Positions 1-64,000 of a stretch of DNA of 64,000 bases are shown one piece after another. The translations under genes and the position numbers were made by a program. The notes under the pieces are model-generated. The model saw nothing but the letters and a program-made list of their open reading frames with translations, was not told the DNA's origin and ran no database searches. Source of the stretch: Herbaspirillum sp. ST 5-3 (GTDB lineage Bacteria; Pseudomonadota; Gammaproteobacteria; Burkholderiales; Burkholderiaceae_D). The DNA is taken from positions 1 through 64,000 of the forward strand of contig NZ_STGI01000016.1 of the NCBI RefSeq assembly GCF_004804275.1, in the 5' to 3' direction. Every line of letters begins with the position of its first letter. Positions within the stretch are counted from its first letter, which is position 1.

Positions 1-438
1 AATTCGGCGCGTTACGGCATTGCCTGGGGTGCGCTGGGTGCGGCGGAAGACTGCTGGTTCCGTGCCCGCCAGTATGTGCTGGACCGCAAGCAGTTCGGCA
101 AGCCCCTGGCGGCAAACCAGTTGATCCAGAAGAAGCTGGCCGACATGCAGACGGAGATCACGCTCGGCCTTCAGGGTTGCTTGCGCTTGGGCCGCATGAA
201 GGATGAAGGCACTGCATCGGTGGAAATCACATCAATGATGAAGCGCAATTCCTGCGGCAAGGCATTGGACGTGGCGCGCATGGCGCGTGACATGTTGGGC
301 GGGAACGGCATTTCGGATGAATTCGGCGTGATCCGCCACATGGTGAACCTCGAAGTGGTCAACACCTACGAAGGTACGCATGACATCCATGCGTTGATCC
401 TCGGACGTGCGCAAACGGGCATCCAGGCATTCCAGTAA
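1..438 (+). CDS. gcdH: Glutaryl-CoA dehydrogenase, C-terminal part (5' cut by window edge)
   Basis: The frame is open from base 1 and ends with TAA, giving the last 145 residues of an acyl-CoA dehydrogenase. The segment holds the FAD-binding C-terminal helical domain: a DRKQFGKPL motif, the [12 protein letters not shown] segment, and a [15 protein letters not shown] motif. The glutamate in YEGTHDIH is the catalytic base position in glutaryl-CoA dehydrogenases, and this form of the motif favours that subfamily over short-chain acyl-CoA dehydrogenases. The enzyme would oxidatively decarboxylate glutaryl-CoA to crotonyl-CoA in lysine, tryptophan and glutarate catabolism. The start and N-terminal two thirds lie outside the window, so upstream partners cannot be judged. 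Confidence 0.9.
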
Positions 439-451
439 CCCTGCACTGCCG

Positions 452-489
452 AAAAAAAACCGCATCCGATGCTGTGCATCAGATGCGGT
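452..489 (-). terminator. Hairpin with U-tract on the minus strand
   Basis: Bases 460-472 and 476-488 form a 12-pair stem (one mismatch, 467/481) with a 3-nt loop. The eight A's at 452-459 become a U-tract when read on the minus strand. As an intrinsic terminator it would stop leftward transcription, for example read-through from the GDSL esterase gene antisense to the SemiSWEET gene. On the plus strand no U-tract follows, although the hairpin sits just after the gcdH stop. Confidence 0.55.
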
Positions 490-527
490 CAAAGCTCGAT
501 ACTCCTCACACACATCAACACATTCGC

Positions 528-800
528 ATGACTTTTTCACTGTTCCGGCACTTCGATGAACTCGTCGGCGCGCTTGCGGCGACATTCACCACCATCGCAT
601 TTGTCCCTCAAGCCTGGCTTACCTGGAAGACACGCCGTGCTGATGGCGTGTCGCTGGGCATGTACAGCATTTTCACGACCGGCGTTGCGCTGTGGTTACT
701 GTACGGCCTGCTGATCGGTGCGTGGCCGGTGATCATCGCCAATCTGCTCACGCTGGCATTGGCGCTTTTCATCCTGACGATGAAACTCCGCTTCGGATGA
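528..800 (+). CDS. SemiSWEET-type (PQ-loop/MtN3) small sugar transporter
   Basis: A 90-residue protein with three hydrophobic helices (about residues 10-30, 41-60 and 64-84) and the PQ motif in AFVPQAWLTWKTR that marks the PQ-loop/SemiSWEET family. SemiSWEETs are three-helix proteins that dimerise to move sugars passively across the inner membrane. The length matches the family's usual 85-100 residues. I chose the ATG at 528. An earlier in-frame ATG at 474 would add a hydrophilic, unconserved-looking 18 residues that overlap the hairpin at 460-488. Substrate cannot be read from sequence. It lies 89 bp after gcdH on the same strand. Confidence 0.75.
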   Translation: MTFSLFRHFDELVGALAATFTTIAFVPQAWLTWKTRRADGVSLGMYSIFTTGVALWLLYGLLIGAWPVIIANLLTLALALFILTMKLRFG

Positions 801-821
801 TGGCGCCAATACCGTGATGGT

Positions 822-1880
822 TTACAGCCAGCCCTTCTTGGCCAGCTCCGCAGTGACCAGGTCGGCCAGCACGCGATAGCCATACGGCGTCGGATGCACG
901 CCGTCAGCGAACTCATAGTTGTCGACAGAACCGGCAATCAGATTATTCCGGGTACAAACGAGCGAGGATCCAAGCGGATTCTTTTGCGGAGAGAGATCGC
1001 ATGCCGGCGAAGTGGTGTTGGTGAAACCGTATTTCGCCGGATTGGCGCTTTCGTCCCGGCTGGCCGTATAGGCGTCGATCGTCAGCACATCGACACCAGA
1101 CAACCCGGCCGACAATTGCGCATTGAACGTCGTGACCATGGTGTTGATCAATGCCTGGGTCTGCGCACTTTCCGCCAGGGCGAACGGCGTCTTGCTCACG
1201 TCAGGCAAATTGATGACGGCAACGTATTTCGCTCCCTTGGCGACGATCTGATTCTTGATGTAGCCTGCCAGCTGGGTGCCGGCAGTTCCCATTGCGGTCA
1301 CCGCGGCAGTGGATGCCGCATTCGCGTCGCCACCAGCGGCTACCGTCGCACTGAGAGTGGCCAGCTGGATGAATACATCGTTGCCGCCGGCCAGCACAAA
1401 GACGATTTCCGAACCGCCGAAGCTCCCGCCTTTGCGGGTGAGGTGGGTCTGAATTTGCGTCGCGACCGGCACGGTGAGCTGGCCCAGAACGGCGTTGACA
1501 CCGCCGAGCAATTTGTTGCCAGGACCGACAGGATCGGTCACGCGGGCGCCGCCCTGTGCGTAAGCCGTGCAGTTGGTGGAGTTGGTGACCGGAACCGAAA
1601 AGCCTTGCGCGGCGTCGCCGTCCAGCCCGGTTTGCGCGGGGCAGGGCGCACTCAATCCAAATTTCGGCGCCATCAACTCGATCCAGTTCTTGCCGTCCGG
1701 ACCATTGATGGTGTACTTCCCGCCGCCGAGTTGCGCGACCGTACCGACGGCATAGGTGCCGACGTCGCTCAGACTGTCACCGAATGACACCAGGGAAGTG
1801 AATTGCGGCTTGACATCGCCGCCACAGGACGCAAGGAATGCTGCGGCCAGTAGCGCCGCTGCGAATTTGGATTGACGCAT
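822..1880 (-). CDS. GDSL/SGNH-family secreted lipoprotein esterase
   Basis: A 352-residue protein with a short basic N-terminus, hydrophobic stretch and lipobox LASC (Cys19), so probably a lipoprotein. Block I is FGDSLSD with the nucleophilic serine near residue 36. An AGGND segment supplies the block III glycine/asparagine, and DGVHPTPYGY near the C-terminus supplies the catalytic Asp-x-x-His pair. These are the marks of SGNH hydrolases acting on esters or lipids outside the cytoplasm. The start is well supported by AGAGGAGAT a few bases upstream. No neighbour suggests a specific substrate. Leftward transcripts run toward the hairpin at 452-489. Confidence 0.85.
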   Translation of the reverse strand: MRQSKFAAALLAAAFLASCGGDVKPQFTSLVSFGDSLSDVGTYAVGTVAQLGGGKYTINGPDGKNWIELMAPKFGLSAPCPAQTGLDGDAAQGFSVPVTNSTNCTAYAQGGARVTDPVGPGNKLLGGVNAVLGQLTVPVATQIQTHLTRKGGSFGGSEIVFVLAGGNDVFIQLATLSATVAAGGDANAASTAAVTAMGTAGTQLAGYIKNQIVAKGAKYVAVINLPDVSKTPFALAESAQTQALINTMVTTFNAQLSAGLSGVDVLTIDAYTASRDESANPAKYGFTNTTSPACDLSPQKNPLGSSLVCTRNNLIAGSVDNYEFADGVHPTPYGYRVLADLVTAELAKKGWL

Positions 1881-2093
1881 TGTATCTCCTCTGATTATTC
1901 GTATTTATACGAGGAATGAAAAACGAACGAGCGTTCCATTCTCGGTCGCCTAGTATGGCATTGAAGTTCGCGCCTTGACTAGGCAAGTGCGGCGTAAATA
2001 TTTAGAGCGCGGACTCTAAGCTTCCCGCATGGAAATAAATGAAATGAGTGAAGACAGCGCCTGCGTGGTCAAGCGATGCGCCAGGAACAGCAA

Positions 2094-3131
2094 CTACCGC
2101 GCTTCATCCAGCAAGCGAGCAAGAATGCCGGACGAGTCATGCGCCGCCCTGCGCAAACGGTCGTTGACGCCCTGCCACTGTTCGTCCACGGGAGGCGATT
2201 CGACGAGAATAATGTCTGCCCCCGCCTCGTCCATCATGCGCAAGGCGGCATACAAATCATGAGCGTAACCCTCAGGCGTTGCCGGCAAGCCGAACTGGGC
2301 AACTGCGAGCGGCATCGGCGGCATTGTCCGGCGCAGCGATGCAACGCGGCGCTTGTTGAGGACCAAGCGATCATGAACATGGTTCCACTGCTCCGGCGCG
2401 ACCAGCGCAACCGGGGTGTTCGGCGCGTAATGCGATTCCAGCGTTCCGGAAGCTCTTGGCGCAGCGGCATCAGGCATACGCGGTCGCATTCCGATGACGC
2501 GGGCGATATCGGCCGTACTGATGTGTCCGGGACGCAGCAGCACCGGACCATGACTTGCCATGCGCGACAAGTCGAGAATGCTTGATTCAATGCCGACTTC
2601 GCTCTGCCCGCCATCGAGGATGCAGGCAACGGGGCCATTCGGTACGGTACCGAATTCATCTTGCACGTGCCGTGCAGTCGTCGGGCTGACATGGCCGAAC
2701 CGGTTTGCTGATGGGGCCGCGACACCGCCCTTCCCGCCTTTGAATTCCCGAAGCAATGCCTGCGCAACCGGATGCGATGGACAGCGCAGCCCGATGGAAT
2801 CCTGTCCACCCGACACCGCATCGGGGATGTGTGCGGCGCGACGAAGAATCAGGGTCAACGGACCGGGCCAGAAGGCATCGATTAGCTTGTTTGCTTCAGG
2901 CGGAATCGCCTCTGCCCAGTAACCGATGTCGGCGCCCGGCGCGAGGTGAACGATCACAGGATGATTGGCAGGCCGGCCCTTGGCCGCATAAATCCTGGCA
3001 ACTGCGGCGGGATTTTCTGCATCCGCACCCAGGCCATACACCGTCTCGGTTGGAAAGGCGACCAGTTCGCCCTCTTCCAGCTTGCGCGCGGCCAATCGAA
3101 TGGCATGCATATCCAAAGTCATGTCAGGCAT
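2094..3131 (-). CDS. tsaC: Threonylcarbamoyl-AMP synthase, Sua5 type
   Basis: A 345-residue member of the YrdC/Sua5 family, which makes threonylcarbamoyl-AMP from threonine, bicarbonate and ATP for the t6A modification of ANN-decoding tRNAs. The YrdC domain (residues about 10-200) shows FPTETVYGLG, KGRPANHPV, the SANRFGHVSPT motif and GIESSILDL. A further 130-residue C-terminal Sua5 domain makes this the long form, not the short TsaC of enterics. The open frame extends upstream to 3362, but that extension overlaps purK and looks unrelated. ATG 3131 (or 3122) lies just after the purK stop at 3151. It is the last gene of the pur block. Confidence 0.88.
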   Translation of the reverse strand: MPDMTLDMHAIRLAARKLEEGELVAFPTETVYGLGADAENPAAVARIYAAKGRPANHPVIVHLAPGADIGYWAEAIPPEANKLIDAFWPGPLTLILRRAAHIPDAVSGGQDSIGLRCPSHPVAQALLREFKGGKGGVAAPSANRFGHVSPTTARHVQDEFGTVPNGPVACILDGGQSEVGIESSILDLSRMASHGPVLLRPGHISTADIARVIGMRPRMPDAAAPRASGTLESHYAPNTPVALVAPEQWNHVHDRLVLNKRRVASLRRTMPPMPLAVAQFGLPATPEGYAHDLYAALRMMDEAGADIILVESPPVDEQWQGVNDRLRRAAHDSSGILARLLDEAR

Positions 3132-3150
3132 GGCGCGCCATTCTTTTCCA

Positions 3151-4344
3151 TCAGAGCGCGATTCCGAGGATTTCGCAGGCGGCACGCAGGCTTTCCTGCG
3201 CCTGCGCAAGTTCGGGCGCGACAAAGGTGACGTGTCCCATCTTGCGTCCGCGCCGAGCATCTTCCTTGCCGTACAAATGCAGGTTGGCGCCGGGCAGCGC
3301 GAGCACCTTGTGCCATGCCGGCTCGCGCACTTTGTCGCTATCGCCTTCAAACCACACATCACCCAGGATGTTGAGCATCACCGCCGGCGAATGCTGCCGC
3401 ACATCGCCCAGAGGCATGCGCGCCATCGCGCGTACCTGTTGCGCGAACTGGCTGGTGATGCAGGCATCAATCGTGTAATGCCCGCTGTTATGCGGACGCG
3501 GTGCCATCTCGTTGACCACGAGCGATCCATCCTGCAGCACGAAAAATTCGATGCACAGCACGCCGACGTAACCGAGCTGCGCAATGATCGCCAGCGCGGC
3601 TGCCTGTGCCTTGCCCGCCGCCTCCTGGCACACGTTCGGTCCGGGTACCGTCGTCGTGAAAAGAATACCTTCACGGTGCACATTCTCGGCAATCGGATAG
3701 ACAACCGATTGACCATCCGCGCCGCGTGCGGTCAGTACCGAAATTTCATAGGCAAGCGGCAGCATCTTTTCCAGCACACAGTCGACGCCGTTCAAGGCTG
3801 CGAACGCCGCGCGCGCCTCTTCACGCGTTTTGACGCGAATCTGGCCCTTGGCGTCATAACCCATGCGCGCCGTTTTCAGGATGCCGGGGAAAAGCGTCTC
3901 GGGGATGATCTCGATGTCATCGGCACTAGTTATCGCCTTGTAGGGTGCCGGCAGCACGCCCGAAGTCGACGCGCATTCGGTGAAGAAGCGTTTTTCTTCG
4001 AGTCGGTTCTGAGCAATCGACACGCATGCCGCAGACGGCGCGACAAAAGTTCTTTCCGCGAGAAACGCCATACTCTGTGACGGCACGTTTTCAAATTCAG
4101 TCGTCACCGCAACGCATTGCTCCGCCAGTTCCTTGAGCGCCGCCTCATCGGTGTAATCCGCGCACAGCAAATGATCGGCAGCATGGCCCGCCGGGCAGTC
4201 GCGTGCCGGCTCCAGCACGGCAACCTTGTAACCCATTTTTTGCGCTGCATGGGCGAACATGCGGCCCAACTGGCCGCCACCCATCACGCCCAGCCAAGTT
4301 GGGGGCGTCGCGGAGGGAACGAAAGGAGTTAATTTGTCGCTCAT
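3151..4344 (-). CDS. purK: N5-carboxyaminoimidazole ribonucleotide synthase
   Basis: A 397-residue ATP-grasp enzyme that carboxylates AIR to N5-CAIR with ATP and bicarbonate in de novo purine synthesis. The N-terminus carries [11 protein letters not shown]. The ATP-grasp core includes CVLEKMLPL, and the C-terminal part shows the ENVHREGIL and [17 protein letters not shown] motifs typical of PurK. It overlaps purE by 4 bp (ATGA-type), so the two are translationally coupled. This fits their consecutive steps, because PurE uses the unstable PurK product directly. Confidence 0.95.
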
Positions 4345-4853
4345 GCCGGTAGTGTCATTGCAAGGGCTGCTTGCGTCTGCTTCGCGCGGAATTCCTGCAG
4401 ACGCGCCGCCAATTGGTCATCAGTGGTCGCAAGGATCGCGATTGCCGTCAGCGCCGCATTGGCCGCGCCTGCCTCGCCGATCGCGAAGGTCGAAACCGGA
4501 ATACCCTTGGGCATCTGCACGATCGACAGCAGCGAATCTTCGCCGCGTAAATATTTCGATGGGACCGGCACGCCCAGAACCGGGACGATGGTTTTCGCCG
4601 CGATCATTCCCGGAAGGTGGGCGGCGCCGCCGGCGCCAGCGATGATCGCGCGCAGGCCGCGCTGCCGTGCCGTTTCCGCGTAGGCGAACATCTGATCCGG
4701 CATGCGATGCGCGGAAATCACCTGCGCTTCATGCTCGACGCCGAATTCCTTCAACATTGCGACCGCATGCTGCATCACATCCCAGTCGGAAGACGAACCC
4801 ATCACCACACCGACCAGCGGTGCAGCGGCTTGATTGGCAGCTTGCTTCGTCAT
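4341..4853 (-). CDS. purE: N5-carboxyaminoimidazole ribonucleotide mutase
   Basis: A 170-residue class I PurE that rearranges N5-CAIR to CAIR. It contains the GSSSDWDVM and SAHRMPD motifs (with the catalytic histidine) and the [11 protein letters not shown] segment. The length is normal for the bacterial form. It starts 1 bp before the purC stop and overlaps purK by 4 bp, so purC-purE-purK-tsaC look like one tightly packed minus-strand transcription unit. Confidence 0.95.
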
Positions 4854-4854
4854 G

Positions 4855-5751
4855 TCAGTCCCTCAGGGTTTCGCCAGTCAGGCGCTGCAGCGCCTCGCGG
4901 TACTTTGCGCCGGTCTTCTCGATCACATCGGCAGGCAAGGCCGGCGCCGGCGCGGTCTTGTTCCAGTCCGTGAGCGTCTCCAGGTAGTCGCGCACGAATT
5001 GCTTGTCAAACGACGGCGGCGACATGCCTGGCGCGTAGGAATCGGCTGGCCAGAATCGCGATGAATCCGCGGTGAGCACTTCATCCATCAGGTGCAGGAC
5101 GCCGTTCTCGTCCAGCCCGAATTCGAACTTGGTATCGGCAATGATGATGCCGCGCGTGGCCGCGTAATCAGCCGCGGTCTGGTACAGCTTGATGCTGACT
5201 TCACGGATCTTCCCAGCAAGTTCCTTGCCGATGCGATTTTCCATGTCAGCGAAGCTGATGTTTTCGTCGTGCTCGCCCATCTCTGCCTTGGCGGCTGGCG
5301 TGAAAATCGGGGTGGCGAGCTTGTCGGCCTGACGCAATCCCTTGGGCAAGGCAATGCCGCAAATCGAACCGGTCGTTTGATAGTCTTTCCAGCCCGAGCC
5401 GATGATGTAGCCGCGCACAACCGCCTCCACCAGAATCGGCTTCAGGCGCTTGGCGACAACCGCGCGTCCGCGCACCTGCTCCACTTCGCCCGCCTGCACC
5501 ACGGATTCCGGTGCGATGCCGGTCAGATGGTTGGGGACAATATCGCCCAGCTTCTGGAACCAGAAATTCGACATCTGGTTAAGGACCTTGCCCTTGCCGG
5601 GGATCGGTTCGTTCATGACTACGTCAAATGCGGACAGGCGATCCGTGGTGACAATCAGAATCTTGTCGTCACCGACGGCGTAGTTGTCGCGCACCTTGCC
5701 GCGGCCGAGCAGCGGGAGAGACTGGATGGTGGACTGGTAAAGGCTGTTCAT
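4855..5751 (-). CDS. purC: SAICAR synthetase (phosphoribosylaminoimidazole-succinocarboxamide synthase)
   Basis: A 298-residue enzyme that joins CAIR and aspartate with ATP to make SAICAR. It shows GRGKVRDNY near the N-terminus, the [11 protein letters not shown] segment, [13 protein letters not shown], and the C-terminal Asp-rich [15 protein letters not shown] motif. It is the first purine gene of the unit. The ribosome-binding sequence (GGAAAG, about 5757-5762) directly abuts the U-tract of an intrinsic-terminator-like hairpin at 5761-5802. The gene therefore needs either read-through, a promoter overlapping the hairpin, or attenuation control. Confidence 0.95.
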
Positions 5752-5760
5752 AAAGGCTTT

Positions 5761-5802
5761 CCAAAAAAGCTAAACCGGCGGGTGCCTGACACGCCGCCGG
5801 TT
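5761..5802 (-). terminator. Intrinsic terminator or attenuator between fba and purC
   Basis: On the minus strand an 8-bp GC-rich stem (5795-5802 with 5773-5780) is followed by TAGCTTTTTT. It lies 145 nt after the fba stop and only about 10 nt before the purC start, overlapping the purC leader. It can end glycolytic transcripts from pgk-pyk-fba or act as a purC attenuator. The plus strand also has a T-rich flank (TTGTTTCTTT). Confidence 0.7.
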
Positions 5803-5947
5803 GTTTCTTTCCAAGGCTAGGAATCCGTTCAAGATCCGTCGCGAGCGGTCCGAGGTCGGATCGAGAAGCGCAACCGTACAGATGGTACGGCGAGCATCGC
5901 AGGTCCGGGCTTGGACTGCGCAGCAGGATATTGAGCGGGTTCCAATT
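5803..5947 (-). other. Structured fba-purC spacer
   Basis: A non-coding spacer rich in short inverted repeats: 5833-5838 with 5857-5862 (GATCCG/CGGATC), 5874-5879 with 5885-5890 (CCGTAC/GTACGG) and 5899-5906 with 5913-5919 (one bulged base). Together with the terminator hairpin this makes four potential stems between fba and purC. I recognise no named riboswitch class in it. Confidence 0.35.
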
Positions 5948-7012
5948 TTACTGCACGATCTGGGCTAACTCACCCTTTTTGTACTTTTCGGCCATCTTTT
6001 CCAGCGAAATCGGCTTGATTTTGGCAGCCTGGCCTTCGCAGCCGAAAGCGATGAAGCGCGACTTGCAGATCACCTTGGCGGCTTCACGGGCTGGCTTCAG
6101 GTATTCACGCGGATCGAACTTGGAGGGGTTCTCGATGAAGAAGCGTCGAATCGCACCGGTCATCGCCAGGCGGATGTCGGTATCGATGTTGATCTTGCGC
6201 ACGCCATGCTTGATGCCTTCCTGGATTTCCTCGACCGGCACGCCATAGGTTTCTTTCATGTCGCCGCCGAACTGGCGGATCTCGGCCAGCAATTCCTGGG
6301 GTACGGAAGAGGAGCCGTGCATCACCAGGTGCGTGTTCGGAATGCGCGCATGGATTTCCTTGATGCGCTGGATGGCGAGGATGTCGCCGGTCGGCTTGCG
6401 CGAGAATTTGTAGGCACCGTGGGACGTACCGATCGCGATGGCAAGTGCGTCGCATTGCGTCAGCTTGACGAAGTCGGCAGCCTGGTTGACGTCGGTCAGC
6501 AGCTGTTCGCGGGTCATCGTGCCTTCCGCACCGTGGCCGTCTTCCTTGTCGCCCTTCATGGTTTCCAGCGAACCCAGCACGCCCAGTTCCGCCTCGACCG
6601 TCACACCGATCGCATGCGAGAACTCGACCACCTTGCGCGACACTTCGACGTTGTATTCATAGCTGGCCACCGATTTGCCATCTTCCATCAGCGAGCCGTC
6701 CATCATCACGGAAGTGAATCCGGACTTGATCGCGGCCATGCAGACTGCCGGCGACTGTCCGTGGTCCTGGTGCATCACGACCGGAATATGCGGGTAGGCT
6801 TCGACAGCTGCTTCGATCAGGTGGCGCAGGAAGGCTTCGCCGGCATACTTGCGGGCGCCTGCGGAGGCTTGCATGATCACCGGCGCGCCAACTTCATCGG
6901 CAGCCTGCATGATCGCGGTGACCTGCTCCAGGTTGTTGACGTTGAATGCGGGCAGACCGTAACCGTTTTCAGCAGCGTGGTCGAGCAGTTGACGCATGGA
7001 TACGAGAGGCAT
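5948..7012 (-). CDS. fba: Class II fructose-1,6-bisphosphate aldolase
   Basis: A 354-residue zinc-dependent aldolase of the CbbA type that cleaves fructose-1,6-bisphosphate to DHAP and glyceraldehyde-3-phosphate. The MHQDHGQSP segment carries zinc and catalytic residues. [18 protein letters not shown] and [10 protein letters not shown] supply further metal and phosphate ligands, and KINIDTDIR follows in the C-terminal half. It lies 23 bp after pyk on the minus strand and ends the pgk-pyk-fba glycolytic cluster. Confidence 0.95.
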
Positions 7013-7035
7013 GTTGTTTCTCCAGACAATAAAAT

Positions 7036-8469
<1,434 letters not shown>

Positions 8470-8512
8470 TTGACAGCCCTTGATGGGCGGCGCTCAGCCG
8501 CTCCCGACGGTT

Positions 8513-9703
8513 TTACTTCGCGCGCTGCTGCAGAATATCGACAGCAGGCAGTGTCTTGCCTTCCAGGAATTCGAGGAAGGCGCCGCCACCGGTCGAGATG
8601 TACCCGATCTTGTCGGCGATGTTGTACTTCGCAATCGCAGCCAGCGTATCGCCGCCACCCGCAATCGAGAATGCCTTGGAATCGGCAATCGCCATTGCCA
8701 GCTTCTTCGTTCCTTCGCCGAACTGGTCGAACTCGAATACGCCCACCGGTCCGTTCCAGACGACCGTGCCGGCCTGCGCGATCTGCTGCGCCAGTTGTTC
8801 GGCGGTCTTGGGGCCGATGTCGAGGATCATGTCGTCGTCGACCACATCCTTCACATCCTTGACGGTCGCGGCCGCGGTCGGCGAAAACTCCTTGGCGCAG
8901 ACGACATCGACCGGAATGGGTACCGAAGCACCGCGCTTGGCCATCATATCGATGATCGCTTTCGCTTCGCTGACAAGGTCCGCTTCCGCCAGAGATTTGC
9001 CGATCTTCAGGCCGGACGCCAGCATGAAGGTGTTGGCGATGCCGCCGCCGACGATCAGGTTGTCGACCTTGTCGGCGAGGGTTTTCAGGATCGTGAGCTT
9101 GGTCGACACTTTGGAGCCGGCGACGATGGCGGCCAGCGGACGTTTCGGCTGGCCGAGCGCCTTGCCCAGGGCATCGAGTTCCGCCGCAAGCAACGGACCG
9201 GCGCAGGCGATGGGAGCGAACTTGGCGATGCCATGCGTGGTTGCTTCCGCGCGATGGGCCGTGCCGAACGCGTCGTTGACATAGACGTCGCACAGCTTCG
9301 CCATTTTCTGCGCCAGCTCGTCGCTGTTCTTTTTCTCGCCCTTGTTGACGCGGCAGTTCTCCAGCAGGACGACCTGGCCGGGTGCGACATCCACACCATC
9401 AACCCAGTTCTGCTTCAGTTCGACCGGCATGCCGAGCAATTCGGAGAGGCGCTTGGCGATCGGCGCGAGCGAATCTTCCGGCTTGCACTCGCCTTCAGTC
9501 GGGCGGCCCAGATGGGACGTCACCATCACGGCAGCGCCGGCTTGCACGGCCTGCTGGATGGCTGGCACCGAAGCGCGGATGCGCGTGTCTTCGGTGATAT
9601 TGCCCGCGTCATCCTGCGGTACGTTGAGATCGGCGCGGATGAAAACGCGTTTGCCCTGGAGTTGGTTGCGTGCGATGAGGTCGCTCAATCGGTTGAATTG
9701 CAT
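8513..9703 (-). CDS. pgk: Phosphoglycerate kinase
   Basis: A 396-residue glycolytic/gluconeogenic kinase that exchanges phosphate between 1,3-bisphosphoglycerate and ADP. The N-terminal domain has [13 protein letters not shown] and [13 protein letters not shown]. The hinge and nucleotide domain has [22 protein letters not shown] and the GGGDT phosphate loop near the C-terminus. The length is standard. It is the first glycolytic gene of the block, 78 bp after azlD and 43 bp before pyk. Confidence 0.95.
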
Positions 9704-9781
9704 GGCTGCCAGACAAGTATTGAAAGAATGGAAAAATCGCTATTTTACCGCACCCGACAAGCCCGAAAAACGATTTTCCGC

Positions 9782-10105
9782 TTACAAAATGATGCGGAGC
9801 AAGGTGTACAAACCCATCCCTGCAACGATGGTCCCAAGCAAATGCCGCGTCGTCAGAAAAAACAGCGCCGCGCCAAGCCCCGCCATCAACTTCGGATTGG
9901 CCCAGGTCAACTGCAAGGTATTGTTGGCAAGCACCAGGTCCGGGGCGACAATCGCGGCCAGCGCGGCTGCAGGGGCATAGCGCAGCGCATGCTGTACCTT
10001 CGGCGGCAACTTCACTGCGTGTCCCAGGAAGAAGAACGAGCTTCTCGTCAGAATGGTAGCGACAGTCAGCAAGCCGATCGTCAGCCAGATATCGCTCTCG
10101 CTCAT
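9782..10105 (-). CDS. azlD: AzlD-family branched-chain amino-acid export subunit
   Basis: A 107-residue, four-helix membrane protein with the AzlD features LTRSSFFFLG and the proline-containing LRYAPAAALAAIVAP segment. AzlD partners AzlC to export branched-chain amino acids or analogues. The frame stays open far upstream, but that part overlaps azlC in another frame. ATG 10105 overlaps the azlC stop by 4 bp, which is normal for azlCD pairs and implies coupled translation. Confidence 0.85.
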   Translation of the reverse strand: MSESDIWLTIGLLTVATILTRSSFFFLGHAVKLPPKVQHALRYAPAAALAAIVAPDLVLANNTLQLTWANPKLMAGLGAALFFLTTRHLLGTIVAGMGLYTLLRIIL

Positions 10106-10851
10106 GCATTCTCCTTTTTCTTGTCCAGAGCGGTGTCGACAATCATCGCCGCAACCATGCCAAGAATGACCGCGACCAGCAAACCGAGCCGATAGGGCAT
10201 GGACGCGGCCACCACAGCGGTAATACCTGCCACGACGACACCGACCAGCGCCGCGGAGTTGATGGTCAGCGGGATGGTGACTGCCAGCAAGGCAAGCGTG
10301 CCAGCAAATTCGATGCCCCAGCTTTGCGGAATCTGGCTCGCCATCAGGATTCCGAACACCGAGCCGGCCTGCCACGCGCACCAGTTCGGATAACCGATGC
10401 CATTGAAGTAGCCCACCTTTCCTTCAGTCTGATGTACCGTGTCCGCGGAAAAGCGGACCGGGAACAAGGCCATCGTGATGTCGGCATTGAAATAGCCGTG
10501 CCAGACACGCTTGTACCAGGGCAGGTGGGCAAAATGCGGCGCGATCGCTGCTGCAAAAATGACAAAACGCAGGTTCACCACAAGGGCAGTCAGGAACACC
10601 ACCCAGACAGGCGCACTGGCAGCCATCAGCGGCAAGGCCGCCAGTTGCGCCGAACCCGCGAAGACCAGGAAAGTCATCCCGAGCGCCTGCCAGATGGTCA
10701 GGCCGGTTTTGACCATCGCCATGCCGGTCACCATACCCCAGGCGAAGATGCCGGCCATGGTCGGCGCGCATGCCTTGAAGCCTTCGCGAAACGCGCGCTT
10801 CTCCATATCAATGGAGGCCGGCTGTGTCATTACTGCTTCTGAATTGCTCAT
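10102..10851 (-). CDS. azlC: AzlC-family branched-chain amino-acid permease
   Basis: A 249-residue multi-helix inner-membrane protein of the AzlC family. Typical segments are an early GFKACAPTMAGIFAWG, TFLVFAGSAQLAALPLM and LVVNLRFVIFAAAIAPHF. I start it at ATG 10851 (MSNSEAVMTQ...). ATG 10830 is an alternative, and neither has a strong ribosome-binding site. The gene is divergent from ilvE, a branched-chain aminotransferase, which supports a shared role in branched-chain amino-acid balance. Confidence 0.85.
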   Translation of the reverse strand: MSNSEAVMTQPASIDMEKRAFREGFKACAPTMAGIFAWGMVTGMAMVKTGLTIWQALGMTFLVFAGSAQLAALPLMAASAPVWVVFLTALVVNLRFVIFAAAIAPHFAHLPWYKRVWHGYFNADITMALFPVRFSADTVHQTEGKVGYFNGIGYPNWCAWQAGSVFGILMASQIPQSWGIEFAGTLALLAVTIPLTINSAALVGVVVAGITAVVAASMPYRLGLLVAVILGMVAAMIVDTALDKKKENA

Positions 10852-11168
10852 GGTTTGAGAAACAAATCGCCTGCAGAAAGCGCGCGCTGGATTGCAAGGG
10901 ACGCCTTCATGCTTGAAGATTTGATAATGGTAGTGGTTGCAGACCGAAACGACATGAAGCGAATTGCCATAGTCAGACACGGATGGCCTGCAAAAATGTG
11001 AAGGCCACATTCTACCCATGAATTTTTCAGGCTGCCGGAACCGCCCGTGAATCTGACGCGACCTTCGCGTCGCGCGGGAAGACATTCGAATTCACTTGAG
11101 CCCCCTCTCTCCTGCGGAAATATCCGGAGTAAAATCGAGGCTTTGCGACAATTTTTGGAGAACACGAC
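10852..11168. other. Divergent azlC/ilvE regulatory spacer
   Basis: 317 bp separate the divergent azlCD and ilvE units, so it must hold both promoters. A perfect 7-bp inverted repeat with a 3-nt spacer (GACGCGA at 11055-11061, TCGCGTC at 11065-11071) lies about 100 bp before ilvE. A clear ribosome-binding site (TTTTGGAGAA) precedes the ilvE ATG. I see no coding capacity I can support. Confidence 0.4.
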
Positions 11169-12089
11169 ATGTCCATGGCCGACCGCGACGGAAAAATCTG
11201 GAAAGACGGCGAACTGATCGAATGGCGCGACGCCAAGGTGCACGTGCTGACGCATACCCTGCACTACGGCATGGGTGTATTCGAAGGCGTGCGGGCCTAC
11301 AAGACGTCGCAGGGCACGGCGATCTTCCGTCTCAAGGAGCACACGCAACGCCTGTTCAACTCGGCCAAGATTTTCCAGATGAAGATCCCGTTCGACATGG
11401 AAACCATCGTCGAAGCACAACGCCAGGTCGTGCGCGAAAACAAGTTGGAGTCCTGCTACCTGCGTCCTCTGGTCTGGATCGGTTCGGAGAAGCTCGGCGT
11501 GTCCGCCAAGGGCAACACGATTCACGTTGCGATCGCCGCATGGCCGTGGGGCGCCTACCTGGGTGAAGACGGCATCACCAAAGGCATTCGCGTGAAGACG
11601 TCGTCGTTCTCGCGTCACCATGTCAATGTCTCGCTGGTGCGCGCAAAGGCTTGCGGTTACTACATCAACTCCATTCTCGCCAATCAGGAAGCGCTGGCCG
11701 ACGGCTATGACGAAGCATTGCTGCTCGATACCGAAGGTTATGTATCGGAAGGTTCCGGCGAAAACGTTTTCGTCGTCAAGAATGGCAAGATCTATACGCC
11801 CGACCTCGCATCCTGCCTCGATGGCATCACGCGCGATTCGGTGCTGACCATGGCGCGCGACCTCGGAATTGAAGTGATCGAAAAACGCATCACGCGCGAT
11901 GAAGTGTACTGCTGCGATGAAGCCTTCTTTACCGGCACCGCAGCAGAGATCACGCCGATCCGCGAACTCGACAATCGCCAGATCGGCGAAGGCAAGCGCG
12001 GCCCGATTACGGAAAAGCTGCAGTCGCTGTTCTTCGATGTGGTCGCCGGCAAGGCGCCGCAATACCAGCACTGGCTCACATTGGTTTAA
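11169..12089 (+). CDS. ilvE: Branched-chain amino-acid aminotransferase (class IV)
   Basis: A 306-residue PLP-dependent class IV aminotransferase interconverting leucine, isoleucine and valine with their 2-oxo acids. Family marks are LHYGMGVFEGVRAY, CYLRPLVW, the lysine-bearing AKACGYYINSILANQEA, the YVSEGSGENVFVV cofactor-phosphate segment and GTAAEITPIRELD. The start has TGGAGAA about 8 bases upstream. It is followed after 19 bp by a small zinc-ribbon gene on the same strand. Confidence 0.95.
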   Translation: MSMADRDGKIWKDGELIEWRDAKVHVLTHTLHYGMGVFEGVRAYKTSQGTAIFRLKEHTQRLFNSAKIFQMKIPFDMETIVEAQRQVVRENKLESCYLRPLVWIGSEKLGVSAKGNTIHVAIAAWPWGAYLGEDGITKGIRVKTSSFSRHHVNVSLVRAKACGYYINSILANQEALADGYDEALLLDTEGYVSEGSGENVFVVKNGKIYTPDLASCLDGITRDSVLTMARDLGIEVIEKRITRDEVYCCDEAFFTGTAAEITPIRELDNRQIGEGKRGPITEKLQSLFFDVVAGKAPQYQHWLTLV

Positions 12090-12108
12090 CCCCCTTCTGG
12101 AAAATGCC

Positions 12109-12309
12109 ATGAACCAAGCAAAACAAAACATGAGCTACGTCGAACTGGATGGCCACGACCTGCCGGCCTATTGCCCCAACCCGGCAATGCCGATCTGGTC
12201 GTCGCATCCGCGCGTGTTCATCGCTCTCGACAATCATCATGAAGGCAAGTGCCCGTACTGCGGTACGGTGTATCGCCTCAAGCCCGGCGCGGTCGTCAAA
12301 GGCCATTGA
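12109..12309 (+). CDS. Small zinc-finger domain protein (CHCC/NDUFS6-like)
   Basis: A 66-residue protein with YCPNPAMPIWSSHPRV followed by a CPYCGTVY knuckle. The Cys...His...CxxC pattern is that of the CHCC zinc-finger family, which includes the mitochondrial complex I subunit NDUFS6. Bacterial members are short orphans of unknown role. It directly follows ilvE, an arrangement common in Burkholderiales, so it is probably co-transcribed. The start ATG 12109 follows CTGGAAAATGCC. Confidence 0.75.
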   Translation: MNQAKQNMSYVELDGHDLPAYCPNPAMPIWSSHPRVFIALDNHHEGKCPYCGTVYRLKPGAVVKGH

Positions 12310-12678
12310 CCGGGAATCTCCCGCAGTCTTGTTTCTCTGAAGCCAGGCTGCGGGCGACACCTTCGACGTCAACTTACAGTTCAGCAAAACGCGCTCAGAA
12401 CAAGGGATCTTCCCGAGTCGCTCTGTTTTCTGCCGCCCACTTCTGGCCCCACCCGCAGTCGATATTTCCCCAAGCTTTCCTGATTTTCCACAGGCCATCC
12501 TTTTCGACTGCATCGGTCGCCCCGACCCTACGGGTTTATCGTTCGGAAAGCCGAACAGCGAATGATCTTGAACATCCTTTGTTCAGGTGGTCCGCACCGT
12601 CCGCCGGCGACGTTCATGGAATAGGCCTTAAAATAATCTTGTTAGCGCATTAAGTCTGCGCATTTCCCGATACCTGCC
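12310..12678. other. Long intergenic spacer without a supportable gene
   Basis: 369 bp between the zinc-finger gene and the NTF2-like gene. A short stem at 12311-12315/12319-12323 (CGGGA/TCCCG) followed by a T-rich run could end the ilvE transcript. The middle is pyrimidine-rich on the plus strand. An AT-rich stretch near 12627-12655 could hold a promoter for the next gene. I see no convincing open frame or RNA family. Confidence 0.35.
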
Positions 12679-13110
12679 ATGCCAAAAATAAACAAGTTGC
12701 TCGAAACCGCGGAAGAAACCGAATCTCTCTTCTATGACGCCATCAGTCGCGCGGACATCGAGGCCGTCATGTCCCTATGGGCAGACGATGACGAGATCGT
12801 CTGCATCCATCCAGGTTCGCCGCGACTGGTCGGACATGCGTCGATTCGTTCATCGTGGGAATCCATTTTCGAACAAGGCGGCGTCCATATCCGCCCGGTG
12901 CAATTGCATGTGACACAGAACATGATGACTTCAGTGCACAACATCATCGAAGAAGTGCATCGGACCGCGACGCGCCAGCAGGACATCCATATCCTCGCGA
13001 CCAACGTCTATATGAAAACGCCGCAGGGCTGGCGTATCGTGGCGCATCACGCCTCCGTGGTACCTGGAGAGGCGCCGGCGGACGCGAAGGTGTCAGCGCT
13101 GCTGCATTGA
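12679..13110 (+). CDS. NTF2/SnoaL-like domain protein
   Basis: A 143-residue protein with the cone-shaped NTF2-like fold signature: an N-terminal helix pair (ESLFYDAISRADIEAVMSLWADDDEIVCIHPG), a small loop containing LVGHASIRSSWESIF, and a terminal strand GWRIVAHHASVV. Family members are small-molecule binding or isomerase-like proteins, and the exact function is not predictable. It is 39 bp before the YheT-type hydrolase and could be co-transcribed with it. Confidence 0.7.
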   Translation: MPKINKLLETAEETESLFYDAISRADIEAVMSLWADDDEIVCIHPGSPRLVGHASIRSSWESIFEQGGVHIRPVQLHVTQNMMTSVHNIIEEVHRTATRQQDIHILATNVYMKTPQGWRIVAHHASVVPGEAPADAKVSALLH

Positions 13111-13149
13111 GCTGGATCGCACCATGAGCCCATGCGTGAAGATTGTCGA

Positions 13150-14103
13150 ATGAAATACTCTGCACCCTCCTGGCTGCCCAGCGGGCATCTGCAAACCATC
13201 TATCCGGCAACCTGCATTGCGAAGCCGGAAGTGGCATATCGCCGCGAACGCTGGCAGACACCGGACAGCGATTTCATCGATATCGATTTTGTCGATGGCC
13301 AGCAAGGCCGGCCTTTCATCGTGATGTTCCACGGTCTGGAGGGCTCGTCCGACAGCCATTACGCGCGTGCACTGATGGCGCATGTCACCTCCTTGGGATG
13401 GTCGGGGGCAGTACCGCATTTTCGCGGCTGCTCGGGCGAACTGAATCACGCGCCGCGCTTCTATCATTCCGGCGACGCACAGGAAGTGGATTGGATTATT
13501 CGACGCCTCTCGGATCGGTACAAGACGCGCGTCAGCAAATTCTATGCAACCGGCGTTTCGCTCGGCGGCAATGCGCTGTTGCGTTGGCTGGGGGAGTCCC
13601 AGCACCATGCAGAAATCGTCGATGCTGCCTGCGCGATTTCCGCACCGCTTGACCTGGCCGGCGGCGGTGCCGCGCTGTCACGCGGCCTGAACATGATCTA
13701 CACCCGGATTTTCCTTCAGACCCTGAAACCCAAATGCCTGCAAAAACTCAAGCAGTTTCCATCGCTGTTCGACCGCGAAACCATGCTGCGCGCCCGGACT
13801 CTGTATGAATTCGACAATATCGTTACTGCGCCATTGCACGGCTATCGGGACACCGACGATTACTGGAACCGCGCCAGCGCCAAGCATGTGCTGTCGGACA
13901 TCACGGTTCCGACACTGGTGTTGAACGCGCAGAATGATCCGTTCCTGCCGCCGCAGCACCTGCCGAGCGCCGCATCGCCCTGTGTCACTCTGGATTATCC
14001 CGCGCACGGCGGACATGTCGGCTTCGCCGTCGGAGGTCCTCCCGGTCGCATCGACTGGCTGCCGCAGCGCATGCTGCATTTTCTCGAATGCAAGGGAAAT
14101 TAA
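13150..14103 (+). CDS. YheT-family alpha/beta hydrolase
   Basis: A 317-residue protein of the YheT/EMB8 group. It opens with the family-typical APSWLPSGHLQTIYPA. It has an oxyanion segment FHGLEGSSDSHYA, a nucleophile elbow GVSLGGN, an acid in LVLNAQNDPF, and the catalytic histidine in AHGGHVGF. An in-frame ATG at 13132 would add six residues, and I prefer 13150 because homologues start near MKY. It is probably a cytoplasmic esterase of unknown substrate. It is immediately adjacent to the next gene, with no gap. Confidence 0.85.
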   Translation: MKYSAPSWLPSGHLQTIYPATCIAKPEVAYRRERWQTPDSDFIDIDFVDGQQGRPFIVMFHGLEGSSDSHYARALMAHVTSLGWSGAVPHFRGCSGELNHAPRFYHSGDAQEVDWIIRRLSDRYKTRVSKFYATGVSLGGNALLRWLGESQHHAEIVDAACAISAPLDLAGGGAALSRGLNMIYTRIFLQTLKPKCLQKLKQFPSLFDRETMLRARTLYEFDNIVTAPLHGYRDTDDYWNRASAKHVLSDITVPTLVLNAQNDPFLPPQHLPSAASPCVTLDYPAHGGHVGFAVGGPPGRIDWLPQRMLHFLECKGN

Positions 14104-14703
14104 ATGGATGACATCGTCAAACAGGCAATGGCAAAGTGGCCGAATGTGCCGCACTGTTATGGCTGGCTGGCGCTCGATGCGCGCGGCAACTGGCGCATGC
14201 GCGACGAGCGCGCACAAGCACTGAAACTGCCCGGCGACAAGATCACCAATCCGGCGCTGGTCGGTTTCATCAATCGCAATTACACGCACGAGCAAGGTCG
14301 CTGGTATTTTCAGAACGGACCGCAACGGGTGTACGTCACGCTTGAAATCGCGCCCTTTATAGCCCATAGCGATCCGGTGGAAGGATTCGTCCTGCACACG
14401 CGCGAACCATTGACGCAGGTGGATGCGGCCTGGATGACCGAGACCGGTCAATTGCTCTTGCAAAGCGGGAGAAAAATCGCCGCCGTTGACGACCGCGATA
14501 TGGCGCATTGCCTGCAGCACCTGCATGTCGGAGACATGCAGGTGGGGGACGAGCAGCTGCTGGCGTGGCTGGAACAACCGCAGCCCTCAGACATCCTGAC
14601 CTTGACCTTCAAGGGCCAGCGGATACCGGTAAAACGGATTGCCTCGGACGCAATCGCAAAACAATTCGGATTCGTTCTCGAACCGCAGCCAGCGGCAGCC
14701 TGA
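14104..14703 (+). CDS. Conserved hypothetical protein downstream of YheT
   Basis: A 199-residue soluble protein starting directly after the YheT stop codon (TAA then ATG), so the two are almost certainly co-translated. The N-terminal half has a PHCYGWLALDARGNWRMRDERAQ segment and a GFINRNYTHEQGRWYFQNGPQRVYVTLE block. The C-terminal half is less distinctive. I recognise the type as a proteobacterial protein of unknown function (possibly the DUF2944 group) but cannot give a role. There is no signal peptide or membrane segment. Confidence 0.65.
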   Translation: MDDIVKQAMAKWPNVPHCYGWLALDARGNWRMRDERAQALKLPGDKITNPALVGFINRNYTHEQGRWYFQNGPQRVYVTLEIAPFIAHSDPVEGFVLHTREPLTQVDAAWMTETGQLLLQSGRKIAAVDDRDMAHCLQHLHVGDMQVGDEQLLAWLEQPQPSDILTLTFKGQRIPVKRIASDAIAKQFGFVLEPQPAAA

Positions 14704-14714
14704 GGGCGGGATGC

Positions 14715-16211
14715 TTACCGCTCCTGCTGCCCTTCTTTCATTTCTTCCATCCAACGCGCCTTGAACTCGCGTTCGCGCGCATCGATCACAGCCTGATCGT
14801 AAAAAGAGGCGTCCGACGAACGCCGCGCAATGCCGAGCTGATCGATCGCGGCAGGCATGCTGCCGGAGAGCGCGTACGATTCCGCGAGGGCGATATGCTG
14901 CAAGGCCTGCTTGCCTTGCGCCGCATACGCCTTTGCCAGTTGCTCCTGCACCTTGGGTTCCTGCCGGTACAACTGGGCCTGGTCGCGCAGATAGCCTATC
15001 GCGTCGTCGAGATGGTCCGCAGCAATCAAGGCATCCGCATACTGCTGCGCAATCCCGCGCGACAATGGGTATTTCGTCCGCGCTGCTTCAGCCTCCTTGA
15101 GTGCCTCGGCGGATTTGTTCGCGGCAAGCTTGATCTCGATCGACAAGCCGGTCAGTATCGGGCTCTGCGTCCCGCTCGGCGACATGGCGGCGTACACATC
15201 CTTGAGCAGTTCCTGCGCCTTGGACGGCGCGCCCTGGCGAAGCGCGACCAGCGCCTGGCCATATTTCGCTGCAATGATTTGCATGCGCGCCTTTTGCTGC
15301 AATTGCTTCTCGAATGCCACCTCGGCATCCAGCAATCCCTGCGGCGATGGATCCTGCAACACCCGCACGCGCGAGCGGATCAGGTAGAAATCAATGCTGT
15401 CGGCGTGTTGCCGGTAAGGCTGATCGCGAATGCGCGCCTGGATATCGGCGATACGCTCGGTCGTCAGCGGGTGCGAGCGCAGATAGGCCGGCGCTGCATC
15501 CGTGTATGAGCGCGTCGCATTCTGCATGCGACCGAAGAATGCAATCATGCCGGAGGTATCGAACTGCGCCTCGCGCAAGATCTGCAAACCGATCCGGTCG
15601 GCTTCGCGCTCGGCGTCGCGGCTGAAATTGAGCTGGCGCTGCAAGGCCATGCCCTGTCCGCCCATGAGCAAGGCAGCCGAGGCATCCGGATTGGAGCGCG
15701 CCGCCAGCGCAGCCAGCACCGCCGAAGCCAATGGAATCAAGGCATCCTGACGCTGCTTGCCCAGCATGCGCGCGATATGGCGCTGCGCAACGTGACCGAT
15801 TTCATGCGCGATAACCGAGGCCAGTTCGGACTCGTTCTGCGCAGCCAGAATGAGTGCCGAATGCACACCGATGAATCCTCCCGGCAGCGCGAAGGCATTC
15901 AGCATCGGATCGCGCACAGCAAAGAAGAAGAAATCATAACCGGCCTCACCGCGCGCCTCGGGTCGCGCCGCGACAAGGCCCGAGCCGAAGTTGTTGAGGT
16001 ATTCCAACAGCGGCGCATCGTCCAGATAATCGCGATCGCGACGAATGTCGCGCATGATCTGTTCGCCAAGCTTGCGCTCCATCAGCGGAGACAATTCGCC
16101 GCGCTCGGTGTCGCCGAGGCTGGGAAGGCTTTGCGCAAGCACCGACCGTGGCACCATTATTGGCGGCACTGCACAAGCGATCGAGAGAGTGGCTGCGCTG
16201 ACGAAGCGCAT
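14715..16211 (-). CDS. bepA: Periplasmic M48 metalloprotease with TPR tail (BepA/YfgC type)
   Basis: A 498-residue protein with an N-terminal signal peptide (about 27 residues, ending ...VLAQ), a zinc metalloprotease domain with HEIGHVAQRH near residue 130, and a downstream EREADRIG motif giving the third zinc ligand. A helical TPR region fills the C-terminal half. BepA clears misassembled outer-membrane proteins such as LptD and works with the BAM complex. I start at ATG 16211, which has GGGGAA about 9 bases upstream and begins the signal peptide. The frame upstream of it overlaps divergent moaC. Confidence 0.85.
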   Translation of the reverse strand: MRFVSAATLSIACAVPPIMVPRSVLAQSLPSLGDTERGELSPLMERKLGEQIMRDIRRDRDYLDDAPLLEYLNNFGSGLVAARPEARGEAGYDFFFFAVRDPMLNAFALPGGFIGVHSALILAAQNESELASVIAHEIGHVAQRHIARMLGKQRQDALIPLASAVLAALAARSNPDASAALLMGGQGMALQRQLNFSRDAEREADRIGLQILREAQFDTSGMIAFFGRMQNATRSYTDAAPAYLRSHPLTTERIADIQARIRDQPYRQHADSIDFYLIRSRVRVLQDPSPQGLLDAEVAFEKQLQQKARMQIIAAKYGQALVALRQGAPSKAQELLKDVYAAMSPSGTQSPILTGLSIEIKLAANKSAEALKEAEAARTKYPLSRGIAQQYADALIAADHLDDAIGYLRDQAQLYRQEPKVQEQLAKAYAAQGKQALQHIALAESYALSGSMPAAIDQLGIARRSSDASFYDQAVIDAREREFKARWMEEMKEGQQER

Positions 16212-16306
16212 CACTGTATTCCCCGTAAAGAAGGTAGATTTAGGTTTCACGGTGCTATGATAACCCGACCTGCCAACCACTGAAAAATCATCGCACATTG
16301 TTACCA

Positions 16307-16831
16307 ATGACTAGCAAAAAGAATAACCCCCCTTCCGCCACAAGCCATGAAGGGTTGACACATTTCGACGCAACGGGGCAGGCCCACATGGTGGACGTGG
16401 GGGAAAAGGACGCCACCCATCGGGTTGCCGTCGCCAGCGGCACCATTCGCATGAAGCCGGAAACATTGGCAATCATCCAGTCCGGCGCCGCGAAAAAGGG
16501 CGATGTTCTGGGGATCGCCCGGATCGCGGCCATCATGGGGGCCAAGCGCACGAGTGACTTGATTCCACTCTGCCACCCGCTTGCGATTACTCGCGTAACA
16601 GTTGACTTCCATGTCGACGCTCCGTCGTTGAGCGTGACGTGTACTGCACAAGTAGAAACCCATGGCCAAACGGGCGTGGAAATGGAGGCACTCACTGCCG
16701 TGCAAGTCGGTCTGCTCACTATTTACGACATGTGCAAAGCGGTGGACCGCGGCATGATCATGAGTGATATCACCTTGTTGGAAAAGCATGGCGGCAAGTC
16801 GGGCAGCTGGGCAAAATCCGGGAGCCGCTGA
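16307..16831 (+). CDS. moaC: Cyclic pyranopterin monophosphate synthase
   Basis: A 174-residue MoaC, which with MoaA converts GTP to cyclic pyranopterin monophosphate, the first step of molybdenum cofactor synthesis. Typical motifs are [42 protein letters not shown] and [13 protein letters not shown] 16307 is preferred. A TTG at 16298 would add three residues. It is divergent from the BepA gene, with 95 bp between starts. No other moa or moe genes lie nearby. Confidence 0.93.
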
Positions 16832-17076
16832 CCTTTCCGTCCACACCGAACACGATATTCATTGACTGGGCGATTTTACGATTGCTAGAATTTTCCGGAT
16901 GCAACCCTGATCAAGGGCATTATTGCCATCTGATACACTGCCGCGGACATATCAACCGGACGGCAGGCGGCTTTAGGCAAAAATCGCACGACCGATAATA
17001 AAAAGATACGGCATCGCGATGTCGGCCCGCGCGATTCGACAATCGGACATCCTGAAAACATATCCTGAACCTTGCC

Positions 17077-17805
17077 ATGAAATGCTTTGTCATCAGCCTC
17101 AACCGCACGCCAGAACGTCTGAAGCGCTTTTATGCATTGAATGGCAATCGCGACCGAATTGAAGCGTTCGAGGCCGTTGATGGTCGCACCATGGACCGCT
17201 CTTCCCTTGTGCGTGAGGGCGTGATTGAAGAAGGACTGCCTTATTACTCCGATGGCGCTATCGGTTGTGCCCTTTCGCATAAACGCCTGTGGGAAATGGC
17301 AATCGAACTTGACCAACCCATAACGGTTCTCGAAGACGACGCAATCCTGAATCATCGTTTTCTAGAAAAAACCGAAGAAATTTGTACACGCACCGAGAAT
17401 TGGGACTATATCCAATGGGGATGGAACTTTGATTCGTTTCTGACCTTCATGCTTCCAGGGGATCTTTCCCCGTGCGTTGCGCATTTCAGTCAAGATGACA
17501 TGCGTTCGAATGCGCGGCGTTTCCAGGACCAGACCATGGAACATCCCTTGTACCGCATTCTGGCTGCCTTTGGCACACCCGCATATAGCATCAGCCCGAC
17601 GGGCGCGCGAAAGCTGCTGGAGTGGTGTTTCCCGTTGTGCGAGCTCAACGTCTACTTCTGGGGCTTGAACCGACACCTGCCGAATAATGGTATCGATATC
17701 GTCATGAACGATTTCTATCGGCAGCCGCATGCAAACGCATTCGTTTCATTTCCGCCCTTGGCAATCACGCCGAATGAGCACGCCGGCTCGACGGTTTCAG
17801 GCTAG
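17077..17805 (+). CDS. Glycosyltransferase family 25 protein
   Basis: A 242-residue protein with the GT25 signature: an N-terminal CFVISLNRTPERLKRF, IEAFEAVDGR, GAIGCALSHKRLWEMA and the acidic VLEDDAIL motif that serves as the metal/donor-binding site. GT25 enzymes typically add galactose to lipooligosaccharide or proteins. A C-terminal block (GTPAYSISPTGARKLLE) is also typical. It begins the accessory segment that continues with three TPR-glycosyltransferases. No lipopolysaccharide core gene lies next to it, so the acceptor is open. Confidence 0.85.
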   Translation: MKCFVISLNRTPERLKRFYALNGNRDRIEAFEAVDGRTMDRSSLVREGVIEEGLPYYSDGAIGCALSHKRLWEMAIELDQPITVLEDDAILNHRFLEKTEEICTRTENWDYIQWGWNFDSFLTFMLPGDLSPCVAHFSQDDMRSNARRFQDQTMEHPLYRILAAFGTPAYSISPTGARKLLEWCFPLCELNVYFWGLNRHLPNNGIDIVMNDFYRQPHANAFVSFPPLAITPNEHAGSTVSG

Positions 17806-17864
17806 CGTGATCAAGGCTTTCGCTTATTGGACAATCAATTTTATGAGTCATTCGAGGAGCAAGC

Positions 17865-18158
17865 ATGTTCAGTTGGTTTGATGCAAAAGACGCGGAAAAA
17901 TTCGGCACCTCCTTGGCCGACTTTTTTATTGAAAGAATTCCGTCGGAAAGCCTTCAAAAGAAATCCGTATCCTTGGCCAAGCAAAAGGATGTCTTGAACA
18001 AACTGGTGTACAAGGTGCAACTGTATGGTACCGAACACAAGCTCAATATCTACAAAAAGGCAAAATTGGGGAACGCATTCAAGTGGAAAATGCGCGAGGC
18101 GCACTATGACCCGGCATTCATCGATGAAGTCACGAAAATGCTGATGGTAAAAATGTAA
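17865..18158 (+). CDS. Hypothetical 97-residue protein
   Basis: A small, lysine-rich soluble protein with a good ribosome-binding site (GAGGAGCAAGC before ATG 17865). It has no signal peptide or membrane segment. The sequence suggests mostly helix (FGTSLADFFIERIP, DVLNKLVYKVQ, and a helical C-terminus ending MLMVKM). I do not recognise a family. It is sandwiched between the GT25 gene (60 bp gap) and the first TPR-glycosyltransferase (23 bp gap), so it probably belongs to the same unit. Its bases look more A-rich than the housekeeping genes around. Confidence 0.6.
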   Translation: MFSWFDAKDAEKFGTSLADFFIERIPSESLQKKSVSLAKQKDVLNKLVYKVQLYGTEHKLNIYKKAKLGNAFKWKMREAHYDPAFIDEVTKMLMVKM

Positions 18159-18181
18159 GTTTGGCGATCGCGTACGAAACC

Positions 18182-19741
18182 ATGTTTAACTGGCTCAAGG
18201 ATTTGCTTGCGCATCGCGTGAATGCCAAGGAAACCGATGAGCTTTTCATTCCGACTCGGAATACCTCATCGACTCGGTCAGGAGCTACTGACGATTACTT
18301 TCGCCAGGCCTTAACGCTGCAAGATCTTGGCCAACATGAAGACGCGCTCGCATGTTTTGACCGGACTTTGCAGATCCAGCCAACTCACGTCGACGCACTC
18401 AACAAGCGCGGCATCACACTGCGAATGCTCAAGCGGTACGATGAGGCGATCGGCTCCATCGATGCAGCATTGACTCTGGAACCCGACCATGTCCCGGCGC
18501 TCAACAACCGCGGCAACGCACTGCAAGATCTGAAACAATTCGAAGGCGCGGTAATCTGGTACGATCGCGCGCTTCATCTCAGGCCGGACTATGCCGACGC
18601 GTGGTACAACCGCGGACTCGCATTGGCTGAACTCGACCGCTTCGAAGACGCAATAAGGAGTTTCGACAGCGCGCTTCAATTCAAATCGGACCATGTTGAC
18701 GCGCTCACCAACCGAGGCTTGGCACTGCGAAGCCTTAATCGCCTGAGAGAAGCACTCGCCTGCTTCGAACAGGCGCTGCAAATGAAACCCGACCACCCCG
18801 AAGCCCATTTCAATGAAGGTTCATGTCGCCTGCTGATGGGCGACCTTGAACTGGGATGGCAAAAATATCATTGGCGTTGGAAATGCAAGCAGTTCAACAG
18901 CATCAATGCCACACTGACCTGTCGTCCGTGGCTTGGCGACGAGCCCATACGCGGAAAAACCTTGTTTGTGCATGCGGAGCAAGGTCTTGGAGATACGATC
19001 CACTTTTGCCGCTATATCAAGCTTCTTGCAGAAAGAGGTGCAACGGTATTACTTGCCGCGCAAGCTCCTCTGACCTCTCTGCTGGCCGATCTGGATGGTG
19101 TGCACATGATCTATGCCATGGGTGAATCCTTGCCGGAATTCGACCTTTACTGTCCATTGCTGAGTCTGCCACTGATTTTCAACACGCGCCTGAACTCCAT
19201 CCCTGCCAATGTCCCCTACCTCCACAGTGACCCTGATCGCACTGCACTCTGGCGCAGGCGTCTGGGTCACGGCACCCTGCCGCGCGTTGGTATCGCCTGG
19301 GCCGGCAGCCTCATACACGAGAATGACCGGAACCGCTCAATCGCCCTGTCCGTATTCAGCAGAATCGTTTCCCGTCACGCACAGTTTGCAAGCCTCCAGA
19401 AAGAGGTCAGGGAATCCGACAAGGCGGAACTCGGTCGCCGCGGCGACATCCTCTTCTTTGGTGATTTTCTCGACGATTTCGCCGATACAGCCGCGCTCGT
19501 GGAGTCGATGGATCTCGTGATTACCGTGGACACTTCGGTGGCGCATTTGGCGGGAGCACTTGGGAAGCCCGTCTGGATATTGTTACCATTCATCCCGGAT
19601 TGGCGGTGGATGCTCGATCGGAGCGACAGCCCATGGTACCCAAGCGCGCGTCTGTTCCGTCAGCCGCGAATGGGTGATTGGGATAGCGTCATTGCCGCGG
19701 TTGCAAATGAGCTTGGCCGATTCGCTAAAGATGCAGCATAG
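18182..19741 (+). CDS. TPR-glycosyltransferase 1 (about 5 TPR repeats)
   Basis: A 519-residue two-part protein. Residues about 37-215 hold five 34-residue TPR units of the form ALxxLxRxxDALxxxDxALxxxPDHxxALNNRG. Residues about 220-519 form a GT-B-like glycosyltransferase domain of the type seen in heptosyltransferase (GT9)-like and OGT-like proteins, with HAEQGLGDTIHFCRY and a donor-site segment TVDTSVAHLAGALGKPVW followed by PDWRWMLDRSDSPWYP. I start at ATG 18182 because the opening MFNWLKDLL matches the N-termini of the two paralogues (MLNWIKNFF, MLTWFKNFL). A TTG at 18161 is the alternative. Acceptor unknown, and FlmG of Caulobacter has the same layout. Confidence 0.85.
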   Translation: MFNWLKDLLAHRVNAKETDELFIPTRNTSSTRSGATDDYFRQALTLQDLGQHEDALACFDRTLQIQPTHVDALNKRGITLRMLKRYDEAIGSIDAALTLEPDHVPALNNRGNALQDLKQFEGAVIWYDRALHLRPDYADAWYNRGLALAELDRFEDAIRSFDSALQFKSDHVDALTNRGLALRSLNRLREALACFEQALQMKPDHPEAHFNEGSCRLLMGDLELGWQKYHWRWKCKQFNSINATLTCRPWLGDEPIRGKTLFVHAEQGLGDTIHFCRYIKLLAERGATVLLAAQAPLTSLLADLDGVHMIYAMGESLPEFDLYCPLLSLPLIFNTRLNSIPANVPYLHSDPDRTALWRRRLGHGTLPRVGIAWAGSLIHENDRNRSIALSVFSRIVSRHAQFASLQKEVRESDKAELGRRGDILFFGDFLDDFADTAALVESMDLVITVDTSVAHLAGALGKPVWILLPFIPDWRWMLDRSDSPWYPSARLFRQPRMGDWDSVIAAVANELGRFAKDAA

Positions 19742-19806
19742 GTTCCGCTGCTGGACGTTGAAATACTCGTGCATTTTCCCTGCATCAGGGATCATCGACT
19801 GAATAA

Positions 19807-21915
19807 ATGCTCAATTGGATTAAAAACTTCTTTGCAAGCTCAGAGACGGCAGACACCGGCAATGTTGGCACCAATGCACAGGCCGGGCTACAGGCGGATC
19901 GCGTGACCATGGCCGCCATCGCCGTTGAAGTCGGCGCAGTTCGTGGTTCGGATGGGATTGATCTCGATGACGCTGTGCGATCCTGCCGAGAGGCGATTGA
20001 ACTCAATCCCCGGGATGCGAAATTGCTGCGGTCTCTCGGCCTGATATTGATGCAGCATGGTCATCAGGATGAGGCAGAAGCCTATTTGCAGCGCGCCCTG
20101 TCCCTCGACCCGACGCTGGCTGACGCACATCACGCGCTGGGCTTGATCCTCCAGAGGCGAGGCCAGCCGGATGACAGCATCCGCCACCTTGAGATGGCGG
20201 TGGAAAAGGACCCGGGTCATGCGGTCGCTCACCGCGACCTTGCCTTTTCCTTCATTCAGCGCGGACTGTTCGACAACGCCCGGCGCACTCTGCTAACAGG
20301 AATGGCGCGCCGACCCGATATTGCCGACCTGCCCTGCTTCTTGGGGAATGTCTATAACCAGGAAGGCAAGCATGGCGAGGCGCTTGCCTTTTATCGACAG
20401 GCGCTGTCGATCGATCCGAACCACCTGGACGCACACTTTAACAGTGGCGTTGCACTTCGCTCACTGGATCGGCATGAAGATGCGCTGCTCAGCTTTGACC
20501 GCATCCTTCAAATAAAGTCGGGTCACGTCGACGCCATCAACAATCGCGGTATAACGCTCAAAGACCTCAAGCGACCAGAAGAAGCACTTGCCTGCTTCGA
20601 TCACGTCTTGCAGCTCAAAGCCGACCATGTCGACGCGATCATCAATCGCGGCAATACCCTGCAAGACATGAAGCGATACGACGACGCGCTGACCTGCTAT
20701 GAGCAAGCACTTCAGCTTAAACCCGACTATGCCGATGGATGGTACAACTGCGGTGTCGCATTACTTGCGCTAAAACGTCCCGATGAAGCACTGGCCAACT
20801 TTGATCGGGCAATCCATTTCAGACCAAACTATGCACAGGCCTACCACAACCGGGGTTTCGCGCTTCAGGAACTTAAGAGGTATGACGACACCCTGGCCAG
20901 TTTTGCAGCAGCGCTTCGACTGAATCCCGGTCATCCTGATACCCGCTTCAATGAGGGGCTGTGCCGCCTGCTGATCGGCGATTTCGCACTGGGTTGGCAA
21001 CAATGCGAATCGCGATGGCAGAGCACGCAACTCAAGGCTGCACACCGGAAATTTTCTCAGCCGCTCTGGCTCGGCGAGGAGCCGGTGAACGGCAGGACAG
21101 TGCTGCTGCACTCGGAACAGGGACTGGGCGATACCCTTCAGTTCTGCCGCTACGCCAGCCTTCTGGCCGCGCAGGGCGCGACCGTGCTGCTCGAAGTCCA
21201 GCCAGCCCTGACCTCCCTGCTGGGAGAACTCGACGGCGTGCACATGATCTACGCCAAGGGCGAAACCCTGCCGGCGTTCGACTATCACTGCCCGCTGCTG
21301 AGCCTTCCCCTGGCATTCAAGACCCGCCTCGACACCATCCCCGCCAGCGTGCCCTACCTGCATTGCGACCCCGATCGACTCGCCATGTGGCGTACCCGGC
21401 TCGGTCATGGCCCGGGGCCCCGCATCGGCCTCGTTTGGTCCGGTAACCCGACCCACCAGAACGACCACAATCGCTCGATCCCACTCGCCGATTTCAGCAG
21501 GATCGTCTCGTGCCAGGCCCAATTCGTCTGCCTGCACAAGGAAGTGCGCGACAGCGACCGAGCATTTCTGGATCAACGCGACGACGTCCTCTTTGTCGGT
21601 GACGACATCGACGATTTCGCCGACACGGCTGCGCTGATAGAATTGATGGACCTTGTCATTACGGTGGATACTTCGGTTGCCCATCTGGCCGGGGGAATGG
21701 GCAAGCCGGTATGGATTCTCTTGCCGTACAACCCGGACTGGCGCTGGCTGTTGGACCGTTCTGACAGTCCATGGTATCCGACTGCCCGGTTGTTTCGACA
21801 GCCGCGTCCGGGAGATTGGGACAGCGTACTGGCTGCGCTTGCCGATGAAATTTCACAATCCATTCTGCGCGCGACGATCAATGCGCAGGCGGGATTTTCG
21901 CAACATGCGCACTGA
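19807..21915 (+). CDS. TPR-glycosyltransferase 2 (about 10 TPR repeats)
   Basis: A 702-residue paralogue of the preceding gene, 65 bp downstream. About ten TPR units (residues 55-395) precede the same C-terminal transferase domain (HSEQGLGDTLQFCRY, VDTSVAHLAGGMGKPVW, PDWRWLLDRSDSPWYP). The first repeats (ADAHHALGLILQ, TGMARRPDIADLPCFLGNVY) resemble those of copy 3 but not copy 1. The DNA from 21051 to 21873 is almost identical to 23585-24407 of copy 3, while DNA upstream is clearly diverged, so the C-terminal domain has been copied or homogenised recently. A 14-residue tail after the shared region is unique to this copy. Confidence 0.87.
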   Translation: MLNWIKNFFASSETADTGNVGTNAQAGLQADRVTMAAIAVEVGAVRGSDGIDLDDAVRSCREAIELNPRDAKLLRSLGLILMQHGHQDEAEAYLQRALSLDPTLADAHHALGLILQRRGQPDDSIRHLEMAVEKDPGHAVAHRDLAFSFIQRGLFDNARRTLLTGMARRPDIADLPCFLGNVYNQEGKHGEALAFYRQALSIDPNHLDAHFNSGVALRSLDRHEDALLSFDRILQIKSGHVDAINNRGITLKDLKRPEEALACFDHVLQLKADHVDAIINRGNTLQDMKRYDDALTCYEQALQLKPDYADGWYNCGVALLALKRPDEALANFDRAIHFRPNYAQAYHNRGFALQELKRYDDTLASFAAALRLNPGHPDTRFNEGLCRLLIGDFALGWQQCESRWQSTQLKAAHRKFSQPLWLGEEPVNGRTVLLHSEQGLGDTLQFCRYASLLAAQGATVLLEVQPALTSLLGELDGVHMIYAKGETLPAFDYHCPLLSLPLAFKTRLDTIPASVPYLHCDPDRLAMWRTRLGHGPGPRIGLVWSGNPTHQNDHNRSIPLADFSRIVSCQAQFVCLHKEVRDSDRAFLDQRDDVLFVGDDIDDFADTAALIELMDLVITVDTSVAHLAGGMGKPVWILLPYNPDWRWLLDRSDSPWYPTARLFRQPRPGDWDSVLAALADEISQSILRATINAQAGFSQHAH
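21051..21873 (+). repeat. Direct repeat, unit A (transferase domain of copy 2)
   Basis: About 823 bp that recur at 23585-24407 at a constant offset of 2534 bp. By eye I count fewer than 20 substitutions and no gaps, and a stretch of about 450 bp (from about 21110 to 21556) appears identical. Substitutions cluster toward the 3' end, and similarity drops abruptly at the 5' boundary. Confidence 0.9.
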
Positions 21916-21944
21916 CGGCGATGTCATACATTTTTTACTAACTC

Positions 21945-24413
21945 ATGCTCACTTGGTTCAAGAATTTCCTTACTTCGTCGCGAGCGTCAGATAGAAACGC
22001 GCCGTCACAGCCAGTGTTCGCCGAAGAGAGCATGAAGTGCAAACAGCAAGGTGACACCTTCCTCGACCAGGGTCTTCTGGACGACGCGGCAAGGTGCTAC
22101 CGACGGGCAATTGAACTCGACCCTCGCAACGCAGCGGTGCACCGCACGCTCGGTCTGATCTTGCACGGCCAAGGCCAAGGCCAACTCGAAGAAGCAGAAT
22201 CCTGCCTGAAACACGCGCTGACTCGCGATCCGAATATGGCCGACGCACACCACGCGTTGGGCCTTATCTTGCAGATGCGCGGGAATTTCGCGGAAAGCAT
22301 TTCCCACTACAGGATGGCGCTGAACGCGGATCCGAACTTCGCTGCGGCGTATCGCGACTTCGGTTATGCATATGTTCAGAACGGTCAAATGGACAATGCC
22401 AAACAAATTCTTCAAACCGGCATGGCTCGCCTTCCCTCATTCGTCGACCTTCCTTACTTTCTCGGAAATGTGCACGCTCATTCAGGGGACTACGAGCAGG
22501 CTCTTGTGCATTACCGGAACGCGCTTGCTATCGAGCCAGGTCATGTCGATGTGCACTACAACTGCGGAATAGCATTGCAAGGGCTGGGGCGACATGAAGA
22601 TTCGCTTGCCTGCTTCGAACGCACGCTCCAACTCAAAGCGGATCATTGTGATGCGTTCAACAAGCGTGGCGTGGCACTACGCGCACTCAAGCGATTCGAC
22701 GAGTCCCTGGCGTCCTTCGACCAAGCCTTGCAGGTCAAGCCCGATTTTGTCGAAGCACTCAGCAATCGCGGCAGCACCCTGCATGAGCTTGGGCGATTTG
22801 AAGAAGCGCTTGCCTGTTATGACCGTGCGCTTGAATTCAGGCCCGATCACGCCGGCGCGCGATACAACCGAGGACTAGCATTGCATGCCCTCGATCGCTT
22901 TGAAGACGCACTTATCGAGTATGGTCGGGCGATACAGCTCAAACATGACAATATCGATGCGCTGAACAATCGCGGAGCGATTTTACTCAAGCTGCGGCGT
23001 TACGACGAAGCTCTGACGAGTTTCGACAACGCGCTTCAGGTCCGTCCTGACGATATCGATGCCCTCAATAACCGCGTTGTGGCATTGCAGGATCTCAAGC
23101 GGTACACCGATGCATTGGCGGGCTGCGAGCGGCTTTTGCGGGATGATCCGGACAATGTCATCACACTCAATAATCGCGCTGTTGTGCTGCATAAGCTCAG
23201 TCGCTACGAAGAAGCAATTTTGTGCTGCGATCGGATATTGGAGTTGGATCCGAATCATATTGGTGCGTTTCTTATAAGAGGCAATGCGTTCCGCGGCGTG
23301 AACAAGTTTGAAGAAGCGTTAGTTAGCTATGATCGCGTGCTTGAGCTTGATCCGGCCCAGCACGACGCGCTAAACAATCGCGGCAACGCACTCACCGCGC
23401 TCAAACGCACGGACGAAGCACTGGAGAGTTACCGGAGAGCGCAAGAGTCCAAGTCCCCGTCAGAGTTTCCCGATGGTTATTACAACGAAGCGCTGACTCG
23501 CCTGCTGATCGGAGACTTTGCCCTCGGTTGGCCGAAGTATGAGTTTCGGTGGCAAATCAATCAATTCGATATCACCTCCCATCAATTTTCTCAGCCGCTC
23601 TGGCTCGGCGAGGAGCCGGTGGACGGCAAGACAGTGCTGCTGCACTCGGAACAGGGACTGGGCGATACCCTTCAGTTCTGCCGCTACGCCAGCCTTCTGG
23701 CCGCGCAGGGCGCGACCGTGCTGCTCGAAGTCCAGCCAGCCCTGACCTCCCTGCTGGGAGAACTCGACGGCGTGCACATGATCTACGCCAAGGGCGAAAC
23801 CCTGCCGGCGTTCGACTATCACTGCCCGCTGCTGAGCCTTCCCCTGGCATTCAAGACCCGCCTCGACACCATCCCCGCCAGCGTGCCCTACCTGCATTGC
23901 GACCCCGATCGACTCGCCATGTGGCGTACCCGGCTCGGTCATGGCCCGGGGCCCCGCATCGGCCTCGTTTGGTCCGGTAACCCGACCCACCAGAACGACC
24001 ACAATCGCTCGATCCCACTCGCCGATTTCAGCAGGATCGTCTCGTGCCAGGCCCAATTCGTCTGCCTGCACAAGGAAGTGCGCGACAGCGACCGGGCATT
24101 CCTGGATCAACGCGACGACGTCCTCTTTGTCGGTGACGACATCGACGATTTCGCCGATACGGCTGCGCTGATAGAATTGATGGACCTTGTCATTACGGTG
24201 GACACTTCGGTTGCCCATCTGGCCGGGGGAATGGGCAAACCGGTATGGATTCTCTTGCCGTACAACCCGGACTGGCGCTGGCTGCTGGACCGTGCCGACA
24301 GTCCATGGTATCCGACTGCCCGGCTGTTTCGGCAGCCATGTCCGGGAGATTGGGATAGCGTGCTGGCTGCGCTTGCCGATGAAATTTCACAATCCATTCT
24401 GCGCGCGGCCTAG
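21945..24413 (+). CDS. TPR-glycosyltransferase 3 (about 14 TPR repeats)
   Basis: An 822-residue paralogue, 29 bp after copy 2. Fourteen consecutive TPR-like units (residues about 28-505) lead into the transferase domain, which is nearly the same as in copy 2. Two units are degenerate (one ends NRV, one NRA in place of NRG), and the second unit carries a GQGQGQ insertion. The three genes thus form a series of about 5, 10 and 14 repeats on one catalytic design. TPR length usually sets the reach and specificity of acceptor binding, so different acceptors or sites are plausible. It faces the pilin gene and shares a bidirectional terminator with it. Confidence 0.87.
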   Translation: MLTWFKNFLTSSRASDRNAPSQPVFAEESMKCKQQGDTFLDQGLLDDAARCYRRAIELDPRNAAVHRTLGLILHGQGQGQLEEAESCLKHALTRDPNMADAHHALGLILQMRGNFAESISHYRMALNADPNFAAAYRDFGYAYVQNGQMDNAKQILQTGMARLPSFVDLPYFLGNVHAHSGDYEQALVHYRNALAIEPGHVDVHYNCGIALQGLGRHEDSLACFERTLQLKADHCDAFNKRGVALRALKRFDESLASFDQALQVKPDFVEALSNRGSTLHELGRFEEALACYDRALEFRPDHAGARYNRGLALHALDRFEDALIEYGRAIQLKHDNIDALNNRGAILLKLRRYDEALTSFDNALQVRPDDIDALNNRVVALQDLKRYTDALAGCERLLRDDPDNVITLNNRAVVLHKLSRYEEAILCCDRILELDPNHIGAFLIRGNAFRGVNKFEEALVSYDRVLELDPAQHDALNNRGNALTALKRTDEALESYRRAQESKSPSEFPDGYYNEALTRLLIGDFALGWPKYEFRWQINQFDITSHQFSQPLWLGEEPVDGKTVLLHSEQGLGDTLQFCRYASLLAAQGATVLLEVQPALTSLLGELDGVHMIYAKGETLPAFDYHCPLLSLPLAFKTRLDTIPASVPYLHCDPDRLAMWRTRLGHGPGPRIGLVWSGNPTHQNDHNRSIPLADFSRIVSCQAQFVCLHKEVRDSDRAFLDQRDDVLFVGDDIDDFADTAALIELMDLVITVDTSVAHLAGGMGKPVWILLPYNPDWRWLLDRADSPWYPTARLFRQPCPGDWDSVLAALADEISQSILRAA
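23585..24407 (+). repeat. Direct repeat, unit B (transferase domain of copy 3)
   Basis: Second copy of the 823-bp unit described at 21051-21873. It ends seven bases into the final codons, where copy 3 stops (GCCTAG) and copy 2 continues (ACGATC...). Recombination between the two units would delete 2534 bp and fuse copy 2's TPR region to copy 3's tail. Confidence 0.9.
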
Positions 24414-24588
24414 GCACATTCGAGGATTTGCTCGCCCCTAACCTTCTGTTTTTTATACCGTGGTACTTGAACGCCGATTATGAAATCCCTCGGCCGGAAT
24501 CATAGTCGGTCACCTAGCGAAAATCTTTCGGAGAGTTCCGGATTGGCCCAACCAGATTCGCTCGCGGTAATCACGGGTCCCTGAAAGC

Positions 24589-24614
24589 AAAACACCCCAC
24601 GAATGGGGTGTTTT
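24589..24614. terminator. Bidirectional intrinsic terminator between TPR-GT 3 and pilA
   Basis: A perfect 10-bp stem (AAAACACCCC at 24589-24598, GGGGTGTTTT at 24605-24614) with a 6-nt loop. Both strands end in a T-run, so it can stop the rightward glycosyltransferase transcript and the leftward pilin transcript. It lies 34 bp beyond the pilA stop. Confidence 0.85.
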
Positions 24615-24647
24615 GATCTTCCAACCAAAAACTCTGTAATTCCCGGA

Positions 24648-25067
24648 TCAGGAAACTGTGCAGCCTTTGATCGTAACGCCAGTACCAACGCCGGTAATCG
24701 AGCAGTTCCAGCTGACGGTGCCACCAGCATCGGCAGGAGCGGTCGGGGTAAGCGTCGCGCTGGCACCTTGATAAGAAGTCGCCAAGACACCAGAACCCGA
24801 GCACATCGCGATGGAGTTGCCACCGGAGTCGACGCATCCCATCGTTCCAGGTCCTGCCGAATTGGTGCCTAGGTTATAGGCTTCGACAACTTTGAGCTTC
24901 TGTCCTTCCAATTCACCAACTGCCTTGCCGGCGTTGGCTTTCTTGACGTAGTCCTGATATGCCGGCAACGCGACGGCCGCCAAAATACCGATAATCGCAA
25001 CGACGATCATCAATTCAATCAAGGTAAAACCGCGCTGAACGCGTTGTTTCATTGTCATTGGTTTCAT
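24648..25067 (-). CDS. pilA: Type IV major pilin (PilA-like prepilin)
   Basis: A 139-residue class IVa prepilin. A 13-residue leader ends in glycine, and cleavage before Phe14 by PilD gives the [22 protein letters not shown] start, with Glu at +5. Mature length is about 126 residues. Four cysteines follow, the last two framing a short C-terminal loop ([16 protein letters not shown]), and the chain ends CTVS. In some Pseudomonas pilins the C-terminal serine carries the O-glycan, so this residue is a candidate acceptor (inference). GGGAG lies 8 bases before ATG 25067. Upstream are a -24/-12-like promoter and clustered TTGTCA motifs. Confidence 0.92.
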
Positions 25068-25116
25068 ATTTACGCTCCCATGGAAATAGGCAGAACGTCT
25101 GCCCTACATACCGTGC

Positions 25117-25132
25117 AGCAATTTCTATGCCG
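25117..25132 (-). promoter_or_regulatory. Candidate sigma-54 (-24/-12) promoter of pilA
   Basis: Minus-strand CGGCATAGAAATTGCT places GG and GC with exactly 10 bases between them, as in the -24/-12 consensus TGGCAC-N5-TTGCW. The -12 part (TTGCT) is perfect, and the -24 part has GGCA but departs at the flanking T and C. It lies about 50 bp before the pilA ATG. Sigma-54 control of pilA through PilSR is known in Pseudomonas. Confidence 0.5.
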
Positions 25133-25164
25133 ATAGAAAAATATAGGTTTTCGATATGAAGCAC

Positions 25165-25243
25165 TGACAATTTTTGTCAGCCCGTGGTGATGAGTGACAA
25201 GAAGTGGCAAGAAAACTAGAAATTTGTCATGCTGAGCTGACAA
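25165..25243. repeat. Cluster of TTGTCA/TGACAA half-sites upstream of pilA
   Basis: Within 79 bp there are five exact copies of TTGTCA in either orientation (25165-25170, 25174-25179, 25195-25200, 25224-25229, 25238-25243) and one variant TGGCAA (25205-25210). The first two form the palindrome CTGACAA-TTT-TTGTCAG. The cluster begins 33 bp upstream of the -24/-12 element. It resembles the repeated TGTC sites bound by PilR upstream of Pseudomonas pilA. Confidence 0.6.
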
Positions 25244-25245
25244 TA

Positions 25246-25857
25246 TTATTCCACTAGAAACTGCATTTTGACACCAGATAGTTCGATCACATCCCCGTGG
25301 ACGATGAAATGACGCCCCGGATTAATCGAAACGCCATTGACCAAGGGATAAGCTTTACCCTCTACATGGGTAAGGCAATATCCATTCGATCGCCTCGAGA
25401 TGACCGCGACTTGCAAACCGGGGCGACCAATGGTGGTGAGGGATTTGGACAGTACCGTTTCCTTGCCTGTATTAGCGCCGTTCAGCACCTTGATAACACC
25501 AACCCCGCTCGATCCTCGCGCGAAGACACTCTCGATGAGTCTTGGAGCTGGAACGTGATCACCGGGAGTCGCGCAGGAAACATAGGTTGCCCGGAACTGC
25601 GCCAGCTCGATGATGTCATTCTCCTGCAAGAAATGCTTTTTTATCGGCTGGCCATTCACTTGCGTACCATTCGTGCTATTCAGATCTTCGAGAAAAGCAT
25701 CCTTATCCACAGTGACAATAACTGCATGCTCGGCGCTGATTGCACGATCGTCGATAACAATGTCGTTATGCGGGCTGCGTCCGATTGTCGTCCGTTCCTT
25801 CAACAGCGATATTTCCCGCATAACGACGTTGTTCATTGCAAGGATTATCTTCGCCAT
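25246..25857 (-). CDS. FHA-domain protein, tandem with a degenerate second FHA
   Basis: A 203-residue cytoplasmic protein. Residues about 5-90 form a canonical forkhead-associated domain: TTIGRSPHNDIVIDD, ISAEHAVI and LNSTNGTQVNG are the phosphothreonine-contacting loops. The second half (from about residue 120) repeats the pattern weakly (TTIGRPG, PLVNGVSINPG, GDVIEL) but lacks the serine-histidine loop, so it is probably structural. I start at ATG 25857, preceded by GGAGAGG, instead of the ATG 18 bases upstream. It lies 32 bp after the PP2C gene and before the pilin regulatory region. No Ser/Thr kinase is visible in the window. Confidence 0.85.
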   Translation of the reverse strand: MAKIILAMNNVVMREISLLKERTTIGRSPHNDIVIDDRAISAEHAVIVTVDKDAFLEDLNSTNGTQVNGQPIKKHFLQENDIIELAQFRATYVSCATPGDHVPAPRLIESVFARGSSGVGVIKVLNGANTGKETVLSKSLTTIGRPGLQVAVISRRSNGYCLTHVEGKAYPLVNGVSINPGRHFIVHGDVIELSGVKMQFLVE

Positions 25858-25889
25858 ATACCTCTCCGCCCGCATGTTCTTTCAAGACT

Positions 25890-26717
25890 TCAAGCAACCC
25901 AGTTAAGGATCCGCCCCAGCAACCCTGCCGACTCCGGAGTGAACGACTGAATCCTGATCAAAATCACGGAAATGTTGTCATGCCCGCCGTTCTCATTCGC
26001 TCGTTGTACCAGTGCATTGCAGATTTGTTCCAAGGAATCCGGTCGGGACAAGAGGATCTCACCAATTTCCTGCATAAGCAGCATGTCGGACAGACCGTCC
26101 GAGCATAAAAGATAGAGATCCCCAAGCTCAACCTGATGTTCATGAACCTCCACCTCCATGTCTGGACCGACACCGAGAGCGCGCGTTACCAGGTTCTTGT
26201 TCTGAGAGAAACGCGCCCATTCAGGACTAATCAGGCCTGCGTCGATTTGCTCTTGGAGCAGGGAGTGATCCCTCGTAAGCTGAGTCAGATCGTTCCCTCG
26301 CAATCGATAGGCGCGTGAATCGCCGACATGGGCGATGATGGCTTTATCATGGTGGAACACCGCCGCCACAAGCGTCGTACCCATTCCACTGTATTGCGGC
26401 TCGCTGCGCGCAGCCTCAAGAATTGCCGAGTTGGAGCGTTGAATGGAATCGATCAATAATTGCTGAATTTGCCGCTGGCGATGCGCGCGCGAATCTCCCT
26501 GTTGACCTTGCAGCCGCGCGAGTCCTTCTACCAGTAACTGCTTTGCAACAGAGATCGCAATTCCACTGGCAACCTCCCCGGCACTATATCCACCCATGCC
26601 ATCTGCAAGTACGGCAAAGCCGTATATCGGGCTGGTCGCAATCGCATCTTCATTATGCGGTCGCACCAATCCGGTATCGGTTCTCGCAGCGAATTCTAAC
26701 CCGACATTGTTTGCCAT
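25890..26717 (-). CDS. PP2C-family Ser/Thr protein phosphatase
   Basis: A 275-residue PPM phosphatase with all usual metal-binding motifs: RTDTGLVRPHNEDA, VLADGMGGYSAGEVAS, IAHVGDSRAYRLR, LLCSDGLSDML and GGHDNISVILI. It is of the Stp1/PppA type that reverses Hanks-type kinase phosphorylation. It is paired with the FHA protein (32 bp gap), a typical phospho-threonine signalling duo also seen in type VI secretion and cell-division control. Neither T6SS genes nor the cognate kinase are nearby. Confidence 0.88.
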   Translation of the reverse strand: MANNVGLEFAARTDTGLVRPHNEDAIATSPIYGFAVLADGMGGYSAGEVASGIAISVAKQLLVEGLARLQGQQGDSRAHRQRQIQQLLIDSIQRSNSAILEAARSEPQYSGMGTTLVAAVFHHDKAIIAHVGDSRAYRLRGNDLTQLTRDHSLLQEQIDAGLISPEWARFSQNKNLVTRALGVGPDMEVEVHEHQVELGDLYLLCSDGLSDMLLMQEIGEILLSRPDSLEQICNALVQRANENGGHDNISVILIRIQSFTPESAGLLGRILNWVA

Positions 26718-26828
26718 GTGACGATTATACGTGGAGCATCGAATCGAAGCATAACGCCGAAGCGGCCTCGATCATTCGTCGCCAGTTTTGTGATGACAAT
26801 CGATTTGTTCTGCCAAAGAGTGCGCAAA

Positions 26829-26855
26829 ATAAAACAGGGAGCCAAAGCCCCCTGT
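26829..26855 (-). terminator. Intrinsic terminator after sucD
   Basis: On the minus strand ACAGGGGGC and GCTCCCTGT (26847-26855 and 26834-26842, one G-U pair) form a 9-bp stem with a 4-nt loop, followed by TTTATTTTG. It lies 36 bp beyond the sucD stop. Confidence 0.75.
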
Positions 26856-26890
26856 CTTGTCACAACTTGAGCTTGCCGCTCAATGACGAA

Positions 26891-27772
26891 TTACAGTGCC
26901 GCCTTCAACAACCGCCCCATTTCCGACGGGTTCTTGGTGACTTTGATGCCGCAAGCTTCCATGATTTCCAGTTTTGCTTGCGCGGTGTCTGCACCACCGG
27001 AAATCAATGCGCCGGCGTGGCCCATGCGCTTGCCGGGAGGCGCGGTGACGCCGGCGATAAAGCCGATCACCGGTTTCTTCATGTTGTCCTTGATCCAGTA
27101 TGAAGCATTGGCTTCGTCGGGACCACCGATTTCGCCGATCATGATGACGGCATCTGTGTCGGGATCGTCGTTGAACATCTTCATGACGTCGATGTGCTTC
27201 AGGCCATTGATCGGATCGCCGCCGATACCGACTGCGGAGGATTGGCCGAGGCCGAGCGCGGTGAGTTGCGCGACTGCTTCATAGGTCAGCGTGCCGGAAC
27301 GCGACACGACGCCGATGCGGCCCTTCTTGTGGATGTGACCCGGCATGATGCCGATCTTGATTTCATCCGGCGTGATCAGACCGGGGCAGTTCGGGCCGAG
27401 CAGCAAGGTCTTGCTGCCGGACTTCTTCATGCGGTCTTTCACTTCGAGCATGTCACGAACCGGGATGCCTTCGGTAATGCAGATCGCAAGATCGAGCTCG
27501 GCTTCGACAGCTTCCCAGATTGCAGCAGCGGCGCCCGCCGGCGGAACGTAAATGACGGAGACGTTTGCGCCAGTCTTTTCCTTGGCTTCCTTGACGTTGG
27601 CGAAAATCGGAATGCCTTCGAAATCCTCGCCAGCCTTTTTCGGGTTCACGCCGGCGACAAAGCAGTTCTTGCCGTTGGCGTATTCGCGGCACATGCGGGT
27701 GTGAAACTGGCCGGTCTTGCCGGTGATGCCTTGCGTGATGACTTTGGTGTCTTTGTTGATCAGAATCGACAT
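26891..27772 (-). CDS. sucD: Succinyl-CoA ligase, alpha subunit
   Basis: A 293-residue subunit that carries the CoA-binding Rossmann domain and the phosphohistidine. Marks include TKVITQGITGKTGQFHT, GANVSVIYVPP, LLGPNCPGLITP, GIGGDPINGL, and the GHAGALISGG segment containing the active-site histidine. It links succinyl-CoA hydrolysis to nucleoside triphosphate formation in the TCA cycle. It sits 17 bp after sucC, in the usual order. Confidence 0.96.
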   Translation of the reverse strand: MSILINKDTKVITQGITGKTGQFHTRMCREYANGKNCFVAGVNPKKAGEDFEGIPIFANVKEAKEKTGANVSVIYVPPAGAAAAIWEAVEAELDLAICITEGIPVRDMLEVKDRMKKSGSKTLLLGPNCPGLITPDEIKIGIMPGHIHKKGRIGVVSRSGTLTYEAVAQLTALGLGQSSAVGIGGDPINGLKHIDVMKMFNDDPDTDAVIMIGEIGGPDEANASYWIKDNMKKPVIGFIAGVTAPPGKRMGHAGALISGGADTAQAKLEIMEACGIKVTKNPSEMGRLLKAAL

Positions 27773-27789
27773 TTGTATTCCCTTAGCGA

Positions 27790-28956
27790 TTATTTACCGT
27801 TGGCTGCAGCGACGACCTTCTGCGCTGCTTCTTCCATCGTGTCAGCGGAGATGATCGGCAGGCCGGATTCAGCCAGCATCTTCTTGCCGAGATCTTCGTT
27901 GGTGCCCTTCATGCGCACGACCAGCGGCACGCCGAGCGATACCGCCTTGGACGCGGCAATCACGCCTTCGGCGATCACGTCGCAACGCATAATGCCGCCG
28001 AAGATGTTGACCAGGATCGCTTTCAGATTCGGGTTCTTCAGCATGAGCTTGAAGGCTTCGGTCACTTTCTCGGTCGTGGCGCCGCCGCCGACGTCGAGGA
28101 AGTTCGCCGGCTCGCCGCCGAACAGCTTGATGGTGTCCATCGTGGCCATCGCCAGGCCCGCGCCGTTCACGAGACAGCCGATGTTGCCGTCGAGGGAAAT
28201 GTAAGCGAGGTCGAACTTGGACGCTTCGATTTCAGCGGGATCTTCTTCGTCCAGATCGCGCATTGCGACGATTTCCGGGTGACGATACAGAGCGTTGGCA
28301 TCGAAGTTGAACTTGGCGTCGAGGGCAATCACGCGACCGTCGCCGGTCAGAATCAGGGGGTTGATTTCTGCCAGGGAGCAGTCAGTCTCCCAGTATGCCT
28401 TGTACAGTCCCTGCATTTGCTTGCGTGCATCGGGGATGGAGCCTGCCGGTACGCCGATCTTGGCAGCGATCGCGTCGGCATCGGCATCGGTCAGGCCGGT
28501 TGCCGGATCGATGACGACTTTGTGGATCAGGTCAGGATGCTTTTCCGCGACTTCTTCAATATCCATGCCGCCTTCGCTCGATGCCATCAGCACTACGCGC
28601 TGGCTGACGCGGTCGGTGACCATACTGACGTACAGTTCCTTCTTGATGTCGGCACCTTCCTCGATCAGGAGGCGACGCACCTTCTGGCCTTCCGGGCCGG
28701 TCTGGTGCGTAACGAGCTGCATACCCATGATGGCGTGCGCATATTCTTTCACCTGGTCGAGCGATTTGGCGACTTTCACGCCGCCGCCCTTGCCGCGGCC
28801 GCCGGCATGGATCTGAGCCTTGACGACCCAGACCGGGCCTCCAAGAGTCTCGGCCGCCTTGACCGCTTCATCAACGGAAAAGCACGGGATACCGCGCGGA
28901 ACCGTCACTCCATACTTACGGAGGATTTCTTTGCCCTGATACTCATGGATTTTCAT
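27790..28956 (-). CDS. sucC: Succinyl-CoA ligase, beta subunit
   Basis: A 388-residue ATP-grasp subunit. It opens with [17 protein letters not shown] and contains [29 protein letters not shown], and [17 protein letters not shown] in the C-terminal ligase domain. It forms the nucleotide-binding half of the heterotetramer with SucD. AAGGGAAGC precedes the ATG. Confidence 0.96.
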
Positions 28957-29004
28957 GCGAGCTTCCCTTCAGACGCTTATTGAAAAAAACAGACTTGATT
29001 GAAA

Positions 29005-29586
29005 CTAACTGGATTCGGATTCTGCCAGCGACTTCACCGCCCAGCGCGGATAATATTTGGCGACCGCTTCGCCATCGGTACGCAGGGCGTGACAGCGGTC
29101 GAGTTGAAACGGCTTATGGCTTTGCTCATCGGCGCTTGCGCCATCGCGCGTATCGAGCACATCGCCGGCAAACGCCTGGACAACGGCGGTTGGCAGGACT
29201 TGTGCGAGTTCCGTCAGATGAGTGCAGCCCTGTATACCGGACAAGCGGTGCCTAACGCCTTCACGGAATCCCTTCAGAAGATTAAGGCCAACCAGTTTTT
29301 TGTAGGCAGGGCCAATGGTGTCGCAAAAACCGGGATAAGGAACGGCGTCGGAAACCGCATCGGCGGCGATGATGTTGAACTGCGTATCGACAGTCAAGCG
29401 CACCCAAAGGTCATGAATCGGCGAGCCGGCGGCTCTGGTGCCGGAAGCGAGTTGGGTAGCGCGAGTTTTAATGTCGGTGATATGGGCGTCGATATCCCAC
29501 AAGCCATCGTCGCGAGCGAATGCTTCGACCTGGATTGCGCGCGTGTGCTTTAACGCACGACGAGATGTGGGCGATGGTAAGGGCAT
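29005..29586 (-). CDS. DUF2889 family protein
   Basis: A 193-residue cytoplasmic protein of the DUF2889 type. Recognisable parts are HTRAIQVEAFARDDGLWDIDAHITD near the N-terminus, and an IQGCTHLTEL motif with a nearby cysteine and histidines. Function is not known. In many Burkholderiales it lies between recX and sucC, as here. I use ATG 29586. A TTG at 29613 would extend it by nine residues into the U-tract of a terminator-like hairpin. Confidence 0.8.
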   Translation of the reverse strand: MPLPSPTSRRALKHTRAIQVEAFARDDGLWDIDAHITDIKTRATQLASGTRAAGSPIHDLWVRLTVDTQFNIIAADAVSDAVPYPGFCDTIGPAYKKLVGLNLLKGFREGVRHRLSGIQGCTHLTELAQVLPTAVVQAFAGDVLDTRDGASADEQSHKPFQLDRCHALRTDGEAVAKYYPRWAVKSLAESESS

Positions 29587-29611
29587 AAAGGCACAATGCC
29601 GTTGGAGCGGC

Positions 29612-29649
29612 AATAAAAAAGCCGCAATTGCGTGTCGTTGCCGCAGCTT
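29612..29649 (-). terminator. Probable terminator downstream of recX
   Basis: On the minus strand AAGCTGC (29643-29649) pairs with GCGGCTT (29619-29625, one G-U pair), followed by TTTTATTG. The loop is long (17 nt), so strength is uncertain. It would separate recA-recX transcription from DUF2889. Confidence 0.45.
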
Positions 29650-29881
29650 CTACGACAACAGCCGCTCATGCGGCGCTGCAAAAACCTCGAAAGTGTAGCA
29701 CAGGTCAGGAAGCTTTAACCATCGTGGCAGCTCTGCCACTGCCAGCTTGGCGAGAATTCATGTTGCTTCGAACGACGCAACACCTGTTTGCATGAGTACC
29801 GCGTGCGCCGGAACAAGTAGCAATAGGCTCCGGGTCAAGCTCGGGCTGACGACATTGAATGCAAGGAGATGTCCTGCGCTT

Positions 29882-30337
29882 TCAGTCTTCAGCATCGCCA
29901 GCGGCGCGCATCGCCGCCTGAATCGCCCTGTGGGAGAACCCTCGCTGTTGCAGAAAACGCATTTGTTTCGCGCGTTCCGAGGCATCGGCAGGAGGCTGGT
30001 CGAATCGCTTTCGCCAGACCTCTCGTGCGCGCGATACCTCGTCCTGCGTCAGACTCGCCTTGATCTCGTCAAGTGCATCACCGTCGATGCCGTGGGTCTG
30101 CAACTCCGACAGGATACGGTTGTTCCCGAAGCGCGACGCGCGACGATGAACGAGAGATTCGGAAAAACGGGACTGCGATAACAGCTTGGCGGCTTCCAGC
30201 GCGTCGAGCAAGCCTTCGACGTCGTCACCCTCCTGGGCGTAACGAGAAAGCTTGCGCGTCAGCTCCAGCCGGCTGTGTTCACGAGCGGATAAATACTTCA
30301 GAGCCCGCGCTTTTAGACTCATTTGCAGCTTTGCCAT
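29882..30337 (-). CDS. recX: RecA regulatory protein RecX
   Basis: A 151-residue helical RecX, which caps and disassembles RecA filaments. It has the family N-terminus [21 protein letters not shown], a [16 protein letters not shown] segment, and a three-helix repeat fold ending in [20 protein letters not shown] 30337 precedes the alternative MSL start by five codons. It follows recA by 72 bp, with a hairpin in between, the usual arrangement for low-level RecX expression by read-through. Confidence 0.92.
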
Positions 30338-30383
30338 GGTGTTCCAGCAGCGCGGGCTCCCTCACGTGAAGTATTTTGGGGAA

Positions 30384-30400
30384 GCGGGATATTCTCCCGC
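30384..30400 (-). promoter_or_regulatory. recA-recX intercistronic hairpin
   Basis: GCGGGA (30384-30389) and TCCCGC (30395-30400) form a 6-bp stem with a 5-nt loop just after the recA stop. There is no U-tract on the minus strand, so it looks like a read-through-limiting or 3'-stabilising hairpin rather than a full terminator. Confidence 0.4.
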
Positions 30401-30409
30401 AAGGATGAC

Positions 30410-31453
30410 TTATTCGGCCTCTGCCACGGCGGGCGGAAGCTCAGGCACGCCAAGCGCAGCGCGTACCTTGTTCTCGATTTCACGGGCAAGCTCCGGATGC
30501 TCCTTGAGGTAATTGCGCGCATTGTCCTTGCCTTGGCCGATACGCTCGCCGTTGTAGCTGTACCACGCCCCGGATTTCTCGACGATTTTCGCTTCTGAAC
30601 CGAGATCAAGAATTTCGCCTTCGCGAGACGTACCTTCTCCGTAAAGAATATCGAAATGCGCTTCCTTGAACGGCGGCGCAACCTTGTTCTTGACGACCTT
30701 GACTTTGGTTTCGTTACCGATCACCTCGTCACCCGACTTGATGGAGCCGGTGCGGCGAATGTCGAGACGAACGGAGGCATAGAACTTCAAGGCATTGCCG
30801 CCGGTCGTGGTTTCCGGATTGCCGAACATAACACCGATCTTCATGCGAATCTGGTTGATGAAGATTACCAGCGTATTAGTACGATTGATGCTGCCGGTCA
30901 GTTTACGCAGCGCTTGCGACATCAAACGGGCTTGCAGGCCGGGCAGCGAATCACCCATATCTCCTTCGATTTCCGCGCGCGGCGTCAGCGCGGCTACCGA
31001 GTCGATCACCACGAGGTCAACACTGCCGGAGCGCACCAGTGCATCGCAAATTTCCAGAGCCTGTTCACCCGTATCCGGCTGCGAAATCAGCAGGTCCGAC
31101 AAATTGACGCCCAGCTTTTGCGCGTAGACCACGTCGAGTGCGTGCTCGGCGTCGATGAACGCGCAGGTGCCGCCGAGTTTTTGCATTTCGGCGATTGCTT
31201 GCAAGGTAAGCGTCGTTTTACCGGAGGATTCAGGTCCGTAAATTTCCACGACGCGACCGCGCGGCAAGCCGCCAACCCCCAGTGCAATATCCAATCCGAG
31301 CGAGCCGGTTGATACCACTTGCACTTCTTCTGCCACGGCGCCATCGGCCATGCGCATCACGGAGCCCTTGCCGAACTGCTTTTCGATTTGCGCCAACGCC
31401 GCTGCGAGCGCCTTTGCCTTATCCGGGTTCTGCGCAGATTTCTTTTCGTCCAT
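30410..31453 (-). CDS. recA: Recombinase A
   Basis: A 347-residue RecA: strand exchange, SOS co-protease. Walker [10 protein letters not shown] is at residues 73-81, Walker [11 protein letters not shown] follows, the L2 loop region has [12 protein letters not shown] and [15 protein letters not shown], and a KAGAWYSY-like C-terminal motif (KSGAWYSY) is present. The tail is acidic, as usual. A LexA-type box lies about 79 bp upstream. Transcribed toward recX. Confidence 0.97.
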
Positions 31454-31531
31454 ATGTATTCTTTCGACGGTTAGGTATGAGTAGATTCCAAATTGATGTT
31501 CTGGAGCCTGCTTTTGACGTCACAGACCGTA

Positions 31532-31547
31532 CTGTATAAAAAACCAG
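31532..31547 (-). promoter_or_regulatory. LexA (SOS) box upstream of recA
   Basis: Minus-strand CTGGTTTTTTATACAG matches the LexA consensus CTGT-N8-ACAG except for one base in the left half (CTGG). It lies 79-94 bp upstream of the recA start, where autoregulated SOS control is expected. Confidence 0.7.
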
Positions 31548-31680
31548 TGCTTTATGCAAGCGTAAATTTTCAATCGCGGGAAAGTTTATTACGATAGTGA
31601 GAGATAATGGATTCCGCTCTGCCTTGCTGCCATTTGCGAAAAGCAATAGACTACCTTCAACTGATTGCAGAGTGCCAACC

Positions 31681-32382
31681 ATGCGTATTTTGCTTGCCGA
31701 AGACGATAGTGTACTAGCCGACGGACTGACTCGGTCGCTGCGTCAATCCGGCTATGCCACCGACTGCGTCAAAAACGGCCTTGAAGCGGACTCCGCATTG
31801 TCCACGCAGGATTTCGACCTTCTCATCCTTGACCTGGGCTTGCCGAAAATGCCCGGACTGGAAGTGCTGCGGCGGCTGCGTGCGCGCAACTCTCGCCTGC
31901 CCGTGTTGATCCTGACCGCAGGCGACTCCATCGAACAGCGGGTCAAAGGCCTGGATCTGGGCGCAGACGACTTCATGGCCAAGCCTTTCGCCCTGTCGGA
32001 ACTGGAAGCGCGCGTACGGGCGCTGACCCGGCGCGGGGCCGGCGGCGGGCCGACGGTGATCAAGCACGGGCCTTTGTCGTATGACCAGGTCGGACGTATC
32101 GCTTACATGAACGACCAGATGCTGGACTTGTCGGCACGCGAACTCGGATTGCTGGAAGTGTTGTTGCAACGCACCGGCCGCCTGGTATCAAAGGAACAGC
32201 TGGTCGATCATTTGTGCGAATGGGGCGAGGAAGTCAGCAACAACGCCATTGAAGTGTATGTGCATCGTCTGCGGAAGAAGATAGAAGTCGGCGGCGTGCG
32301 CATCGCGACGGTACGCGGTCTGGGCTACTGCCTGGAAAAATTCTCCGATTCCGCTCCGCAAGCCGCGCCTCCCTCTACCTGA
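31681..32382 (+). CDS. OmpR/QseB-type response regulator
   Basis: A 233-residue regulator. The receiver domain has acidic residues AEDD near the N-terminus, phospho-acceptor Asp51 in LILDLGLPKMPG, and a lysine in FMAKPFAL. A winged-helix DNA-binding domain follows (SARELGLLEVLLQRTGRLVSKEQLV, EVYVHRLRKKI, VRGLGYCL). The type is that of QseB/TctD. ATG 31681 begins the receiver fold. It precedes its likely kinase by 8 bp and the transporter genes after it, which are its probable targets. Confidence 0.9.
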   Translation: MRILLAEDDSVLADGLTRSLRQSGYATDCVKNGLEADSALSTQDFDLLILDLGLPKMPGLEVLRRLRARNSRLPVLILTAGDSIEQRVKGLDLGADDFMAKPFALSELEARVRALTRRGAGGGPTVIKHGPLSYDQVGRIAYMNDQMLDLSARELGLLEVLLQRTGRLVSKEQLVDHLCEWGEEVSNNAIEVYVHRLRKKIEVGGVRIATVRGLGYCLEKFSDSAPQAAPPST

Positions 32383-32390
32383 TACCTTCC

Positions 32391-33950
32391 ATGAGCGACG
32401 CACAACGTCTGGATGCGAACGCTCGCGCCGCATCCGACTCGTCATCCCACCCGGACCACGCGGAGTCGGTCGCCACGGAGCCCGAAGAGCGCATACAGCG
32501 ATCCTTGTTCGGAGAAATCCTGGACTGGATGCTAGTGCCTCTTCTGCTGCTGTGGCCTATGAGTATTGCCATTACCTACCTGGTTGCGAAATCCATTGCC
32601 AATCATCCTTTCGATCGCGCGCTTGATGACAGGGTGACGGTACTGGCGCAACAGGTCAAGGAAGTCAACGGCAAGCTTGCGGCTCCGCTTTCCAGTTCAG
32701 CGCGCGATATTCTGCGTGCCGATGATGTGGACAACGTCTATTTTCAGGTCCTCGGTCCGCGTGGCGAATACGTTGACGGGGATCGCGACCTGCCGTCCCC
32801 TCCTGCGGAGGACGACAAAGTACCGACCGGATCGGTTCAATTTCACAACAACACCATGCGCGGAACCGAAGTCCGCGTCGCCTATGTCTATGTCGACCTG
32901 CGCCGTAACCGGATGGGCCGCGCCGCGCTGAAGGAGCCGTACCTGGCGTTGGTGCAGGTAGGCGAGACATTGGACAAGCGTGCGCATCTCGCCAACGAAA
33001 TCATCAAGGGCGTGATCCTGCCGCAATTCATCATCCTGCCGATTGCGCTCGCGCTGGTCTGGTTTGCGTTGTCGCGCGGACTTTCGCCGCTGGCCGAGTT
33101 GCAGCAGCGTATCCGGGCCCGGCGTCCGGACGATCTGAGCCCGATCGAATCGGGACAGGTCCCCGAAGAAATCTCGCCGCTGGTTCGCTCGCTCAATGAC
33201 ATGCTTGAACGGCTTTCGCAGAGTATCGAGATGCAAAAGCGCTTCATTGCCGATGCGGCACACCAGATGAAGACGCCGCTCGCGGGGATGCGCATGCAGT
33301 CGGAGCTGGCCATGCGCGAGACCAGCCAGGCGGAGATACGACGATCGCTGGAGCAGCTCTCCAAGAGCTCTGAGAGCGCCACCCGCCTGGTCAATCAGTT
33401 GCTCGCCCTGGCGCGCGCCGAGAACCAGACGCCGGAAGCCAAGCCTTTCGTCCCGCTGGAACTGTCCGAACTGGCACGCAAGGTCGTGCAGGACTGGGTG
33501 CAACCTTCGTTTACGCGCCGCATCGATCTCGGCTTCGAACAACCCGGACATCCGATCATGGTGCGCGGCAATCCGGTCATGCTGCGCGAATTGCTGAGCA
33601 ATCTGATCGACAATGCGCTGCATTACACGCCCGAAGGCGGGAGTGTGACCGTACGTGTACGGGCCGATGTCGTCGATGGCTTTGCGTTCCTCGAGGTGGA
33701 AGACACCGGCCCCGGCATTCCTGCTGCGGAACGCGGGCATGTGTTTGAACGCTTTTATCGCATCCTGGGAAGCAATGCGGAAGGCAGCGGGCTGGGGCTA
33801 TCGATTGTGCGTGAAATCGCACAGCAGCATGATGCGAGTGTCGAAATTCTGAATAATCCGCATAGCCACGATCCGAAGTTTCCCGGCTGCCTGGTACGGG
33901 TCTGCATGCATATGGAGCAGCGTCCTGAATTTATCGAGGATATAGGTTGA
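32391..33950 (+). CDS. Sensor histidine kinase (TctE/QseC-like)
   Basis: A 519-residue membrane kinase. Two membrane helices (about residues 43-65 and 207-228) enclose a periplasmic sensor of about 140 residues. A HAMP segment follows, then the HisKA motif with His291 in AAHQMKTPLAGM, N-box LLSNLIDNALHYTPEGG, G1 VEDTGPGIP and G2 GSGLGLSIVREI. The sensor resembles the 2CSK_N type of tricarboxylate sensors. The stop codon overlaps the proposed TTG start of the next gene, so kinase and symporter subunits are coupled. Confidence 0.9.
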   Translation: MSDAQRLDANARAASDSSSHPDHAESVATEPEERIQRSLFGEILDWMLVPLLLLWPMSIAITYLVAKSIANHPFDRALDDRVTVLAQQVKEVNGKLAAPLSSSARDILRADDVDNVYFQVLGPRGEYVDGDRDLPSPPAEDDKVPTGSVQFHNNTMRGTEVRVAYVYVDLRRNRMGRAALKEPYLALVQVGETLDKRAHLANEIIKGVILPQFIILPIALALVWFALSRGLSPLAELQQRIRARRPDDLSPIESGQVPEEISPLVRSLNDMLERLSQSIEMQKRFIADAAHQMKTPLAGMRMQSELAMRETSQAEIRRSLEQLSKSSESATRLVNQLLALARAENQTPEAKPFVPLELSELARKVVQDWVQPSFTRRIDLGFEQPGHPIMVRGNPVMLRELLSNLIDNALHYTPEGGSVTVRVRADVVDGFAFLEVEDTGPGIPAAERGHVFERFYRILGSNAEGSGLGLSIVREIAQQHDASVEILNNPHSHDPKFPGCLVRVCMHMEQRPEFIEDIG

Positions 33951-34231
33951 TTCCGCAAAATACTGAAAAGATGACGCAACTGCGCGATCTGTACTGGGGC
34001 AAGGTGCGCCGCTTCACGGTAATGCTGATCGCCGTGTGGTTCGGGGCGACCTTTGGCATCATTTTCTTCGCGCGCGAGCTCTCGCAATTCAGCCTGTTCG
34101 GATGGCCGCTTCCGTTCTATATGGCGGCACAAGGGCTGACCTTGTTTTACCTCCTCATACTGGCGCTGTACGTGAAGCGCATGCGGAAACTGGACCAGAT
34201 CATGAAGGGCGACGGCAAAGATGTCGAATAA
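33947..34231 (+). CDS. Solute:sodium symporter small subunit (DUF4212)
   Basis: A protein of up to 94 residues with two membrane helices (FTVMLIAVWFGATFGIIFFA and a second around LTLFYLLILALYV) and the DLYWGKVRRFTV entry motif of the DUF4212 family. DUF4212 proteins are encoded just before VC_2705-type symporters. The TTG start at 33947 overlaps the kinase stop and has GAGGATATAGG before it. ATG 33971 is an alternative that keeps both helices. The 3' end overlaps the symporter start by 11 bp. Confidence 0.85.
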   Translation: MIPQNTEKMTQLRDLYWGKVRRFTVMLIAVWFGATFGIIFFARELSQFSLFGWPLPFYMAAQGLTLFYLLILALYVKRMRKLDQIMKGDGKDVE

Positions 34232-36257
34232 ATCGTTTCTCAAACGTCTGGTACGTTACTACAGCTGGTACAGCCTTGGCTTCGTCGTTTTCCTGCTTGC
34301 TCTGGCCGTTCTCGAAAAGGAAGGATTTCCGCGCGCCTGGATCGGCTACATGTTCATGTTCTCGACGATTGTGCTGTACGCCGGTATCGGCGTCATCAGC
34401 CGGACCTCGGACGTCTCGGAATATTATGTGGCGGGCCGCCGCGTTCCGGCGCTCTTCAATGGCATAGCAACAGCGGCTGACTGGATGTCGGCCGCCAGCT
34501 TCATCAGCCTGGCCGGCGGCTTGTACGTGATGGGATTCGACGGGCTCGCATACATCCTCGGCTGGACCGGTGGCTACTGCCTGGTCGCATTCCTGATTGC
34601 GCCTTTTCTCAACAAGTTCAGCCAGTACACGATTCCTGATTTTCTCGCAGCTCGTTACGTTAGCCGCAATGGCGGCAATCTGGTCAGGATTGTGGCGGTC
34701 ACCGCGACGATCCTCGTGTCGTTTACCTATGTGGTCGCGCAGATTTACGGCGTTGGCCTGATCACGTCGCGCTTTACCGGCGTGGATTTTTCGGTCGGCA
34801 TATTTCTCGGGCTGGCGAGCATCCTGGTCTGCTCCTTTCTGGGTGGCATGCGCGCCATCACCTGGACGCAGGTGGCGCAGTACATCATCATCATCATCGC
34901 CTACATGATTCCGGTGGCATGGCTGTCGGTAAAGCATACGAACATTCCGATTCCCCAGATCGCCTATGGCAGTGCGTTGTCGAAGCTGAGCGCGCGCGAA
35001 AAGCAGCTCAACAACGACCCCAAGGAACAACAAGTGCGCGCCATCTTCCAGAAGCGTGCGGCGGAATACGAAACCAGGATCAATACGCTGCCGAAGTCAT
35101 GGGAAGAAGGCATGGTGGAGCTGCAGCATCAGGTTGATGATCTGAAGCGGAGCAATGCCTCGCTGATCGAGATCAAGGCAGGCGTGCGGGCGCTTGCCGA
35201 CTATCCCAAGGACGTCGATGAGGCGCGGCGCAAGTGGACCGAAGCCAAGGCATTCAATCTGGCACGGGCCGAGCCGGTCATCGCGCACACCGCGCCCTTC
35301 CCCGGTGCGACGAAGGCGATTTCGGACGTCAAGCGCAACAACTTCCTTGCACTAGTCCTGTGCTTGATGATGGGGACGGCTGCCCTGCCGCATATTCTGG
35401 TTCGTTTCTATACGACGCCATCGGTACGGGAAGCGCGGCGCTCGGTATTCTGGACCTTGTTTTTCGTAATGCTATTGTATGTCACCGTGCCGGCGCTCGC
35501 CGTGCTGGTCAAGTACGACATCTACACATCGCTTGTCGGCACGCAGTTTTCGCACATGCCGGCGTGGGTCTCCTACTGGGCGAGCGTCGACAAGATCAAT
35601 CCGCTCGTGTCAATCACCGACATGAACAAGGATGGCATCGTTCAGCTCGCCGAGATCGTCATGGATGGCGATATCGTCGTGCTTGCAACGCCCGAGATCG
35701 CCGGATTGCCGTACGTGATTTCCGGACTTGTCGCCGCTGGCGGACTGGCCGCTGCCCTGTCAACCGCGGATGGTCTGCTGTTGACGATCTCGAATGCACT
35801 GTCGCACGATGTTTACTACAAGACGGTCGACCCGAAGGCCTCGACGCAAAAGCGCGTGACGATTTCCAAGCTGCTGCTGCTCGTGGTCGCATTGATCGCA
35901 GCCTATGCCGCGTCGCTCAAGCCCGGCGATATTCTTTCCATGGTGGGTGCGGCGTTTTCGCTGGCGGCTTCGACCTTGTTCCCTGCACTGGTCTTGGGTG
36001 TTTTCTGGAAGCGAGCCAACCACGAGGGTGCAATTGCCAGCATGGTGACGGGTTTTTCGGTTTGTGTGTATTACATGCTCCGAACTTACCCGACGCTCGG
36101 CGGCTCGGTCGCGAATCAATGGTTCGACATCGCCCCGATTTCAGCGGGTGTCTTTGGTGTGCCCGCCAGCTTCCTCGTGTTGGTAGTGGTCAGCCTGCTT
36201 ACGGCCCCGCCCGATCAGCGGACCAAGGCACTGGTCGATCATGTCCGCATGCCTTGA
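34221..36257 (+). CDS. Sodium:solute symporter, VC_2705 subfamily
   Basis: A 678-residue SSS-family transporter, related to acetate permease ActP. It has about 13 membrane segments, the SEYYVAGRRVPALFNGIATAADWMSAASF motif and GLAAALSTADGLLLTISNALSHD, which contains conserved sodium-site residues. Residues about 240-360 form a hydrophilic, charged, probably coiled-coil insertion between membrane segments (SKLSAREKQLNND, VQLQHQVDDLKRS-like). This makes it longer than ActP (about 550). The substrate is likely a short organic acid. Paired with DUF4212 and downstream of its own two-component system. Confidence 0.88.
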   Translation: MSNKSFLKRLVRYYSWYSLGFVVFLLALAVLEKEGFPRAWIGYMFMFSTIVLYAGIGVISRTSDVSEYYVAGRRVPALFNGIATAADWMSAASFISLAGGLYVMGFDGLAYILGWTGGYCLVAFLIAPFLNKFSQYTIPDFLAARYVSRNGGNLVRIVAVTATILVSFTYVVAQIYGVGLITSRFTGVDFSVGIFLGLASILVCSFLGGMRAITWTQVAQYIIIIIAYMIPVAWLSVKHTNIPIPQIAYGSALSKLSAREKQLNNDPKEQQVRAIFQKRAAEYETRINTLPKSWEEGMVELQHQVDDLKRSNASLIEIKAGVRALADYPKDVDEARRKWTEAKAFNLARAEPVIAHTAPFPGATKAISDVKRNNFLALVLCLMMGTAALPHILVRFYTTPSVREARRSVFWTLFFVMLLYVTVPALAVLVKYDIYTSLVGTQFSHMPAWVSYWASVDKINPLVSITDMNKDGIVQLAEIVMDGDIVVLATPEIAGLPYVISGLVAAGGLAAALSTADGLLLTISNALSHDVYYKTVDPKASTQKRVTISKLLLLVVALIAAYAASLKPGDILSMVGAAFSLAASTLFPALVLGVFWKRANHEGAIASMVTGFSVCVYYMLRTYPTLGGSVANQWFDIAPISAGVFGVPASFLVLVVVSLLTAPPDQRTKALVDHVRMP

Positions 36258-36275
36258 AATGCAGTGACGAAGAAA

Positions 36276-36311
36276 AACGGCCGCATGGGAGTCCCGGCGG
36301 CCGTTCTTGTT
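36276..36311. terminator. Bidirectional terminator between the symporter and purM
   Basis: AACGGCCGC (36276-36284) and GCGGCCGTT (36297-36305) form a 9-bp stem with a 12-nt loop. CTTGTTTC follows on the plus strand, and on the minus strand the A-run at 36273-36277 gives a short U-tract. It can end both convergent genes. Confidence 0.8.
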
Positions 36312-36351
36312 TCGCGGACATCACTGCAAGGCGCCAAGCGCCCGCTAACGA

Positions 36352-37395
36352 TCAAACAACGATCGTCTGCGCTTCATTCTCCTGGCGCTCACGGATTTCG
36401 CCGATTCGTGTGACGGTCTCGCCGGCCGCCTTCAATTGTGCCATTGCGGCATCCGCATTTTCTTTCGCGACGATCACGACCATGCCGATCCCGCAATTGA
36501 AGACACGATGCATTTCCGCGTCCGCCACGCCGCCATGCTGCTGCAGCCAGGTGAACAAGGGTGGCATGGCCCAGGCGTCGCGATGCAAGACCGCGGTCAG
36601 GTTGTCGCGCAACACGCGCGGCACATTTTCAACCAGTCCGCCGCCGGTGATATGCGCCATGCCTTTGACTTCGAGTTTTTCCATCAACGCCAGCAAGGGC
36701 TTGACGTAGATGCGCGTAGGCGCCATCAGCACGTCGGCGAGGCGACGGCCGTGGAAGTCGGCATTCAGGTCGGGCTGAGCAACCGAAATGATTTTGCGCA
36801 CCAGCGAATAGCCGTTGGAATGTGCGCCGGAAGAAGCCAGTCCCAGCACAACGTCGCCCGGTACGATCTTGCTGCCGTCGATGATCTTCGATTTCTCGAC
36901 AGCGCCGACCGCGAAACCGGCCAGATCGTATTCGCCATCCGGATACATGCTCGGCATCTCCGCGGTTTCGCCGCCGATCAATGCGCATCCGGCCTGCTCA
37001 CACCCCTGGGCGATGCCCTTGATGACGTCCGTCGCCGCCCCCACATTCAGCTTGCCGCAGGCGAAATAATCGAGGAAAAACAGCGGTTCGGCACCCTGCA
37101 CCAGAATGTCGTTGACGCTCATTGCCACCAGGTCGATACCGACCGTGTCGTGCTTGTTCAGATGGAACGCCAGCTTCAGCTTCGTGCCGACGCCGTCCGT
37201 ACCGGACACCAGAACCGGCTCCTTGAACTTCTTGCTGATTTCAAACAAGGCGCCGAAACCGCCGATACCGCCGAGCACGCCCTCGCGCATGGTACGTTTG
37301 GCAAACGGCTTGATCGCTTCGACCAAGGCGTCGCCTGCGTCAATGTCAACACCGGCGTCGCGGTAGGAAAGGGAGACGTTGGAAGTGGAACTCAT
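36352..37395 (-). CDS. purM: Phosphoribosylformylglycinamidine cyclo-ligase (AIR synthetase)
   Basis: A 347-residue enzyme that closes the imidazole ring of AIR with ATP. It begins [17 protein letters not shown] and has [36 protein letters not shown] and [16 protein letters not shown]. The frame stays open 219 bases upstream, across the promoter and into the divergent gene. ATG 37395 is the family start. It faces perM across a 97-bp spacer. Feeds AIR to the PurK/PurE/PurC enzymes encoded at the other end of the window. Confidence 0.95.
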
Positions 37396-37492
37396 GATGT
37401 GAATAGGTGCAGAGGCGGTAAAATAGGCGGTTAAGGCAAAAATGCCGGACCAAACCGCTATTTTAACAAACCGTTCGTCCAACTCGCGATAG

Positions 37493-38584
37493 ATGCCGTT
37501 TTCTTTGAATTCCGAACAAAAGCAGACCGCCTTGTGGCTGGCGGTCGGGCTTGTGCTGGCGGCATTGTTGGTGAAGCTGGGGCCGGTACTGGCGCCCTTC
37601 ATTGCAGCAGGCATCCTGGCCTACGCACTCAATCCGACAACGGACTGGTTATCAACGCGACAACTCGGCAAGATTCGCATGCCGCGCACCTTGGCGGCGA
37701 TCATCGTCATCGTGCTGCTGCTGGCCGCAATACTTGCGCTCGTGCTGATCGTCTTGCCGATCATGCAAAAGCAGATTCCCCTGTTGCAGGAACAAATTCC
37801 GCATTTCCTCACGCGCCTGAACACTTTTCTCGCGCCCAGGCTGCAGGAAATCGGCATCAGGGTTCGACTGGACGAAGTCGGGATCAAGCGCATCGTCTCG
37901 CAATATTTCACGAGCAGCGGCGATGAAATCTGGAGCGCGCTGCTTGCCTCGGCAAAAGTCGGTGGCATCGCGATGCTCGGCTGGCTGGCGACCTTGTCGC
38001 TGATTCCGGTCGCGCTGTTTTACCTGCTGCTCGACTGGCATGCCGTCGTCAACAGAATCGAGAGCTTCATTCCGCGCCGCTGGATCGGCAAGGCGTCCGA
38101 TTTCGGCCGCGAGGTGGACGGACTCCTGGCGCAATACCTGCGCGGACAACTGGCGGTCATGATGATCCTGGCCATTTATTATTCCGCGGCGCTGGCGATT
38201 GCCGGATTCGACGTCGCCGTGCCGGTCGGCGTTCTGACAGGAGTCCTGGTATTCATTCCCTACCTTGGCTTCGGCTTCGGCCTTGGCCTGGTATTGGCGC
38301 TGATTGCTGCGGTCCTGCAGTTCGACGGCCTGCATGGCCTGCTGCTGGTCGCCGGCATCTACGGCGCCGGGCAGGTCATCGAGGGCTTTTTCCTGACGCC
38401 TCGCCTGGTCGGCGAACGTATCGGATTGCATCCGCTGGCCGTGATTTTTGCCTTGCTCGCATTCGGCCATCTGTTCGGCTTCGTCGGCGTCTTGCTGGCC
38501 CTGCCCGCGTCGGCCATTGTCGCCGTCGCGTTCAGGCACTTGCGACTCCATTACATCAATAGCAGCTTTTATCGTCAGTCATGA
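37493..38584 (+). CDS. AI-2E/PerM family membrane transporter
   Basis: A 363-residue multi-helix protein of the AI-2 exporter superfamily (PerM/YhhT type). It has N-terminal helices containing [14 protein letters not shown], the central soluble stretch with amphipathic helices, then [24 protein letters not shown] and [25 protein letters not shown], the family's conserved core. Transport substrate is not predictable and may be sodium/proton-coupled. It overlaps hda by 4 bp and is conserved in the order purM / perM / hda in Burkholderiales. Confidence 0.88.
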
Positions 38585-39264
38585 GGCAACTACTGCTCGA
38601 TTTGGGTGCGGAAAAGCCGCAGACCCTGGATACCTTTGTCGTTGGACAAAATGCGGAGCTGCTGCAATTGCTGCGTCAGTTCGAGCACCCGTCCGAAGCG
38701 CCGCCCGGCGAACGTTTTGTCTACGTTTGGGGAGAGGCCGGCGCGGGCAAGACCCACTTGCTGAACGCGCTCGCGATGCATCCCCGTGCCCGCTATATCC
38801 CCGCCGGCGCCAGCGAAAGCGATTATCTGTTTGACACAAATACGAGCCTGTACCTGGCAGACGATTGCGATCAATTGTCGCCCGATGCACAGATCGCGGC
38901 GTTCGGCCTGTTCAACCAGGTGCGGGAAAACGGCGGCGTGCTCGTTACCGCGGGCAACAAACCACCTGCCGGCCTGTCCTTGCGCGAGGACTTGCGCACC
39001 CGCCTCGGCTGGGGGCTGATTTACCAGGTGCATGGCTTGACCGACGACGAAAAAATCGCCGCGCTGACCCAGGCAGCCCAGTTGCGCGGCATCACTTTGT
39101 CCCCCGGCGTGTTACCCTATCTGATCACGCATTTCCGTCGAGATATGCGATCCTTGTCGGCCATGCTGGATGCGCTGGACCAATACTCTCTGGAAACGCA
39201 ACGACCGATTACGCTGCCGCTCCTGCGCAACCTGCTGCAACTCGAAGGTGAACCCAAAGCATAA
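38581..39264 (+). CDS. hda: DnaA regulatory inactivator Hda
   Basis: A 227-residue AAA+ protein homologous to domain III of DnaA. It has a clamp-binding-type N-terminus (RQLLLDLG), Walker A WGEAGAGKTHLL, an ADDCDQL Walker B, and sensor segments with ISRFRRDM-like THFRRDMRSLSAML. With the DNA-loaded sliding clamp it stimulates ATP hydrolysis by DnaA and prevents over-initiation. It overlaps the preceding gene by 4 bp and the following one by 1 bp. Confidence 0.9.
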   Translation: MRQLLLDLGAEKPQTLDTFVVGQNAELLQLLRQFEHPSEAPPGERFVYVWGEAGAGKTHLLNALAMHPRARYIPAGASESDYLFDTNTSLYLADDCDQLSPDAQIAAFGLFNQVRENGGVLVTAGNKPPAGLSLREDLRTRLGWGLIYQVHGLTDDEKIAALTQAAQLRGITLSPGVLPYLITHFRRDMRSLSAMLDALDQYSLETQRPITLPLLRNLLQLEGEPKA

Positions 39265-39935
39265 TGAATCTCGCTTTATTCGATCTTGACCATACCCTGA
39301 TACCGATTGACTCCGATTACGAGTGGGGTCAGTTCCTGGTGCGTATCGGTGCGGTGGATGCCGAAGCATTCGCCAAGCGCAACGCCGATTTCTATTCCCA
39401 ATACGAGGCAGGCACACTCGACCCGGTGGAGTACCTGGAGTTCGCACTCGGTACGCTGGCGCAGTTTCAGCGCAGGCAACTGGACGAATGGCACCGGCAA
39501 TTCATGGAGGAAGTGATCGAGCCCGCCATCCTTCCCGTGGCGCGCGATCTCGTGAAACGGCATCAGGACGCCGACGATCTGGTTGCAATCATTACCGCAA
39601 CAAATCGCTTTGTCACCGAACCGATCGCCAGGGCCTTCGGTGTGCGCAACCTGATCGCGGCCGAACCCGATGTCACGGACACTGGCGAGATTACCGGCCG
39701 GCTGCGCGGCATTCCCACTTCCGGTCCGGGCAAAGTCGCTCACACCAATGAGTGGCTCGCATCGCAGGGAAGATCGCTCGACAGCTTTGGCCGCAGCTAC
39801 TTTTACAGTGATTCGCAGAACGACATTCCACTGCTGTCGGCAGTCACCCATCCGGTTGCAACCAATCCCAACGCCTTGCTGAAAGCCCATGCGCAGGCAC
39901 AAGGCTGGCCTATCCTGACCTTATTCGATGATTAA
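39264..39935 (+). CDS. HAD-IB family phosphatase (SerB-like)
   Basis: A 223-residue HAD hydrolase. Motif I is LFDLDHTLIPIDSD, motif II is IITATNRF, the lysine is in GKVAHTNEW, and motif III is FYSDSQNDIPLLS. The helical cap between motifs I and II is of the subclass IB type seen in phosphoserine phosphatase-like and histidinol-phosphatase-like enzymes of Burkholderiales. The true substrate is uncertain. The start codon shares its A with the hda stop, and the 3' end overlaps pcnB by 8 bp, so it is a compact operon. Confidence 0.85.
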   Translation: MNLALFDLDHTLIPIDSDYEWGQFLVRIGAVDAEAFAKRNADFYSQYEAGTLDPVEYLEFALGTLAQFQRRQLDEWHRQFMEEVIEPAILPVARDLVKRHQDADDLVAIITATNRFVTEPIARAFGVRNLIAAEPDVTDTGEITGRLRGIPTSGPGKVAHTNEWLASQGRSLDSFGRSYFYSDSQNDIPLLSAVTHPVATNPNALLKAHAQAQGWPILTLFDD

Positions 39936-41289
39936 AAAGTTTATCAAGCGCATTCTTGGCGTTAAGAACAAAGCGAATAGTCAACAACCGCAAGTGCTCG
40001 GACCGAAGGAGCACGGTATTGATCCAACGCTGCTGTCCACCAACGCGGTGCGCGTGACGCAGACGCTGCAGGAGGCCGGCTTCAAGGCGTTCGTCGTTGG
40101 CGGCGCGGTGCGCGATTTGCTGCTGGGCGTGAAGCCGAAAGATTTCGACGTGGCGACCAACGCCACGCCGGAACAGGTGAAACGCCTGTTCCGCCGCGCT
40201 TTCATCATCGGCAAACGCTTCCAGATCGTGCACGTGATGTTCGGCCAAGACCTCATCGAGGTCACCACCTTCCGCGGCGCGTCATCGGAAGGCGCGCCCA
40301 AGGACGAGCATGGCCGCGTCCTGCGCGACAACACCTTCGGCGAGCAGCACGAAGACGCCGCGCGGCGTGACTTCACCATCAACGCGATGTACTACGATCC
40401 GGCCAGCCAGACTGTGCTCGATTATCACAATGGGATCGCCGACATCCGCAGCCGGACGCTGCGCATCATCGGACTTCCCGAAGCGCGCTTTCGCGAAGAC
40501 CCGGTCCGCTTGCTGCGCGTAGTGCGTTTTGCAGCCAAACTCGGCTTTGTCATCGATCCGGACACGCGCGAGCCGATCCAGGTGATGGCGCCGCTGATCA
40601 ACAACGTGCCGGCCGCACGCGTGTTCGATGAAATGCTGAAGCTGCTGATGAGCGGGCATGCGCTCGCTTGCCTGCAGCAGTTGCGCAAGGAAGGACTGCA
40701 TCACGGCCTGCTGCCGCTGCTGGACGTGGTGCTGGAACAACCGCTCGGCGAAAAATTCGTCACGCTGGCACTGGCCGGCACCGACGAGCGCGTCCGCCAA
40801 GGCAAGGGCGTGTCGCCCGGCTTCCTGTTCGCTGCCCTGCTCTGGCACCAGGTACTGGAAAAGTGGAATGCCTACCAGGCCGCCGGTGAGTACCCGATTC
40901 CGGCACTGCATCTCGCAGCCGACGACGTGCTGGATGCGCAGACCGAGAAACTCGCGCTGCAGCGCCGCATCGCAACCGACATGCGCGACATCTGGGCCAT
41001 GCAGCCGCGCTTCGAGCGGCGCACCGGCAAGTCACCCTACAAGCTACTGGAACACCCGCGCCTGCGCGCCGGCTATGACTTCCTGCTGTTGCGCTGCGAA
41101 TCCGGCGAAATCGATCCGGAGATCGGCGAGTGGTGGACTGCCTTCATTGCCGCAGATGGCCCCGGCCGCGCCGAACTGCTGACCAGAAAGCCGAAGGTCG
41201 AAGGGGAAAGCCCCGCACCGAAGAAGCGTCGTCGCCGTGGTGGGCGCAACAAACAGAAGGCGGCGCCTGCCGAAGGCAGCAGTACATGA
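39928..41289 (+). CDS. pcnB: Poly(A) polymerase I
   Basis: A 453-residue class II nucleotidyltransferase. Catalytic region: AFVVGGAVRDLLLG and KDFDVATNATPEQV, then LIEVTTFRGA, RRDFTINAMYYDP and an EDPVRLLRVVRFAAKL motif. The basic C-terminal tail (KKRRRRGGRNKQK) fits an RNA-binding poly(A) polymerase rather than a CCA-adding enzyme. It adds 3' A-tails that promote RNA decay. It overlaps folK by 4 bp (ATGA). Confidence 0.93.
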   Translation: MIKKFIKRILGVKNKANSQQPQVLGPKEHGIDPTLLSTNAVRVTQTLQEAGFKAFVVGGAVRDLLLGVKPKDFDVATNATPEQVKRLFRRAFIIGKRFQIVHVMFGQDLIEVTTFRGASSEGAPKDEHGRVLRDNTFGEQHEDAARRDFTINAMYYDPASQTVLDYHNGIADIRSRTLRIIGLPEARFREDPVRLLRVVRFAAKLGFVIDPDTREPIQVMAPLINNVPAARVFDEMLKLLMSGHALACLQQLRKEGLHHGLLPLLDVVLEQPLGEKFVTLALAGTDERVRQGKGVSPGFLFAALLWHQVLEKWNAYQAAGEYPIPALHLAADDVLDAQTEKLALQRRIATDMRDIWAMQPRFERRTGKSPYKLLEHPRLRAGYDFLLLRCESGEIDPEIGEWWTAFIAADGPGRAELLTRKPKVEGESPAPKKRRRRGGRNKQKAAPAEGSST

Positions 41290-41771
41290 GTGCGGCGCAG
41301 ACCTCCTGCCATATCGGGATCGGGTCGAATCTCGGCGATGCACGCGCCAACGTGGAGCGCGCTATTGAATGCCTGAAGCAGCTGCCTCAGTCGACGCTGA
41401 GCGCGCAATCCAGCCTGTTTCGGACAGCGCCGATCGATGCAAGCGGCGATGATTACATCAACGCCGTGGTCCGTATCGATACAGCGTTGCCGCCGGAAGA
41501 CTTACTGAATGCACTTCAGGCGATCGAGCGGGGTTTCGGGCGTGAGCGCCCCTATCAGAATGCGCCGCGCACGCTCGATCTGGATCTCCTGCTGTACGGT
41601 CGGCAGACGATCTCGTCGCTCTCGCTGACGGTGCCGCATCCGCGCATGACGCAGCGCGCATTCGTGCTGATTCCTCTGCTGCAGATTGATCCGCTGATTA
41701 GCATCCCTGGACTCGGGCCGGCGCATACCTTCGTACCGAATGTTGCCGGACAAGCGATTCAAAAAGTCTGA
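41286..41771 (+). CDS. folK: 6-hydroxymethyl-7,8-dihydropterin pyrophosphokinase
   Basis: A 161-residue HPPK that transfers pyrophosphate from ATP to hydroxymethyl-dihydropterin in folate synthesis. Motifs are HIGIGSNLGDA, SSLFRTAPI, YINAVVRIDT and the signature RTLDLDLLLYG, followed by VPHPRMTQRAFVLIPL. Start ATG 41286 overlaps the pcnB stop, and the pair pcnB-folK is conserved across proteobacteria. Confidence 0.95.
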   Translation: MSAAQTSCHIGIGSNLGDARANVERAIECLKQLPQSTLSAQSSLFRTAPIDASGDDYINAVVRIDTALPPEDLLNALQAIERGFGRERPYQNAPRTLDLDLLLYGRQTISSLSLTVPHPRMTQRAFVLIPLLQIDPLISIPGLGPAHTFVPNVAGQAIQKV

Positions 41772-41774
41772 ACC

Positions 41775-42122
41775 ATGCAAATTCCTGTCGTCGCCCAAAC
41801 CGTCGGCCTGCTGACGCTATCGAATGTATTCATGACCGTCGCCTGGTATGGCCACTTGAAGAACCTCGCGAGCAAGGCGTGGTGGATCGCCGCACTGGTG
41901 AGCTGGTCGATCGCCTTGTTCGAGTATCTGTTGCAGGTACCCGCCAACCGCATCGGCTACACCGAACTAAGCCTTGCGCAACTCAAGATCATGCAGGAAG
42001 CCATCACGCTGACCGTCTTCGTACCGTTCGCGATGATCTACATGAACCAGCCGTTCAAGCTGGACTACATATGGGCCGGTCTGTGCCTGGTGGGCGCTGT
42101 TTACTTTATCTTCCGCACATGA
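41775..42122 (+). CDS. DUF486 / DMT-superfamily small membrane protein
   Basis: A 115-residue protein with four predicted helices and the DUF486 pattern: FMTVAWYGHLKNL, WWIAALVSWSIALFEYLLQVPANRIGY, LKIMQEAITLTVF and a final DYIWAGLCLVGAVYFIF. DUF486 proteins belong to the drug/metabolite transporter superfamily as half-size units. Function unknown. It lies 3 bp after folK and overlaps the kinase gene by 4 bp. Confidence 0.85.
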   Translation: MQIPVVAQTVGLLTLSNVFMTVAWYGHLKNLASKAWWIAALVSWSIALFEYLLQVPANRIGYTELSLAQLKIMQEAITLTVFVPFAMIYMNQPFKLDYIWAGLCLVGAVYFIFRT

Positions 42123-42760
42123 GTCTCGATCGATACAAATACGTGGTGGTCGAAGGACCGATCGGCGTCGGCAAGACGACCTTTACGCGCAAGCTGGCGG
42201 AGAGCATGAAGGCACAGACGCTGCTCGAAATGCCGCAGGAAAATCCGTTTCTCGAAAAGTTCTACCGCGATCCCGCACGCTATGCGCTGCCGACGCAGAT
42301 GTTCTTCCTGTTCCAGCGCATGAACCAGTTGCGCGACCTGGCACAGACCGATCTGTTCGATACGCGCGTGGTGTCGGACTTCCTGCTCGACAAGGACCCG
42401 ATCTTCGCGCATCTCACACTGGGCGACGACGAACTTCATCTTTATCAGCAACTGTATGACCATCTGCGCCCGCAAGCCGCCGTTCCCGATCTGGTGATCT
42501 ACCTGCAGGCGCAGCCGGAGACACTGGTCGAACGGGTCAAGAAGCGCGGCATCGCGATGGAAGCAGGGATTTCCGAAGTGTACTTGTACCGGCTCTGTGA
42601 AAGTTACAGCCGTTTCTTTTATCATTACGACGCCGCGCCGCTGCTCGTCGTCAATACCGAGCGGCTGAACCCCGTGGACCGCGACGAGGATTTCGCATTG
42701 CTGATCAGCCGCATCAGCAACATGCGTGGCAAGCGGGAATTTTTCAACCTTGGGGAATGA
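42119..42760 (+). CDS. Deoxynucleoside kinase
   Basis: A 213-residue P-loop kinase of the dCK/dGK family. Walker A is [17 protein letters not shown], a glutamate follows in [12 protein letters not shown], the ERS-like motif appears as [14 protein letters not shown], and [20 protein letters not shown] supplies the lid region. It would phosphorylate deoxynucleosides for salvage. Its place between folK and panB is typical of betaproteobacteria. It overlaps DUF486 by 4 bp, and panB starts 3 bp after its end. Confidence 0.88.
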
Positions 42761-42762
42761 TT

Positions 42763-43590
42763 ATGTCGGGATATCTGCAAGACGCTGCAAGCACCGTGCG
42801 CAAGGCAGTCACCGGACCGTCGCTGCTGGCCATGCGCAATAACGGCGAGAAGATTTCTGTGCTGACTTGCTACGACTCCAGCTTCGCTGCGCTGATGGAC
42901 CGTTGCGGCGTGGAAGTATTACTGGTCGGAGATTCTCTGGGCAATGTCTGCCAAGGCCACAGTTCGACCCTGCCGGTGACGCTGGCGGATATCGCCTATC
43001 ACACTGCATGCGTCGCACGCGGCAATCAGACTGCGTTGCTGGTTGCCGACATGCCTTTCGGGACGTATGCGACGCCGGAATCAGCATTCGACAATGCGGT
43101 GAAACTGATGCAGGCCGGTGCGCAAATGGTCAAGCTGGAAGGCGGTACCTGGCTGGTCGATACCGTACGATTCCTCACCGAGCGTGCCGTTCCGGTGTGC
43201 GCACATCTCGGGCTGACACCGCAGTCGGTGCATCAGCTTGGCGGGTTCAAGGTGCAGGGCAAAACGACAGAGGGCGCGGACCGCTTGAAAGCCGATGCGC
43301 TTGCCTTGCAACAAGCCGGTGCGTCGATTCTCGTGCTGGAAGCAATTCCTGCCCCGCTGGGACATGAAGTCACGCAACTGCTCGCAATTCCGACCATCGG
43401 GATCGGTGCCGGTCCTGAATGCTCCGGTCAGGTATTGGTAATGCACGACATGCTGGGAGTGTTCCCCGGCCGCAAGGCGCGTTTCGTGAAGAACTTCATG
43501 GAAGGCCAGACCAGCATTGAAGCGGCGGTGCGCGCCTTTGTCGCGGCAGTCAAGGACAAGTCCTTCCCTGCCGCGGAACACTGCTTCTAA
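42763..43590 (+). CDS. panB: 3-methyl-2-oxobutanoate hydroxymethyltransferase
   Basis: A 275-residue TIM-barrel enzyme that makes ketopantoate for pantothenate and CoA synthesis. Motifs are [47 protein letters not shown] and [25 protein letters not shown] choose ATG 42763, which has GGGGAA at proper spacing. ATG 42757 lies too close to that site. The 3' end overlaps the convergent carbonic anhydrase gene by 4 bp. No panC is seen in the window. Confidence 0.95.
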
Positions 43591-44264
43591 TCCGGGCTGT
43601 CCTCGTAGCGCGCGAAGCACGCCGGCAGTTTCGCCGCCAGCTCCTCGGTACTGCTGACAGTCAGCCCGAGATCGTGCAGCAAACCATCCTGCAATCCGTA
43701 GATCCAGCTATGCACGATCAGGTTCTGGCCGCGATCCCACGCATCTTGCACGATCGTGGTCTGACAGACATTGACCACTTGCTCCAGCACATTCAGCTCG
43801 CATAGACGATCGTGCTTGACCTTCGCCGGCAGGGCTTCGCCCAGGTAGCGTTCATGCTTTGAATGCACGTCCTGCACATGTCGCAACCAGTTGTCAGCCA
43901 GGCCGATACGTCGGCGCGTCAGAGCGGCATGCACGCCCGAGCAGCCATAGTGTCCGCACACGATGACATGCTTGATTCCAAGCACATCGATAGCGAACTG
44001 CAGTACCGACAGGCAGTTCAAATCGGTATGCACCACGACGTTGGCGATATTGCGATGGACAAACATCTCGCCGGGAAGCAGATTGACGATTTCGTTGGCG
44101 GGGACGCGGCTGTCGGCGCAGCCGATCCAAAAGTATTCAGGCGACTGCTGAGCGGCCAGCGTCTTGAAGAAGTCGGCGTCCTTGGCCACCATGGACGCCG
44201 CCCACTCGCGGTTACTTTGGAACAGTTGTTCCAACATCAAATTATCCTTGTCTTGTCCTGTCAT
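43587..44264 (-). CDS. can: Beta-class carbonic anhydrase
   Basis: A 225-residue enzyme interconverting CO2 and bicarbonate. Zinc ligands lie in [11 protein letters not shown] (Cys and Asp) and [13 protein letters not shown] (His and Cys). Other family parts are [10 protein letters not shown] and the [19 protein letters not shown]-terminal helix. The clade is that of E. coli Can. Bicarbonate is a substrate for PurK and TsaC, encoded elsewhere in the window. Stop codons of this gene and panB interlock on opposite strands. Confidence 0.93.
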
Positions 44265-44506
44265 TGTTCAGATGCTCGGAAAATGGGGATCGGGTCCTCG
44301 GCATGAAGGAGCGTGCGGGCCGCCGGTGGAACTCGGCAGATATTGGCGCGCTGGGAGGGTCGTCGTTGCCGAGGTTGTACCGCCATTATACAGACGTTGC
44401 GGATGTTGTTTGAATGGCAGGGAAAACCGGCGGAGGAGGATTTAGAGCAGCGACGGTGCCGGGGCGACACCGCCGCAATATTGACGCGCCTGTTGAAAGG
44501 CGTAAT

Positions 44507-45133
44507 TCAGTAGCTGTTTCCGCGCTGAGGCTCCTCGGGCTGCTCGCCGAGCAAGAGAGGCTTGAGCCGGGAATCCACTGGTTTCTCGCCCAGCCAGATT
44601 TTCAGGAGCGAGTTGTAGAAGATGACGTCAGGAAGGGGATCCGATACCTTTTTGCCGTTCAGATGCACGACAGTGCCGGTACCAGGAATCCAGTCCGTGG
44701 TGAGTACATCCCCCTTTTTCAACTCCGGGATAGATGCAAAAATCTCGCCGAATTTTTGCAGCTGCAGCACGATCTTCGATTTTTCCGCCCTGTCGCTGTT
44801 CTGATGAATTCCGCTCATGAAGCCGCGGCCCAACTCCTCGTTGCTGATATCCCGCAGCATGACGATGGTGACGCGCTTGGCACCGGGGACGGAGAGTACA
44901 TCTTGTACCGTGCGCTTCTTGTCTGCCAAGTAGAGGCCGGCGACATAAACTTTGAAAATCGCCTTGTAGCGTATGCCGGCGCCGTTGAGCTTGAGATCCT
45001 GATTCGCCAGACGAATCGTGTCGTCGAGTTTCACGCCTGCGACCTCCGCAGCAAGAACGTTGGCGCCCATCGTCAGCGCAGCAGCCATGCTGATAACACC
45101 AAGTACACGAGAAATACGGACGCGAAGATTCAT
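44507..45133 (-). CDS. Chalcone isomerase-fold secreted protein
   Basis: A 208-residue protein with a signal peptide (RVLGVISMAAALTMGANVLAAE, cleavage after LAA) and a chalcone-isomerase-like domain: GVKLDDTIRLANQDLKLNGAGIRYK, FKVYVAGLYLADKK, and an IWLGEKPVDSRLKPLLLG C-terminus that is diagnostic of bacterial members. These are non-catalytic or fatty-acid-binding relatives of unknown role in the periplasm. ATG 45133 has a strong GGGAGGGAAT site. The longer frame upstream is not needed. Confidence 0.85.
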   Translation of the reverse strand: MNLRVRISRVLGVISMAAALTMGANVLAAEVAGVKLDDTIRLANQDLKLNGAGIRYKAIFKVYVAGLYLADKKRTVQDVLSVPGAKRVTIVMLRDISNEELGRGFMSGIHQNSDRAEKSKIVLQLQKFGEIFASIPELKKGDVLTTDWIPGTGTVVHLNGKKVSDPLPDVIFYNSLLKIWLGEKPVDSRLKPLLLGEQPEEPQRGNSY

Positions 45134-45295
45134 ATTCCCTCCCGAAACACGGCGCAACAGCGCGAAAAATAGCACGAATGTCTTTTTCATTATCCGGCGA
45201 AAAAATAGAGAAGAAGCTCTAATTTCGTGCTTTGATGCAATATTTCGCGAATAGCGATCGCCGGGCAATGTTCATTTCAGCTCGGACAGGTCCGT

Positions 45296-48200
45296 TTATC
45301 CGATCCCGAGACCCATGACAGACGCCTGCGACAGCTCAACCGTGGCAACGCCGTGCACCAGCTCGTAATGCTGAAACGCCTCGCGAATATTCAGACGCAA
45401 TACTTCGTCGTCCCACGGCTTGAGGAAGAACCGGTAGATCGCGCCGCGATTGATCGCATTCATGATGGTTTGCAGATCGGCTGAATCGGACAGGACGATA
45501 CGATGGGTTTCGGGATACAGCTCGTTTGCCTTGCTCAGGAATTCGGTGCCGCACACTCCTTGAACAATCTGGTTGCAGACAATGACATGCACCTGATGAC
45601 GCGCCAGCAGTTCGAGCCCTTCCCCCGCCGAACGCGCGGTCAGGATGCGGTAGCCTTCATGGCGCAACAACCGGTTCAAGGACGAGATGGATTCGTCATC
45701 GTCGTCGACGATCAGCAAGGTTGGCCTTGGCGCGGATTGGTCCTTCGGTTCGACCGACAGCTTCTTGCCCTGCCGCAGCGCGTCTTCGAGGTCCTCCGCT
45801 GCGATCGGCCGGCTGAAATAATATCCTTGCATCTGGTCGCAGGCGTGGCGTTGCAGGTAGGCCAGCTGTGCCTCCGTTTCCACACCCTCGGCGATCACAT
45901 TGATGCGCAAGCTGTGCGCCAATGAAATGATCGACCTGACGATCGCGGCATCGTCGGGATCGATCGTGATGTCTTGCACGAAGGACTTGTCGATCTTGAG
46001 CACGTCGACCGGAAAGCGCTTCAAATACGCCAGACTTGAATACCCGGTGCCGAAATCATCGATCGAGATCTTGACACCCAGGCTTTTGAGCTCACCCAGG
46101 ATTGTCACCGCGCGATCCACATCCGCCATGACCAGGCTCTCGGTCACTTCAATGTCGAGATAGCGTGCTTCGAGACCGGTTTCTTCGAGGATTGCGGCGA
46201 TCGATTGCACCAGGTCGGCCTGGGCAAACTGCCGCACAGAGAGGTTCACCGCCACGCGTGCGTCACCGAGTCCGGCGTCGTGCCAGGCCTTGTTTTGACG
46301 GCAGGCGGTTCGCAACACCCAGGCGCCGATCGGCTGGATGAGCCCCGTTTCTTCCGCCAGTCCGATGAAGCGCGCTGGCGGAACCATGCCGAACTCGGGA
46401 TGTCGCCAGCGGATCAAGGCTTCGACGCCGACGATGCGGCCGCTGCGCATATCGACTTGCGGTTGGTAATGCAGCAAGAGCTCATTGCGTTCCAGCGCAT
46501 TGCGCAAATCGGTTTCGATGCGCAGCCGTTCCATTGCCCGCTCATTCATGGCGGGCGCATAGAATTGGAAATTGTTGCTGCCGACCTCTTTTGCGCGATA
46601 CATGGCGATATGCGCATGCTTGACGAGGATTTCGGCTTCCGCGCCGTCTGCCGGAAAGGCAGCCACCCCAATGCTGCAGGATGGGAAGATCTCGTGGCCG
46701 GCAATGACAAGTGGCTTCGCGATGGCATCCATGATACGTTGCACCGCGGTTGCTGCGAGCGTTTCATCGGTGCGTTCCGGCAGTATCAGCACGAACTCGT
46801 CGCCGCTCAGCCTGCCGACCGTATCGGTGTCGCGTACCGTTTCCTTCAAGCGTTCGCCGATTTGTTTCAGCACCGTGTCGCCCGCCTCGAAGCCAAGCGT
46901 ATCGTTGACCAGTTTGAAGCGGTCAAGATTGATGAACGCCACCCATACCAGATGCTCGTAGCGAGAGGCATAGGCGATGGCCTGGCTCAGGCGGTCGCGT
47001 ACCAGGTTGCGATTTGCCAGTCCGGTCAGCGCATCGCGATTGGCCTGGAACTCGAGCTCCGCTTCGTATTTCTTGGTCGCGGTGATGTCATATTTGGCGG
47101 CGACGAAATGGGTGATGTCGCCCGCATCGTTCCTGACCGGCGCGATATGCACGTCGCTCCAGAACGGCGTGCCGTCCTTACGGTAATTGCGTACGATCGC
47201 ATGGCCCTCGCGCTTCTCGATGACCAGGTTGCGAATCTCTTCGAGCCCGGGCTGCTCGCGCTCGGCCGCGTGCAGAAAGCGCAGACTGCGGCCGACGACT
47301 TCCGAGGCGCTGTAACCGGTAATGCGCTCGAAGGCCGAGTTGACGTATTCGACCGGGTAGTCCGGTGCCTGCGCGCTGGTGATGATGATGGCATTGGCGC
47401 TGGCTTCGATGGCCCGCTCGCGCAAGTGCGACGATGCCTCCGCCATCTTCCTGCCGCTGCGATGACGCAGCGCCTGGACAGCGACCGTGACACTCTGCGC
47501 AAGATCGGTCAGCAGCTCGACCGCCTCATTGTCGAAGGAGTCAGGTTCGCTGGCATACACATTGAGCAGGCCGATGGCCCCTTCCTCGTGAAACAAGGGC
47601 AGCGCAATCTTGGAATTGAAGCCGCGGCGCAATGCTTGTTCGCGCCAGGGACGTTGCGCAGCATCCTGATGGAAGCGATTTGCGACAGATGGACGCCCCG
47701 TACTGATGGCTGCGCCGATCGTGGAGAACTGCTCCAGCTCGCCTGCCTCCAGCAGGCCCCTGATATCGTCCAGATACCCGTCGTGCCGGCCGGCCACACC
47801 GACCGGAACGATGCGGGTGCCGCCTTTGTCCGGCAGCACGCCGACCCAGGCCATGCGATAGCCGACTTTCACTACCACATCGCAGATGCCTTGCAGCAGA
47901 ACCTTTTCATCGTTGCTTGCCGCGATCACCTCTTCGCATTCATGAAAGGCACGCAAGGCACGGTTACTCCTCCGCAGGGACTGTTCCAGCCGGCGTTGTT
48001 CGGTGATGTCTGTATCAATGCCATTGATCAATCCGCTTCCGGGGTTGTCCCCTGGCGTGAAGTGCGCCTCGCAGCGCATCCACCTCACTTGGCCATCAGG
48101 GCGAACGATACGGTATTCGAAGGTATCGTGCTCCTTGCTAGTGATGCGCGGGGAAATGGCAACGACCTTGCGCCGGTCTTCCGGATGAAGGCACTTCAAC

Positions 48201-49474
48201 CACAGGAAGGGGCGATTGTAGAAGGCCTCCGCAGGATAACCGCAGACGCGCTCCACCGCGACGCTCACATATTTGAGCTTGCCCGAGGGTAGCTCGATCG
48301 TCCACAGTACGGCATCGATCGCCTCCGTAATCCGCGCCAGTTGCGTTTCCTTCGAATGCAGGACGCTCTCGACCTCCCGTGCGTGCTTGTCCAGGTGCTG
48401 GCGTGAGCGCTCCAGCTTCTGAATGAAGAAAAAAATCAGCAGGCTCAACAGCCCCGTGGCAAGGGCCGCAACCGGCGGCAGCCAGTTCTGGGTGCGGTGA
48501 AGGAACTCAGGTAGCGCAGTGACTTGGAGGTGCCACTGACCGCCCCCGATGTTGATTTCGTAGCTGCGAAAATCGGGAAATGCTGCATTGCCTGAGTGCA
48601 GCGCCTCGGCGTGACGATAAGCGCCACTGTCAAAAACGAGATTATTCTTGTCATGCGTTGCAGCGCGGAGGTCCGCAGCCTGCATGTCGTAGATCTCGAC
48701 ATCCAGATCACTGAGCAACGATTGCCCAAACACCTTGCCGAGCATCTCGTCAACCAGAATGACCAGGGAGACTGTGCCAAGGAATTGCTGACGCCGCTGC
48801 TCGACACCGACAGGCGTGATGCCCCCACGGTACACTGGCAGGAAGAAGATCACGCCGTCGAACGGCACTGGCAATACCGACAACCGCACTCGTCCGGTGG
48901 CACTCCAGTCGCCCGTATCTCTCGCCCGCATGATGGCCGCGCGCCGCTTCGGCTCACTCCCCTGATCAAACCAGGCACCGGCCTGGTTCGTATCCATCGG
49001 CTCGGTATACCGGACCACGAATGCTTCCTCCGACGGCATGCGGGGATGAATGACAGGCGGTGGATAGCCAAGACTATCTTCCTGCAATTCTTCACGCGCA
49101 TACTCCTCAAAGACTGGCCCATCACCCGGTGCCACACGCTCGGTATAGACAAGCGCCTGAATGCCTGGGAACCGACTCTGAAGGTTCAAGGATTCGGCGA
49201 CATGCTTGAAAGCTTGTCTCGAAAGATCGGGATTGACGACGAATTGCGCCTGCAAGCCCCGCAGGACTTCCGCATAGCTGTTGATTTCGCGTTTGAGGCT
49301 GTATTCTGCCTCCCTCGATCGCAGGTCAAGCTCCGAGGACAGCTCTCTGTCGACAAACAGGCGGCTCTGCCAATAGACGATTCCGGCGGCGGACAAGCCA
49401 AGTACCAAGAAAACCCAAGGCAGTCCCCATCTGGCACGGCGGGCGGAGCGCCCGGTAGAAACCGCTGCTTCCAT
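45296..49474 (-). CDS. CHASE-PAS-GAF-PAS-GGDEF-EAL-REC c-di-GMP signalling protein
   Basis: A very large (1392-residue) inner-membrane regulator. From the N-terminus: membrane helix (about 17-36), periplasmic CHASE sensor (about 60-290), membrane helix (331-351), PAS (377-495), GAF (505-670), PAS (685-800), GGDEF (810-965, active-site motif SGDEF at 890-894), EAL (985-1230, EALIRW, NLSVRQF, DIEVTES, IDDFGTGYSS, AEGVET all intact) and a C-terminal receiver (1250-1375). In the receiver the phospho-acceptor position is Asn1301 (VIVCNQ), so it probably cannot be phosphorylated normally. The EAL part should be an active phosphodiesterase. The cyclase part is uncertain. ATG 49474 follows AGGTGA, with ATG 49507 as alternative. 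Confidence 0.88.
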   Translation of the reverse strand: MEAAVSTGRSARRARWGLPWVFLVLGLSAAGIVYWQSRLFVDRELSSELDLRSREAEYSLKREINSYAEVLRGLQAQFVVNPDLSRQAFKHVAESLNLQSRFPGIQALVYTERVAPGDGPVFEEYAREELQEDSLGYPPPVIHPRMPSEEAFVVRYTEPMDTNQAGAWFDQGSEPKRRAAIMRARDTGDWSATGRVRLSVLPVPFDGVIFFLPVYRGGITPVGVEQRRQQFLGTVSLVILVDEMLGKVFGQSLLSDLDVEIYDMQAADLRAATHDKNNLVFDSGAYRHAEALHSGNAAFPDFRSYEINIGGGQWHLQVTALPEFLHRTQNWLPPVAALATGLLSLLIFFFIQKLERSRQHLDKHAREVESVLHSKETQLARITEAIDAVLWTIELPSGKLKYVSVAVERVCGYPAEAFYNRPFLWLKCLHPEDRRKVVAISPRITSKEHDTFEYRIVRPDGQVRWMRCEAHFTPGDNPGSGLINGIDTDITEQRRLEQSLRRSNRALRAFHECEEVIAASNDEKVLLQGICDVVVKVGYRMAWVGVLPDKGGTRIVPVGVAGRHDGYLDDIRGLLEAGELEQFSTIGAAISTGRPSVANRFHQDAAQRPWREQALRRGFNSKIALPLFHEEGAIGLLNVYASEPDSFDNEAVELLTDLAQSVTVAVQALRHRSGRKMAEASSHLRERAIEASANAIIITSAQAPDYPVEYVNSAFERITGYSASEVVGRSLRFLHAAEREQPGLEEIRNLVIEKREGHAIVRNYRKDGTPFWSDVHIAPVRNDAGDITHFVAAKYDITATKKYEAELEFQANRDALTGLANRNLVRDRLSQAIAYASRYEHLVWVAFINLDRFKLVNDTLGFEAGDTVLKQIGERLKETVRDTDTVGRLSGDEFVLILPERTDETLAATAVQRIMDAIAKPLVIAGHEIFPSCSIGVAAFPADGAEAEILVKHAHIAMYRAKEVGSNNFQFYAPAMNERAMERLRIETDLRNALERNELLLHYQPQVDMRSGRIVGVEALIRWRHPEFGMVPPARFIGLAEETGLIQPIGAWVLRTACRQNKAWHDAGLGDARVAVNLSVRQFAQADLVQSIAAILEETGLEARYLDIEVTESLVMADVDRAVTILGELKSLGVKISIDDFGTGYSSLAYLKRFPVDVLKIDKSFVQDITIDPDDAAIVRSIISLAHSLRINVIAEGVETEAQLAYLQRHACDQMQGYYFSRPIAAEDLEDALRQGKKLSVEPKDQSAPRPTLLIVDDDDESISSLNRLLRHEGYRILTARSAGEGLELLARHQVHVIVCNQIVQGVCGTEFLSKANELYPETHRIVLSDSADLQTIMNAINRGAIYRFFLKPWDDEVLRLNIREAFQHYELVHGVATVELSQASVMGLGIG

Positions 49475-49680
49475 CTGGTCTTCACCTATCCTGGTCATTG
49501 GCTTCATACCGCTGTTCGATGTCAAGCGAAGAGGCACGGCGACATGCTTTAGCAACCGACCAGAGTGCCGGCAGATAACAAAGCTTCGACATGATCCGGC
49601 GAGCAATCGGAAAAAGAATTGCGCCAGATCAATTCTTTCAGAAATTTTCCCGCAAGGAAATAATGTGTATGCATTTGGCG

Positions 49681-49714
49681 AAAAAAAACCGCTGATCGGT
49701 TTGAATCAGCGGTT
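49681..49714 (-). terminator. Intrinsic terminator after dnaJ
   Basis: AACCGCTGAT (49687-49696) and ATCAGCGGTT (49705-49714) form a perfect 10-bp stem. On the minus strand it is followed by eight T's (A-run 49681-49688). It lies 48 bp after the dnaJ stop and ends the heat-shock operon. Confidence 0.88.
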
Positions 49715-49761
49715 CGTGACAGATCGTCCGTTCGGCAGACGATGACAGGAGTTTTCCCGGA

Positions 49762-50898
49762 TTACTCGAAAAACTCCTTCACCTTGTCTTTCCAGGATTT
49801 GCTTTGCGGACTGTGCTTGGACCCGCCGGCTGTTGTCAATCGCTCAAACTCCTGCAACAGCTCTTTCTGGCGATCGGTCAATTTCACTGGAGTCTCGACC
49901 ACGACATGGCAGAACAAGTCGCCTGCATAGCCGGAACGCACGCCCTTGATGCCCTTGCCGCGCAGGCGGAAGGTCTTGCCTGACTGTGTGCCTTCCGGCA
50001 AGGTGAATGAAGCCTTGCCGTTCAGGGTCGGCACCTCCACCTCTCCGCCCAGCGCGGCCTTGGCGAACGACACCGGAATTTCACAGTGCAGATCGTCGCC
50101 ATCGCGCTGGAATACCTGATGCTGCTTGATGCGAATTTCGACATACAGATCGCCCGGGGGGCCGCCGTTCATGCCGGGCTCACCGTTGCCGGACGAACGA
50201 ATGCGCATGCCGTCGTCGATGCCGGCCGGAATCTTCACTTCCAGCGTCTTGTTGCGCTTGATGCGTCCTGCGCCGCTGCAGCTCGGGCAGGGATTCGGAA
50301 TGATCTTGCCGGTCCCGTGGCATTTCGGGCAGGTTTGCTGGATGCTGAAGAAGCCTTGCTGCATGCGGACCTGGCCCTGCCCGCCGCAGGTCGAGCAGGT
50401 AGTCGGCGAAGTGCCGGGCTTGGCGCCCGAACCGTGGCAGGTGTCGCATTCGCTCCAGGAAGGTACGCGAATGGTCGTGTCGAAGCCATGTGCCGCCTGC
50501 TCCAAGCTGATTTCGAGGTTGTAGCGCAGATCCGCGCCGCGATAGACCTGGGGTCCGGAGCTGCGTCCGCGCGCACCCTGGCCGAAGATATCGCCGAAGA
50601 TATCGCCGAAGGCGTCCGAAAAGCCGCCGAAACCGGCACCGGCACCGCCGAAACCGCCGCCGCCCATGTTCGGATCCACACCGGCATGGCCATACCTGTC
50701 ATAGGCCTCGCGCTTGCCGGGGTCGGACAGCATCTCGTAAGCTTCCTTGGCCTCCTTGAATTTCTCTTCCGCGCCTTTGCTATCCGGATTGCGGTCCGGA
50801 TGGTATTTCATGGCGAGCTTGCGATATGCCTTCTTGATATCTTCATCCGAGGCATCTTTCGCTACGCCCAGTATTTCGTAAAAATCACGCTTTGCCAT
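49762..50898 (-). CDS. dnaJ: Chaperone DnaJ
   Basis: A 378-residue type I J-protein. J domain with the HPD triad (KYHPDRNP, about 33-35), a Gly/Phe-rich linker ([15 protein letters not shown]), four zinc-binding repeats ([32 protein letters not shown]), and the substrate-binding C-terminal domains. It stimulates DnaK ATPase and delivers clients. Last gene of grpE-dnaK-dnaJ, separated from dnaK by 117 bp that hold a strong hairpin. Confidence 0.97.
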
Positions 50899-50922
50899 CT
50901 TGTCGGCGTCCTGTTATCTAAG

Positions 50923-50969
50923 CGAAAACGCCGAGCCGAGGATCGCATGACGATCACTACGGCTCGGCG
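50923..50969 (-). promoter_or_regulatory. dnaK-dnaJ intercistronic hairpin (attenuator-like)
   Basis: CGCCGAGCCG (50929-50938) pairs perfectly with CGGCTCGGCG (50960-50969), with an inner GATCG/CGATC stem (50941-50945/50951-50955). On the minus strand the stem is followed by TTTTC. It is stronger than many terminators but has only four U's, so partial termination or RNA processing lowering dnaJ relative to dnaK is plausible. Confidence 0.6.
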
Positions 50970-51015
50970 GGTCAGCGCGGTGTGGGGTTAAGCCCTCTGC
51001 CGCGTGACTACAACC

Positions 51016-52956
51016 TTATTTGTCTTTGACTTCCTTGAAGTCCGCGTCGACGACATCTTCTTCCGCCGCCTTGGCTTCGGAGGCACCTGCGCCCGCAGCG
51101 CCTGCTGCACCCGCAGCACCGGCCTGTTGCGCCTGAGCGTCAGCATACATCTTCTCGCCCAGTTTCTGTGCAGCGGTCGACAAGGCAGCCACCTTGGCAT
51201 CGATCTCGGACTTGTCGTTGCCTTTGAGGACTTCTTCCAGATCCTTGATCGCTGCTTCGATCTTCTCTTTCTCGCCGCCGTCGAGCTTTTCGCCGTACTC
51301 GGTCAGAGCCTTGCGCGTCGAGTGCACCAGCGCATCGCCCTGATTGCGGGCATCGGCCAGCTCCTTCAGCTTCTTGTCCTCGTCGGCATACAGCTCGGCG
51401 TCCTTCACCATCTTCTGGATTTCATCCTCGGTCAGACCGGAGTTGGCCTTGATGGTGATCTTGTTTTCCTTGCCGGAAGCCTTGTCCTTCGCGCCGACAT
51501 GCAGGATACCGTTGGCGTCGATGTCGAAGGTCACCTCGATCTGCGGAATGCCGCGCGGCGACGGCGGAATGCCTTCCAGGTTGAATTCACCCAGCAGCTT
51601 GTTGCCGCTCGCCATTTCGCGCTCGCCCTGGTACACCTTGATGGTTACCGCCGGCTGATTGTCGTCCGCCGTCGAGAACACCTGGCTGAACTTGGTCGGG
51701 ATCGTGGTGTTCTTCTGGATCATCTTGGTCATCACGCCGCCCAGGGTCTCGATACCGAGCGACAGCGGGGTCACGTCCAGGAGCAGCAGGTCCTTGCGAT
51801 CGCCGGACAGCACCGAACCCTGGATCGCGGCACCGACGGCCACGGCTTCATCCGGGTTGACGTCCTTGCGCGGCTCCTTGCCGAAGAATTCCTTCACCTT
51901 TTCCTGCACCTTCGGCATGCGGGTCATGCCGCCGACCAGGATCACGTCCTGAATATCGGAAACCTTGACGCCTGCATCCTTGATCGCGATGCGGCACGGA
52001 TCGATGGTACGGGAAATCAGTTCCTCGACCAGCGATTCCAGCTTGGCGCGGGTGATCTTCATGTTCAAGTGCACCGGCGCGCCGTTGACCATGGCGATGT
52101 ACGGCTCATTGATTTCAGTCTGCTGCGAGGACGACAGTTCGATCTTGGCACGCTCGGCGGATGCCTTGATGCGCTGCAGCGCAATCGCGTCCTTCGACAG
52201 ATCAAGGCCGTTGATCTTCTTGAACTCGTCGATGATGTAGTCGATGATGCGCTGGTCGAAGTCTTCGCCACCGAGGAAGGTGTCGCCATTGGTCGACAGC
52301 ACTTCGAACTGCATTTCGCCTTCCACGTCGGCGATTTCGATGATCGAGATATCGAAGGTGCCGCCACCCAGGTCATACACCGCGATCTTGCGGTCGCCCT
52401 TGCCGCTCTTGTCCAGGCCGAAAGCCAGTGCAGCCGCGGTCGGCTCGTTGATGATGCGCTTGACATCCAGGCCGGCGATGCGGCCGGCGTCCTTGGTTGC
52501 CTGACGCTGCGCGTCGTTGAAGTAGGCAGGCACGGTGATCACGGCTTCGGTCACTTCTTCGCCGAGATAGTCTTCCGCGGTCTTCTTCATCTTGCGCAGG
52601 ACTTCTGCGGAAACCTGAGGCGGCGCCAGCTTCTTGTCGCGCACTTGCACCCAGGCGTCGCCGTTGTCGGCCTTGACGATCTGGTAGGGCATCAAGTTGA
52701 TGTCCTTTTGCACTTCCTTCTCATCGAACTTGCGGCCGATCAGGCGCTTGACGGCGTACAAAGTGTTCTTCGGATTGGTCACGGCTTGGCGTTTGGCTGG
52801 CGCACCGACCAGGATCTCGCCGTCTTCCTGATAGGCGATCACGGAAGGCGTCGTGCGGGAGCCTTCGGAATTCTCGATAACCTTCGGCTGACCGCCTTCC
52901 ATGATAGCGACGCAGGAGTTGGTCGTACCCAAGTCAATGCCAATAATCTTGCCCAT
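51016..52956 (-). CDS. dnaK: Chaperone DnaK (Hsp70)
   Basis: A 646-residue Hsp70. The nucleotide-binding domain begins [15 protein letters not shown] and has [27 protein letters not shown] and [14 protein letters not shown]. The linker is [18 protein letters not shown], and the tail ends with the usual acidic EEVKD-like sequence ([10 protein letters not shown]). A 98-bp spacer from grpE holds a second candidate sigma-32 promoter, so dnaK may be transcribed both with grpE and on its own. Confidence 0.98.
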
Positions 52957-53000
52957 GATGATGTTCCTTTAAAACGATGGTTTGTTTTCTGATGTGTTGA

Positions 53001-53028
53001 ATATGTGGAACAAAGTGCCGGTTTCAAG
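53001..53028 (-). promoter_or_regulatory. Candidate sigma-32 promoter between grpE and dnaK
   Basis: Minus strand: CTTGAAA (53022-53028), 13 bases, CCACATAT (53001-53008). The heat-shock consensus is CTTGAAA-N11-16-CCCCATNT, so there is one clear mismatch in the -10 part. It lies 45 bp upstream of the dnaK ATG. Confidence 0.5.
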
Positions 53029-53054
53029 CACTTTAAACACGTTTTGTGATCTTT

Positions 53055-53588
53055 TTATTGTGCTACCGTGACCAAGGCCGGCCGCAACAGACGATCGGCA
53101 ATCATGTAACCCTTCTGCAGGACGCTCACAATCGTGTTGGCATCCTGCTCGGCGGGAACCATGGAAATCGCCTGGTGCTTCATCGGATCGAGCTTTTCGC
53201 CCGGTACAGGATTGATTTCCTGCAGACGGTTGCGCTCAAAGGCTGCAGACAGTTGCTTGAGGGTCATTTCCACCCCTTCCTTCAGGGATTCCACCGAGGG
53301 CGAGTCCAGCTTCAGCGCCATCTCGAGGCTGTCCTTGACCGGCACCAAGGCTTCGGCAAAGTTTTCGATGGCGAATTTGTGCGCCTTGGCGATATCCTCC
53401 TGGGCGCGACGGCGGATGTTCTCCGAGTCGGCCTTGGCGCGCAGGAAGGCATCCTGCATCTCACTGATCTTTGCCTCGGCAGCCGCCAGCTTTTCTTCCA
53501 GACCGTCCGGCGCTTTGTCCATCACCACATTGTCTTGGGACTGGGTGGCCTGTTCCGCCTGATCCTGCATCTTTTCCTGGTTTTCCAT
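53055..53588 (-). CDS. grpE: Nucleotide exchange factor GrpE
   Basis: A 177-residue GrpE that releases ADP from DnaK. The N-terminal half is a long charged coiled coil ([20 protein letters not shown]), followed by [20 protein letters not shown] and the beta-domain motif [17 protein letters not shown] use ATG 53588, with GGAG 9 bases upstream. A GTG directly before it adds one residue. It is the first gene of the operon, with a sigma-32-type promoter 50-75 bp upstream. Confidence 0.95.
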
Positions 53589-53635
53589 CACAAAAAATCT
53601 CCAACAATCAATGGCTTAGTCTCAATTGCGATAGT

Positions 53636-53663
53636 AAATAGGGGTATTCCGCGGGTTTTCAAG
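53636..53663 (-). promoter_or_regulatory. Sigma-32 heat-shock promoter of grpE-dnaK-dnaJ
   Basis: Minus strand: CTTGAAA (53657-53663), 12 bases, CCCCTATTT (53636-53644), close to the RpoH consensus CTTGAAA-N11-16-CCCCATNT. It starts 48 bp upstream of the grpE ATG. No CIRCE element (TTAGCACTC-N9-GAGTGCTAA) is seen here. Confidence 0.75.
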
Positions 53664-53836
53664 GGGAATTCTTGATTTTATTGCACCCGCTCTACCCGCT
53701 CGTTCGACTCGGCTGAAAGCGTAAAGCCTTGTTACACACTTTACCGGTTCACAGGCTTCAAATTGCCGGGCTACGTACTAGGATGATGTTATCGGCGTTG
53801 CAACCGTCTGCCTCCCTGGTTGCAAGGAGAAACACC

Positions 53837-53935
53837 ATGAAACTACCTCTCATTTCGGCGTCCGTCGTGGCTTATACCCTGCTCGCGACCGCATGGATCT
53901 GCCAGACAAACCTGATTCCGCCCTACTTCCACTAA
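53837..53935 (+). CDS. Possible 32-residue membrane microprotein
   Basis: A very short open frame starting at ATG 53837 directly after a near-perfect ribosome-binding site (AAGGAGAAACACC). The product is one hydrophobic helix (ISASVVAYTLLATAWIC) with a basic N-terminus and a short NLIPPYFH tail. It lies between convergently placed spacer sequences in the 410-bp gap between grpE and hemH, opposite in strand to both. I recognise no family. Real expression is uncertain, but the start signals are better than chance. Confidence 0.45.
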   Translation: MKLPLISASVVAYTLLATAWICQTNLIPPYFH

Positions 53936-53998
53936 AGCAGGCGGCAATCTCTGCCAGCCCGCTATCGGCATCAAGGACTGCGCCCTGACGGCAACTTT

Positions 53999-55105
53999 CT
54001 ATTTGTCCGCGCCCAGGAGCATGGCTTGCTCGCGGGAAACTTGCGCATCGCGGTTGCGTTCTTCGCGCGCCTGCGGCGTGAGCATGGTGGGCCAGCCGAT
54101 CATGTGCTGCTCGACGATCTCGGCCAGCCCGGCAATCCACGCCGGAGAATCGTTCAGGCAGGGAATGTAATGAAACTCCTTGCCGCCAGCGGTCAGAAAA
54201 TCGCGCCGGACTTCCATCGCGATTTCTTCCAGCGTTTCCAGACAATCGCTCGTAAAGCCAGGGCAAATGACATCCACGCGCCGTACACCCTCCTTCGCCA
54301 GTTTGACCAGCGTCGGCGCCGTGTAAGGCTGCAGCCATTCGGCCTTGCCGAAGCGCGACTGGAACGTGACCAGATACTCGTTCGCGGAAAGCTGCAACTG
54401 CGCTGCCAACAAACGTGCCGTCTTGTAACACTCGCAATGGTAAGGATCGCCCAGCAGCAGCGTCCTTTTCGGGACGCCGTGAAAGCTCATCACGAGTTTG
54501 TCAGGCCGGCCGTTCAGGTCCCAGTGGGCAAGTACCGACTTGCTCAATGCGTGAATGTAAGCCTCGTGGTCGTGATAATGCTTAATCAGACGCAATTCCG
54601 GCACGTTGCGCACGCGGGAATAATGGCTGAACACCGCGTCGAAAATCGATGCGGTCGTCGTGCCGGAGTATTGCGGGTAGGCGGGAAGAACGAGAATGCG
54701 GTCGCACCCGTCGGCCTTGAGCTTGTCGAGAACTTCCCGCATGGACGGATTACCGTAGCGCATGGCGTAGGCAACTTGCACCTCGTGTCCGCGCTCGCCA
54801 AGAAAACCGCGCAACAGGCTTGCCTGCCTTTCGGTATACACCTTGAGCGGCGAACCTTCCTTGGTCCAGATCGATGCGTATTTGGCGGCTGACTTGCCGG
54901 AGCGCAGCGGCAGGATGATGCCATTCAGGATCGGCCACCATGCCAGCTTCGGAATTTCGACCACGCGCGGATCGGAGAGGAATTCCTTGAGATAGCGACG
55001 CAGCGCCGAGGCGGTCGGCGCATCCGGCGTGCCGAGATTGACCAGCACCACGGCGGTCTTAGCTACCGCGCCGTGCGTGTAAGGAGGTTCCTGATTCTGA
55101 GACAT
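53999..55105 (-). CDS. hemH: Ferrochelatase
   Basis: A 368-residue enzyme inserting ferrous iron into protoporphyrin IX, the last step of haem b synthesis. Segments include [31 protein letters not shown], the [17 protein letters not shown] block, and the catalytic histidine in [12 protein letters not shown], followed by [15 protein letters not shown] and [15 protein letters not shown]. The length is normal for the proteobacterial type, and I see no cysteine cluster at the C-terminus. It is 40 bp after recN on the same strand. Confidence 0.95.
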
Positions 55106-55145
55106 TGTGTTCGGCTATCCTGTTCTTGCGCGACGCCGCCCGCTT

Positions 55146-56795
55146 CTAGGAAGCAAGCAGCTCGCGCGCATGTTTGCGTGTGGTCGCAGTGATTTCCAGA
55201 CCGCCCAGCATGCGCGCAATCTCCTCGATACGCGCCTTGGAATCGAGCGCGTCGATGCGCGACATGGTCTTGCCGTCAGTACTGCGCTTGCTGACCTGGA
55301 AATGCTGATTGGCCTGGCTGGCCACCTGCGGCAAATGGGTCACGCACAGCACCTGGCGGTCCTGGCCCAAACGCTTGAGCAAGCGACCGACCACTTCCGC
55401 GACCGCACCGCCGATACCGCTGTCGACCTCGTCGAAAATCAAGGTCGGCGTTGCCGTCGCGCTCGATGTAATCACCGAAATGGCGAGCGAAATGCGCGCC
55501 AGTTCGCCACCGGAAGCCACCTTGGCCAGCGGTCTCGGCGAGGTACCGGCGTGCGCGGCAACCATGAACTCAACCTGTTCCAGACCATAACCCGCGGGCT
55601 CGATCGGATTCAGTGCCACTTCGAAACGTCCGCCGGCCATGCTCAGATCCTGCATGGCGGCCGTGACCGATTCACTTAATGCCTTTGCGGCCCTGGCGCG
55701 GGACTTGGACAGAGCCTGTGCTACACCCATGTAGGCCGCTTTCAATTTCTCTTCCTGAGCGCGCAAGGCGTCGATGTCGGTGGCATCCGCCAGTTGCCGC
55801 AATTGCGTCGAAAGCGTTTCATACTCTTGCGGAAGGTCTTCCGGCGCAACGCGGAATTTGCGTGCCGTGGAATGGATGGCATCCAGCCGTGCCTCGACCT
55901 CGTGCAGTCGATCCGGATCAAGTTCGACGCGGCCCAGGTAATCATTGAGCGCGTAGACCGCTTCCTGCAACTGGATGCGCGCCGGCTCCAAGGCTTCGAC
56001 GACCGGCTTCAACGCGGCGTCGATGTCAGCCAGCTTGCCGAGTTTCAAAGTAAGTGCGGAAAGATGCGACAGGATCGGATTGCTGTCCGACTCCGAGATC
56101 GCGTTCAATGCTTCCTGCGCGCCTTCGATCAGACTGGCAGCATGCGACAGTCGACTGTGCTCATTGCTGACTTCGGTCCATTCGCCGGGTTTCACCGCCA
56201 GTTTTTCCAGTTCCCCGACCTGCCACTCGAGGCGTTCGCGCTCCAGCAGCACGCTCTTGGCGTTGGCCTCGAATTCCTCGCGTTGTTTGGCGAGGGCGCG
56301 CCACGCCTTGTACGCGACGGCAACCGCCCTGCTATCGTCGAGCAAGCCGGCCTGGCTGTCGAGCAGCACGCGCTGCGCGTCGGCTTTCAGCAGTGACTGG
56401 TGGGCATGCTGTCCATGGATATCGACCAGCATTTCGCCGAGTTCGCGCAATTGCGCGGCAGTGGCGGCAATGCCGTTGATGAAGGCCTTGGAGCGTCCCG
56501 CGTTGTCGATCACCCGGCGCAGCAGAGCGCCGCCGTCGTCATTGCTGAACTCATGTTCGGCCAGCCAGGCGTCGACCTCGTCGTTCGTGCTGAATTCCGC
56601 GGTGATGTCCGTTTTTGCGGAGCCCTCGCGCACGACGCTGGCGTCGCCACGCCCGCCCAGGGCAAGCGCAAGCGCGTCGATCAGGATCGATTTTCCCGCG
56701 CCGGTCTCGCCGGTAAACACGGTAAAGCCAGGCGCAAATTCAAGCTCGATCGAATCGACGATCACGAAATCGCGAATGGAGAGTGTGCGAAGCAT
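55146..56795 (-). CDS. recN: DNA repair protein RecN
   Basis: A 549-residue SMC-like ATPase for double-strand-break repair. It starts with LRTLSIRDFVIVDSIEL. Walker A GETGAGKS is at residues 29-36, long coiled-coil arms fill the centre, and the C-terminal lobe has the signature KVASGGELARISLAI and Walker B TLIFDEVDSGIGG. Order nadK-recN-hemH is common in Burkholderiales. I see no clear LexA box directly before it. Confidence 0.95.
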   Translation of the reverse strand: MLRTLSIRDFVIVDSIELEFAPGFTVFTGETGAGKSILIDALALALGGRGDASVVREGSAKTDITAEFSTNDEVDAWLAEHEFSNDDGGALLRRVIDNAGRSKAFINGIAATAAQLRELGEMLVDIHGQHAHQSLLKADAQRVLLDSQAGLLDDSRAVAVAYKAWRALAKQREEFEANAKSVLLERERLEWQVGELEKLAVKPGEWTEVSNEHSRLSHAASLIEGAQEALNAISESDSNPILSHLSALTLKLGKLADIDAALKPVVEALEPARIQLQEAVYALNDYLGRVELDPDRLHEVEARLDAIHSTARKFRVAPEDLPQEYETLSTQLRQLADATDIDALRAQEEKLKAAYMGVAQALSKSRARAAKALSESVTAAMQDLSMAGGRFEVALNPIEPAGYGLEQVEFMVAAHAGTSPRPLAKVASGGELARISLAISVITSSATATPTLIFDEVDSGIGGAVAEVVGRLLKRLGQDRQVLCVTHLPQVASQANQHFQVSKRSTDGKTMSRIDALDSKARIEEIARMLGGLEITATTRKHARELLAS

Positions 56796-56825
56796 GTTGG
56801 AAATGTAATTCTTGTGGCGGGTTCG

Positions 56826-57743
56826 CTATTTTAACTGCCCTGCCACGGATGGATATTCGTGCCAGTGCAGCTTTTCGCGCAGCGTATCGTAATAGCTCCA
56901 CCCTTTCGGATGCAGGAAGGTAATGGTGTGTGCCGAGCGCCTGATGATAATGCGATCATGGTGCTGCAGGCTGGCAAGCGATTGCATGTCGAAATTGACG
57001 CTGATGTCGCGTCCGCCCATGATTTCGATGTCGATCGTACAGGAGTCGGACACAACGATCGGGCGATTGGACAAGGCATGCGGCGCGATCGGCACCAGGA
57101 CGATGCCGGACAAGTTCGGGTGCAGCAAGGGACCGCCGGCCGACAAGGCGTAGGCAGTGGAACCTGTCGGCGTGGAAACAATCAGACCATCCGAGCGCTG
57201 GTTGTACATGAAATGTCCGTCAACCTCGACTTTCAGTTCCGCCATGCCTGTCGTCGCGCCGCGCGCCACGACAACATCATTGAAGGCAAGTGCATGAAAA
57301 ATCGTTTCGCCGCCGCGGATGACCGAACCTTCGAGCAGGCTGCGCTGCTCCGAGTCGAGTTTCCCGCACAGCATGTCGGCAAGGACCGGCATCATGCCTT
57401 CCTGCGAAATGTCGGTCATGAATCCCAGGCGTCCCTGGTTGATGCCGATCAGTGGAACCTTGTAGGGCGCGAGTTGACGCGCGATGCCGAGCATGGTGCC
57501 ATCGCCGCCGACCACGATGGCCACGTCGGCGTGCTCACCGATTTCCGTCGGCGTCATTTTGGCGACCCCATCCAGCGCAACGTTCTGCGCGGTCTCGGTC
57601 TCGAACACGACCGTATGCCCGGCCTTCGTCAGGAAATCGGCGATCTCCGACAAGGAGTGTTCGATACCGGCGGCCATGTACTTGCCGATGATGGCAATCG
57701 TTTTGAAGGAAATTGGATTGGAATCTGGCTTGGAAGGCAACAT
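56826..57743 (-). CDS. nadK: NAD kinase
   Basis: A 305-residue kinase forming NADP from NAD. The GGDGTML motif ([14 protein letters not shown]), [11 protein letters not shown], the NDVVVARG segment and [20 protein letters not shown] are all present. The frame extends upstream to 57815, but ATG 57743 ([12 protein letters not shown]) is preferred because the longer version would fill the divergent promoter spacer. First gene of nadK-recN-hemH, 30 bp before recN. Confidence 0.94.
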
Positions 57744-57815
57744 GCAGCAGATTAGACCATAATTTAGTCGTCCTTTACAGGATCGCATCGTTGAAAGAAA
57801 CCGTTTAGAGCCCAT

Positions 57816-58526
57816 ATGTCAATTATTAAAGCCGTCTTGTTCGATCTCGACGACACCCTGTGGCCGATCGTGCCGGTGATCAAGCGCGCCGAGAACGTGC
57901 TGTATGATTGGCTGACGGTGCATGCGCCGGCGGTTGCGCAAAGCGTCACCATCGAAAGCATGCGCGAACGTCGGCAAGCCTTGATGGCAAGCGATCCGGT
58001 GTACCAGCTGGATCTGCGCCGCCTGCGACGTGCCGTGTTGCTGGAAGCCTTTATCGGCGCGGGACTGGATCCCGCGATGGCGGATCAGGCAATGGATGTG
58101 TTTTCGCGAGCGCGCAACGAGGTGACACCGTTTGAAGATGTCTTGCCGACACTGGGCAGTCTGCGAAACCGTGTGGCCCTTGGCTCGGTGTCAAACGGAG
58201 TCGCGGATTTGCGGGCGATTGGCATTGCGCATTTCTTCCAGGTTTCCGTAGCGGCCCATCACTTTGGCTGCGCGAAACCCGACGCGGCCATTTTCCATGC
58301 CGCGTGCGACGCGCTTGGCGTGTTGCCGGAAGAAGCCGTCTATATCGGCGACGACCCTTTGCTGGACGTGGAGGGAGCGCAAAGAGCAGGCTTGCAGGGC
58401 GTGTGGATGAACCGCCTGGAATTGAAGCCGGTACGTGTCCTGCCGGACCATGTGCGACCGGATGCTACCTGCACAAGTCTGTATGAGCTGGATCAATGGC
58501 TGAACGAGCGGATGGTAAAAATCTGA
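57816..58526 (+). CDS. HAD-superfamily phosphatase (subclass IA)
   Basis: A 236-residue HAD hydrolase. Motif I is [13 protein letters not shown], motif II is [11 protein letters not shown], the lysine is in [11 protein letters not shown], and motif III is [26 protein letters not shown]. The helical cap between motifs I and II makes it subclass IA (phosphoglycolate phosphatase/haloacid dehalogenase relatives). Substrate unknown. It diverges from nadK with 72 bp between starts and precedes hrcA by 77 bp. Confidence 0.85.
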
Positions 58527-58603
58527 TAACAATCAACCGTTAAGACGACCCAGTCCTGCAACACACTATGGCGGCTGCTACAGCGGCTCGTTACAATACC
58601 AAT

Positions 58604-59626
58604 ATGCAACTCGATACTCGCGCACAGACCTTGCTCAAGGCATTGGTCGAACGATACATCGCCGACGGTCAGCCGGTCGGTTCGCGCGCCCTGTCCAAGA
58701 TCTCCGGACTGGAATTATCCCCGGCGACCATTCGCAACATCATGGCGGATCTGGAGGACATGGGTTTCGTTGCCAGCCCGCATACCTCGGCTGGCCGAAT
58801 TCCAACGCCGCGCGGCTATCGGGTGTTCGTCGATACCTTGCTCACTGTGCAACAGATCGATGAAACCACGGTGGAGTCGAAGCTGCAGTCGCGCCTGCAG
58901 AGCAATTCACCGCAAAAAATCATTTCCAATGCGGCACAAGTGTTGTCGTCGCTGTCGCAATTTGCCGGCGTGGTGCTGACGCCGCGACACGAATCCGTCT
59001 TCCAGCAAATCGAGTTTCTGCGGCTTTCCGAAAAACGCATCCTGTTGGTGATCGTCGCACCGAACGGCGATGTGCAGAATCGCCTGCTGCTGACTGATGT
59101 CGACTACACGCCATCGCAACTGGTACAGGCCGCGAACTATATCAACCAGCATTACGCAGGCCTGAGCTTCGATGATGTGCGCGTGCGTCTGCAGAGCGAA
59201 TTACGCCAATTGCGCGACGATATGACGCGCCTGATGCAGGCGGCAGTGGAAGCAGGCAGCGATGCGATGGCTGAAAATGAAGACGAGGTCGTGATTTCCG
59301 GCGAACGCAACCTGCTCAGCGTAAGCGACTTGGCCTCCAATATGAGTTCGCTGCGCAAACTGTTCGACCTGTTCGAGCAAAAGACGAGCCTGATGCAACT
59401 GCTCGATGTCTCCAGCAAGGCAACCGGTGTGCAGATTTTCATCGGCGGCGAGTCGCAACTGGTGCCGGTGGATGAAATGAGCGTGGTGACCGCGCCCTAT
59501 GAAGTCAACGGCAAGATCGTCGGCACGCTCGGGGTGATCGGCCCGACGCGCATGGCTTATGAACGGGTGATACCGATCGTGGACATCACTGCGAAACTTT
59601 TGTCGAACGCCCTCAGTCATTCCTGA
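58604..59626 (+). CDS. hrcA: Heat-inducible transcription repressor HrcA
   Basis: A 340-residue repressor that binds CIRCE operators in front of groESL and sometimes dnaK. The winged-helix N-terminus reads [52 protein letters not shown] and [21 protein letters not shown]-like dimerisation domain follows, ending [20 protein letters not shown] use ATG 58604. An ATG at 58568 would add 12 alanine-rich residues without conservation. No CIRCE element was found in this window, so its targets lie elsewhere, probably groESL. Confidence 0.94.
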
Positions 59627-59670
59627 GACCGGGCTCGCATGCGAACGCGGCAAGACAATGGCGCGCCAGA

Positions 59671-60012
59671 TCAGAGCATGAGTTCGGCCAGCGTCTTGTT
59701 GTTCGCAGCATCCAGATGGACGAACTGCAAGCCGACCCGAAAGCCGTCGGTGCCGCCGAGAATGCAGTAAATCACCTTCGCGGTTGCGCTCACCTTAACC
59801 ATATTGCCGTTCAGCGGTGCTTCGAAGATCACATTGCAGCTAAGGCCAAGCGCAACTTGTTCGGTCAGCTGCAAGCATACGCCGCCCAGCGACAAATCCT
59901 TCGCACGCCCGCGCAACACTGCACCGCCCTGCAAGATGACCGCGGCATGGCCGTGAACCACCTTGCGCGTGAAGTTTCTTGTTTCCGTCTTCATTGCTTT
60001 ATTGAATGACAT
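59671..60012 (-). CDS. PilZ-domain c-di-GMP-binding protein
   Basis: A 113-residue stand-alone PilZ protein. The c-di-GMP-binding motifs are both present: RxxxR as RNFTR near residues 10-14 and DxSxxG as DLSLGG around 39-44. The rest is a small beta-barrel (VSATAKVIYCILGGTDGFRVGLQFVHLD). It likely binds c-di-GMP and acts on a partner such as a motility or polysaccharide apparatus. The start is uncertain: ATG 60012 is used, and 59994 is possible. It is 119 bp downstream of fur on the same strand. Confidence 0.85.
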   Translation of the reverse strand: MSFNKAMKTETRNFTRKVVHGHAAVILQGGAVLRGRAKDLSLGGVCLQLTEQVALGLSCNVIFEAPLNGNMVKVSATAKVIYCILGGTDGFRVGLQFVHLDAANNKTLAELML

Positions 60013-60131
60013 CTTTGCGCGCCGGCTCCGCGATGATTGCATGCGGATGCCCGGCACGGAATTGAAATTGCAGAGATGGGATTAGTATGGTTGAATGCGC
60101 GCCTTACGCAAGGCTTGCACGGCGCGAGGTT

Positions 60132-60563
60132 TCATCGCGGCCGGTGCGGGCAATCCTTCTTGGTGCAATGACCGTACAGCGCCAACGCGTGCTCGGCGAT
60201 ATCGAATCCATGCTCCCTGGCCACGCCTTGCTGACGTTTTTCGATTTCTTCATCATAGAACTCTTCCACCCGTCCGCAATCGAGGCAGACCAGGTGGTCG
60301 TGATGCGATCCCTCATTCAGCTCAAAAACGGCCTTTCCGGTTTCGAAATGATTGCGATGCAACAAACCGGCCTGCTCGAACTGGGTGAGCACACGGTAGA
60401 CCGTTGCCAGACCGACATCCATGTTTTCGGTCAGAAGGATCTTGTAGACATCCTCGGCGCTGAGATGGCGCACCTGGCTGTTCTGGAAAATATCGAGGAT
60501 CTTCAAGCGCGGCAAGGTTGCTTTCAGGCCGCTGGCTTTCAACTCGGAAGGATTGCTAGGCAT
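60132..60563 (-). CDS. fur: Ferric uptake regulator
   Basis: A 143-residue Fur repressor. The winged-helix part has [17 protein letters not shown] and [26 protein letters not shown]. The metal sites are in the [16 protein letters not shown] segment and a C-terminal [10 protein letters not shown] with a second Cys pair. The upstream open frame to 60998 overlaps bamE and is not real. It is divergent from bamE with 76 bp between them, a conserved order in betaproteobacteria. The nearby tonB-exbBD genes are typical Fur targets. Confidence 0.95.
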
Positions 60564-60639
60564 GTTATTGGTCGGATTACGGTTATCTGCTTTATCATAT
60601 AGCGTTTTGGCCCAATTGCTCAATGAATTGAATCCCTTT

Positions 60640-61236
60640 ATGCGAATGTCATCCTGCCGCACCAATCGTACACCCGCCTTGGCCGGTACGCTGATTCTGG
60701 CCCTTGCAGCCTGCCTGACAGGGTGCGCATCCAGGAACCCATTGATGGAAGAGCCTGCGCCATCAGCGGCCGCGAGCGCAGCCAAGCCGGCCGAAGCGGT
60801 CGCACAAAACGCAGCGTCTGCGCCTGCAGCGACCCCGGCCCCGGGTGCAAGCGGCGTCACGACCACCAAACCCACCGGCGTGCAGCGCTTCCTCGGCATC
60901 TTTACTCCGTACCGGATCGACGTGCAGCAGGGGAATTTCGTTTCGCGCGAAATGGTCAACCAGCTCAAGGAAGGCATGCAGCGCAAGGAAGCGATCACGC
61001 CGGAGCAAGTGCGCTTCGTCCTTGGTACGCCGCTGCTGACCGATATTTTCCACGCGAATCGCTGGGATTATGTATTCCGTCTCAAGAAAGGCAGCGGCGA
61101 GGTCATTTCCAGCCGCGTCACCGCCTACTTCAAGGATAACCGCCTGGTTGGTATTGACAGCGGCGTGCTGCCGACCGAGCAGGAATACCTTGCCTTCATC
61201 GCCGGCGCCGCACCGGGGTCGGCGCCGAACAAATAA
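60640..61236 (+). CDS. bamE: Outer-membrane assembly lipoprotein BamE
   Basis: A 198-residue lipoprotein with a signal peptide and lipobox LTGC. A low-complexity Ala/Pro linker of about 50 residues follows the cysteine, then the SmpA/OmlA fold: [56 protein letters not shown] and a final beta-strand. It belongs to the BAM complex for outer-membrane protein insertion. It is longer than E. coli BamE (113 residues) because of the linker. ATG 60640 starts the signal peptide. Confidence 0.92.
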
Positions 61237-61253
61237 CAATATCGAGCATCATC

Positions 61254-62060
61254 ATGAATCAAATGAAAATCGCCGTTGCAGGCGCATCCGGCCGCATGGG
61301 CCATATGTTGATTGAAACCATCCAGAATGCGGACGACGCCGTGCTGACCGGCGCGCTCGATGTCGCCGGCTCGCCGGCGATCGGCAACGACGCCGCTGCC
61401 TTCCTTGGCAAGCCGGCCGGGGTGCTGATCGAATCCGACCTCGCGAAAGGCCTGGCCAATGCCCAGTTCCTGATCGATTTCACCCGCCCGGAAGGTACGC
61501 TGAAGCATCTTGAATACTGCGCTGCGCACGGCATCAAGATGATCATCGGCACGACCGGTTTCGACGAGGCCGGCAAGGCTGCAATCGCCGCGGCGGCCGA
61601 GAAAACCGCCATCGTGTTCGCGCCCAACATGAGTGTCGGCGTCAATGTGACCATGAAATTGCTGGAAATGGCGGCCAAGAGTTTCTCGCACGGCTACGAC
61701 ATTGAAATCATTGAAGCGCACCATCGCCACAAGGTCGATGCACCATCGGGCACCGCAATCAAGATGGGCGAGGTCATCGCCGATGCGCTCGGGCGCAAGC
61801 TGAAGGATGTCGCGGTCTACGCGCGTGAAGGCGTCACTGGCGAGCGCGATCCGTCCTCCATCGGATTTGCGACGATCCGCGGTGGCGACATCGTGGGCGA
61901 TCACACGGTCTTGTTCGCCGGCATCGGCGAACGCATCGAGATTTCGCACAAATCGTCCAGCCGTGTCAGCTACGCGCACGGCAGCCTGCGTGCAGCCCGC
62001 TTCCTGGCCGACAAGACAGCTGGCCTGTACGACATGCGGGATGTGCTAGGACTGCACTGA
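61254..62060 (+). CDS. dapB: 4-hydroxy-tetrahydrodipicolinate reductase
   Basis: A 268-residue reductase of the lysine/diaminopimelate pathway. The nucleotide loop is [49 protein letters not shown] and the catalytic [15 protein letters not shown] are all present. It lies 17 bp after bamE, and both are probably co-transcribed. Its product feeds peptidoglycan synthesis. Confidence 0.96.
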
Positions 62061-62079
62061 TGCCCGAGATGTCCCGGCC

Positions 62080-62769
62080 GTGAAATTCGCGCCGCAAGCC
62101 CTTGCCATCGCGGCCACCCTGTTGTTGCATGCTGCAGTGGCCGCGATAGTGGCAGTCGGCCTGTTTCTTGATCAGAAACAAGCAACACCCTCCAAGTCGG
62201 TCGAAATCCGCCTGATGCCGTCGCAACCGCAGGCCGCACCGATGGTACAGGCAGCGCCGCCCGCGTCTGCACCCACACCTGCACCTGCACAACCCAAGGC
62301 CAGGCATCAAGCAAGTTCGAAACACCGCCCACAGCCGAAGTCTGCCGTCGTCGAACCGCACGAAGCTCCGCATATGGCGCCGCCCGAGGCCAGCACGGAA
62401 TCAAAGGCAGCTTCCGCCAGCCCATCTGCCACCATTGCTGCGCCGGCCGCCGCTCCGGCTGCGGTCCCCGGCCCACCCGTGAAGACATCCGCATCCGATG
62501 CAGCTTATGCCTCGAGCAACCGTGTGCCGCCGTATCCGCGGCTGTCGCGCATGAATGAAGAGCAAGGGACCGTCGTGCTGCGTGTCCTTGTCAAGGGCGA
62601 CGGTACGGCCGGCGCGGTTGAAATCAAGAGATCCAGCGGATATCCGCTGCTCGATGAATCAGCGCGAAGCACCGTGCAGACGTGGCGCTTCAAGCCGGCG
62701 ACGATTGACGGCAAACCAGTCTCCGAGTGGTATCAAGTTGCCATTCCGTTTACACTTCAGAACAATTAA
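62080..62769 (+). CDS. tonB: TonB-family energy transducer
   Basis: A 229-residue protein with one N-terminal membrane anchor (AIAATLLLHAAVAAIVAVGLFL), a Pro/Ala-rich periplasmic spacer of about 90 residues, and a C-terminal TonB domain (YPRLSRMNEEQGTVVLRVLVKGDG, GYPLLDESARSTVQTWRFKPATIDG). It transmits proton-motive force to outer-membrane receptors. The start is a GTG at 62080, and no ATG upstream gives the anchor. exbB and exbD follow, completing the motor. No receptor gene is in the window. Confidence 0.9.
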   Translation: MKFAPQALAIAATLLLHAAVAAIVAVGLFLDQKQATPSKSVEIRLMPSQPQAAPMVQAAPPASAPTPAPAQPKARHQASSKHRPQPKSAVVEPHEAPHMAPPEASTESKAASASPSATIAAPAAAPAAVPGPPVKTSASDAAYASSNRVPPYPRLSRMNEEQGTVVLRVLVKGDGTAGAVEIKRSSGYPLLDESARSTVQTWRFKPATIDGKPVSEWYQVAIPFTLQNN

Positions 62770-62785
62770 TTCTTCTTCGTACACC

Positions 62786-63466
62786 ATGAATCAAACACTG
62801 GGATTTGCTCATTACTGGGCACAAGGCGACGTCATCACCCATTCGGTCGCCTATCTGCTGCTCTTGATGTCCGTGGTCAGCTGGTACTACATTTTTTCCA
62901 AGGCGTGGAGTTCATGGCGCATTCGCAGAAGCGCCGGTGCGCTGGACGGGTTCTGGAAAGCACCGACCCTCAATGACGCTATTTCCATCGTGAAAAATGC
63001 CGACAGCGAAAATGTTTATGCACCACTCGCGGCGCAAAGCGCGCAGGCCGCCAATGTCAGCTCGCAAACCGGCTCCCTGAATGCCAATGTCGATCCCAGC
63101 GAACTGATCACGCGCACCTTGCGCCAGGAAATCAACCGCGTCTCCTCGCGCCTGGAAAGCGGCCTGACACTGCTGGCCTCGGTCGGCTCGACCGCGCCAT
63201 TCGTGGGCCTCTTTGGCACCGTCTGGGGCATTTACCATGCACTGGTGGCGGTGTCGACCGCGGGCACAGTGCAAATCGACAAAGTGGCCGGCCCCGTCGG
63301 GGAAGCCTTGATCATGACTGCGCTCGGACTGGTGGTGGCGATTCCGGCCGTGCTGGCCTATAACGCGTTCACCCGGGTCAACCGCGTGACGCTGGCCGAA
63401 CTGGATGGCTTTGCGCATGACCTGCATGCCTATCTGACCACCGGCGCCCGCGTCGGCAAGCAATAG
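62786..63466 (+). CDS. exbB: ExbB/TolQ-family proton channel
   Basis: A 226-residue protein with three membrane helices (near 20-38, 130-155 and 170-195) and the MotA/TolQ/ExbB core: LTLLASVGSTAPFVGLFGTVWGIYHAL, and ALIMTALGLVVAIPAVLAYNAF. It forms the pentameric channel around ExbD. ATG 62786 is 17 bp after tonB. The TonB neighbour supports ExbB over TolQ. Confidence 0.92.
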   Translation: MNQTLGFAHYWAQGDVITHSVAYLLLLMSVVSWYYIFSKAWSSWRIRRSAGALDGFWKAPTLNDAISIVKNADSENVYAPLAAQSAQAANVSSQTGSLNANVDPSELITRTLRQEINRVSSRLESGLTLLASVGSTAPFVGLFGTVWGIYHALVAVSTAGTVQIDKVAGPVGEALIMTALGLVVAIPAVLAYNAFTRVNRVTLAELDGFAHDLHAYLTTGARVGKQ

Positions 63467-63477
63467 CAGAGGCAATC

Positions 63478-63903
63478 ATGGCATTTGGCGGATTCAACGA
63501 CGACAAGCATCAGGCCCCGATCGCGGACATCAACGTCACTCCAATGGTGGATGTGATGCTGGTGCTGCTCGTGATTTTCATCATCACCGCGCCACTGTTC
63601 ACGCACGCGATCAAGCTCGATTTGCCGAGCGCGCAATCGGCCGCAGCGCCGGAAAAACCCGAGACGATCTCGCTGTCGATCAATGCCGAAGGAAAAATCT
63701 TCTGGAACAACGAGGCGATCGAACAAAAGGATCTCGGTTCGAAGTTCGCCGAAGCAGCGCAGAAGAATCCGCAGCCCGAGCTGCAGCTGCGCGCCGACAA
63801 GTCAACGCGTTATGAAACCATCGCGCAGGTGATGTCGGCCGCCCAAACCAGCGGAATGACCAAGATGGGGTTTGTCACCGAGGCAAAGGAAACGGCCCAG
63901 TAA
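63478..63903 (+). CDS. exbD: ExbD/TolR-family protein
   Basis: A 141-residue protein with the cytoplasmic N-terminus followed by ADINVTPMVDVMLVLLVIFIITAPLF, in which the aspartate of VDVMLVLL is the proton-carrying residue. The periplasmic domain has LSINAEGKIFWNNEAI and LQLRADKSTRYETIAQVM. It works with ExbB and TonB. The stop codon overlaps the ATG of the next gene by 1 bp. Confidence 0.93.
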   Translation: MAFGGFNDDKHQAPIADINVTPMVDVMLVLLVIFIITAPLFTHAIKLDLPSAQSAAAPEKPETISLSINAEGKIFWNNEAIEQKDLGSKFAEAAQKNPQPELQLRADKSTRYETIAQVMSAAQTSGMTKMGFVTEAKETAQ

Positions 63904-64000
63904 TGCCCTCCGTTCACCTGGATGGCCGGGAAATCAAGGACTGGCGCGCCTTTCACGCGCAATGCAAGACCGCGTTCGGCTTTCCGGATTTCTACGGGCA
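63903..64000 (+). CDS. Barstar-family protein (3' cut by window edge)
   Basis: The first 32 residues of a gene starting with the last base of the exbD stop codon. The visible part (HLDGREIKDWRAFHAQ and FGFPDFYG) matches the N-terminus of barstar, the inhibitor of the ribonuclease barnase. In this family LDGxxI...FH...GFPxxYG is conserved. The frame runs off the window. No barnase-like gene is visible upstream. Confidence 0.7.
   Translation, partial: MPSVHLDGREIKDWRAFHAQCKTAFGFPDFYG

Follow-up and report, generated by a model that had tools for sequence, protein, structure and literature searches.

A pilin-linked operon of TPR-glycosyltransferases in Herbaspirillum as a possible cytoplasmic glycosylation module of type IV pili

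Results

A five-gene operon that carries three tandem TPR-glycosyltransferases (TPR-GTs) and converges on a type IV pilin gene

Next to a type IV pilin gene, Herbaspirillum sp. ST 5-3 carries a five-gene operon for which we see a nearly even chance that it encodes a module that glycosylates proteins in the cytoplasm and is directed at the type IV pilus. This reading builds on the linkage, the gene order, the GT9-like motifs and an enriched N-terminal peptide, all observed here, from which we infer the steps of a mechanism. Within the window, that is, the whole 64,000-nucleotide stretch of contig NZ_STGI01000016.1 that was analysed, the operon spans 17077-24413 on the forward strand and is convergent with the pilin gene at 24648-25067 on the reverse strand, as follows.

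17077-17805, forward strand: GT25-family glycosyltransferase (PF01755, 1.7e-23), leading gene of the putative operon
17865-18158, forward strand: basic 97-aa protein, predicted to be helical throughout, from a family without a name; a candidate TPR-GT partner
18161-19741, forward strand: TPR-GT1, 526 aa, with N-terminal amphipathic peptide MFNWLKDLL and GT9-like C-terminal domain
19807-21915, forward strand: TPR-GT2, 702 aa, N-terminus MLNWIKNFF
21945-24413, forward strand: TPR-GT3, 822 aa, N-terminus MLTWFKNFL
24575-24640, no strand: terminator-like hairpin in the gap that separates the TPR-GT operon from the convergent pilA (folding energy -25 kcal/mol; z score -3.5)
24648-25067, reverse strand: type IV pilin, 139 aa, proposed acceptor (N_methyl motif PF07963, 9.9e-11)

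The initial annotation had described a GT25 gene, a 97-aa ORF and three tandem TPR-GTs converging on a pilin, and these ORFs and their order are as it stated. Judging from the sequence, the ATG at 18182, which gives the N terminus MFNWLKDLL, is a likelier start codon for TPR-GT1 than the TTG at 18161. The hairpin is missing from a consensus terminator scan; its terminator-like form and its place between convergent genes suggest that pilA and the operon are transcribed separately. No donor genes are conspicuous at the window locus itself. The pilin, top-ranking among the genome's 20 N_methyl matches, has a mature form of 126 residues with cysteines at 65, 76, 109 and 123, and a computed mass of 12.38 kDa when unmodified, N-methylated and with two disulfides. 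As previously claimed, the product ends in serine (CTVS).

As for the TPR-GTs, their N-terminal arrays comprise 5, 6 and 10 TPR_1 stretches in TPR-GT1, TPR-GT2 and TPR-GT3, respectively. Their C-terminal domains score 24 bits (TPR-GT1) and 21 bits (TPR-GT2 and TPR-GT3, just under the 22-bit cut-off) against the GT9 model PF01075, and fall outside GT41, with no match to PF13844 at E 1. GxGD and DTxxxH are conserved, the GT motifs being invariant in 13/13 aligned rows. The three enzymes combine a nearly common catalytic domain with differing TPR arrays, as if one sugar were to be delivered to several acceptors or sites, and the GT domains of TPR-GT2 and TPR-GT3, nearly identical in DNA, appear to have been recently homogenised. 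The GT25 and GT9 families are best known from LPS synthesis, and membership in them (PF01755 and PF01075) would suit a scheme in which the GT25 acts with the three GT9-like enzymes in assembling a glycan of LPS or of a polysaccharide. However, long TPR arrays and a pilin association are atypical of LPS enzymes and the operon contains no other LPS gene, which makes this scheme quite improbable.

A small protein family marks pilin-linked TPR-GTs

The 97-aa gene, initially regarded as an orphan, turns out to belong to a family found in 29/392 genomes of the window's family (its own included) and at 52 named loci. It has no Pfam or NCBIfam match at E 0.001, and the existence of homologues in other genera (28-58% identity) makes the ORF real beyond chance. 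The protein has a pI of 9.5, and its AF2 model a pLDDT of 90.7 and a pTM of 0.82.

A TPR-GT of the GT9-like or GT41 class lies ≤3 kb from the 97-aa gene in 36/52 named loci, 18 of the 52 have a pilin in the available stretch, and in 27 there is a pilin, two or more genes of the recA-sucCD-moaC block, or both. A pilin is found ≤5.5 kb away at 16/52 97-aa loci versus 0/37 TPR-GT9 loci without the 97-aa gene (Fisher p 1e-4), and ≤3 kb away at 10/52 versus 0/37 (p 0.004), in a comparison where the controls all come from the window's family, the 52 loci are wider, and pilins were detected by a motif pattern and a length limit, which therefore misses divergent ones. These 37 controls are the 40 fetched TPR-GT9 loci minus L103 and L131, in which the 97-aa gene is present, and L135, which has no GT. 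At 30 loci from the family genomes, a set that overlaps with the named one, a TPR-GT lies ≤1 kb away in 20, always on the same strand and in 17 of them directly downstream, while a pilin is present in 12/30. Locus L221, from a Rhodocyclaceae MAG, reproduces the layout of the window, with the 97-aa gene and two TPR-GT9 genes on one strand (+) and the pilin on the other (-), and shows 55-56% identity in its GT domains. The GT25 is absent from the listed BLAST matches at the other compared 97-aa-family loci, with the window GT25 as reference.

At many 97-aa-family loci, GT41-type TPR proteins replace the GT9-like ones. The linked GT9s do not group together in the GT9 tree but occupy several regions of it, with at least 4 and 3 changes forced under the two linked labels, and this scatter, together with GT41-type TPR-GTs in the same place, points to repeated recruitment. 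In the family tree, built on an alignment of the window and 45/52 named loci (L220, L230, L249, L257, L264, L265 and L266 excluded), 21/46 rows have neither pilin nor block in the available stretch, in some cases because the contig ends. At four Undibacterium loci (L235, L241, L242 and L244) the 97-aa gene sits between a TonB receptor gene and metH, three of them having no TPR-GT among the genes listed. We consider the 97-aa gene the best marker of the pilus-linked TPR-GT system.

The pilin locus might instead be merely a convenient insertion hotspot for a module that glycosylates another exported or surface protein. TPR-GT9s are indeed common in the family (104/195 genomes at E 0.001, counting weak matches), and most have no pilin nearby; some are near flagellin, at 4/40 fetched loci (L104, L113, L116 and L129) and near an ABC-exporter-like ORF at three. 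The moaC-pilA slot is variable as well: extra genes occupy it in 7/12 readable relatives, including TfpZ-type genes (2) and a Wzy_C ligase gene (1), where the 12 come from 17 fetched loci (L044, L045, L047, L049 and L052 having no moaC or pilin in the stretch) and the Pfam scan covered ten ORFs, part of those in the 17 loci. We nevertheless find this explanation somewhat unlikely, since the link between the 97-aa gene and pilins holds at several positions within the block (recX/sucC, abhydrolase/M48, beyond M48 and pilA/moaC) and also outside it, at L221, L237, L238, L245, L246 and four Polaromonas loci.

Pilin ends, PglL and donor genes in relatives

That the glycan sits on a C-terminal serine, as was first proposed, is not borne out: only 2/24 pilins at named 97-aa loci end in serine, and in G004, from the same genus, the pilin is 70% identical and ends CTVGP, with the slot empty and the operon absent. 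The original interpretation is supported in part: the locus is one instance of a recurrent pilin-linked TPR-GT module, and flagellin has a TPR-GT41 cluster of its own on a different contig.

The idea that TPR-GTs act in place of PglL/TfpO fared better in this genome than among relatives. With the PglL proteins of five relatives as queries, no PglL-class ligase was detected in the window's genome (best score 19.6 bits), while the same search scores 617 bits in G005, of the same genus. No membrane protein with Wzy_C, PglL_A or Wzy_C_2 was found at the locus, and no TMTC-like protein was detected in the genome. At Undibacterium-type pilin loci, on the other hand, a PglL (Wzy_C, Wzy_C_2 and PglL_A) is encoded in the same cluster as the TPR-GT module. 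TPR-GT/97-aa loci occur recurrently with a pilin, but absence of PglL is no rule. At the Undibacterium-type locus L177, the TPR-GT41 gene is followed by genes for a DegT aminotransferase, two KASIII, an SDR and a NeuD/VioB-type acyltransferase, likely a pathway for an acylated amino-sugar donor as judged from the gene set; it could instead serve PglL. Nucleotide-sugar genes adjoin the module at L177 and L246.

Enrichment of a short amphipathic N-terminal peptide among linked TPR-GTs

A short amphipathic start peptide is found in 28/57 linked TPR-GTs versus 4/48 unlinked ones (p 5e-6), under thresholds that we set ourselves and with unverified starts and related rows. ORFs starting with residues other than M, V or L and ORFs with identical ends were excluded. 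Among the four unlinked positives, three (L120 twice, and L125) come from genomes with a 97-aa gene elsewhere (G214 and G204). Internal-Met controls gave 0 in each group, a lenient comparison because each offers one position versus up to 45 at the N terminus.

Discussion

In the mechanism that we propose, the N-terminal peptide would anchor the TPR-GTs on the cytoplasmic side of the inner membrane, the site of prepilin insertion. Each TPR array would dock on an acceptor, most likely the pilin, and the putative GT-B-type domain would take a sugar from a nucleotide donor and attach it directly to Ser/Thr residues of this pilus component, before or during export. The 97-aa protein may be an adaptor or docking subunit, and the GT25 might lengthen the glycan. 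Prepilin is believed to enter the membrane co-translationally through Sec, which would leave its globular domain hardly accessible to a cytoplasmic enzyme. This topology is the main objection to the pilus-glycosylation reading. Other points against it are the G004 pilin without the operon, the coexistence with PglL, the loci with neither pilin nor block, and the GT9 score under the cut-off in two of the three enzymes.

The topology problem is avoided if the TPR-GTs and the 97-aa protein, at the cytoplasmic face of the membrane, modify or bind cytoplasmic pilus-machinery or regulatory proteins rather than pilin, as a TfpY-like aid. This reading draws on the same genomic association and agrees with the lack of a TM segment in all five operon proteins; moreover, TfpX/Y/Z, encoded beside pilins, are described in PMC11841053 as helping assembly without modifying them. 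TfpX/TfpY/TfpZ occupy the same pilA-adjacent slot in relatives (L039, L043 and L177), but are different proteins and absent from the window slot: among the 97-aa protein, TPR-GT1, the pilin and the GT25, an NCBIfam scan gave no match to NF041437 (TfpX/TfpZ), which scores 218 at L177 (cut-off 200) and 194 at L039. Both the invariant GT motifs and the nucleotide-sugar genes found next to the module (L177 and L246) speak against such a role, which we regard as unlikely.

Among known systems, the closest in domain layout, rather than by sequence comparison, is FlmG of Caulobacter crescentus, described as a cytoplasmic O-glycosyltransferase of flagellins that combines TPR and GT-B (PMC7591256). Both would join an N-terminal TPR and a C-terminal GT domain in one soluble protein, with direct cytoplasmic transfer as the putative mechanism. 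In contrast to FlmG, the window TPR-GTs are pilin-linked, exist in three tandem copies with a 97-aa partner encoded upstream, have an amphipathic N terminus, and act on a putative acceptor. This layout, and the flagellin genes adjoining some related TPR-GT9s, could suggest flagellin glycosyltransferases like FlmG; this is very improbable here, since flagellin is encoded on another contig, where ~0.7 kb away lies the gene of a 2090-aa protein that has both TPRs and GT41 domains, with more TPR proteins encoded after it. GT41/OGT-type enzymes likewise pair TPR arrays with a GT, whereas the window enzymes match PF01075. As summarized in PMC12645811 and PMC11841053, pilins are glycosylated either by oligosaccharyltransferases (TfpO, TfpM, PglL and PglS) or by TfpW, and flagella serve as the example of stepwise transfer in the cytoplasm. 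The window genes resemble those of the pilin-glycosylating enzymes in their proximity to a pilin gene and in the presumed outcome, a glycosylated pilin, but those are membrane enzymes using a lipid-linked sugar, while the window proteins have neither TM segment nor Wzy_C. In titles and the starts of abstracts, we found no description of pilins as targets of TPR-GTs (subscription papers and preprints lay outside this search).

More tentatively, and with the balance against it, pilin glycosylation by module members may extend across Betaproteobacteria as a lipid-independent cytoplasmic process, in which membrane-tethered TPR-GTs of two GT classes and a 97-aa adaptor modify prepilin before export. 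If true, the cytoplasmic glycosylation route would be extended to type IV pili, pilin glycosylation would need no oligosaccharyltransferase, and it would have to be asked how the enzymes reach a subunit that is exported and inserted in the membrane. It would also bear on resistance to pilus phages, which in Pseudomonas are blocked by pilin glycans, according to PMC11841053. Whatever the mechanism, the 97-aa family provides a handle, its small, conserved gene serving as a marker of pilus-linked TPR-GTs.

Layout and enzymes of the locus

As proposed in the initial annotation, a GT25 gene, a 97-aa ORF and three TPR-glycosyltransferase genes (TPR-GT1, TPR-GT2 and TPR-GT3) converge on a type IV pilin gene, and the layout is as follows:

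17077-24413, + strand: GT25, 97-aa ORF and three TPR-GTs
20932-21873 and 23466-24410: near-identical catalytic halves of TPR-GT2 and TPR-GT3
24648-25067, - strand: pilA, convergent with the GT25-to-TPR-GT3 run

Since the gaps between consecutive genes from GT25 to TPR-GT3 are 59, 2, 65 and 29 bases, this run probably forms one operon, and a hairpin (z -3.5) lies between it and pilA. The GT domains of TPR-GT1, TPR-GT2 and TPR-GT3 score 24, 21 and 21 bits, respectively, against PF01075 (GT9-like; cut-off 22), and GxGD and DTxxxH motifs, which are catalytic in heptosyltransferases, are kept in 13/13 aligned rows. Across 925 bases TPR-GT2 and TPR-GT3 share 94% DNA identity, and the opening 480 bases of the common GT block contain 2 mismatches. 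Because this block is near-identical in DNA while the TPR parts match only ~66%, the catalytic half appears to have undergone recent gene conversion or duplication.

The 97-aa protein belongs to a family linked to TPR-GTs and pilins

The 97-aa protein had been regarded as an orphan, but it has homologues in 29 of the 392 genomes of its taxonomic family (E 0.01, own genome included; G024, G072 and G088 are weak matches), mostly in one genus, Undibacterium, and at 52 loci in a scan of named genomes. The latter are mostly in Betaproteobacteria (Undibacterium, Polaromonas, Rhizobacter, Methylibium, Acidovorax, Ramlibacter, Rhodocyclaceae, Gallionella), with further hosts in Arenimonas, Lysobacterales and a MAG labelled Anaerolineae. 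A TPR-GT, either GT9-like or GT41, lies within 3 kb of the 97-aa gene at 36/52 named loci; the analyzed stretch contains a pilin at 18/52, and a pilin or at least two genes of the conserved block described below at 27/52. A pilin lies within 5.5 kb at 16/52 of the 97-aa loci but at 0/37 TPR-GT9 loci lacking a 97-aa gene (p 1e-4), and the corresponding counts within 3 kb are 10/52 vs 0/37 (p 0.004). Counted separately, 30 loci from the family genomes, which overlap the named set, include 20 with a TPR-GT within 1 kb, on the same strand in 20/20 and directly downstream in 17, and 12 with a pilin. L221, from a Rhodocyclaceae MAG, mirrors the window: two TPR-GT9 accompany the 97-aa gene, and a pilin gene converges on them, separated by a hairpin-like repeat.

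Speaking against a pilus link, both pilin and block are missing from the analyzed stretch in 21/46 rows of the family, and in some Undibacterium the 97-aa gene stands alone between a TonB receptor gene and metH. This last position is seen at L173, L174, L182, L185, L187, L189, L235, L240, L241, L242 and L244, in most cases with no TPR-GT alongside. In three genera, an ORF that we take to be ABC-exporter-like lies near TPR-GT9 genes (L102, L126, L132), which perhaps act on type I secreted proteins.

At an Undibacterium-type locus (L177), after a TPR-GT41 come genes for a DesI/PseC-like aminotransferase, for two KASIII and an SDR, and for a NeuD/PglB/VioB-type acyltransferase; upstream at an Acidovorax locus (L246) are KASIII and an acyltransferase bearing a PglD domain. 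These genes, which resemble those for modified viosamine in Pseudomonas flagellin glycosylation, support a glycosylation role but do not prove it, because PglL, a pilin oligosaccharyltransferase, could draw on the same sugar.

A tree of 64 GT9 domains places the window's three in a single clade (100/99) and scatters enzymes linked to a 97-aa gene over several parts, the starred branches forcing at least four changes for linkage and at least three for linkage with a pilin (0/500 label shuffles were as low as observed). For the 97-aa family, whose tree has an unsettled bootstrap, the pilin label needs 10 changes (7/500 shuffles as low). Both trees fit repeated assembly of the 97-aa/TPR-GT/pilin pairing, or its repeated loss.

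A shared N-terminal peptide

The window's TPR-GTs begin with short hydrophobic-basic peptides (MLNWIKNFF, MLTWFKNFL, MFNWLKDLL). Scored by a threshold of our choosing, such a peptide occurs in 28/57 linked vs 4/48 unlinked TPR-GTs of both classes (p 5e-6), and in 12/20 vs 4/42 for GT9 alone (p 5e-5); on inspection, the flagellin-side TPR-GT41s of the same genome begin without it. This peptide may be a membrane tether. The 97-aa protein starts similarly (MFSWFDAKD), and its family is basic (median pI 9.5) with a conserved LNxYKKAxLGNxFKW stretch. Its structure model has four main helices and a short one (pLDDT 90.7; first five residues unsure), and no relatives were found among solved structures.

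A variable slot beside pilA

Seventeen stretches that surround the FHA gene in relatives share a conserved order, in which several gene names are putative: bcaT, SnoaL-like, abhydrolase, DUF1285-like, M48, moaC, slot, pilA, FHA, PP2C, sucD, sucC, recX, recA. In 12 of these stretches moaC occurs together with a pilin; the slot is empty in five of the 12 (G004, G035, G001, G015, G025) and holds additional genes in seven:

G014: TfpZ-type protein (pilin accessory; 194 bits vs cut-off 200)
G028: TfpZ-type protein (BLAST match to a TfpZ)
G013: Wzy_C ligase
G007: TMTC-like membrane protein with TPRs
G010: methyltransferase and sulfatase-fold protein
G012: ORF with PAP2 domain
G011: ORF with SNase domain

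None of these 12 slots holds TPR-GTs of the window's class. Because its contents vary across the 12 relatives, the slot is a site of swapping pilin accessory genes. Accessory genes are likewise swapped around pilA in Pseudomonas (PMC11841053).

The slot of G010, from the same genus (L048:7124-10517), may serve another kind of pilin decoration: besides the methyltransferase and the sulfatase-fold protein, which is of membrane type, it encodes an uncharacterised 250-aa protein. In the window (25246-26717), as in many relatives, pilA neighbours genes for an FHA-domain protein and a PP2C-type phosphatase, which might link pili to phospho-signalling.

Other glycosylation genes in the genome

The window's genome (G000) encodes three Wzy_C proteins above cut-off, none of them near pilA; two adjoin polysaccharide-type genes and the third a glycosyltransferase presumably involved in LPS core synthesis. 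A profile built from five PglL of relatives matched 10/15 genomes at E 0.01, strongly only in G005, of the same genus (617 bits), and G013 (159 bits). Its single match in G000 is one of the three Wzy_C proteins (19.6 bits over 129 positions), among which there may be a TfpO-type ligase.

Several pilin genes lie beside a gene for a TMTC-like multi-spanning protein whose C-terminal part carries TPRs (L226, L231, L233 and L234 in Polaromonas; L216, L222, L237, L245; L051:5129-6886). Pfam recognizes TPRs at most in this protein, which is possibly an unrecognised pilin-modifying membrane enzyme; it was not found in G000.

Next to the flagellin gene (G000:C23:232140-232550) lie another TPR cluster and the gene for a 2090-aa protein that combines TPRs with GT41 domains. 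At this locus (G000:C23:226000-258000; L064, L065), where the 2090-aa protein has several GT41 and TPR stretches, there are also nucleotide-sugar-type genes, as well as genes for TPR proteins of 836, 978 and 497 aa, of which one carries a methyltransferase domain.

Role of the module

The genomic context provides good support for an association of the module with the pilus, and its domain make-up indicates that it likely glycosylates protein. The pilin is a plausible candidate acceptor, a role that faces a topology problem. By likeness to FlmG, the Caulobacter crescentus flagellin glycosyltransferase, the module would work in a similar way, with the 97-aa family as a new small family of putative partners for its TPR-GTs.
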